Below the pieces are notes generated by a model. The model ran no database searches, was not told where the DNA came from, and worked only from the letters and a program-made list of their open reading frames with translations. Of a stretch of 36,933 nt of DNA, positions 1 through 36,933 are shown in pieces; the first letter of the stretch is position 1, and every line of letters starts with the position of its first letter. Both the position numbers and the translations under genes were made by a program. This DNA comes from Clostridiales bacterium. GTDB lineage: Bacteria > Bacillota > Clostridia > Christensenellales > Aristaeellaceae. Location of the stretch: positions 1-36,933 of the forward strand of contig SVHC01000030.1 of the NCBI GenBank assembly GCA_015056055.1, written 5' to 3'.

Positions 1-143
1 AGCACTTGCAGGCTGCGGTCACTTACGTCCATGTAAGCTCCCTTGACTGCAAGTTTGCTTCCTTGCCTTGCAGGCTTTTTCAGGCTCTGGCAAATCGTTG
101 ACTTTGTCAACGATTTGAGGTGCCTCCTGATAAGGAGACACCT
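1..143. repeat. Structured non-coding segment with stacked inverted repeats
   Basis: No gene is seen in positions 1-170. The stretch contains a perfect 12-bp inverted repeat with a 3-nt loop (91-117), and directly beside it an 11-bp stem (118-143) whose only imperfection would be a G-U wobble if read on the minus strand. Two ACTTGCAG/CTGCAAGT arms lie at 4-11 and 47-54, and the heptamer GCAGGCT occurs twice (9-15 and 70-76). The two downstream hairpins follow the stop codon of the minus-strand oxidoreductase gene and could end its transcript, but neither has a clear U-tract. The left edge of the window cuts the element. Confidence 0.4.
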
Positions 144-170
144 TAACTACTTTGCGATAGGAAATAAATA

Positions 171-1175
171 TTACTTTACGTCAACGCGCAGACCGGTGGT
201 TGCGCTCTCGATAGCGGAGAAGGTCATGGCTACGCTGCCGTAATTGTAAGTGCATACGTTTTCGGATTCGCGGCCTTCCTTGAGGGCAGTCAGCATTTCG
301 TTGATTGCGCCGGCAAACCACGGAATTCCGTCCCAGGATTCGGGCATGGGCAGGCGTACGCGCTCGTCAGAGCCGACAAACTGTGCTTCCGGTGCATCGT
401 CGAAGCCGTTCCAGATGGCGGTACCCTTGGTGCCGATGATGCGCCACTGAGAATGCCATGCGGTCTTCATTACGTTGGTATCCATTACTGCATTGTAGAC
501 GAGAACGGTGCCGTCTTCCATCTCGAAGATGCAGGCGCCGCTGCCATCGCCGTTGTAATGGGAACCTTCGGGATTGTAGCTGTGGCAGTATACAGTCTTG
601 GCGTCGGTGCCGAGGATGAAACGTGCGGAGTCGAAGCTGTGGATAGCCTGATCCTGCAGCATGGGGAAGGCCAGTTCGTTGCGGCGACCGCTCAGGTCGG
701 CGTTAACGTAGATTTCGCAGCATACCATCCAGATCTTGCCCAGAGCACCGCTCTGTACTGCATGGCGCAGGCCGCGGATACCCGGCAGATAGCGACGATT
801 CTGCATGATGTTGAATACGCGGTCGGTCTTGGAAGCAGCTTCCAGCAGCATTGCGCCTTCTTCGCGGCTCATGCACATGGGCTTTTCGCTGAATACATGG
901 CAGCCTGCGGCAAGGCTCTTGAGAGCGAGCTCGCAGTGCATGGGAGCATTGACCAGAATGATTACGATGTCAGGCTTTACTTCTGCAAGGGCGGTGTCGA
1001 AATCGGTGTAGATTTCGCTGTTGAGATTGTACTGTTCCTTGCGGGTCTGGGCTGCCTGCGGGAATACGTCAACCAGTGCGGAGATTTCGCAGTCCGTGCG
1101 CGTGGCCAGAACATCCAGCCATTCGATGGAGATTACACCGCATCCAACGAGCATAATGCGATATTTCTTATCCAT
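171..1175 (-). CDS. Gfo/Idh/MocA-family NAD(P)-dependent oxidoreductase
   Basis: A 334-aa cytoplasmic dehydrogenase of the Gfo/Idh/MocA family, which oxidises or reduces sugar or cyclitol hydroxyls with NAD(P). The N-terminal Rossmann fold shows the GCGVIS nucleotide-binding loop (residues 11-16), and the family EKP motif lies at 97-99. A D175/H179/D182 pattern in the C-terminal half matches the usual catalytic Asp-His placement. Length is typical. The start has a good RBS (AGAGGATG). The gene stands alone, with its own promoter at 1236-1264 and the upstream gene closed by a terminator. The substrate cannot be told from sequence. A rhamnosidase, a sugar kinase and an RpiR regulator elsewhere in the window suggest sugar catabolism. 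Confidence 0.88.
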   Translation of the reverse strand: MDKKYRIMLVGCGVISIEWLDVLATRTDCEISALVDVFPQAAQTRKEQYNLNSEIYTDFDTALAEVKPDIVIILVNAPMHCELALKSLAAGCHVFSEKPMCMSREEGAMLLEAASKTDRVFNIMQNRRYLPGIRGLRHAVQSGALGKIWMVCCEIYVNADLSGRRNELAFPMLQDQAIHSFDSARFILGTDAKTVYCHSYNPEGSHYNGDGSGACIFEMEDGTVLVYNAVMDTNVMKTAWHSQWRIIGTKGTAIWNGFDDAPEAQFVGSDERVRLPMPESWDGIPWFAGAINEMLTALKEGRESENVCTYNYGSVAMTFSAIESATTGLRVDVK

Positions 1176-1235
1176 GGTAACATCCTCTTTTCTGAAAAGT
1201 TGTTCATTACTGGTACAAACAAAATCATTGTTTCC

Positions 1236-1264
1236 ATTATAACACAGCCGGACGGCTGGTGCAA
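1236..1264 (-). promoter_or_regulatory. Promoter of the oxidoreductase gene with an inverted repeat in the spacer
   Basis: Read on the minus strand, a -35 TTGCAC (1264-1259) and a -10 TATAAT (1241-1236) are separated by 17 bp. The spacer holds the inverted repeat CAGCCG-GA-CGGCTG (1245-1258), placed where a repressor would block RNA polymerase. The operator role is inference. Confidence 0.65.
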
Positions 1265-1383
1265 TGGTGTGAGCATAGATTTACAGAAACGGGTATATCG
1301 TGATTTAAGAACTGTAGAATTGCTGGTTTGTTCATCGATGCAGGGGCATTCGCATGCAAACATAAATACGGTGCAACTTGATA

Positions 1384-1422
1384 GAAAAATACCTCCAAAG
1401 CTGTTTAAAACTTTGAAGGTAT
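1384..1422 (-). terminator. Rho-independent terminator after the zinc-ribbon membrane protein gene
   Basis: On the minus strand a 12-bp stem (1422-1411 with 1400-1389, one T-G wobble) and a 10-nt loop are followed by TTTTT. It begins 5 nt past the stop codon of the gene ending at 1427. Confidence 0.85.
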
Positions 1423-1426
1423 AAGG

Positions 1427-2248
1427 TTAGAAGAAATTATATGTACTGTTGTGGGCGATTTCAAAAAGACGCCGCATGCCTGTTTGTACATCGGGAAGAG
1501 GCTGGGGAATATCTTTCCTGCAAAACAGGAGGATAGCGATGCATATCAGCAAAATCAGAATGGTAATGCTGCATGCAAGACGGATGTTGGCATCCTTGCT
1601 GCGGCGTGTACGCTTTTTTGCGGCGGGTCTGTCTATATCAAAGGGAAGTACAGGCTCCGGAGGTTCTTCCGAAACGATTTCAGGAAGCGGAGGAAGGTCC
1701 AGTGCCATTACGGCTTTTTTTGAAAAACGGGTGAGACAGATTTCGCGGCCACGCATACAACGGACACATTTATCGGCATCCAGTGAATTCGGACGACCGC
1801 ATACGCACACCCATGCGCCGGGCAGCATTTGTGAAAACTGAACTGCACCATGCCCAGCAACGCGCAAAAGCATAGCTTCTTCGTGGCTGCTGATAGGCTC
1901 TGCTTGCGGAAGCTGAATTTGCGATTCAGGGACGGATATCCAATCCTCTGCGTCGCCGCGGAAGCGGATGCGCTCAAACTCAATTTCCATCTCCATTGCA
2001 CCTTCAAGTGATTCGGGATAAACGCGCAAAGAAAAACTGCTGCGTGGATGGACACTGAGATCGGATACGGAAATAAACACATCTTCCGTATTGCCTTCCG
2101 AATCGGTCCAGTGGGCGACGGCACGCAGACGGCGAATGGTATGATTTGAAAGATTGTATAGATTGAGATAGGCACAGGGCAAACCGCCGTCAAAAACAGC
2201 GATTTCAACATTGACTACCTCAATCGGACAGCTTAAATCCAGTTTCAT
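1427..2248 (-). CDS. Hypothetical zinc-ribbon protein with one membrane segment
   Basis: A 273-aa protein I do not recognise as a whole. Residues 1-140 look like a beta-rich domain without motifs I can name. Residues 146-166 form a short zinc-ribbon-like motif with cysteines at 148, 150, 161 and 164. A proline- and acid-rich linker (185-210) and a basic patch (KKRTRR) precede a single hydrophobic segment at about 224-243, so the bulk should be cytoplasmic and anchored by its C-terminal region. The start at 2248 is chosen because GGGAGG lies 7 nt upstream. An in-frame ATG at 2272 has no RBS and overlaps the -10 element. It has its own promoter and terminator and so appears monocistronic. Confidence 0.7.
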   Translation of the reverse strand: MKLDLSCPIEVVNVEIAVFDGGLPCAYLNLYNLSNHTIRRLRAVAHWTDSEGNTEDVFISVSDLSVHPRSSFSLRVYPESLEGAMEMEIEFERIRFRGDAEDWISVPESQIQLPQAEPISSHEEAMLLRVAGHGAVQFSQMLPGAWVCVCGRPNSLDADKCVRCMRGREICLTRFSKKAVMALDLPPLPEIVSEEPPEPVLPFDIDRPAAKKRTRRSKDANIRLACSITILILLICIAILLFCRKDIPQPLPDVQTGMRRLFEIAHNSTYNFF

Positions 2249-2270
2249 TGTATTCCTCCCAGATATTACC

Positions 2271-2298
2271 ATTATAGCATATAAGAGAAAAAATGCAA
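2271..2298 (-). promoter_or_regulatory. Promoter of the zinc-ribbon protein gene (extended -10)
   Basis: Minus-strand -10 TATAAT (2276-2271) is preceded by TGC, giving an extended -10. A weaker -35-like TTGCAT (2298-2293) lies 16 bp upstream. Confidence 0.5.
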
Positions 2299-2328
2299 AT
2301 GGGGAATGAAGGATTGGCTATTTTCGGC

Positions 2329-2357
2329 TTGCGTATGATCTGTGAGTTTGTTATAAT
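2329..2357 (+). promoter_or_regulatory. Promoter of the rhamnosidase gene
   Basis: -35 TTGCGT (2329-2334), 17-bp spacer, -10 TATAAT (2352-2357). The start codon follows at 2436, leaving a leader of about 70 nt. No clear operator was seen. Confidence 0.6.
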
Positions 2358-2435
2358 ATAAAATAATGAAAGATATGCGCGATTGGACGAATGAATTGCG
2401 CAGCAAAGTGATGATTATTTGAGAGAGGTGTCTGT

Positions 2436-4742
2436 ATGGCAGCTTCCAAACTTTATCAGACGCGTGAATGGGCCGGAAAGTGGATTGGCGCACCGGAAAT
2501 GACAAAGGATGACCGTATGGCTCCGATTTTCCGCAAGCAGTTCAGCGTTGTATATGACATTAAAGCGGCAAAGGTAGCTATCTGCGGTCTGGGTCTGTTT
2601 GAATTGAAGATCAACGGTGTTCCTGCGGATGATACCTATTTGAACCCGGTTAATACATATTATTCTGAAACTTCTCTGTACCGCGAATTTGATGTTACCC
2701 ATCTTGTTCATAAGGGAACCAATGTAATTACGGTCGAGCTGGGCAATGGATTCTTCAATGAATCTGTAGAAGCGTGGATGTGGTCTGTGGCTCCGTGGCG
2801 TGCTGCGCCGAAACTGATGATGGACCTGGAACTGTCTTATTGCGTAGGGAAGACGGAAACGATTTCCACGGATGAAGAGTGGGAAGTCACGCTGGATGGT
2901 CCCATCACGGAAAACAGCATTTATTTCGGCGAAACGCATGATATGCGCCGCCATGAGTGCGATTATCAGTGGAAGAAAGCAGTGTTGGTTAAACCCGTCA
3001 AAGGCACCGTTCGCTGTCAGGATATGGACCCGATTCGCAAAATCGGCGAATTCAAGCCGAAGTCGATTACGCGTCTGGATGATGGTGCATATGTGATCGA
3101 AGCGCCGCAGATGACCACCGGCTGGATGAAGATCAAGCTGTGTGCACCACGCGATACCGACGTTATGATCACTTATGGCGAGAGGCTGCTGGATGACGGA
3201 CATCTTCACAAAATCGGAAATGGTGTTGGTGAAGGCGCTTCCTGGTTCAAGAAGGACTATATTCAGGAAGATCACTACATCAGCGATGGCGAAGAACATG
3301 AATTTGAGCCGAAGTTCAGCTATAAGGGATACAACTATATTCAGGTGGAAAATTATCCCGGCGAACTTACGGAAGATGACATTACGCTTTATCTGATTGC
3401 GAACGACGTTGCGACCGTATCTGAATTCAAGTGCTCGGACGAACTGGTAAACAAGCTTCATGAAATGATGAAGCGTACCATCGTGAACAATCTGCAGGGT
3501 AAGCCCACAGATACGCCGGTATGGGAGAAGAACGGCTGGCTGGGCGATCTGAATGTTGCGCTGCTTTCGTTCCTGTACAACTTCGATATGAGCAATTTCC
3601 TGCCGTGCTTTGTGCGCATGATGGCGGACAGCCAGCACAATTGCGGCATTATCACCCAGATGGTTCCCAGCGTTATCTGGCAGAACCGCAATTCGCCTGT
3701 ATGGAACACGATCTTTGTGTTTGCGGTGGAGGCTCTGTACGACTATTACGGAGATATGGATCTGCTGCGCGATATGTATCCGGATATCAAGACCTTTGCT
3801 TGGAAGGACATTGGCTATCTCGGCAGCCGCGGCTGGTACTGGGATGACGAACTGGAACTCGCCGACTGGGTAGCTCCCATGATGGATGAATTCTGCGAAG
3901 GTGCCAATCCCTTTATGTCCGAGGGCATTGAAATTTGCGGCACGGCATTTGCCTATGGAATGCTTAAATCCGCTGCACGCCTTGCACGTCTTCTGGATAA
4001 GGAGCAGGATGCGGTTGAGTATGAGGCAGCTGCTTCCAAGATTTACACCGTATTCAATGATCGGTACTATAATGCCGAAAAGCAGATTTATGAAACGAAG
4101 TTCTGGGAAGTGATCGGCAACCGTACCAAGTATCGCCAGACTTCCAACCTTGTTCCGCTGTACTTCGGTCTTGTTCCCGAGGATAAGAAGGCAGGGGTTG
4201 TTGCGAACCTCGTAAATGACTTCATTGAGAAGGACTATCATCTGGATACCGGCAGCGCGGGCACGCATCTGGTGCTTCCGTTCCTGTTTGACTACGGTTA
4301 TCCTGAGGTTGCTTACAAAGTTCTTATGCAGACAACCTATCCCAGCTGGGGTTACTGGATTGAGAATGGTTCGACTACCGCATGGGAGTGCTGGGAGCAG
4401 GTAACTCGTTCCAAGAACCACTATTTCCTGGCAACCTACGAGGAAGCGCTGTATTCTCACCTCGTCGGTATTCGTGATATCCGCGACGGCTTCAGCCGCT
4501 TTACAGTAGCACCCGAGGTTACCTGCGGCATGGAATGGGCAGAGGGTAAGATCCAGACGCCCACCGGCATTGCAGCCTGTGCATGGAAGAAGGCTGACGA
4601 TAAGACCATTGTGGACATCGAAATTCCCTTCGGCGCAACGGCTGAAATTCGTCTGCCGGAAGGCGATGCGAAATTTAAGAAGATTGTCTGCGGTGGAAAG
4701 TATCACTTTGAAATCGTTGACGGCAAGGTTATTGAAGGCTGA
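2436..4742 (+). CDS. Alpha-L-rhamnosidase, GH78 family
   Basis: A 768-aa inverting glycosidase that releases terminal alpha-L-rhamnose. There is no signal peptide, so it should act inside the cell on imported rhamnosides. The N-terminal half has the beta-domains of bacterial rhamnosidases, the middle is the (alpha/alpha)6 barrel, and the end is a beta-sandwich. In the barrel, D359, E364 and D371 reproduce the spacing of the catalytic cluster known from Bacillus GH78 RhaB (D567/E572/D579), and E651 in a TTAWECWE context matches the general base (E841). All key acidic residues are therefore present. The start at 2436 has AGAGAGGTG upstream. Own promoter; a terminator lies about 180 nt downstream. 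No rhamnose isomerase, kinase or transporter gene lies beside it. Confidence 0.9.
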   Translation: MAASKLYQTREWAGKWIGAPEMTKDDRMAPIFRKQFSVVYDIKAAKVAICGLGLFELKINGVPADDTYLNPVNTYYSETSLYREFDVTHLVHKGTNVITVELGNGFFNESVEAWMWSVAPWRAAPKLMMDLELSYCVGKTETISTDEEWEVTLDGPITENSIYFGETHDMRRHECDYQWKKAVLVKPVKGTVRCQDMDPIRKIGEFKPKSITRLDDGAYVIEAPQMTTGWMKIKLCAPRDTDVMITYGERLLDDGHLHKIGNGVGEGASWFKKDYIQEDHYISDGEEHEFEPKFSYKGYNYIQVENYPGELTEDDITLYLIANDVATVSEFKCSDELVNKLHEMMKRTIVNNLQGKPTDTPVWEKNGWLGDLNVALLSFLYNFDMSNFLPCFVRMMADSQHNCGIITQMVPSVIWQNRNSPVWNTIFVFAVEALYDYYGDMDLLRDMYPDIKTFAWKDIGYLGSRGWYWDDELELADWVAPMMDEFCEGANPFMSEGIEICGTAFAYGMLKSAARLARLLDKEQDAVEYEAAASKIYTVFNDRYYNAEKQIYETKFWEVIGNRTKYRQTSNLVPLYFGLVPEDKKAGVVANLVNDFIEKDYHLDTGSAGTHLVLPFLFDYGYPEVAYKVLMQTTYPSWGYWIENGSTTAWECWEQVTRSKNHYFLATYEEALYSHLVGIRDIRDGFSRFTVAPEVTCGMEWAEGKIQTPTGIAACAWKKADDKTIVDIEIPFGATAEIRLPEGDAKFKKIVCGGKYHFEIVDGKVIEG

Positions 4743-4924
4743 CGATGTAAATGATGTAAGAAGAATACCGACGAAGTCCTTTCTCCGCACTGGCCTGCAC
4801 TACGTTTGCCCGGTGTTCCGTGGCGGCGCTCGAAGTTTGCCGCCATTCAGCCTTCGGAATCCGTCACCGCAGGTGACGGAGGGGATTCACCTCGCTCGTC
4901 CGCTATTCTTGTCATTTCAAAACG
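4743..4924. repeat. Non-coding stretch with a perfect hairpin, possible intergenic repeat unit
   Basis: This gap holds no convincing gene. It contains CCGTCACC-GCA-GGTGACGG (4861-4879), a perfect 8-bp stem, flanked by GAATC (4857-4861) and GATTC (4884-4888), which can extend it around a bulge. The G+C-rich composition differs from the other intergenic regions here. It resembles short palindromic intergenic repeats of gut Clostridia, but I see only one copy in the window. Confidence 0.35.
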
Positions 4925-4959
4925 AACTGCTGCCTGTATACTGCAGGCAGCAGTTTTTT
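4925..4959 (+). terminator. Rho-independent terminator
   Basis: AACTGCTGCCTG pairs with CAGGCAGCAGTT across a short loop, followed by a run of six T (4954-4959). It ends the rhamnosidase transcript before the GH25 gene. Confidence 0.9.
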
Positions 4960-5021
4960 CACGCCTGATGCGTTTTTCGAATATACTGCATCGAATGCAT
5001 CAGGAAAGGATGGAGACAGAA

Positions 5022-6011
5022 ATGCAGAATGCGACATTTCTTCCGGCATTGGGCAGCGAGATATACGAAGGAATAGACGTGAGCCAGTTCCAGGGAAACA
5101 TCAATTTTGCGCAGGTAAAGGCGGCGGGCATCCGGGCAGTTTATATACGCGCGTCGCTGGGAGCAAATTATGTGGATCCCAATTTTATCAGAAACTATAC
5201 GGGTGCGAAAGCGCAGGGACTGCTTGTGGGTCTTTACCATTATATGACGGCGAAAACCACTGCTGAGGCAGAAAGTCAGGCGCGCTTTTTCCTGAATACG
5301 ATCGGGAATCGTACATATGACCTGAAATTGGCATTGGATTACGGCGGAGACAGGGGGCTGACCACGGAAGAAAAGAATGCCAATGCGGAGGCATTCCTTG
5401 CACTGATTGCGCGAACGACAGGGAAGACGCCGATTCTCTACAGCAGCGCATCCGATGCGGGCGATATATGGAGCCAGAGGATTGCGAGCCAATATCCTTT
5501 GTGGATTGCAGATTATTACACGCCGCTGCCGGAATACAATTCGAAATGGACCGGATGGGTTGGATTCCAGTACACCGACAAAGGCTCTGTTTCAGGCATA
5601 AACGGAAATGTGAACCGCGACAGATTTACGAATAATGCACTGGTATCTGTGCAGCCGCCGGTAACTCCGCCTGCTACAGGAACGAAACTGATTTGCTATA
5701 CGATTCAGCGGGGCGATACGTTGTCTGCGCTGGCGAATCGATTCGGAACCACGGTTGCGGCTCTTGCTGCGCTGAATGACATTGCCAATCCGAATCGAAT
5801 CAATGCGGGCGATGTTCTTTATGTCCGCGTGCCTGCAAGTAATCCTGCGCCTTGCTGCGATACCTATACAGTAAAGAGTGGAGATACGCTTGCCGAAATC
5901 GCTAATCGGTTTGGAACAACGGTAGCGGCGCTTGCTTCCCGTAACAATATTGCAAATCCGAATCGGATTTATGTGGGGCAGGTACTGGATTTGGGACTGT
6001 GCGATCGTTAA
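5022..6011 (+). CDS. GH25 (lysozyme-like) protein with two LysM domains
   Basis: A 329-aa protein. Residues 15-201 match the GH25 muramidase fold (GIDVSQFQG at 18-25, LWIADY at 160-165, GFQYTDKG at 181-188). Two LysM peptidoglycan-binding repeats follow at about 225-270 and 281-325, each with the (R/S)GDTL and ANRFGTT motifs. The family's catalytic D-x-E motif appears as D106-Y107-G108, so the proton-donor glutamate seems missing. The usual C-terminal V-D-x-N is V-N-R-D (197-200). There is no signal peptide, as in phage-type lysins, but no phage genes are near. The start at 5022 is preferred because GGAG lies 6 nt upstream. An in-frame ATG at 5010 and further codons back to 4806 lack a well-placed RBS. 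Confidence 0.82.
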
Positions 6012-6057
6012 AACATTGCGAAATAGATAAAAATATTTCGAATTTATGACAAAAAGC

Positions 6058-6086
6058 TTGCCAAATCAGCGAATAAGGTGTATAAT
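6058..6086 (+). promoter_or_regulatory. Promoter of the SleB-like gene
   Basis: -35 TTGCCA (6058-6063), 17-bp spacer, -10 TATAAT (6081-6086). The transcript start would lie about 10 nt before the GAGGAGG ribosome binding site. Confidence 0.65.
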
Positions 6087-6123
6087 AACGGTAACAAGTG
6101 CTGAGGAGGCAAGCCAAACCATT

Positions 6124-6531
6124 ATGAAAAGACAAATTCTGGCAGCGGTACTGCTTTTGATCGTGATCATGGTTCCGACGCTCGGTATTGCCGAGGATTC
6201 GGAAACGGTCATGCTGGCAAAGACTCTGTATACGCTTGGCGATGACTCCTATGAAACGATGATCGCCATTGGTACAGTGGTTATGAACCGTGCAGACAGT
6301 CCGTTTTTTCCGGATTCGGTAGAAGGCGTTCTGAATCAGCCGCATCAGTTCCCGCGCGGAAATCGCTACGATGAAAAGGCGATGGATGCAGCGCGAGAGA
6401 TTATGATGGGCGCAAGAGTGTTCCCGAGCTACGTTCTTTACTTTAACGAAGTGGATGGAAATGGCGACTGGAGTACGCGCGACCTTTACGCTGCGATTGG
6501 CGAATACGGTTTCTACAACGCAGAAAACTAA
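6124..6531 (+). CDS. Secreted SleB/CwlJ-like (Hydrolase_2) small protein
   Basis: A 135-aa exported protein. Residues 1-23 are a signal peptide with a long hydrophobic core ending in GIA. The mature part resembles the SleB/CwlJ spore-cortex-hydrolase domain: it has the TVVMNRADSPFFPDSV block (the VxxNRVxSxxFP signature) and the QPHQFPRGNRY block. Where SleB proteins carry the catalytic Glu (pattern YAEARGE) this protein reads YTLGDDS, so the acid appears replaced by Leu. GAGGAGG (6103-6109) lies 14 nt before the ATG, longer than usual, but the signal peptide supports this start. Own promoter and terminator. It could be a non-catalytic wall-binding protein. Confidence 0.7.
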   Translation: MKRQILAAVLLLIVIMVPTLGIAEDSETVMLAKTLYTLGDDSYETMIAIGTVVMNRADSPFFPDSVEGVLNQPHQFPRGNRYDEKAMDAAREIMMGARVFPSYVLYFNEVDGNGDWSTRDLYAAIGEYGFYNAEN

Positions 6532-6545
6532 GAACAAAATACCTG

Positions 6546-6582
6546 GCAGTATGTGGATAAAAATTTCCGCATACTGCTTTTT
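6546..6582 (+). terminator. Rho-independent terminator after the SleB-like gene
   Basis: A 12-bp stem with one wobble (6546-6557 with 6566-6577) and an 8-nt A/T loop is followed by TTTTT. Confidence 0.85.
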
Positions 6583-6624
6583 GCTATCGAAAAGCGAGAA
6601 TTTGCAAGCACTTTAAATTTATAG

Positions 6625-6653
6625 TTGCAATCGAGGGGAATATACGATATACT
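6625..6653 (+). promoter_or_regulatory. Promoter of the putative glycosidase gene
   Basis: -35 TTGCAA (6625-6630), 17-bp spacer, -10 TATACT (6648-6653), about 50 nt before the start codon. Confidence 0.6.
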
Positions 6654-6703
6654 AATTTTACATGGAATTTTGTACCTAGCTATGAATAAAAGGGGGCAAA
6701 ACA

Positions 6704-8974
6704 ATGTTTTCTCAGTACAAAAACAATACTACGGAAGAAATTGCAGTATGTGGAATTCCCTTCAGTGTAAGCAGGGATGAAAAGGGCTTGGTAAAGGCGA
6801 TTGAAGGCGGAAATTGGACCAATGTAAAGATGGCGAACAAGTGCGAAGTGCTGTTTTTCCTTGGTATGGCAAATACGGAATGGTGCTGCAGTGAGTGGTG
6901 GGGTCAGAACGAAGTTATGTTCAACCACGATCAGCGCGTATTTATCGGCGACAAGATGCAGCGCATCTGCGTTGTATATGAAGACAATACGCAGGATACG
7001 GCGGATATCCGATTTGGCGTAAACTGCTGGAACTACGACCTGTTCTGTGAGCCCGGAAAGAAGGAAAACCGCTGCTTCAGAGCGCCTTATGACGAGCCTT
7101 TCCGCAGCGATGCAAATGCACGCAAGTTGCTGGAAGATTCGCTGCACCTGATGCAGAACGATGCTGAGGATTACGAGAAGAATACCAAATGGGTATTTGC
7201 TTTCCGCGTAAATCCGAACAAGACCATTAAATTCATCACTTGGGGCGGAAAGAAAAATAAGGGCGTAAACATTTCTGCAGTTACAGGTCTGAATGCCGGC
7301 GAAGAAATTGATCCCAAATGGCCGATCATGACCAATGCGGACTTCCTGAACAAGAGCTGGTTTAAGGCTGCCGATAAGCTTGCACATCGTCTGTATACCT
7401 ATATGGAGGATATCCCGAATTCCGTTACAATTGACGAAATCGAAGGATTCGACGCTCCGGATATCCGCTTCTACGGCTCCGGTACGGCTGATATTTATAC
7501 CAACGTATACCGATATAACCTTATGGATATGGCCTATGAGAAGGTAACGGCAGACGGTATGCCGCATACCTCCTCGGAGCACACCTATGACTTTGGCTGC
7601 TATGGTGGTATGGGTACTTATACAGCGGCGGAAGACTATTTCCCGCATGTATGGATTCGCGACAACGGTCGTTCGCTGACGGAGGTTGTAAACTTCGGCT
7701 ACGAAGAACGTCCGATTCTCGCTGCGGATAAGCTGTTTGAAATGCTTAAGCCGTCGATCACCATTTCCATTCCGCACTGGTCTCGTATTGCAAACCTGCC
7801 GCCGGATGAGGACAACCCGGGTATTGACCGCGACCGCATGGAAAATGACGGCCACGGAGCGATTATGCTTTTCATGTACTCTCTGTACAACAAGGGCGTT
7901 GTAGGCAAGGAGTGGGTGAAGGAGAAGGCTGCAAAGCTCAAGGAAGCGGCCGACTTTATCTTCTGGCAGATTGAAAATCCTGTTGAATCCGGATTTGACA
8001 AGGTGCTGTTCACATATTCCGAAAGCTCCGATCAGGCATACGGAAGCTTTGACCTGTTCTCCAATGCTACGGTTGTTGCAGCCATGGAAGGCTTTGCACG
8101 CATGTTTGCAGATATCGGCGATGTGGAATATGCGCAGAAGCTGGCAGATGCCTCAAAGCTGCTTCGCGATGGCATTGATCAGGTATTTATGATGGACCAT
8201 CCGCGCTACGGAAATGTATATACCGATACCACCACCGATTGCTGGACGCATGAATATAAGCGCTTCTGTGAGGCTCTTATGGAGGGCGATATTCACGGCT
8301 ACGATATGGCAACCGATCGTCCTGACCGTTATGAGATTCTCAGCCGTACCTTCCGGGCACAGAAAGAACTGTCCTATTATCCCTTTGCAGGTCGTCAGAT
8401 GGGATATGGTCAGGGATATCTTACCGTTGCTGCCATCACGCTGGATATGTTTGATGAGCTTACTGAATGCATGGATGCAATCGCCTGCGAAAGCTATCAT
8501 CCGTATGATCGCCTGAATTACATCATTCCCGAGGGTATTGTAAGACACGGCAGTGGCAAGTTCTGGTTCCGTCAGAGTGACCTTGGCAATGCTGTTCAGC
8601 AGGCTGAACCCATCAAGTGCGCACGACTCTTGGTTGGTATCGATGATATTACCGTATCCCGTGGTCTGCGTTTGATTCCCAGACTGCCCAACACCTGGAC
8701 GAAGCTTGAGGCAAAGAACTACACTGTAAACACGGCAGATGGCAGGAAGAAGTTTGATTTCACCTATCAGCGCGCAACGAAGGACGATGCTTCCTATGAT
8801 GTATATGCGCAGGCAGATGGAAAGGCATATGGTGCAACCTTCTCCAAGAGTGTGCCTGTAACGTATCTGCGAGTTGGCCCCTTTGATTCTGAGAATATCA
8901 CCGTACGCGGAGGTATTGTAAATCGCGTCGTGAAGCTGCAGAATCGTTGGTTTGCTATGGTGACGCCCTGTTAA
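6704..8974 (+). CDS. Putative (alpha/alpha)6-barrel glycosidase, family not recognised
   Basis: A 756-aa cytoplasmic protein without signal peptide or membrane segment. I cannot assign a named family. The first 300 residues look beta-rich, with many aromatics (WCCSEWWG near 65). The central region looks like a six-hairpin glycosidase barrel: an aromatic-rich WIRDNGR segment at 317-323, EERP soon after, and E380-N381-D382-G383-H384-G385, a motif style found at the active site of GH63/GH15-like and debranching-type barrels. The C-terminal 100 residues look like a beta-sandwich. D320 and E380/D382 are reasonable catalytic candidates by inference. Strong RBS (GGGGG) and own promoter; a terminator follows. 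Carbohydrate-active function is likely, the substrate unknown. Confidence 0.75.
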   Translation: MFSQYKNNTTEEIAVCGIPFSVSRDEKGLVKAIEGGNWTNVKMANKCEVLFFLGMANTEWCCSEWWGQNEVMFNHDQRVFIGDKMQRICVVYEDNTQDTADIRFGVNCWNYDLFCEPGKKENRCFRAPYDEPFRSDANARKLLEDSLHLMQNDAEDYEKNTKWVFAFRVNPNKTIKFITWGGKKNKGVNISAVTGLNAGEEIDPKWPIMTNADFLNKSWFKAADKLAHRLYTYMEDIPNSVTIDEIEGFDAPDIRFYGSGTADIYTNVYRYNLMDMAYEKVTADGMPHTSSEHTYDFGCYGGMGTYTAAEDYFPHVWIRDNGRSLTEVVNFGYEERPILAADKLFEMLKPSITISIPHWSRIANLPPDEDNPGIDRDRMENDGHGAIMLFMYSLYNKGVVGKEWVKEKAAKLKEAADFIFWQIENPVESGFDKVLFTYSESSDQAYGSFDLFSNATVVAAMEGFARMFADIGDVEYAQKLADASKLLRDGIDQVFMMDHPRYGNVYTDTTTDCWTHEYKRFCEALMEGDIHGYDMATDRPDRYEILSRTFRAQKELSYYPFAGRQMGYGQGYLTVAAITLDMFDELTECMDAIACESYHPYDRLNYIIPEGIVRHGSGKFWFRQSDLGNAVQQAEPIKCARLLVGIDDITVSRGLRLIPRLPNTWTKLEAKNYTVNTADGRKKFDFTYQRATKDDASYDVYAQADGKAYGATFSKSVPVTYLRVGPFDSENITVRGGIVNRVVKLQNRWFAMVTPC

Positions 8975-9030
8975 TGGGGAGTGCCTGCAATAGTTGAAAT
9001 CGATTTGAGGAAATAAATAATTGGTGAAAA

Positions 9031-9070
9031 AAGGACTTGCTCCCGTGAAGAATGGGATGCAAGTTCTTTT
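9031..9070 (+). terminator. Likely rho-independent terminator after the putative glycosidase
   Basis: AAGGACTTGC-TCCC (9031-9044) pairs with GGGA-GCAAGTTCTT (9054-9068) with one bulged T and one G-T wobble, ending in a short T-rich tail. The rest of the gap 8975-9263 holds only this and the next promoter. Confidence 0.65.
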
Positions 9071-9180
9071 CTAATTATAATGATTTTGCAGGAATGCAAT
9101 TCGTTTGCTTCTTTGAGAATCGAAAAAATGGATTTTTGAACAAATTGTGCTGCAAAATATGAAAAAACTGACTTTGCATC

Positions 9181-9209
9181 TTGCAAAAATTGGGGGTGTG
9201 CTGTATAAT
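9181..9209 (+). promoter_or_regulatory. Promoter of the RpiR-BaiN-HutP operon
   Basis: -35 TTGCAA (9181-9186), 17-bp spacer, -10 TATAAT (9204-9209). RpiR-family regulators often control their own operon; no clear palindromic operator was identified here. Confidence 0.65.
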
Positions 9210-9263
9210 ATTGCATACTGGTTAAAAATGAATTTCCATGGTAGCTTTGGGGGATGGATTGAT

Positions 9264-10133
9264 ATGGACAATACGCAGGAACTGATTGCGCGTTTGAATC
9301 AAAGTGGTAAAAAACTTTCAAAAAGCCACCGGCGCATTGCCGAATGCATTGTTCAACATTATGACAAAGTGGCATTTATGACCGCATCCAAGCTTGGTCA
9401 GTATGTCGGCGTTTCGGAATCTACAGTCGTGCGTTTTGCTGCGGCACTTGGATATGAGGGATATCCTCAGCTCCAAAAAGCCCTTCAGGAACTGATTCGA
9501 CACAGGCTGACTGCTTCCCAGCGATTCGAAATGACATCGGATATGGACCATTCTCAGGTGCTTTCCAGAGTTCTGAAAGCCGATATGAACAATATCCGCA
9601 TGACGATGGATGAAATTGATATTGCAGCATTTGAATCCGCTGTGGACAAGTTTTTGCAGGCAAGGCATATCTATGTTCTGGGATTGCGTGCAAGTGCACC
9701 GATGGCGCAGTTCTTTGCTCACTATCTGAAGTTTATTTTTGCCAATGTTACGGTTGTAACTTCCGGTATCAGCGATGTTTTTGAGCAGCTGACCCGCATC
9801 AATGACGAGGACCTTCTGGTAGGCATTTCTTTTCCGCGCTATACGCTGCGCACGCTTGAGGCAATGGAATTTGCCAAGAGCCGCGGCGCATCGCTGCTTG
9901 CTATTACGGATGGACCTCTTTCTCCGCTGCATTCTGTATCCGACCTATGCCTGATGGCAAAAAGTGACATGGCTTCGTTTGTCGACTCGCTGTGTGCGCC
10001 GCTGTCGCTGATCAACGCTTTGATTGTAGCGCTTGGTCAGCGCAGACGCCAGCAGGTTACTGCATATTTTGAACAGATGGAAGGCATCTGGTCTGACTAC
10101 AAAGTCTATTTGGGCAAGGGGGCCGAAGAATGA
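9264..10133 (+). CDS. RpiR/MurR-family transcriptional regulator with SIS domain
   Basis: A 289-aa cytoplasmic DNA-binding regulator. Residues 1-77 form the RpiR-type helix-turn-helix (IAECIVQHYD, then the ASKLGQYVGVSESTVVRF recognition region). Residues of about 110-250 form a sugar isomerase (SIS) domain that normally binds a phosphosugar effector (IYVLGLRASAPMA, then a DLLVGISFPRYTLRT stretch). The start at 9264 has GGGGGA upstream; earlier in-frame ATGs overlap the promoter. Its stop overlaps the next start by 4 nt (ATGA), so it is translationally coupled to the BaiN-type flavoprotein. This is an unusual partner, since no sugar-phosphate gene lies in the operon. Confidence 0.9.
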   Translation: MDNTQELIARLNQSGKKLSKSHRRIAECIVQHYDKVAFMTASKLGQYVGVSESTVVRFAAALGYEGYPQLQKALQELIRHRLTASQRFEMTSDMDHSQVLSRVLKADMNNIRMTMDEIDIAAFESAVDKFLQARHIYVLGLRASAPMAQFFAHYLKFIFANVTVVTSGISDVFEQLTRINDEDLLVGISFPRYTLRTLEAMEFAKSRGASLLAITDGPLSPLHSVSDLCLMAKSDMASFVDSLCAPLSLINALIVALGQRRRQQVTAYFEQMEGIWSDYKVYLGKGAEE

Positions 10134-11365
10134 AAAAAATTGCAATCGTAGGCGGTGGCGCGGCCGGAATGCTGGCGGCACTCTATGCTGCCAGAGCAGG
10201 TGCTCGCGTATGCCTTCTGGAACGGAACGAAAAGCTGGGTAAAAAAGTATATATAACTGGTAAGGGGCGCTGCAACGCAACCAACGCTTGCGAAAGAGAT
10301 GAATTTTTTCGGAATATTCCGCGCAATCCGCGGTTTCTGTATGCGGCATTCTCAAAGCTGGACAACATCGGAATGATTGACCTTTTGGAGTCACTCGGCT
10401 GTCCTATGAAGGTGGAACGCGGCGAGAGGGCTTTCCCGGTATCTGACAAGGCAAGTGACGTAACTGGCGCGCTTTCGCGTGAATTGAGGCGTCTTGGCGT
10501 TGAAGTTCGCTTTGAAACCCGCGTTCGTGAGCTCATTATTGAGGACGGCAGTGCAAAGGGCGTTGTTCTGGAGAATGGACAGCGTATTTCGGCAGATGCT
10601 GTTATCGTTGCAACCGGTGGTTTGAGCTATCCTTCTACCGGTTCCACCGGAGATGGATACAGGCTGGCGGAAGCCGCAGGGCATACCGTGATTCCTGCGA
10701 GGGCTGGTCTTGTTCCGATTGAAACAGAGGAAAAGTGGTGCGCTGACCTTACAGGCCTGAGCCTGAAAAATGTGCGTTTAAGCGCAAATGTCAAGGGTGG
10801 GAAGCGTTTTTATTCTGATATGGGCGAAATGCTGTTTACGCATTTCGGTGTGTCCGGTCCGTTGGTGCTGTCGATGTCCAGCATGATTCCGGAAAACGGG
10901 CAGGTGCAGTTGGAAATTGATTTGAAGCCTGCTTTGGATGCGGCTACGCTGGATAAGCGCCTGCTTCGTGATTTTGCTGAAATGCAGAATCGTCAGATTG
11001 CTACCGTAATGGATGGACTTGCACCCCACAGCCTGGCATTGATGCTGTTGCAGCTGGCGGATATTTCGCCGTATATGCCTGTCCACTCTGTTACCAGCGA
11101 GCAGCGCAAGTCGCTTGTGAAGCTGATGAAGGGGATACCGCTGACTGTGAAGGGCACGCGCTCTATGGACGAGGCGATCATTACGCGCGGCGGCATTAAT
11201 GTGAAGGAAGTGAATCCTTCCACGATGCAGTCCCGCCTTGTGAGCGGTCTGTATTTTGCAGGTGAGACTCTGGATATCGATGCAATGACGGGCGGGTTCA
11301 ATCTGCAGATTGCATTTTCGACCGGTGCACTTGCGGGTGAATCTGCTGCGAAGGAGGAAAACTGA
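10130..11365 (+). CDS. BaiN/YhiN (HI0933) family FAD-dependent oxidoreductase
   Basis: A 411-aa cytoplasmic flavoprotein. The N-terminal FAD-binding Rossmann fold has GGGAAG (8-13) and E31 for the ribose. The family hallmark GKGRCNATN lies at 44-52, and the C-terminal FAD-contact region reads LYFAGETLDIDAMTGGFNLQ. Length is typical. Members are mostly uncharacterised; BaiN of gut Clostridia has been linked to bile-acid dehydroxylation, but that role cannot be assigned from sequence. Overlaps the RpiR stop by 4 nt and the HutP-family start by 1 nt, so the three genes form one coupled operon. Confidence 0.9.
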   Translation: MKKIAIVGGGAAGMLAALYAARAGARVCLLERNEKLGKKVYITGKGRCNATNACERDEFFRNIPRNPRFLYAAFSKLDNIGMIDLLESLGCPMKVERGERAFPVSDKASDVTGALSRELRRLGVEVRFETRVRELIIEDGSAKGVVLENGQRISADAVIVATGGLSYPSTGSTGDGYRLAEAAGHTVIPARAGLVPIETEEKWCADLTGLSLKNVRLSANVKGGKRFYSDMGEMLFTHFGVSGPLVLSMSSMIPENGQVQLEIDLKPALDAATLDKRLLRDFAEMQNRQIATVMDGLAPHSLALMLLQLADISPYMPVHSVTSEQRKSLVKLMKGIPLTVKGTRSMDEAIITRGGINVKEVNPSTMQSRLVSGLYFAGETLDIDAMTGGFNLQIAFSTGALAGESAAKEEN

Positions 11366-11793
11366 TGGATTCCAATGTAAACATCAGCGGAAGCAAAACA
11401 GTATCCCGCGCAGCGATTACGATGTGTCTGACGCGTACGCGTGATGAAGAAAAGGAACTGAAACAAAAGTTTGCTACGGAAGAAATTTATGCTGCCGCAG
11501 TAGACTATGGCGGGGAATTTCTGCAGTCCATTACCCGAATTGTAGAGCGCGCTGTGGTTGCGGCAAAGCGCGAAGGTGTTATTTCGCCGGAATCCTATCG
11601 TGAGGAGGGGTCTGTTGCAGGCGCAACAAGAGAAGCACTTTCGCAGATTACAAACAAAGCCATCGGCCTCAGCATCGGTGGCAAAATCGGTATTGCGCGT
11701 GCAGGAAACAATGTAGCTGTTGCAGTATTTTTTGGCATAGGCCTCTTGCATCTTAATGAAGTGGCCATTGGATTGGGACATCGGGCAATCTAA
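11365..11793 (+). CDS. HutP-family protein (clostridial paralogue)
   Basis: A 142-aa protein of the HutP family. Bacillus HutP is a hexameric RNA-binding antiterminator that needs L-histidine and Mg2+. The block SPESYREEGSVAGATREAL (74-92) aligns with the Bacillus region carrying metal ligands His73 and His77, but both positions are glycine here (G82, G86). His129 in GLLHLNEVAIG matches the third ligand, His138. Metal and histidine sensing as in Bacillus is therefore doubtful. No hut genes are nearby. Strong RBS (AAGGAGG); the ATG overlaps the BaiN stop (TGATG). No clear terminator follows in 11794-11890. Confidence 0.8.
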   Translation: MDSNVNISGSKTVSRAAITMCLTRTRDEEKELKQKFATEEIYAAAVDYGGEFLQSITRIVERAVVAAKREGVISPESYREEGSVAGATREALSQITNKAIGLSIGGKIGIARAGNNVAVAVFFGIGLLHLNEVAIGLGHRAI

Positions 11794-11871
11794 ACATATA
11801 AGTATCTGTATCGGAGTTCTGCGGTTTGCGGAATATACGATGCAGTTATTTATTCTGATGGAACTTAAGTA

Positions 11872-11898
11872 TTGTTTGGTAAGTCATAGTAGTATAAT
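11872..11898 (+). promoter_or_regulatory. Weak candidate promoter of the secreted orphan gene
   Basis: A consensus -10 TATAAT (11893-11898) has only a poor -35-like TTGTTT (11872-11877) at 15-bp spacing. The transcript would begin at or within the RBS, which makes this call uncertain. Confidence 0.3.
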
Positions 11899-11917
11899 TG
11901 GATTGGGAGGTTATCAT

Positions 11918-12772
11918 ATGAAAAAGCTGTTTGCGATGCTGATTGTGTGCGCGATTATGCTGAGTGGTGTAGCTATGGCGGAAGCCACTGAAATACCCAG
12001 AGGCGAAATCGTGGAACTTGTGTCTGGCAAGACCTACTCGATTGACGGGGAAACGTTCAGAGTCAAGTATGCATTTAATCTTCCGGAAGATTCGGAACAG
12101 TCCGTAATCATCAAGGTAGGGAATGCGCCGGAAGTTACCTGCACCGGCTGGTATCTTGAGGGCAAAGTATACGCTGCATTTCTGGATACATATGATTTTT
12201 GCATCCTGGTAGGAGATTATGGCCCGAGTGATGATCACTGGTCTGAAATTTTCTATTATGATTCTTACGAGGAAACGCTTACCGATATCGGCGGTGTTGG
12301 TGCGCTTCCGAAGAACATCACCATCAACAACGACGGTACGTTCTCGTGCATGGTGCGTGCAAACGTACTTCATACCTGGTTCCGTCCGGCAGATTTCACG
12401 ATAGCACAGGCGCATCTCTTTGATGAAGAATACAACTACATTCCTACTTCGCCTAAGGTGGTGGAACTCCCCAGAGCGCAGTATCCCATGGGTGCGGTGG
12501 CATATCCCACTATGGATATTCCTGTCTGCACCGATACGGATTTTGATGAAGTTGCATTTGTTGTACCAGCAGGGGATGAGATGTTTTTCACTGTGACGGA
12601 TGACCGTACGTGGGTAATGGTCACACACTATACCCTCAACGAATACGACTACCCTGAGCAGGAAATGGGATATATCCAGATTGATCCCGAAGGCTACTGG
12701 ACCGATGTAATCCTGAATGGAAAGAGTTATTCCGGATACGAAATTTTCCGCGGTTTGCTTTATGCCGACTAA
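11918..12772 (+). CDS. Secreted hypothetical protein
   Basis: A 284-aa exported protein with a signal peptide at 1-22 (basic MKK, hydrophobic core, VAMA cleavage site). The mature part is acidic and rich in aromatics, Tyr and Asp, with a probable beta-rich fold, and has no membrane anchor, lipobox or repeat. I recognise no family. Start chosen by GGGAGG 7 nt upstream and by the signal peptide. It follows the HutP-family gene by 124 nt and ends at a terminator shared with the convergent ABC operon. Confidence 0.75.
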   Translation: MKKLFAMLIVCAIMLSGVAMAEATEIPRGEIVELVSGKTYSIDGETFRVKYAFNLPEDSEQSVIIKVGNAPEVTCTGWYLEGKVYAAFLDTYDFCILVGDYGPSDDHWSEIFYYDSYEETLTDIGGVGALPKNITINNDGTFSCMVRANVLHTWFRPADFTIAQAHLFDEEYNYIPTSPKVVELPRAQYPMGAVAYPTMDIPVCTDTDFDEVAFVVPAGDEMFFTVTDDRTWVMVTHYTLNEYDYPEQEMGYIQIDPEGYWTDVILNGKSYSGYEIFRGLLYAD

Positions 12773-12785
12773 GCGATAATGAAAC

Positions 12786-12819
12786 AAAAAATGTGCAGCC
12801 ATTTGGCTGCACATTTTTT
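12786..12819. terminator. Bidirectional rho-independent terminator
   Basis: AAAAAATGTGCAGCC and GGCTGCACATTTTTT form a 15-bp perfect stem around ATTT. The T-run on one side and A-run on the other let it stop both the secreted-orphan transcript (plus) and the long ABC operon (minus). Confidence 0.93.
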
Positions 12820-12831
12820 GTTGTAAGCGTA

Positions 12832-13746
12832 CTATTCTCCGTCGTCGATGGGACGCTCCAGAATGATTTTTTCACCGTTGAGCTCCATCTTGAGACGGTT
12901 TCCGGATACGTTGAGTTTCTCCAGCATATCACGCGGAATCTGCAGGCGTCCGGCACGGTCGAGGATAACGTATTCATCCTGTACGTCCTGTGCTTCGGTA
13001 AAGGAAGTGATGTCCTGCAGGCGATCGAGATAACTCTGCTTCATGACGCGTTCGCTGCTGATTTTGCCATCGCGAATGGCGACAACGCGATTGACTTTCT
13101 TGGCAAGCAGCTGATCATGCGTGACGATAACGGTTGTGATACCGGTTTCGCGGTTGATGGTGCGCAGCACATCCAGAATGTACGCTGCAGTTTTGGCATC
13201 AACTGCACCGGTCGGTTCATCAGCAAGCAGAAGCTTCGGATTGTTCGAAAGTGCAATAGCAATAGCAATACGCTGCTGTTCACCGCCGGAAAGCTGGGTG
13301 AGCTTGCTGTTTTTCTTATGGGCCATGCCGACCATTTCAAGCAGCTGCAGAGCGCGTTCCTTCTGCTTTTTAGCGTCCTTATCGAAGAGCATCGGCATCT
13401 GTACGTTCTGCCATGCGGTGAGGTAGGGGACAAGGTTTCGGCCGTTATTCTGCCATACGAAACCAACTGTATTGCGCTTATATTCCACGAGCTCGCGGTC
13501 ATTCAGCTTAAACAGATCCTTACCGTCAACCCAGAGCTTACCTGCGGAAGGACGATCCAGGCCGCCGATCATATTCAGGAAAGTGGATTTACCACTGCCG
13601 CTGTTGCCGATGATGGCCATAAACTCGCCCTGCTCAATGGTAACTTCAAGTCCCTGCAGAGCAAGCACCTCAACGTCCTTTGTTTTGTAGATCTTTACCA
13701 GGTTTTCGCACACGACCATGGGGCGAGTGGCTTCATTTGCTGCCAT
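12832..13746 (-). CDS. ABC transporter ATPase with C-terminal SpoVT/AbrB-like domain
   Basis: A 304-aa ATPase of the MacB/LolD type. Walker A GNSGSGKS (47-54), Q-loop Q99, signature LSGGEQQR (152-159), Walker B LLLADEP (172-178) and H210 are all present. Residues 225-256 are a linker, and 257-298 look like a SpoVT/AbrB swapped-hairpin domain ([17 protein letters not shown], then GNRLKMEL and KIILERP), which normally dimerises and binds DNA. The start is uncertain: ATG 13746 is chosen, but GGAGG (13766-13762) is 15 nt away, and 13758 (GTG) or 13761 (ATG) are possible. It overlaps the end of the upstream ATPase gene and is the last gene of the operon. Confidence 0.88.
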
Positions 13747-14416
13747 TGACCAATTCACCATCCTCCAGCTCGTATACTGCATCACCGATTTCCATAAGAC
13801 CGGTATCGTGCGTGGTCATAACAATGGTAACGCCTTCTTTATCGGTGAGTTCCTTAAAAATCTTAACGACCTGCAGACCGGTAAGAGTATCCAAGGCACC
13901 GGTGGGTTCGTCCGCAAAGATTACCTTAGGCTTATGAGCCAAGGCACGGGCGATAGCTACGCGCTGCTGCTCGCCACCGGAAAGTTCCTGCGGCAGATGC
14001 TGTGCGCGGGGGCCAAGACCTACCATTTTGAGACATTCCAGAGCGCGCTCGCTCCAATTGCACTTTGCACGGGCCAGACGCAGGGAGAACTCAACATTCT
14101 CCTGCGCGGTCATCATGGGAATCAGAGCTACCGACTGAAATACAAATCCGATATCCTTGCGGCGGAGCTGCGCACAGCCCTTTTCGCTCATGGATACGAT
14201 GCTTCGGTCATCATAGCGTACATCGCCTTCAGTGGGCTTATCCAGCGCGCTGATGATGTTTAGAAGCGTGGTTTTTCCGGAACCGGAACGACCCTTGAGA
14301 ATCGTAAGTTTGCCGCGCGGAATATATACATCCACGCCTTTTAACGCCCAGAATTCCCCGCTGGATGTGGGAAAGCAGCGTTTAATACCTTCAGCAGAAA
14401 TAAATACGTCTGTCAT
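13733..14416 (-). CDS. ABC transporter ATPase (MacB/LolD type)
   Basis: A 227-aa stand-alone ATP-binding subunit of a type VII (FtsX/MacB-like) exporter. Walker A GRSGSGKT (42-49), Q-loop Q94, signature LSGGEQQR (145-152), Walker B VIFADEP (165-171) and switch H203 are intact, so it should be active. It starts 4 nt after the permease gene and overlaps the AbrB-tailed ATPase gene. Together the two ATPases could form a heterodimer on the single 10-TM permease, which is inference. Confidence 0.93.
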   Translation of the reverse strand: MTDVFISAEGIKRCFPTSSGEFWALKGVDVYIPRGKLTILKGRSGSGKTTLLNIISALDKPTEGDVRYDDRSIVSMSEKGCAQLRRKDIGFVFQSVALIPMMTAQENVEFSLRLARAKCNWSERALECLKMVGLGPRAQHLPQELSGGEQQRVAIARALAHKPKVIFADEPTGALDTLTGLQVVKIFKELTDKEGVTIVMTTHDTGLMEIGDAVYELEDGELVNGSK

Positions 14417-14420
14417 TGTA

Positions 14421-17225
14421 TTAATCCTCTCCCAACTTCAGTGCCTGTGCGATCTTCATGCGCGAGATCAGCATACCAAGAACCAGCATGCACAACAGAA
14501 TTACAATACCAACTACGCTGAACAGGCGAACATTATCCGCCTGCTGGCTGATAACTTCCAGGGGAAGTGCGTTGTCGTTGGAGGTGTAAGCCAGCTGAAT
14601 CAGCGGCATGAACAGTTTTGCGGTCAGAGTGCCGACTAAAGCGCCGACTGCGATGGACATGCCGGAAATGCATACCTGCTCATTGAGCAGCATGGAGATG
14701 ATTTCACGCATCGACATACCCATTGCACGGTAAATACCAAACTGCAAAGAACGGGACTGGATAGAAAGGATCCAGTAAATCAGGAAGCCTACCGAGCAGA
14801 GGATGAGAACTACGATAAATCCGACAGTAAGGATACCGTTGGTTCCCTGCAGAACAGGATCGTTCTTCGCTTCGATCAGTGCGGCATTGGCATCCTTGAA
14901 GCTGGAGAAGCTCAGCGCGTTTTCTTCAGCAAAGTCATAGAAGTATGCATTGCCATCTTCGCTGTTGATCCAGAGTTCATAGGGGAGAATACCCCATTCT
15001 GCCTGAAGCTGATGCAGATGCGCAACAATCAGGAAGTTCTGTGCTTCCTTCAGGATACCATCTGCAGTTGCGGTATAGCTGGTAGGAACATAGCTCGGGA
15101 AATAATCCACAAAACCGTAGATGATTCCGCGAGCGGTATCGCCATTGGAACCGCGGTAGGTGATGGTATCGCCCAACTTACAGTTGTAAAGTGTACGGAA
15201 GTTGCTGGAAACGAGAACAGCCTGACTGTTTTGAGAGATTGCATTCAGGTAATTGTACCAGTGTACATCGGAAAGGCTGTTTTTGAACCATGCAGTCTGG
15301 CCAAATACGTCCGTTTCGATGCCCATGAGCTTTACTCTTTTCAGCGTAGATCCGGATACACCGACACTGACCCCGTTGTCTACAAAGACCTTTGCAATCG
15401 ATGCAGCGCCGTCAACATTTTCATAGAGGCCGAAATCCGGTTCGTTGTAGACAAGTTCAAGAGAAGGATCATATTCCATCATGGCGCTATTGTCTTCCCA
15501 GATCTGCTGAACCGCAATGTCTGCACCGATAGAATAACGGAGATTGTCTTCCTTATTCTGGTTGATGGTACGGGCTGCCTGTGCATTGAAAACACCCAGA
15601 GCAATGGTCATAATCAGGAATACCATGATGAACCCCTGGCTGCTGCGAGTGCGCAGAACACGCAGGAAAGATGCGTACAGAGCCGGACTCCATATACGGC
15701 GGAACAGCCAGAAAACAGCGCCGACAACATACGGGATCAGGCGAACTGCCAAGAGACCTGCGCCCAGCATGAACAGACTGCTGGAGATAAAGAGCAGGGG
15801 ATCCAGTGAGGCACCGGAGAGAACACGCTGCGCAAGGAGTTCTTTCTGGTTATTGAAAGTATACAGTCCATAAACCGAAATGCCCAGAACGATGATATCC
15901 AGACCGAATTTCTGCCACATCGGTATGGTGGATTTCTGGTTCTTGCGTCGTTTGTGGGCGACGATTGTCGTTCTGGAATAACCGATAACGGGAACAACCA
16001 TTGCAAGAATGGAAAGAACCGCTGCGGATATCGCATAAATCAGTGCTTCGGTATTGAGCTCAACGGGCAGGGCGCTGCGCTGCACGAATTCGAGGAATGC
16101 GTTGGCAGAGCCGATAGCTTGACAGAGGAACATACCGAAAGGAATGCCGATAGCGAACGAGATGACCGCAATGAAAAAGCTTTGCATCAGGTAGATCGAA
16201 ATGATCTGCGAGCTGCCGGCACCGCGGCTCTTGATTACAGCGATTTCATTTTGCTCCATATCCAGCATTTGCTTGGATACCATGAAAATGAATGCTGCGA
16301 GAAGAGCAAAAATCGGAATTTGGAGAACAGTAAGGGTAACGCGTACCTTTTGTGCAGTCATAAGGTAGTTGCTCAGCGTTTCAGAGAAGGTATCGCGATA
16401 CGCCTGAGTAGCACGTGTTCCGAACTGACCACGGAAAACTTCGGCAGATGCCAGAATATTTTCAGCTTCATCGCCGCGCATGGCGGTATAGTCCAGAAGA
16501 CTGTACCATGTTCCGCTCATGGGATAGGGGAGCGTAGTGCCGTTCATGTAGTAAGCATTGTACAGTTCCGGATGGATGAAACAATCGTCATCGTATGTGC
16601 TGGGAGCATATACCCAGTAATGATCTTCTGCCGAGGAATTCCGGAACACACCGACGATGTGAACGTATGTCTGGTTTCCGTCGGGAGTAAACTGGTTGGG
16701 AAGCACCAGAACGTCATCAAGCAGGGCATTCATTTCCTTCAGGCCGCGTTCGGTTACTATGGCTTCGATATAGCCGTTTTCGTCCGGCTGATCGGAGTAC
16801 ATGCGACCGGCAATGATTTCGATATGATCTTCGATTTCCGACATGGAACTCAAGGAGATCATTTCTTCTTTAACATCGCCGCGCGGATTCAGAAGAACGC
16901 TTTTGGTGGTGTTGAGCTTGAAATATTCAACATTTTCAACGACTTCGAGTCCGAATATGTCCTCGGCATTGGAAACATTGCGTTGGTACTGGCGAAGAAA
17001 CTCGCCATCGTTGACTGTTCCGCCTGTACGTACGGTGATAAGTGCCGGATAAGTATTGTTGGTGTTCAGATATGCTTCCAGGTTTTTGGTCAGGGTACGC
17101 TGCAGGACGGCCTGCGTATAGATGGGATTACCGGCAGCGATACTAATCAGAAGAATATTGCCGATCAAAAGGGAGAGCACCATCCACTTTTTGTTCAGCA
17201 TTTTGCGAATTACAAATCTGAGCAT
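14421..17225 (-). CDS. FtsX/MacB-type ABC transporter permease (10 TM)
   Basis: A 934-aa membrane protein. One N-terminal TM (about 14-33) is followed by a long extracytoplasmic domain to about 300. A first FtsX-like unit contains three TMs between 300 and 420, then three more TM segments between 445 and 560. A second extracytoplasmic domain (about 560-810) is followed by three C-terminal TMs forming the second FtsX-like unit. Such permeases move substrate or force across the membrane outer leaflet rather than importing solutes. RBS AAGGAGG. It lies between the third adaptor gene (14-nt gap) and the first ATPase gene (4-nt gap), so adaptors, permease and ATPases should assemble as one complex. 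Confidence 0.92.
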   Translation of the reverse strand: MLRFVIRKMLNKKWMVLSLLIGNILLISIAAGNPIYTQAVLQRTLTKNLEAYLNTNNTYPALITVRTGGTVNDGEFLRQYQRNVSNAEDIFGLEVVENVEYFKLNTTKSVLLNPRGDVKEEMISLSSMSEIEDHIEIIAGRMYSDQPDENGYIEAIVTERGLKEMNALLDDVLVLPNQFTPDGNQTYVHIVGVFRNSSAEDHYWVYAPSTYDDDCFIHPELYNAYYMNGTTLPYPMSGTWYSLLDYTAMRGDEAENILASAEVFRGQFGTRATQAYRDTFSETLSNYLMTAQKVRVTLTVLQIPIFALLAAFIFMVSKQMLDMEQNEIAVIKSRGAGSSQIISIYLMQSFFIAVISFAIGIPFGMFLCQAIGSANAFLEFVQRSALPVELNTEALIYAISAAVLSILAMVVPVIGYSRTTIVAHKRRKNQKSTIPMWQKFGLDIIVLGISVYGLYTFNNQKELLAQRVLSGASLDPLLFISSSLFMLGAGLLAVRLIPYVVGAVFWLFRRIWSPALYASFLRVLRTRSSQGFIMVFLIMTIALGVFNAQAARTINQNKEDNLRYSIGADIAVQQIWEDNSAMMEYDPSLELVYNEPDFGLYENVDGAASIAKVFVDNGVSVGVSGSTLKRVKLMGIETDVFGQTAWFKNSLSDVHWYNYLNAISQNSQAVLVSSNFRTLYNCKLGDTITYRGSNGDTARGIIYGFVDYFPSYVPTSYTATADGILKEAQNFLIVAHLHQLQAEWGILPYELWINSEDGNAYFYDFAEENALSFSSFKDANAALIEAKNDPVLQGTNGILTVGFIVVLILCSVGFLIYWILSIQSRSLQFGIYRAMGMSMREIISMLLNEQVCISGMSIAVGALVGTLTAKLFMPLIQLAYTSNDNALPLEVISQQADNVRLFSVVGIVILLCMLVLGMLISRMKIAQALKLGED

Positions 17226-17239
17226 AATGGCGCCTCCTT

Positions 17240-18328
17240 TTAATCAATAATGAGCGTTTCACCTTCGGAAACACCCTCGAGCATCCATGCATCGGTTCCG
17301 TTGTTGATTATGTACTGAACGAAGCGCTTCTGCACCATTCCGTCAACGAGCTTGTGTACATAATACTTACCGCCATCCAGGACAAGTGCTTTGTGGGAAA
17401 GCAAGAGGACGTTTTCAAGGTAATAGGTGGATGCTTTGGCAATGGGATTGGTAAAACGAACAGTTTCCTCATCATAAGGATCCAGCTTGATATAGGCGTA
17501 ACCGGTTCGCTCGCCTTCAGGTACAAGAGTATCGGCGGCAACTACGCGGCCGGTAACGAAGGAGCGTTCCTTAGAGGAACCGATTTCAATTTGAACATCC
17601 ATGCCGTAGCGGAAATGACTGCTCGGATTTTCAATGATCATGAGCATTCCGTCCGTGGAATACATTTCGATCAGAATCTCTCCGGGAGAAACGGGATCTG
17701 CGGTGCGCTTGTAGTTGATTTTTGAAATAACGGCATCAACGGGAGAGACCAACTGCGTATTCTGCTGATGAGCCTCTATCTCTGCGATTTCTGCGGCCAG
17801 AGATTCGATCTGGTAGTTTTGATCGTAGATATAGCGTTCCAGTTCCAGCTCTTTTCGTTCGATACGCAGCTGAAGAATTTCACGGTCGAAACGGTCAGAT
17901 ACACAGGAAAGCTGCTCACGCATGGCGAACAGTTCGTTTTCCCGTGCAAGCTTTTCTGCCTCAAACGACTCCTGCATGCGGGAGAGGGAAAGGCGCTTGG
18001 AGGTCATTGCAATTTCATCGGTTTCAAGCGTGAAGGTTGCAAGTACGTCGCCGGCTTTGACCTTATCACCACGAACAACTTTGTACTCACCAAATTTTGC
18101 ACCCGGTATATCGAAGGAAAGCTTATACTTATAGGGGTAGTATTCTTTGGCACCGGAACTGTAAACACGCTCATATGTACCTCTACGAACAGTTTCGGTA
18201 ACATAATTTGCGGAATTGGTCTGAATACGTTCCTCGTCAATCAGGTTATCGCTTTGTACAGCGTAGGCAAGTGAAGGGAGAAAGAGCGTGATAAGGAGAA
18301 TGCAGGCGATAAACTTAGTCCTTGACAT
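17240..18328 (-). CDS. HlyD/MacA-family adaptor protein, third of three
   Basis: A 362-aa exported adaptor. The signal peptide (1-22, ending LAYA) lacks a lipobox. The core shows a lipoyl-like half-motif near VRGDKVKAGDVLATF, a long heptad-rich coiled coil of about 110-185 (FEAEKLARENEL to LAAEIAEIEAHQ), the second lipoyl half (VSPVDAVISKI), a beta-barrel and a C-terminal region ending GVSEGETLIID. Start 18328 is selected because GGAG is 9 nt upstream; ATG 18337 has no spacing. It overlaps the upstream adaptor gene by 14 nt. Confidence 0.85.
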   Translation of the reverse strand: MSRTKFIACILLITLFLPSLAYAVQSDNLIDEERIQTNSANYVTETVRRGTYERVYSSGAKEYYPYKYKLSFDIPGAKFGEYKVVRGDKVKAGDVLATFTLETDEIAMTSKRLSLSRMQESFEAEKLARENELFAMREQLSCVSDRFDREILQLRIERKELELERYIYDQNYQIESLAAEIAEIEAHQQNTQLVSPVDAVISKINYKRTADPVSPGEILIEMYSTDGMLMIIENPSSHFRYGMDVQIEIGSSKERSFVTGRVVAADTLVPEGERTGYAYIKLDPYDEETVRFTNPIAKASTYYLENVLLLSHKALVLDGGKYYVHKLVDGMVQKRFVQYIINNGTDAWMLEGVSEGETLIID

Positions 18329-19430
18329 AAACCACATCTCCTTCCTCAATGCCGGACAGAACCTGAGCATACCAGTCGTTGGTCAAACCGATGGTTACCT
18401 GACGGCGGACGCGTTCACCGTCCTCATCAATGTAAACATAGCGACCTTCTGAATCGCTGTAAAGCGTGTTTGCAGGAATGATCAGTGCATCCGGAATGTA
18501 ATTGGTTTTGAGAAAAACGGCTGCATATTTACCAGGTGTGAGCGTTTCGTCAGGATTATCTACGGAAAAGTCGGACAGAAGCGTTCCGCCGGAAATAACG
18601 ATGGACATATATTCCGAATGGTCCATCGGAATCGCCGTAATTTCGTATCGGGTCCCCTCAACCTGCGCATAGATGTCATGCGCTCTTTCAATATTGGTGA
18701 GAGAAATATAGGGAGATTGGATATAAAGCCGGGAGTCGTCTGCAAGGTAAGCCAGCGTATCGTAGGCTTTTACATAACTTCCGGGCATAAGGGTATCACA
18801 GTGAATGATCCGACCGTCACAGGGAGCATACAGAACATTCTGCTCAAAGGAAGATTCCAGCACCGCAAGGCGGTTTTCCAACTGCGAAAGTTCAATTGCA
18901 CGGAGCTGACTGGAAAGTTCGTTGTCCAGCTGAGCCTGTTCGATATCGAGCTTTTTCAGCTCGACTGCCTTCTGGTCAATGGGAGAGGCGCTCATAAGGC
19001 GGTTCAGCTCTACGTTCAGAATGCTCATGTCAATCTTGGCAAAAGCTTCTTCGTAAGCGTGATTCTGTTTCATGCGCGCAATGGAAACGCGCAGACTTTC
19101 CGCTTCCTGCTGCTGGGCATCGTAATTGAGAGTGGCGATTACATCGCCCTTTTTGAACTCCTCGCCGATAAAGATGTGGAGCTCATCAATATAGCCGCTT
19201 TGCGTGAAAGCGAGTTCTTCCACATGCGGAACGACCGATGCATCATACACGGCAGTTTTTGAAAACTCGCCGATATATGCTGTAGCGGTATCCAACTTTA
19301 CGCCTACTGGTTCAAGGAGCTCGGGAACCTCTTCCTCGGCCAAACCGAAGGGAAGCATAAGCATACACATTGCAAGGATGGATGCTACGCTGCGGCCAAG
19401 AATGAAGGAACGCTTTTTGCAATTGCTCAT
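18315..19430 (-). CDS. HlyD/MacA-family adaptor protein, second of three
   Basis: A 371-aa adaptor with an N-terminal hydrophobic signal (about 12-31, ending GLA). It has lipoyl-like halves (GEEFKKGDVIATL and APCDGRIIH), a helical hairpin between about 105 and 195, and a barrel and C-terminal region with DALIIPANTLY and LSGIEEGDVVYV, which are typical adaptor C-terminal motifs. RBS AGGAG upstream of ATG 19430. Gap of 11 nt from the first adaptor gene. Sequence divergence from its two neighbours suggests distinct roles rather than a recent duplication. Confidence 0.85.
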   Translation of the reverse strand: MSNCKKRSFILGRSVASILAMCMLMLPFGLAEEEVPELLEPVGVKLDTATAYIGEFSKTAVYDASVVPHVEELAFTQSGYIDELHIFIGEEFKKGDVIATLNYDAQQQEAESLRVSIARMKQNHAYEEAFAKIDMSILNVELNRLMSASPIDQKAVELKKLDIEQAQLDNELSSQLRAIELSQLENRLAVLESSFEQNVLYAPCDGRIIHCDTLMPGSYVKAYDTLAYLADDSRLYIQSPYISLTNIERAHDIYAQVEGTRYEITAIPMDHSEYMSIVISGGTLLSDFSVDNPDETLTPGKYAAVFLKTNYIPDALIIPANTLYSDSEGRYVYIDEDGERVRRQVTIGLTNDWYAQVLSGIEEGDVVYVKD

Positions 19431-19441
19431 AGTTACTTCTC

Positions 19442-20533
19442 CTAATCCACGATTACATGTTCGCCTTCTTCAAGACCGGATACGATCTCGATGCGCCGGT
19501 TGGCGACCAGGCCGACTGTAACATCTTTGTATGCTTTCAGGCCATCTTCACGTACATAATAGATGATGGATTTGCCTTCTGAAGTGACAACGGCATCGAC
19601 AGGGAGATGAAGTACATCCCTGCGCTCGTCCATCAGCAGAGTCAGGCTGCCGCGAGTATCGCTGTCCAGACCGAAGGCAGGCTCTTTCAGGACAAAGTAG
19701 ATATAGCCGAGGCGGCCTTCCACTTTTTCCTGCGGCTGGATTCCGAGGTCTTCCTCACTTGCAACAACAGCGGGGTAGATCGCATCACCGACGATGATGT
19801 CATATTCGTCACCGGGATGGAAGTATTGCCAACGGATGGTTTCGGCGCGGAAGAGGGAGAGCGAGGCATCTGCAATGGTAACTGCACGCTCGGTACGCAC
19901 GCTGGTAGCACCGGCTTCATATTCGCGTACATAAGTGACGATTCCGTCAAAGGGGGCGCGAATCTGGCGGCCTTCCAGCTCTGTCTGCAGGGTATCCAAC
20001 TTGAGAGTCTGCAAATAAAGCGAGTCGTCCAGTGCGATGCGCTGAGAAGCGAAGCGGGCGTTGGTTTCATCAATCAAAAGTTGCAGGTCAGCAGCGGACA
20101 TATCTGCGCCGTTGATTTCACAACGACGCAATTCCAGAGCCAACTCGCTTTCGAGGTGGGCAATTTGAAGATTCAGTCTTTCGATATCGATCTTTGCGGA
20201 TACAATTTGCTCTTCCAAATCATCCAGATTCAACTGTGCCAGAAGTTGCCCTTTGGTTACGGTAGCGCCGACTTCGACGAATATTTCATCGATTTTTTCG
20301 CCGCCGATATCGAAATTCAGGTTGACGCTCTGCAGGGGAACATAGGAGCAATTCACCGTATCGCTCAAAATCATATCACCGCGCTGTACGGCAACTGTGG
20401 TATACGTTTCCTGCTCATAAGAGCTGACCACCGGCGCAGTGCGGGGTGTTTCCTCGGTAGGAAGCAGACCACAGCCGGAAAGCATAACAAGCGCCAGCAA
20501 AAAGGATGCTAATGCAAGAAGTTTGGAACGCAT
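19442..20533 (-). CDS. HlyD/MacA-family adaptor lipoprotein, first of three
   Basis: A 363-aa adaptor with a lipoprotein signal: hydrophobic residues 5-18, then lipobox L18-S-G-C21, so it should be lipid-anchored at the outer face of the membrane. It has lipoyl halves (GATVTKGQLLAQL and APFDGIVTYV), a coiled-coil hairpin of about 107-195, then a barrel domain and a membrane-proximal domain (LHLPVDAVV, IVSGLEEGEHVIVD). It is the most canonical MacA-like member of the three. It follows the PG-binding protein gene by 9 nt in the same operon. Confidence 0.88.
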   Translation of the reverse strand: MRSKLLALASFLLALVMLSGCGLLPTEETPRTAPVVSSYEQETYTTVAVQRGDMILSDTVNCSYVPLQSVNLNFDIGGEKIDEIFVEVGATVTKGQLLAQLNLDDLEEQIVSAKIDIERLNLQIAHLESELALELRRCEINGADMSAADLQLLIDETNARFASQRIALDDSLYLQTLKLDTLQTELEGRQIRAPFDGIVTYVREYEAGATSVRTERAVTIADASLSLFRAETIRWQYFHPGDEYDIIVGDAIYPAVVASEEDLGIQPQEKVEGRLGYIYFVLKEPAFGLDSDTRGSLTLLMDERRDVLHLPVDAVVTSEGKSIIYYVREDGLKAYKDVTVGLVANRRIEIVSGLEEGEHVIVD

Positions 20534-20542
20534 GGTTTAACC

Positions 20543-21925
20543 TCACTGAAGTGTATATTTCAGGGTTTCACCGCCAGCGGTGATTTCCAGAGTCCAGACA
20601 TCGCCTTCGGCAAGAGCAAGATGAGCGGGGATTTCTACGTAGATGACCAGACGGGACTGTGCAAGCGGAAGCATAGCGGTATCAAAATCCATGCCTGCAT
20701 CGCGCTCGCAAAGGATGGTCGCGCTGTAGGAACCCTTATCTCCGTATACAAGCTTGGCATCGAGCTGCATGAACAGGCGAAGCTCGGATTCGCTCAGGCT
20801 GGCAATGGCGCCATCTGCAATCAGAAGCGTGTTATTTTCATTGGAGACAGTGCGAACAGTTCCGGAAGCTGCAGATGCGCTTACTGCATCAGCAAACCAA
20901 TAACGGTCAACAGAAATAGCGGCGACAGAACCAAGGTTCTGCATTGCGGCAGCTTCGGAAGCGGCAGAGGAGACAGCGTTTCCTGCAAGAACTTCAGCAA
21001 GCTTTGCATCCATGCAGCCGTTTTCGATCATGCCAAAGTAGCGCTGTGCACGGCGAACAGCATTTTCCGCATTGTTTCCGAACGTAGTGGATGCCTTACC
21101 TGCAAGATATCCCGCATCGATCAGAAGATTCTGGGCGGCGGTGGCAGCGGCACCCTTGCTGCCGGGCAGAATCATGCCGAATGCGTCGCTGATTTCAGCG
21201 TCGGAGATGCTGTTAACCACCTGCGACTTTTCGAAGGAAGGGGTGAAACCGTACGCATCTTTCCAGGATGCGGCGCTCAGATCCCAAAGGCTGTACTCTG
21301 CAATGCTGATGGCATCAGCAAGGGTCAGAGAGTCATACAGATTTACAAGAGAGGCAGCCTCAATCTGCTGGCGGACGCCGGTGTTTTCCGTATTGAGAGT
21401 GGTGGTATAGATGGTGTCGCCGATCAGGCGAATGGCAAGCTCGTTGCTTTCGGCCATTGCATAAACGGCGGACAGAGCATCCTCCGTAAGCGGAACGGTG
21501 ATGCACTCTGCCTTGGCATTTCCATTTTCAATGACAGTGCTGGAAGCAGCAAAATCGTATCGGGTATCCTTGAGCAGGAGGGACACAGAAGTGGCATTCA
21601 GCGGTGTTTTGCCAATTCTGAAATAGAAACGCAGCACAAGAGAACGGACCGAAGTCTGTTCATCTGCTTCTGCTTCCAGTGCAAATACACACAGCTTGTT
21701 GTTGTACTCGTTGCTGGCGCTCCAGAACCAATCCAGCATAGCATCAGTTTTCAGTGTGCGAATGCCCCAGTTTCCGGTCGCTTCGTTGTACCAGTAAGAG
21801 GGGTAATTGGCAAAGTCGCCGGATTCGAGCCTGTTTGCAGCGCAGGAAAGATTCGATTCAGCTGCGGCAGGGGCGATGACCATAGCGGTCAGGAGCATCC
21901 AGAGAAATACTTTTTTCACGTACAT
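20543..21925 (-). CDS. Secreted protein with peptidoglycan-binding-like domain
   Basis: A 460-aa exported protein. The signal peptide spans 1-22 (AAA cleavage region). Residues 23-245 are a beta-rich region I do not recognise. Residues 257-315 resemble a PG_binding_1 helical domain (AAQNLLIDAGYL, TFGNNAENAVRRAQRYFG, GCMDAKLAEVLAG). The rest (316-460) is beta-rich. GAGGTG precedes the start. It precedes the adaptor genes by 9 nt, which suggests it couples the exporter to the cell wall; that role is inference. Confidence 0.75.
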   Translation of the reverse strand: MYVKKVFLWMLLTAMVIAPAAAESNLSCAANRLESGDFANYPSYWYNEATGNWGIRTLKTDAMLDWFWSASNEYNNKLCVFALEAEADEQTSVRSLVLRFYFRIGKTPLNATSVSLLLKDTRYDFAASSTVIENGNAKAECITVPLTEDALSAVYAMAESNELAIRLIGDTIYTTTLNTENTGVRQQIEAASLVNLYDSLTLADAISIAEYSLWDLSAASWKDAYGFTPSFEKSQVVNSISDAEISDAFGMILPGSKGAAATAAQNLLIDAGYLAGKASTTFGNNAENAVRRAQRYFGMIENGCMDAKLAEVLAGNAVSSAASEAAAMQNLGSVAAISVDRYWFADAVSASAASGTVRTVSNENNTLLIADGAIASLSESELRLFMQLDAKLVYGDKGSYSATILCERDAGMDFDTAMLPLAQSRLVIYVEIPAHLALAEGDVWTLEITAGGETLKYTLQ

Positions 21926-21999
21926 ACACCTCTTTGATAATTTTGGTAAACATACTATTTCAGGCGCAATACCGCCTAAAAATCAATCTGGGAGTGCGC

Positions 22000-22527
22000 T
22001 TACTGCTGCGTGGGTACCGGAATTGTGGTCAGGGTTGAAAGAATGTTGGTAACTTCGACAATCTCCATGCCAACGGTACAAACGGTGATTACTGATTCGC
22101 CGGTAAAATTGTAAAGCACCCATACGGGAGTTTCCAGTACGGTGAATGAAATGTAGAAGAACTTATTAGTAGAAAATGCAGTAGTGCCTGTTATCAGGTT
22201 CTCCATTTCGAAAAATGGCAGTGCTTTTTCAATGCGGGCGATGTAGGCACTTTGAAAAAGTGACATCAACTCCATTGTCATGCCTTCAGATGGGCGGGAA
22301 AATGCACAGATTGCACTGCCGCTGTCGTTGTATGCGATGGAAGCGGTTTGCTGCGTTGTCTGTGGCAGAATAGAGACAATCTGCGAAAGCATGACCTCAT
22401 CCAACAGATGCCAGCTATCAGGAAGTGTTATTTGAAATTCATTCCCGGACATAAGTGTTTCGGCAGATGCGCCTTGCGAGAACAACAGAAACAATGTCGC
22501 ACAAAACAGTGCGATGGTTCGCTTCAT
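22000..22527 (-). CDS. Small secreted hypothetical protein heading the ABC operon
   Basis: A 175-aa exported protein with a signal peptide (1-22, GASA cleavage site). The mature part begins with a FQITLPDSWHLLDE motif, a pattern common to small extracytoplasmic proteins of the PsbP/DUF1795-like kind, but I cannot assign a family. ATG 22527 has GGAGG 11 nt upstream; an in-frame ATG at 22545 would cover that RBS. It is the first gene after the promoter at 22557-22586. A 74-nt gap with a weak 5-bp hairpin separates it from the next gene. Confidence 0.72.
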   Translation of the reverse strand: MKRTIALFCATLFLLFSQGASAETLMSGNEFQITLPDSWHLLDEVMLSQIVSILPQTTQQTASIAYNDSGSAICAFSRPSEGMTMELMSLFQSAYIARIEKALPFFEMENLITGTTAFSTNKFFYISFTVLETPVWVLYNFTGESVITVCTVGMEIVEVTNILSTLTTIPVPTQQ

Positions 22528-22556
22528 AACAATCGACACCTCCATCTCAACTATAT

Positions 22557-22586
22557 ATTATACCACATAATATGTAGTGCTTTCAA
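22557..22586 (-). promoter_or_regulatory. Promoter of the eight-gene ABC export operon
   Basis: Minus strand: -35 TTGAAA (22586-22581), 18-bp spacer, -10 TATAAT (22562-22557). No other good promoter is seen before the bidirectional terminator at 12786-12819. The remaining gap up to 22775 shows nothing I can name. Confidence 0.6.
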
Positions 22587-22775
22587 GCGTGTCTTAAAAG
22601 ACGCAGTATGTATATGGTGACAAAATGCTAAATTTATCGTAAAAATATTGCGCGGGATTGTTTTGTGTGGAGGGTGCGCAGATACAAAACAAAAGAAGAC
22701 TTTGGTCTGTATTTTGCGTAGAAACCGAATTCTGTAATGTGTTGGATTTTTATATTGCTGCAGATTGTGTGCGAG

Positions 22776-22819
22776 AATAAAAAGCAGCAGAGGAATGAAA
22801 TTCAAACCACTGCTGCTTT
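22776..22819 (-). terminator. Rho-independent terminator after the C_GCAxxG_C_C gene
   Basis: On the minus strand AAAGCAGCAG (22819-22810) pairs with CTGCTGCTTT (22790-22781) and is followed by a T-rich tail (TTATT). It starts 4 nt past the stop codon. Confidence 0.82.
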
Positions 22820-22822
22820 AAA

Positions 22823-23269
22823 TTAGTCGTTCAGCAAATATTTTTCGGCGATTTCGGCAGCGAGACGAACACATTCATCGCAGCTGCGTTTTTTATAGTA
22901 TTCGGCAGTGCGCTCTTCGGGTGCTCCGCCTGTGGTTGCATTTACGCCGCTGAGAAGATCTCTGCATACGATAGAACCGAATTTTTCGCGGAATTCTCCT
23001 GCCATCTGCTGAATACGGGCATAATGCTCTGATCGTCCTTGCACATCTCCGGCATCGGAGTAACCTTTCAGAAGGCCGGCAGCCATGCACATTCCACTAA
23101 CTGCACCGCATACTTCGCGAAGCCTTCCTACACCGCCGCCAAAGGAGGAAGCAATCTTTGCGGCAGCCTTTTCAGAAATACCACAGTCCTCAGCAAAGGC
23201 TAGCAGTACTGCCTGCGCGCAGTTATAGCCCTGATGGAAAAGATCGTATGCCAGTTGTCCTTTATCCAT
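22823..23269 (-). CDS. C_GCAxxG_C_C family protein
   Basis: A 148-aa cytoplasmic protein with the family's cysteine pattern: C17 in GYNCAQAVL, C54 in CGAVSG (CGAxxG), then CRDLL and a C-terminal CDEC. FGGGVGR (43-49) is also typical. The family is probably metal- or cofactor-binding and redox-linked, but its biochemical role is not established. It follows mtnA by 14 nt with GAGGTG as RBS and is the last gene before a terminator. Confidence 0.88.
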   Translation of the reverse strand: MDKGQLAYDLFHQGYNCAQAVLLAFAEDCGISEKAAAKIASSFGGGVGRLREVCGAVSGMCMAAGLLKGYSDAGDVQGRSEHYARIQQMAGEFREKFGSIVCRDLLSGVNATTGGAPEERTAEYYKKRSCDECVRLAAEIAEKYLLND

Positions 23270-23283
23270 AGTAACACCTCGTT

Positions 23284-24303
23284 TTAAAATGCATACGGGG
23301 GATAAACGATTCCGTTTTCGGTTACAAAAGCGGTGATCAAGTCGGCATCTGTAACGTCAAATGCCGGGTTATATACCTTTACGCCTTCGGGAGCCATGCG
23401 CTCCTTATACCACATTTCGGTTACTTCTTCATCAGCACGGTTTTCAATCTCGATAGATTCACCGTTCGGACAGTCGAGATCGATTGTGGAAGTGGGGGCA
23501 CATACGTAAAAGGGAATACCGAAATGCTTTGCCATGATGGCAACGCCAAGCGTTCCGATTTTGTTTGCGGTATCTCCATTTCTGGCTACGCGGTCACATC
23601 CGACAAATACGGCCTGGATGGCTCCTGTTTTCATCAGGCTGGCCGCCATGTTGTCACACAGAACGGTGGTTTCTACGCCGGCAGATACCATTTCAAATGC
23701 AGAAAGGCGGGCACCCTGCAAAAGCGGGCGGGTCTCATCGGTGTACACGCGGAAATTCATACCGCGACGCACTCCGACATGGATGGGCGCCAATGCTGTG
23801 CCGTACCGCACGGTTGCAAGCTGCCCGGCATTGCAATGCGTGAGAATGCCGTCCCCATTGGAAATCAGTGCAAGACCGTTTTCACCAATGCGGCGGCAGA
23901 CATCGATATCTTCATCGCGAATGGAAAAAGCTTCTTGGCGAAGAGCTTCCAGCCGCAGGGCTTCCGATGCGCTGCTTTTTTGAAAAGCTGTACGCATCCT
24001 TTTCACAGCCCAAGAAAGGTTGACGGCTGTGGGACGCGCGGTTTCAATTAGTTCTGCACAACGCAGAAATTCTGCTTCAAAATTCTGCTGTATGCGGCAT
24101 GCACATGCATACAGGCCCAATGCTGCTGCCACGCCAATGGCAGGAGCACCGCGTACACAAAGTCTTTTTATGGCTTCGCGGATGGCAGAGGCATCCGAAA
24201 GACGCATCATTTGCAATTCGCCGGGTAAAAGAGTCTGATCGATGATTATAAGCTCGTTGGTCTCAGTATCAAAGGAGACCGTATCAAGCTCCAGTATGTT
24301 CAT
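23284..24303 (-). CDS. mtnA: S-methyl-5-thioribose-1-phosphate isomerase
   Basis: A 339-aa enzyme that converts methylthioribose-1-phosphate to methylthioribulose-1-phosphate in methionine salvage. RGAPAIG (51-57), the catalytic cysteine C157 in THCNAG and the catalytic aspartate D237 in VGCDRVARNGDTANKIGT identify MtnA. ATG 24303 is chosen for its AAGGAG RBS, against an in-frame ATG 13 codons upstream. No other salvage gene (mtnN, mtnK, mtnB, aldolase) is in the window. It lies 82 nt after nrdG, with a palindrome but no clear promoter in the gap, so it may be co-transcribed with nrdDG. The eIF2B-like fold leaves room for a related ribose-phosphate isomerase activity, but the active-site match favours MtnA. 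Confidence 0.92.
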   Translation of the reverse strand: MNILELDTVSFDTETNELIIIDQTLLPGELQMMRLSDASAIREAIKRLCVRGAPAIGVAAALGLYACACRIQQNFEAEFLRCAELIETARPTAVNLSWAVKRMRTAFQKSSASEALRLEALRQEAFSIRDEDIDVCRRIGENGLALISNGDGILTHCNAGQLATVRYGTALAPIHVGVRRGMNFRVYTDETRPLLQGARLSAFEMVSAGVETTVLCDNMAASLMKTGAIQAVFVGCDRVARNGDTANKIGTLGVAIMAKHFGIPFYVCAPTSTIDLDCPNGESIEIENRADEEVTEMWYKERMAPEGVKVYNPAFDVTDADLITAFVTENGIVYPPYAF

Positions 24304-24356
24304 AGTTTTTCTCCTTAATAGCGGCACAGACACAGTCAGCACTGCAATTATTTTTA

Positions 24357-24382
24357 TAGGCCCTCGCTGCAGCGAGGGCCTA
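24357..24382. repeat. Perfect 26-bp palindrome between nrdG and mtnA
   Basis: TAGGCCCTCGCTG and its exact complement form a perfect 26-bp palindrome. There is no T-run on either side where a terminator would need it. It could be a processing or attenuation hairpin that lowers mtnA expression relative to nrdDG, or a protein-binding site. Confidence 0.6.
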
Positions 24383-24385
24383 GTT

Positions 24386-24847
24386 CTATAATACCGTTTT
24401 CAACTCGATAATCCGCTGATTTTTGGAACCACGGAAGCGAAGATTCAGCGAGCGCTCCGCCAGAATGAACGGTCCGTCCACCAGAACATCACATTCTTTA
24501 AGCAGCTGCTTTTTTTCCGGGATTTCCATCAGACGTTCCAGCGTATAGCCGCTGTAGGCCCATACGTTCAGACCACGCTCGCGGGCGGCTTTGGCAAGAA
24601 TCATACAGCCTTCGCACTGTTCAAAAGGTTCGCCGCCGGAAAGAGTGATGCCGTCCAGAAGGGGATTGGAATCCATGCGCTCAATGATATCGGCGGTGTC
24701 CATTTCCTGGCCGCCTGCAAAATCATGAGACTGAGGATTGTGGCATCCGGGACAATGGTGCGGACATCCCTGAACAAATATGGTCATTCGGATACCGGGT
24801 CCGTCTACTATGGAATCATTTACGATTCCGGCAATCCGCATTTTCAT
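24386..24847 (-). CDS. nrdG: Anaerobic ribonucleotide reductase activating protein
   Basis: A 153-aa radical-SAM activase that generates the glycyl radical on NrdD. The cluster ligands C28, C32 and C35 form CX3CX2C, the NrdG-specific spacing, and SGGEPFEQ (70-77) is the SAM-binding GGE region. Length is typical. Its ATG overlaps the nrdD stop by 4 nt, which gives coupled translation and the expected stoichiometric pairing. Confidence 0.95.
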   Translation of the reverse strand: MKMRIAGIVNDSIVDGPGIRMTIFVQGCPHHCPGCHNPQSHDFAGGQEMDTADIIERMDSNPLLDGITLSGGEPFEQCEGCMILAKAARERGLNVWAYSGYTLERLMEIPEKKQLLKECDVLVDGPFILAERSLNLRFRGSKNQRIIELKTVL

Positions 24848-27165
24848 ACGTTATGCTTTACACGGTCGTGTTCTTCAGCGCGCTTGGCGTCGTTGAAACG
24901 ATTCAGCGTGCCTACGAGATAACCGGTAATGCGGCGGATGCGTTCGAAGGGTACATCATCTTCTGTACGGCCGCAGTTCGGGCACTCATCACCAATAATA
25001 CCGTTGTAACCGCACAGCGGGTCGCGGTCAACAGGATGATTGATGGAACCATAACCGATGCCGCACTGCTTCATATGGCGCAGAATCTTTTCAAATGCCT
25101 CGAGGTTTTCGGTCGGATCGCCGTCCAGCTCGACATAGGAGATGTGACCTGCGTTTGTAAGTGCATGATACGGTGCTTCCAGACGGATTTTGTCGAATGC
25201 GCTGGTAGAGTAGTATACCGGCACATGGAAGCTGTTGGTATAATAGTCGCGGTCGGTAACACCTTCGATTACGCCGTACTTTTCACGGTCCATGCGTACG
25301 AAGCGGCCGGAAAGGCCTTCCGCAGGAGTTGCAAGCAGCGTGTAGTTGAGCTGCGTGCGAGCGCTTGCTTCGTCGCAGCGGGAGCGCATGTGCGTAATAA
25401 TTTCAAGACCGAGGTTCTGTGCCTGCTCGCTTTCACCGTGATGCACGCCGATAAGGCACTTCAGAGCTTCTGCCAGACCGATAAAGCCGATGGAGAGAGT
25501 TCCGTGCTTAAGAACTTCACGGACTTCGTCATTCCAGCCCAACTTTTCGCTGTCGATCCATACGCCCTGTCCCATCAGGAAGGGATAGTTATATACATGC
25601 TTGCTGGCCTGAACTTCAAAGCGTTCGTGCAGCTGATCAATCGTCAGGTCGATCATGCGGTCGAGCTCATTGAAGAACTGCTCAATATTGCGGTTTGCCT
25701 TGATTGCGATGCGCGGCAGGTTAATGGAGGTAAAACTCAGATTGCCGCGGCCGTTGGAGATTTCGCGGCTCTTATCATGAATATTGCCGATAACGCGCGT
25801 GCGGCAGCCCATATATGCGATTTCGGTTTCCGGGCAGCCTTCTTTATAGTATTGCATGTTGAAGGGGGCATCCTGGAACGAGAAGTTCGGGAACAGGCGC
25901 TTAGCAGATACGCGGATTGCCAGCTTAAACAGATCATAGTTCGGATCGCCGGGATTGAAGTTGATGCCTTCTTTTACGCGGAAAATCTGAATGGGGAAAA
26001 TCGGCGTTTCATTATTGCCGAGACCGTGCTCCGTTGCGAGCAGCAGGTTGCGTACTGCCAGGCGTCCTTCAGGGGAAATATCCATACCGTAGTTCAGAGA
26101 GGAGAAGGGAACCTGTGCGCCGGCGCGGGAATTCATGGTGTTCAGATTGTGAACGAGAGCTTCCATGGCCTGATAGGTGGCACGATCGGTTTCCTCGGAG
26201 GCCTTTTTATGTGCGAAAGCCTGCACGCGTGCAATAGCATCTTCTGCAACGCCCAACTCCAACAGCTTAGCCTTTTCCCAGGCAACGAATTCGTCGTTCT
26301 GCTCAAGGGAAGGACGGGGCATCTCCGGAGTAAGTACATCAAGCGAAAGGTATGCATCAATCTGCGGACGCGGGTTTTCCATGTCGCACAGAAGTTCCAG
26401 AGCGCGCACGATATTGTCGCGGTAGCGCTTGATAAAGGTCTTGGCAACGCCTTCGGCCATGGAGTAGTCGAAGTTTACGATGCTCTGTCCGCCGTGCTGG
26501 TCATTCTGGTTTGCCTGAATTGCAATACAGGCAAGCGCGGAATAGCTGCTGATATCGCGCGGTTCACGCAGATAGCCGTGACCGGTGGAGAAACCGTTGC
26601 GGAACAGGCTCAACAGATCAATCTGGCAGCAGGTAGTGGTGAGGGTGAGGAAGTCCATATCATGAATATGGAAATCACCTTCGGCATGTGCTTGAGCATG
26701 CTCGGGCTTAATGACGCGCATAAGGTTGAACTGCTTTGCGCCTTCAGAGCCGTATTTGAGCATAGCGCCCATTGCGGTATCACCGTTGATATTGGCGTTT
26801 TCGCGCTTTAGATCAGAATTCACGGCAGCGTTGAACGTGATGTCCTCATAAATCTGCATGAGACGCGTGTTGATTTCGCGTACGCGGCTACGCTCTGCAC
26901 GATAGAGGATATAGCTCTTCGCAGTGCGAACAAAACCGTTGTCGATCAGAACCTTTTCAACCATGTCCTGAATCTGTTCAACAGAGGGGGTTTCGATGGC
27001 TTCGCTTCGTTCGAGTGCTTCGATGACCTGACGCGTCAGCTTTTCGGCGGATTTTTCGCTTTTGGCGCTTCCGCTGGCCTGAAATGCCTTCATGATAGCC
27101 TGCGTAATTTTCGCCTCGTCAAAGGGAAGTTCACGTCCGTCGCGCTTGATGATCGTATCAATCAT
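24844..27165 (-). CDS. nrdD: Anaerobic (class III) ribonucleoside-triphosphate reductase
   Basis: A 773-aa enzyme that reduces ribonucleoside triphosphates to deoxynucleotides without oxygen. An ATP-cone regulatory domain occupies about 2-95 (IIKRDGRELPFDEAKI). The catalytic ten-stranded barrel follows, with TTCCQIDLL near 190. C718 and C728-x2-C731 are near the C-terminal zinc site, and the glycyl-radical loop RITGYL (745-750) has radical Gly748. RBS GGAGGT. The gene starts a transcript with nrdG and is preceded by a leader of about 180 nt and a promoter overlapped by an NrdR-like box. It implies an anaerobic lifestyle. Confidence 0.96.
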   Translation of the reverse strand: MIDTIIKRDGRELPFDEAKITQAIMKAFQASGSAKSEKSAEKLTRQVIEALERSEAIETPSVEQIQDMVEKVLIDNGFVRTAKSYILYRAERSRVREINTRLMQIYEDITFNAAVNSDLKRENANINGDTAMGAMLKYGSEGAKQFNLMRVIKPEHAQAHAEGDFHIHDMDFLTLTTTCCQIDLLSLFRNGFSTGHGYLREPRDISSYSALACIAIQANQNDQHGGQSIVNFDYSMAEGVAKTFIKRYRDNIVRALELLCDMENPRPQIDAYLSLDVLTPEMPRPSLEQNDEFVAWEKAKLLELGVAEDAIARVQAFAHKKASEETDRATYQAMEALVHNLNTMNSRAGAQVPFSSLNYGMDISPEGRLAVRNLLLATEHGLGNNETPIFPIQIFRVKEGINFNPGDPNYDLFKLAIRVSAKRLFPNFSFQDAPFNMQYYKEGCPETEIAYMGCRTRVIGNIHDKSREISNGRGNLSFTSINLPRIAIKANRNIEQFFNELDRMIDLTIDQLHERFEVQASKHVYNYPFLMGQGVWIDSEKLGWNDEVREVLKHGTLSIGFIGLAEALKCLIGVHHGESEQAQNLGLEIITHMRSRCDEASARTQLNYTLLATPAEGLSGRFVRMDREKYGVIEGVTDRDYYTNSFHVPVYYSTSAFDKIRLEAPYHALTNAGHISYVELDGDPTENLEAFEKILRHMKQCGIGYGSINHPVDRDPLCGYNGIIGDECPNCGRTEDDVPFERIRRITGYLVGTLNRFNDAKRAEEHDRVKHNV

Positions 27166-27297
27166 GGTTAGACCTCCGTGCAGGGAATTCCTGCGTATTT
27201 TTCATAAGTAAGGCGTGAAAAACAGGGATAAAGAGCATTTAAGCAATGCTTTTGCTGCTCTGGATGCCTGTTATACAGACTGCAAATGGGAATATCT

Positions 27298-27341
27298 GCG
27301 GGCAAAATCACAGCGATGCCCTTTGGCATCGCTTTGCCCGC
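27298..27341 (-). other. Long hairpin at the 5' end of the nrdD leader
   Basis: Two perfectly paired segments, GCGGGCAAA/TTTGCCCGC (9 bp) and GCGATGCC/GGCATCGC (8 bp), stack into a 17-bp stem with a one-sided 6-nt bulge and a 4-nt loop. It begins only about 5 nt after the predicted transcription start, and is not followed by a T-run, so a 5' stabilising or regulatory element is more likely than a terminator. I see no known riboswitch core in the leader. Confidence 0.55.
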
Positions 27342-27348
27342 AATGCAT

Positions 27349-27364
27349 ATACATTATATAGTGG
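27349..27364. promoter_or_regulatory. Candidate NrdR box 1
   Basis: This 16-mer matches the NrdR consensus ACACWATATATWGTGT at 13 of 16 positions and covers the nrdD -10 element, the usual place for NrdR repression. NrdR itself is not encoded in the window. Confidence 0.6.
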
Positions 27365-27381
27365 TGTTTGCAAAAAGTCAA
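27353..27381 (-). promoter_or_regulatory. Promoter of nrdDG
   Basis: Minus strand: -35 TTGACT (27381-27376), 17-bp spacer, -10 TATAAT (27358-27353). This is the strongest promoter match in the divergent 406-bp nrdD-thyX gap. No convincing thyX promoter was found in 27400-27571. Confidence 0.75.
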
Positions 27382-27397
27382 CTACGAAATATGGTAT
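27382..27397. promoter_or_regulatory. Weak candidate NrdR box 2
   Basis: Ten of 16 positions match the NrdR consensus. Its centre lies 33 bp from box 1, near the three-helical-turn spacing typical of paired NrdR boxes, just upstream of the nrdD -35. Confidence 0.3.
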
Positions 27398-27571
27398 TTG
27401 TAGGATTTAAAAATGTGTTCGAATGTAATTGAATCGTCATATATTAAGCGAAAAATTGGTTGTCATTATTGAATAATCTTCGAGGATATACAAGGGATTA
27501 ACTTGTCCGCGATAGAACATCGGATTCGAATTTAATAAAATGTAATAGAATTCAAATTTGGAGGCGCGCAA

Positions 27572-29488
27572 ATGCATAATGGCAGAGCGATAATTCTTAC
27601 ACAGACGCGTGACGGCGTTCATATGAATGCATCCTGTGGCCGAATCTCGACCACGCAGGGAAGCGCGATTGAAATATTTGAAACAAATAAGGGTATTGAA
27701 GCGGATGAACGCCTGATTAAAAAAGTGGCTCAGTCCGGTCATATGGCTGCACTTGAGCACCACAGTCTGTCCGTTGCCTTTGATGGGGCATCGGTTTTTG
27801 TGGAACAGTTCATTATTGAACACAGACTGGCTTCCTATACGGTAAAGTCGCGCAGATATGTGGATTTCTCCGGCGCAGGCTATATCATCCCTGAAGATGC
27901 CCCTGATGGCTATCGTGAGCATATGGAATCTTTCTTTGCGGATTATGAAGCACTTCTTGCACTGGACATTCCGAAGGAAGATGCCCGCTTTGTTTTGCCG
28001 TATGCTTTCCGTGGTCAGTTTTACATGACGGCAAATGTTCGTACTTTTATCCATCTTGCTGCAGAAATGACGCGTGGTCGCGGAAAGGCATGGCCTGAAA
28101 TTGTGCATCTTGGAAATATGCTCAAGGAACAGCTGGATGCGCAATATCCGGGATTGGTTGATCGCGAGCGCGTGGATGCCGCAATTCCCGCACGTCCGGC
28201 AGCATTCCATTCTCCGAGCGAAGTGAAGGGAAAAGCAGTGCTGCTTGATACGCCTTTCAATCCGGAAGAAATTCTGAAGCGCGCCTGTGCCTGCTCTGGA
28301 AGAGATATGGGAATCCGTGAGCTTGTGAAGGATGCACGTCCGCGTGAACTGGAAATGCTGAATTACAGCTTTTCCTTCGATAATATTTCCATCGCAAGCC
28401 TTACGCACCTTACGCGTCACAGGATTCTTTCATTGATTGTGAAGGATGCAGCGCATGCGGTTGCAGGCGGAAAATATATTGTGCCGGAGAGCGTGCGCAA
28501 ATCGTCCGAAGCGCTTGCGATTTATCGCGCAAGCTTTGAACGTGCCTGCGGCTATGCTGCGCAGCACCCTGAGATTGCACACTATTGCGCGCTTGCAGGA
28601 AACACTGTGGACGCGCTGGTTTCCATGAACGCACGCGAAATTCTGCATTTTATGAAGCTGCGTACCTGTGTACGTGCGCAGTGGGAAATCCGTACACTGG
28701 CAAATGAGCTTCTTGAACAGCTGCGCACCCACGCTCCTGCGATTTTTTCTGTGTTTGGAGCAACCTGTCGCGTAAATGGCCGTTGTCCTGAGGGAAGGCT
28801 TTCCTGCGGAAATCCCTATAAGCCGCGCATTGGTCTTACTGCAAACCGCAATAATGACGGAGAAGAATATTTCCCCGCTGCTTATGTAGACTCCATTGAA
28901 CGCGCAGGCGGAGAGGTTGTCAAAATACCGTTTACTACGCCGGTTGAAGCGTTGCGCGCTCTGGTCAATGGATTGGACGGCGTCCTGTTTTCCGGTGGAC
29001 CGGATATTGCGCCGTGGCGATTTGGTCAGGAACTGCATCCGAAATCTGTGGTACATGAACTGCGCGACAATATGGAACTTGCGCTGTTTGATTTGGCATT
29101 TGCAAGAAAACTACCGATTCTTGGAATCTGTAGAGGACACCAGGTTATAAATGTGGCTCTTGGCGGTACGCTTTGTCAGGATATTCCGGATAGATATGAT
29201 CTTTCCCACGCGGGCGGCGTACTGCATGAAGTAAAGCTGGAAGAAGGATCAAGGCTTGCAAAGCTCTTTGGGGTCGATGCGGTGAACGTCAACAGCTATC
29301 ATCATCAGTGTGTGGATGTTGTTGCTCCGTATCTTCGCGTCGCGGGCATGTGCGGCCCGGTAAATGAAGCGCTGGAATGGGATGGGGATGACCGTTGGAT
29401 TTTCGGTGTGGAATGGCATCCGGAACGCATGAGTGACGATCCGTTTGCTGCACGCCTGTTTGCGGATTTCGTTCGCGCCTGTAAATAA
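27572..29488 (+). CDS. thyX: Two-repeat ThyX thymidylate synthase fused to a peptidase C26 (gamma-glutamyl hydrolase-type) domain
   Basis: A 638-aa three-part protein in one uninterrupted frame. Repeat 1 (about 1-200) resembles flavin-dependent thymidylate synthase: GHMAALEHH (56-64), then E83-H84-R85 with S93-R-R-Y96, matching the ThyX HRx7S core, with the first Arg of RHR replaced by Glu. Repeat 2 (about 225-405) has R282-H-R284 but Asp292 in place of the motif Ser, and keeps N353-A-R, L363-R and A369-QWEIR. ThyX makes dTMP from dUMP with methylene-tetrahydrofolate and FAD. Residues 417-638 are a class I glutamine-amidotransferase-like peptidase C26 domain with FSGGPD (473-478), nucleophile C520 in GICRG, H616 and E618. 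GGAG precedes the ATG. Divergent from nrdD, so both dNTP routes sit together. A terminator follows. Confidence 0.88.
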   Translation: MHNGRAIILTQTRDGVHMNASCGRISTTQGSAIEIFETNKGIEADERLIKKVAQSGHMAALEHHSLSVAFDGASVFVEQFIIEHRLASYTVKSRRYVDFSGAGYIIPEDAPDGYREHMESFFADYEALLALDIPKEDARFVLPYAFRGQFYMTANVRTFIHLAAEMTRGRGKAWPEIVHLGNMLKEQLDAQYPGLVDRERVDAAIPARPAAFHSPSEVKGKAVLLDTPFNPEEILKRACACSGRDMGIRELVKDARPRELEMLNYSFSFDNISIASLTHLTRHRILSLIVKDAAHAVAGGKYIVPESVRKSSEALAIYRASFERACGYAAQHPEIAHYCALAGNTVDALVSMNAREILHFMKLRTCVRAQWEIRTLANELLEQLRTHAPAIFSVFGATCRVNGRCPEGRLSCGNPYKPRIGLTANRNNDGEEYFPAAYVDSIERAGGEVVKIPFTTPVEALRALVNGLDGVLFSGGPDIAPWRFGQELHPKSVVHELRDNMELALFDLAFARKLPILGICRGHQVINVALGGTLCQDIPDRYDLSHAGGVLHEVKLEEGSRLAKLFGVDAVNVNSYHHQCVDVVAPYLRVAGMCGPVNEALEWDGDDRWIFGVEWHPERMSDDPFAARLFADFVRACK

Positions 29489-29491
29489 TGG

Positions 29492-29529
29492 AAACTGTCC
29501 GTGCTGATCAAATGCGCGGACAGTTTTTT
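29492..29529 (+). terminator. Rho-independent terminator after the thyX fusion
   Basis: AAACTGTCCG (29492-29501) pairs with CGGACAGTTT (29517-29526), followed by more T (to 29529). It begins 4 nt past the stop codon. Confidence 0.9.
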
Positions 29530-29562
29530 CTTCCTTTAGAGTTGTTCTTCCTGACTTGCTTC

Positions 29563-29592
29563 TTGACAATACGGCGACTGGGAGTATATACT
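29563..29592 (+). promoter_or_regulatory. Promoter of the FGGY kinase gene
   Basis: Perfect -35 TTGACA (29563-29568) with -10 TATACT (29587-29592) at 18 bp, or TATATA (29585-29590) at 16 bp. Confidence 0.72.
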
Positions 29593-29633
29593 GTAAGTAG
29601 TGAAATTATCCTTAAAAAGGTGGGGAATAATCA

Positions 29634-31229
29634 ATGAATGTAGAAGCAATGCGCCAATATATTGAAAGCGGCAGTGCGATTCTTGGTATTGAGCTGGGTT
29701 CCACCCGCATCAAGGCTGTTTTGATCGATGACAATCATGAACCCATTGCCTCCGGCGGATTCGGCTGGGAGAATCGTCTGGAAAACGGCGTCTGGACCTA
29801 TCATATCGATGAAGTATGGACGGGTCTTGCTGTCAGCTATCAGAGCCTCAAAGAAGATGTTATGGCCAAATACGGTGCGAAGCTGACTCGCTTTGCTTCC
29901 ATTGGTATCAGCGCAATGATGCACGGCTATCTTGCATTTGATAAGGAAGATAATCTGCTTGCTCCGTTCCGCACGTGGCGCAACACCATCACGGGTGAAG
30001 CTGCCGAGAAGCTTACCGAGCTGTTCGGTTTCAATGTTCCGCAGCGCTGGAGCATTTCGCACCTGTATCAGTCGATTCTGAACGGCGATGAGCATGTGAA
30101 GAACGTTGCATTCTTCACTACGCTTGCCGGTTATGTTCACTGGAAGCTGACTGGTCGCAAAGTTCTTGGTATCGGCGATGCATCCGGTATGTTCCCGATT
30201 GACAGCCTTATCAACAGCTACGATATGGAAATGGTAGCCAAGTTTGATGCATTGGTAGAAGGCAAATACGACTGGCACCTGAATGAGATTCTGCCCAAGG
30301 GGCTGTGCGCAGGCGAAGATGCAGGCACCCTGACCGCAGAAGGCGCCAAGCTGCTGGATGTTTCCGGCGAACTTGAAGCCGGTATTCCGCTCTGCCCGCC
30401 CGAGGGCGATGCAGGCACCGGTATGGTTGCAACCAACAGCGTAGCTGAGCGCACGGGTAATGTATCCGCCGGTACGTCCATCTTTGCGATGATCGTTCTG
30501 GAAAAGGCACTCTCCAAGCTGCATGAGGAAATCGACATGGTAACTACGCCTGCGGGCAAGCCTGTTGCCATGGTTCATTGCAACAACTGCACTTCCGACC
30601 TGAACGCATGGGTATCTCTGTTTGCGGAATTCGTAAAGGAAGCCGGAATGGACATGGATGCCAATACGCTGTTTGGTCTCCTGTATCGCAAGGCACTGGA
30701 AGGCGATAAGGACTGCGGCGGTCTCGTTGCATACAACTATCTTTCCGGTGAGCACATTACCGGTATGGAAGAAGGTCGTCCGCTGTTTGCACGTCTGCCT
30801 GATGCAAACTTCACTCTGGCAAACTTCATGCGCACGCATCTGTATGCCGCTCTTGCTTCCCTTAAGATCGGCATGGAGATCCTTGTAGAAGAAAAGGTTG
30901 AGATCGATGCAATCTTCGGTCATGGCGGTCTGTTCAAGACCCGTGGCGTAGGTCAGCGCATGCTGGCTGCTGCCATCAATACGCCGGTTGCAGTTCTGGA
31001 AACTGCGGGTGAAGGCGGCGCATGGGGTATCGCTCTGCTTGCAGCATATGCCGTAAAGCGCAATGAAGGCGAAACGCTTGAAAACTACCTGTCTACCCGC
31101 GTATTTGCTGGAAAGACCGGTGAGACTATGAGCCCGGATGCAGAGGATTGTGCAGGCTTTGCAGCTTATATCGAGCGCTATCGTGCAGCTCTGCCTGTTG
31201 AGCGCGCAGCTGTTGATACTCTGAAGTAA
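29634..31229 (+). CDS. FGGY-family carbohydrate kinase
   Basis: A 531-aa cytoplasmic sugar kinase of the FGGY/ASKHA superfamily, which phosphorylates a pentulose, hexulose or related polyol with ATP. The N-terminal phosphate-binding segment is [15 protein letters not shown] (about 18-32), with Glu where most members have Asp. [11 protein letters not shown] and the C-terminal [16 protein letters not shown] and [18 protein letters not shown] blocks are the family's sugar- and nucleotide-site signatures. The sugar cannot be fixed: xylulose, ribulose and rhamnulose are all possible, and no isomerase or aldolase is adjacent. Strong own promoter; RBS GGTGGGG. Smooth codon use suggests good expression. 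Confidence 0.88.
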
Positions 31230-31243
31230 AAAAATCCGTTTCC

Positions 31244-31275
31244 AAGGCGCTGGTGCTTCTGCCGGCGCCTTTTTT
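31244..31275 (+). terminator. Rho-independent terminator after the FGGY kinase
   Basis: AAGGCGC (31244-31250) pairs with GCGCCTT (31265-31271), followed by a T-run to 31275. The next start codon is only 25 nt further, so the glycosylase gene must use read-through or an unseen promoter. Confidence 0.82.
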
Positions 31276-31300
31276 ATGAGTGAACATATAGGAGGACACT

Positions 31301-32098
31301 ATGCCTGAATTGCCCGAGATCCGAAATCTTGCCGTACAAATGAATGAAGCTTTGCTGGGAAGTGCTATTATGCTTGCCGATATCCTTCAGCCAAAGTGTC
31401 TGAATTTGCCCGAGGATCTGTGGAAGGCACGTATTGAGGGGCGGACGATAGAAAATGTGGACGCAAAAGGGAAATGGATTCGGGTACATCTGACGGATGG
31501 GTATGAACTGCGTATCAATCTGGGAATGGGCGGAGAGGTGCTTTTGCATGATGCGGGTGAGGAAGTGTCCGTAAAAAAGCGAGCGCTTCTTATGTTTGCA
31601 GACGGAAGAAGTATTTCCGTGAATTTCTGGTGGTTCGGGAGTCTGCATGCGATAGGACCGGGGGAGATGCATGCTCCGTTTGATAAACTGGGTCCGGATA
31701 TTCTGAATGTGGATGAAACGGAGTTTGCAGCAGCCTATTCGTGCAAGAAAAGTCCGATCAAAACGCTGCTTTTAAAACAGGACATTTTCTGCGGTATCGG
31801 AAACTACTATGTTCACGATATTCTCTTTGCTGCCGGGATTCATCCGATGCGCCCCGGAAACAGTTTGTCGGAGGAGGAAATGATGCGTCTGTTCAATGCT
31901 GTGCATAAGATATTTCAAAAAGCGATTTTACAGGGCGCTGCGGATTATGAACGCGATTTGTATAACAATCTGGGCCATTACAGTGCCACGCAGGTAGGAT
32001 ACCGGGAAGGAGAGCCCTGCCGCGTGTGCGGAACTGCGATTGCGGCGGAGAGAATTGGTTCAGCAAACAGCTATTTTTGCCCCAAATGCCAGAAATAA
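31301..32098 (+). CDS. Fpg/Nei (MutM-like) family DNA glycosylase
   Basis: A 265-aa base-excision-repair glycosylase/AP lyase. The N-terminal MPELPE gives the catalytic Pro2 and Glu3, and K58 (AKGKW) matches the conserved Lys. The helix-two-turn-helix region has GIGNYYVHDILF (165-176) with Asn168, and a zinc finger uses C240, C243, C260 and C263. In the zinc-finger loop the conserved Arg of GRxTxxC is Ala255 here, so DNA phosphate contact differs from classical MutM. It could therefore be an Nei-like or specialised lineage member with other lesion preference. RBS AGGAGG. It is followed by uvrB and uvrA, making a repair block. Confidence 0.87.
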   Translation: MPELPEIRNLAVQMNEALLGSAIMLADILQPKCLNLPEDLWKARIEGRTIENVDAKGKWIRVHLTDGYELRINLGMGGEVLLHDAGEEVSVKKRALLMFADGRSISVNFWWFGSLHAIGPGEMHAPFDKLGPDILNVDETEFAAAYSCKKSPIKTLLLKQDIFCGIGNYYVHDILFAAGIHPMRPGNSLSEEEMMRLFNAVHKIFQKAILQGAADYERDLYNNLGHYSATQVGYREGEPCRVCGTAIAAERIGSANSYFCPKCQK

Positions 32099-32102
32099 CA
32101 AG

Positions 32103-32147
32103 CAGAATCGAACGGGATTTTAATTCTTGTTCGATTCTGTTGTCTTT
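32103..32147 (+). terminator. Likely terminator after the glycosylase gene
   Basis: CAGAATCGAAC (32103-32113) pairs perfectly with GTTCGATTCTG (32129-32139), followed by a loose T-rich tail (TTGTCTTT). Confidence 0.7.
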
Positions 32148-32167
32148 AGGGTATAACGTGGTATAAT
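32140..32167 (+). promoter_or_regulatory. Promoter of uvrBA
   Basis: -35 TTGTCT (32140-32145), 16-bp spacer, -10 TATAAT (32162-32167). The -35 overlaps the tail of the preceding terminator. No Bacillus-type SOS box (CGAAC-N4-GTTCG) is seen. Confidence 0.6.
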
Positions 32168-32190
32168 TATAGGCGGAGGGATGTAAAGGT

Positions 32191-34200
32191 ATGAACGAAT
32201 TCAAGCTGCATGCACCTTATTCGGCAAAAGGCGACCAACCACAGGCTATTGATGCACTGGTTAAAAGCATCGAAGACGGGAATCGCCACCAGGTTCTTCT
32301 TGGTGTTACCGGCTCGGGAAAAACTTTCACCATGGCGAGCATTATAGCTCGTCTTAATCGTCCTGCTCTGGTGATTGCACACAACAAAACGCTGGCAGCA
32401 CAGCTTGCGGGAGAGTTCCGGGAGTTTTTTCCGGAAAATGCCGTGGGCTATTTTGTATCCTATTACGATTATTATCAGCCCGAGGCGTATATCCCTTCCA
32501 CGGATACCTTTATTGAAAAGGATTCCTCCATCAATGACGAAATCGACCGCATGCGTCACAGCGCGACGCAGTGGCTTTCCGAACGGCGTGATGTCGTGAT
32601 TGTCGCTTCGGTAAGCTGTATATACGGTCTGGGTGATCCTTCCGAATATGAGGGCCTTTCGGTTTCACTGCGTGAGGGGGCGGCAATGGACCGCGAAGAA
32701 TTGCTCGACAGGCTTGTGGAGATTCAGTACGAGCGCAACGACTATTCTTTTGAACGCGGCACATTCCGCGTGCGCGGCGATGTTGTGGAAATCATTCCGG
32801 CAGGCAATATGGAAAAAGGTTTGCGTGTGGAATTTTTCGGGGATGAGATTGATCGAATCAGCGAGATTGATACCGTTACCGGAACGGTTCTGCGCCATTT
32901 AAGCCATGTTATGGTATTTCCTGCTTCCCACTATGCCACCTCGCGTGAGAAGATGGAACGCTGCATAGAGGAAATTGAAACCGATCTTGATGAACAGAGA
33001 GCCGCCTTTGAACGGGATAACCGCCTGATAGAGGCGCAGAGAATCGATCAGCGCGTGCGCTATGATGTAGAAATGCTGCGCGAAATCGGATATTGCAGTG
33101 GTATTGAAAACTATTCCAGATATTTTGACGGGCGCCAGCCGGGTGAGGCTCCGTTTACGCTGCTTGATTATTTTCCTAAGGATATGGTGGTGTTCATCGA
33201 TGAATCGCACGTTACCATTCCGCAGATTCGGGCGATGTACAACGGCGACTATGCCAGAAAGCGCACGCTGGTGGACTTCGGATTCCGTCTTTCAAGTGCC
33301 TTTGACAACAGACCTTTGAAATTCTATGAATTTGAAGAGCGAACGCGCCAGCTGATATATGTTTCTGCAACGCCTGCGCAGTACGAACTGGAGCATGCAT
33401 CAAAAATCGTTGAGCAAATCATTCGTCCTACGGGTCTTGTAGACCCGGAAATCGTGGTGCGGCCTGCGGATGAACAGGTGGATGATCTTCTGGGCGAAGT
33501 GCGTATGGTGGCCGAAAAAGGGCAGAGAGCACTGGTTACAACGCTTACCAAGCGCATGGCAGAAAGCCTTACATCATATTTGCGTGAAATGGGCGTGCGC
33601 GTAGAGTATATGCATTCCGATGTTGAAACACTGGAACGCATACGCCTTCTGCGTTCACTGCGAATGGGCGAATTTGATGTTCTGGTTGGCATCAATCTTC
33701 TGCGAGAAGGTTTGGATCTTCCGGAAGTTGCGCTGGTTGCCATTTTGGATGCGGATAAGGAAGGATTCCTCCGTTCCGAAACATCCCTGGTGCAGACAAT
33801 TGGTCGTGCGGCACGAAATGTTGAAGGACGCGTGATCATGTATGCCGATACAATAACGGATTCCATGCGCCGCGCAATTGATGAAACCAACCGACGCCGT
33901 ACGATACAGCTGAAATACAACGAGGAAAACGGCATCACTCCGCAAACTGTAAGAACAGCGATTCGAGAGCTGATGGAAATCTCCCGCGCACCCGAAACGG
34001 ACGGAGCGGCGGGCAACATGGACGATGAAGAACGGCGCATGGCGATCGATCGTCTCGAAGAACAGATGCTTGCGGCAGCCGGAGCACTCGACTTTGAACG
34101 TGCAGCCAAATTGCGCGATGAAATGCTGCGCCTGAAAGGTGAAAAAATTGAACAGACCGGCGAAAAATCGCATCAGGCCTCGCGCCGACGCCGGAAATAG
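32191..34200 (+). CDS. uvrB: Excinuclease ABC subunit B
   Basis: A 669-aa helicase-like subunit of nucleotide excision repair that verifies damage handed over by UvrA and recruits UvrC. Walker A GVTGSGKT (38-45), the damage-probing beta-hairpin ([12 protein letters not shown], about 91-102), the DESH helicase motif (about 333-336), helicase motifs V/VI ([22 protein letters not shown]) and a C-terminal UVR motif (about 619-650) that binds UvrC are all present. Length is normal. RBS GGAGGG is about 10 nt upstream. uvrA starts 7 nt after its stop. Confidence 0.97.
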
Positions 34201-34207
34201 AGGATAT

Positions 34208-36933
34208 ATGAGCGAGAAAAATACCATTCGCATTCGCGGTGCGCGTGCGAACAATCTGAAAAACATCAATGTCACACTTCCGCGCGATAAGCTGATCGTC
34301 TTCACTGGACTTTCCGGCTCGGGAAAGAGTTCTCTGGCATTTGATACGATCTATGCGGAAGGGCAGAGGCGCTATGTGGAATCTCTTTCTGCCTATGCGC
34401 GTCAGTTCCTGGGACAGATGGACAAGCCGGATGTAGATTCCATAGAGGGGCTTTCTCCGGCAATTTCCATTGATCAGAAAACGACCAGCCGCAACCCGCG
34501 CTCTACCGTCGGTACCGTAACGGAGATTCACGATTACCTGCGCCTTTTGTATGCAAGGGCAGGTGTTCCGCATTGCCCTGAATGCGGAAAGGAGATTTCA
34601 CAGCAGACGGTTGACCAGATTGTCGATCAGGTTTTGAAGCTTCCGGAGCGTACACGTCTTCTTGTGCTTGCTCCGCTGGTTCGCTCCCGAAAGGGTGAGC
34701 ATGCAAAGCTGATTGAGGATATGGGGAAGCAGGGATTTGTGCGCGTCAGGATTGATGGTGAGATGTACGAAATCGGTGAAACGCCTGCCATCAACAAGAA
34801 TCAGAAGCATACAATTGAGGTTGTTGTGGACCGTCTTGTGGTCCGCGAGGACATTCAGAAGCGACTCAGCGATTCCATCGAAACAGCCATGCAGCTTTCC
34901 GGCGGACTGGTAATTATATCGGTTGTTGACGGTGAGGAAATGCTGTTTTCACAGAACTACGCCTGCCCGGATTGCGGTATTTCAATTGAAGAGCTTACGC
35001 CGCGCATGTTTTCCTTCAACAATCCGTACGGAGCCTGCCCGACCTGTATGGGTCTTGGCGTACTTACCAAGGTGGATCCTGCATGCGTGATTCCGGACCC
35101 GTCTCTTTCGCTGAACGAAGGTGCAATTTGCGTAAGCGGGTGGAATTCTGCTGATGACGGCGGCGCAATGGCGCGAATGTATCTGGAAGGCATGGCGGAA
35201 AAATACAATTTTTCGATGGATACGCCCGTGGGTGAACTCCCGAAAGATATTGTAGATAAGATTCTCTATGGAACCAAGAAAGACAAGCTTACGCTGACAT
35301 ACACCCGCGAAAATGGAAAGCCGTACACCTTTACTGCGCCTTTTGAGGGAATCATTACAAATCTGGAGAGGCGCTATACCGAAACCAATTCGGATACAAT
35401 GAAGGATCAACTGGAAGCTTACATGGCCAGCGTACCCTGCCCGGAGTGTGGCGGAAAACGCCTGAAGAGGGAAGCTCTTGCCGTTTCCTTTGCGGAAAAG
35501 TCCATTGCGGATGTAAGCGATATGTCGGTAAGGGATGCGATTGCATTCTTTCGGGAAGCCACGCTTACGCCGAAACAGCGCATGATTGCCGAGCAGATTC
35601 TGAAAGAGATCAACAGTCGTCTGGGCTTTTTGCTTAATGTCGGTCTGGATTATCTGACGCTTTCAAGAGCAGCGGCGACGCTTTCAGGCGGTGAAGCACA
35701 GCGCATACGCCTCGCAACCCAGATTGGCTCCAGTTTGGTGGGAGTTCTGTACATTCTGGATGAGCCGTCCATAGGTCTGCATCAGCGCGACAATGAAAAG
35801 CTGCTTGCGACGCTCAGACATCTGTGTGATATCGGTAATACTCTGATCGTCGTCGAGCATGATGAGGATACCATGCGTGCTGCGGATTGCATTGTAGATA
35901 TCGGCCCGGGAGCAGGTGCGCACGGCGGTGAACTGATTGCCTGTGGTACAGCGGAGGAGATCATGCAGAATCCGCGCTCTATAACCGGTGCATATCTGAG
36001 CGGTGCAAAAACGATTCCCGTTCCGGATGTGCGTCGGACGCCGACAGGCTGGATTGCTGTTCGCGGCGCAAGGGTCAACAATCTGAAAAATATTGATGCC
36101 TCCTTCCCGTTGGGTGTTATTACCTGCGTTACGGGTGTTTCCGGTTCGGGAAAAAGTTCTCTGGTCAATGAGATACTCTATAAGGCGCTTTCGCGCACGC
36201 TGAACCGTTCCAAGGAACGTCCCGGTCCGCACGATGCAATTGAAGGTATTGAGCAGCTGGACAAAATCATTGCAATCGATCAGTCGCCCATCGGACGCAC
36301 GCCGCGCTCCAATCCTGCGACCTACACTGGTGTATTTGAGTTGATACGTGAAGTGTTCGCAACCACGCAGGATGCAAAAACCCGCGGTTATAAGGCAAAC
36401 CGATTCAGCTTTAACGTAAAGGGCGGACGATGCGAGGCTTGTTCCGGAGATGGTATCATAAAGATCGAAATGCATTTCCTGCCGGATGTATATGTGCCGT
36501 GCGAGGTTTGCAAAGGACACAGATACAACCGGGAAACGCTGGAAGTGCGCTACAAGGGCAAAAACATTTATGATGTGCTTGAAATGACGATTGAAGAAGC
36601 GCTGGAGTTTTTCTCAGTCCATACGAAGATTACTGCGAAACTGCAGACGCTGTGTGATGTGGGACTGGGCTATGTGAAGCTCGGTCAACCCTCCACAACG
36701 CTTTCGGGCGGCGAGGCACAGCGCATTAAGCTGGCAACGGAGCTTTCACGTCGAGCGACCGGCAGAACGATTTACGTTTTGGATGAACCCACTACCGGTC
36801 TGCATATGGCGGATGTGGAACGCCTGAATCAGGTTCTGCAGCGTCTGGCGGATGCGGGAAATACTCTGATTGTTATTGAGCACAATCTGGACATTATCAA
36901 AAATGCGGACTATATTATCGACATCGGTCCCGA
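34208..36933 (+). CDS. uvrA: Excinuclease ABC subunit A (cut by window end)
   Basis: At least 908 codons of the dimeric ATPase that finds DNA damage in nucleotide excision repair; about 30-40 residues appear to be missing at the right edge. Two ABC modules are visible: the first with Walker A GLSGSGKS near residue 34 and signature LSGGEAQR, the second with GVSGSGKS and a second LSGGEAQR. Zinc-binding cysteine pairs occur near CPECGK, CPDCG/CPTC and CEAC/CEVC. The start at 34208 has GAGG a few bases upstream and follows the uvrB stop by 7 nt, so the two are one operon. No stop codon interrupts the frame. Confidence 0.96.

Follow-up and report, generated by a model that had tools for sequence, protein, structure and literature searches.

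A tandem ThyX with an apparently divided active site, fused to a gamma-glutamyl hydrolase-like domain in a Clostridiales bacterium

Known ThyX enzymes (PF02511, TIGR02170; TM0449, PDB 1kq4) are homotetramers with four identical active sites, and each chain carries all the residues required. According to the accessible text of PMC6514825, a site is assembled from three subunits: the RHR motif and Mtb R199 lie on subunit A, S71 and R190 on subunit B, and R87, S105, R107 and the lid residue Y108 on subunit C. Excerpts of two further papers state that H53, on a different monomer, stacks on the flavin and that R78 lies at flavin N1 (PMC11940539), and that T. maritima R174 is the activator of dUMP, S88, R90 and Y91 also being needed (PMC8316439). 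A ThyX duplication has been reported in Chloroflexi and 'a few other species' and left uncharacterised (Biol Direct 2009, PMC3224940). It is likewise a duplication of the ThyX domain, compared here by its description only, and the accessible part of that paper mentions neither complementary active-site loss nor a C26 partner (PMC3224940). The open-access literature, represented mostly by titles and abstract openings, described no ThyX-C26 fusion, no such gene pair and no split-site ThyX. The ThyX of Chlamydia may also be long.

For peptidase C26, the best solved relatives of the domain studied here are Lin1909 (PDB 3fij), 7d4r (a 'probable glutamine amidotransferase', which we take to be SpuA) and PuuD (6vtv). 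All three are of the same family and share the catalytic triad and the CRG/HPE motifs; the domain studied here differs from them in being attached to ThyX and in scoring below the PuuD equivalog cut-off. Animal folate gamma-glutamyl hydrolase belongs to the same broad superfamily and acts on gamma-glutamyl bonds by the same chemistry.

Here we describe a gene joining these two families, found in a window of 36,933 nucleotides (contig SVHC01000030.1). The thyX-thyX-C26 fusion gene (27572..29488, + strand), recognised as an open reading frame with Pfam matches, begins with ATG and encodes 638 aa. On direct reading, a ribosome-binding site GGAGG (27560..27564, +) lies 7 nt ahead of the ATG, and a probable intrinsic terminator (29494..29529, +) is formed by an 8-bp stem ACTGTCCG/CGGACAGT with a 15-nt loop and a T run; our consensus terminator scan accepts loops of 3-8 only, so this one lies outside its list. 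Since the terminator comes directly after the stop codon, the fusion gene is probably the last of its transcript. Profile and alignment place ThyX domain 1 (D1) at 27605..28150 (+) and ThyX domain 2 (D2) at 28310..28738 (+), followed by the Peptidase C26 / gamma-glutamyl hydrolase-like domain at 28820..29485 (+). Only a few residues separate the latter from ThyX: the ThyX C-terminus CPEGRLSCG, also conserved among unfused relatives, is followed by about 3 residues and then by the C26 start. Thy1 (Pfam PF02511) scored 217.4 bits (cut-off 24.8) in two stretches, the best at residues 12-193, TIGR02170 scored 152.7 (cut-off 87.9), and Peptidase_C26 scored 175 bits (cut-off 20.5) over residues 425-618, covering model positions 16-219 of 219. 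The first-pass annotation had read this frame as two ThyX-like repeats followed by a C26 domain, and this was borne out, all Pfam scores being far above cut-off.

To compare active sites, contigs from 84,980 species (GTDB) were searched with a D1 profile. This gave 301 related stretches, of which the best 80 were analysed; a tandem ThyX frame is found in each of them, full-length in 79 and starting at profile position 65 in the remaining one (L075). The same contig collection searched with the whole fusion protein gave no match. Positions are given in T. maritima numbering, which by our own count is 1kq4 chain numbering minus 12. D1 and D2 are homologous to each other (hhalign 97.7%, E 1.7e-12) and to known ThyX. 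At the position of the flavin-binding R78, D1 has E83 (codon 27818..27820, +), a Glu in 81/81 tandem ThyX, and at that of the dUMP-activating R174 it has M166 (Met in 80/81). D1 keeps S93-R94-R95-Y96 (SxRY; 27848..27859, +), equivalent to T. maritima S88-G89-R90-Y91, with S, R and Y in 81/81, as well as R139 and R157 (T. maritima R147 and R165; 81/81) and H57 at the H53 position, His in all 80 rows with a letter there. Position 59, equivalent to T55, is Ser or Thr in 78/81 and Ala only in the two fused species, with one gap. In D2, R282-H283-R284 (28415..28423, +) form the RHR flavin motif in 81/81, R364 is equivalent to R174 (80/81), and N353, R355 and L363 are retained too. R256 and R258 replace H53 and T55 (80/81 each), His is found in 81/81 at the Q75 position (H279), and both SxRY and an Arg at the R147 position are absent from D2 in all 81 tandem ThyX.

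Single-domain ThyX controls carried RHR and SxRY in one domain in 20/20 cases (these were drawn from the upper part of the match list, not at random). Neither domain of the fusion protein does so, D1 having SxRY with EHR and D2 having RHR only; pooling D1 and D2 gives both motifs. Likewise, the mappable catalytic residues of T. maritima ThyX (R78, R174, H53, S88, R90, Y91) are all found over D1 and D2 together. The two repeats are thus most likely complementary half-enzymes, with an active site whose parts would be spread over two fused domains in all tandem sequences examined (81/81), in contrast to known ThyX where each chain holds the full set. The repeats described in the first-pass annotation stand as two homologous domains and not as two complete ThyX copies, each being without part of the active site.

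How such a chain might assemble can be proposed from the described three-subunit site. By spacing and motif, Mtb R199, S71, R190, S105, R107 and Y108 were assigned to T. maritima R174, T55, R165, S88, R90 and Y91; Ser71 and Arg190 were placed at D1 positions 59 and 157 by spacing, and Arg87 was left out of the mapping. D2 would then supply the A set, namely the RHR arginine binding the flavin and the arginine activating dUMP. D1 would supply both the B set (a histidine, a serine or threonine and an arginine, all adjacent to flavin and folate) and the C set (the Ser/Arg/Tyr loop over dUMP). With D2 as B, arginines would stand where the flavin needs H53 and T55, so the arrangement with D1 as B fits best. 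The B set is incomplete in the fused species themselves, the B serine being Ala59 in the window and in the second fused species. A site would be complete only where D2 acts as A and D1 as both B and C, which would hold for two of the four; two fused chains together would most likely form a ThyX pseudo-tetramer in which two sites are live and two are dead. In the dead ones, E83 of D1 would lie opposite R256/R258 of D2, in the space that the flavin would otherwise take. The near-invariance of these residues suggests a structural contact replacing the flavin. We infer both this chain arrangement and the dead-site contact for tandem ThyX from the sequences.

The first-pass annotation had left room for a fusion unique to one assembly and produced by a frame error. 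The source genome is indeed a multi-contig draft (2.83 Mb in 80 contigs, 95% complete, with one ThyX gene), which would favour such an assembly or frame artefact. A second species in a different assembly, Candidatus Alectryocaccomicrobium excrementavium (DVJN01000253.1; G297 among the genomes, L036 among the 80 loci), carries an unbroken 640-aa fusion with 66% identity over residues 1-637; it is the sole other genome of the window's genus available for comparison. An unbroken fusion at this identity in a second species reflects neither chance nor a single-assembly frame error, and an artefact is hardly credible. The C26 halves of the two fused species are 62% identical, with the triad intact. 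Three further candidates, G498 and G420 (matches spanning both domains) and G364 (one shared open-frame length), were rejected, a stop codon lying between the two genes in each. The fusion is so far restricted to one genus.

As unfused neighbours, the two genes are found more widely. A C26 gene lies directly downstream of the tandem thyX, on the same strand, in 17 of the best 80 of 301 loci, and is fused in one (L036); in the 17, the distance from the end of the ThyX frame to the C26 profile start ranges from -16 to +32 bp, and one of these C26 genes (L094) is truncated at a contig end. Two of the 80 loci (L037 and L041) are from one genome, that of Pullichristensenella stercorigallinarum (DVFZ contigs), which has two tandem thyX + C26 pairs on separate contigs; G398 looks similar. 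No second C26 was found elsewhere in the 80 loci. C26 is missing from 62 of the best 80, less than 300 bp of sequence following in L044, L046 and L104; the C26 partner is therefore not required for tandem ThyX function. Near single-domain ThyX of the same order, a C26 gene was found in 0/20 loci with flanks up to about 3 kb. Of the 309 genomes in the family to which the window belongs, 56 carry tandem ThyX, and C26 is beside it or fused to it in at least 23 (2 fused, 21 adjacent), these hand-counted, profile-checked counts being lower bounds that include G201 and G274; of the remaining 33, 28 are members of a single genus (g12) among the matches listed.

In a tree of 81 tandem ThyX (the 80 and the window), all 19 C26-linked rows fall inside one 46-row group (SH-aLRT 97), and C26 linkage needs 3 state changes against a shuffled mean of 17.3. 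The 18 usable linked C26 lie on one side of a branch (91/89), opposite 25 unlinked C26, namely the 24 best C26 matches of the same order and the paralogue from the source genome. ThyX and C26 correlate in their pairwise identities (Mantel r 0.936; 0/9999 permutations as high). L094, whose C26 is cut by the contig end, was left out of the C26 tree, the Mantel test and the linked-locus riboswitch scan described below, and L075 and L094 were left out of the alignment lists.

The shared branch and the co-variation indicate that ThyX and C26 have long been together as a pair and became fused in one genus. The functional ThyX-C26 link put forward in the first-pass annotation is upheld by the adjacent genes in many relatives, by this co-variation and by the fusion in two species. 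As to its spread, the fused architecture is confined to one genus, ThyX and C26 being neighbouring genes elsewhere. The first reading thus holds for fusion, triad and functional link, and had overlooked the complementary degeneration of the ThyX repeats. Could the fusion be neutral, adjoining genes having simply lost the intervening stop while the two activities stayed independent? Separate adjacent genes are the commoner arrangement, the fusion is found in one genus only, and in G498, G420 and G364 the two genes share a frame with a single stop between them, so that fusion would be an easy step. Gene order has nevertheless been kept over long divergence, ThyX and C26 co-vary, and both halves are intact in both fused species, which makes a neutral fusion rather improbable. 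The origin that we favour is a gene pair of tandem thyX and C26, conserved over a long time and frequently next to nrdD, with later fusion in one genus; the pair and the fusion are observed, and the succession would link them.

Matches in phages and viruses gave no comparable protein. Of 159 phage or virus records that matched, none reached 80% coverage of the fusion, and the 46 viral ThyX loci showed no end-to-end match to the tandem profile and no C26 gene in their flanks. One separate case is L225 (MT835736.1 12461-19785), a human faecal record labelled 'Bacteriophage sp.' and lacking annotation, which has a tandem ThyX of 39% identity with no C26 nearby. By eye, the first half of this frame contains EFR and SRRY and the second half RHR; the record may be bacterial DNA.

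We then consider the C26 domain. Residues 520, 616 and 618 of the fusion protein are C, H and E, as the first-pass annotation had named for the triad. C520 (29129..29131, +), in the motif GICRG, is the predicted nucleophile, and H616-P617-E618 (29417..29425, +) contain the predicted remainder of the triad. The Cys, His and Glu, together with the GG, CRG and HHQ motifs, are invariant in 18/18 usable linked C26, and from this conservation the domain is probably an active gamma-glutamyl hydrolase. The same invariance, as expected for an active hydrolase, speaks against a non-catalytic or regulatory module that would sense gamma-glutamyl folate or glutamine and control ThyX; with the general argument that enzyme-sensor domain fusions are common as its support, such a module seems very improbable.

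The kinship of the domain was examined with a profile of the linked C26, which scored 205 bits to Lin1909, 151 to 7d4r and 143 to PuuD. With animal gamma-glutamyl hydrolase (1l9x, 4l7q) it scored 37 bits, below the GMP-synthase amidotransferases; a closer kinship to the animal enzyme than to these other C26 was not found, and there is no sequence case for orthology. The motifs GG-D and HHQ of linked C26 correspond to GS-N and HGQ in 6vtv and 7d4r; unlinked C26 and 3fij resemble the linked ones in this respect, and no highly conserved linked position sharply separates linked from unlinked C26 as a substrate-specifying residue. Against the PuuD equivalog NF008471 (gamma-Glu-GABA hydrolase), the window protein scored 75.7, well short of the cut-off of 266. 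A second, free-standing C26 gene is present in the source genome, on another contig.

The genes around the fusion were also examined. Divergent from it lies nrdD, the anaerobic ribonucleotide reductase (24844..27165, -), with nrdG, the NrdD activase, at 24386..24847 (-), and the three genes together look like a dNTP-synthesis cluster. Among the best 80 of 301, nrdD is present in 11/18 C26-linked loci against 2/62 unlinked tandem loci, flank lengths varying between loci, and folD in 5/80, none of them C26-linked. The ORFs adjoining tandem ThyX without C26 (n=58; one per locus chosen by position, some of them maybe shadow frames, with L044, L046, L104 and L112 left out of the 62) include 7-8 HD/YfbR-type 5'-deoxynucleotidases, 13 GDSL lipases, 5 RecX, one DHFR and one FolD. 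The HD/YfbR-like enzymes would act on deoxynucleoside monophosphates. A 9-bp hairpin (AGCGATGCC..GGCATCGCT) at 27312-27333, between nrdD and thyX, is terminator-like on the minus strand. An NrdR-box-like pattern matched 4 times (mean 1.67; 13/100 shuffles gave as many), about chance level, and defence-system models gave no match. Elsewhere in the window, a 756-aa frame (6704-8974, +) and a 791-aa frame (2415-4790, -) have no Pfam match at 1e-5, the latter overlapping a 768-aa frame on the opposite strand (2436-4742, +).

What would the C26 domain act on? Its most likely substrate, given the lasting partnership with a folate enzyme, would be folate polyglutamate. The domain would shorten the glutamate tail on folate that ThyX uses or releases, and the length of the folate tail, or the release of folate, would then be controlled at the site of dTMP synthesis. 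The source genome encodes FolC, which adds gamma-glutamates to folate (374.8 bits, cut-off 162.65), so polyglutamyl folate should exist in the cell. ThyA, DHFR and HPPK gave no match in this 95%-complete genome, whose missing part may hold genes scored as absent, and the fusion gene is by sequence its only recognisable thymidylate synthase. A methyl-THF:corrinoid methyltransferase gave the sole pterin-binding match. Lacking recognisable DHFR and HPPK, and with a methyltransferase as the sole pterin-binding match, the cell seems dependent on salvaged folate and is probably a folate salvager. In the accessible text of PMC3932018, C. pecorum, which is thyX+ folA- thyA-, must also hold reduced folates. 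Two FolT-like matches were found in the source genome, both below cut-off; since an FMN riboswitch precedes one of them, this gene is more likely a riboflavin transporter. Folate riboswitches were found neither in the window (Rfam gathering scores) nor in 17/18 linked loci, the FolC locus and the two FolT-like loci, where only the FMN riboswitch and two tRNAs were detected. HPPK is present in 2/309 genomes of the window's own family, and de novo folate synthesis is likely lost family-wide. As HPPK is missing almost throughout the family, the distribution of C26 among its members is not accounted for by folate auxotrophy.

A different substrate has to be weighed at this point: with the ThyX part as proposed, C26 could act on gamma-Glu-GABA, a gamma-Glu-polyamine or a gamma-Glu peptide, the link with ThyX being one of shared expression and not of substrate. 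This agrees with the nearest solved relatives, Lin1909, 7d4r-type amidotransferases and PuuD, and with the NCBIfam results, where PuuD is the best C26 model, though below cut-off, for the fusion protein, the paralogue in the same genome and three linked C26 genes. We regard it as somewhat unlikely, given the large distance from the PuuD equivalog cut-off, the persistence of linked C26 beside tandem ThyX over deep divergence on a branch apart from the 25 unlinked C26, and the folD and DHFR genes near tandem ThyX (5/80 loci and 1/58 downstream ORFs), which point to folate metabolism. Among these readings, a folate role for C26 leads, as a plausible candidate. As a whole, we assign a probability of about one half to the explanation that the sole recognisable thymidylate synthase of this organism would be a split-site ThyX fused to an active gamma-glutamyl hydrolase working on the folate tail. 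Its more specific form, a dTMP synthase with a built-in folylpolyglutamate hydrolase, an obligate split-site ThyX and dead pockets turned into conserved Glu-Arg contacts replacing the flavin, is possible and put forward tentatively.

Of the new points, the strongest, resting on residue comparison, is that the two ThyX domains divide the active-site residues between them in complementary fashion. Humans lack ThyX, and excerpts of PMC3498832 describe it as an antibacterial target under study. With catalytic residues coming from distinct, known domains, the three-subunit site could be dissected pocket by pocket, which is impossible with a homotetramer. In a comparative paper on folate (PMC1971073), the accessible text gives no gene for a bacterial gamma-glutamyl hydrolase. 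The C26 partner offers a concrete bacterial candidate for editing the folate tail. If the folate reading is true, the fusion would be the first case known to us of folate tail editing within the enzyme that uses that folate.
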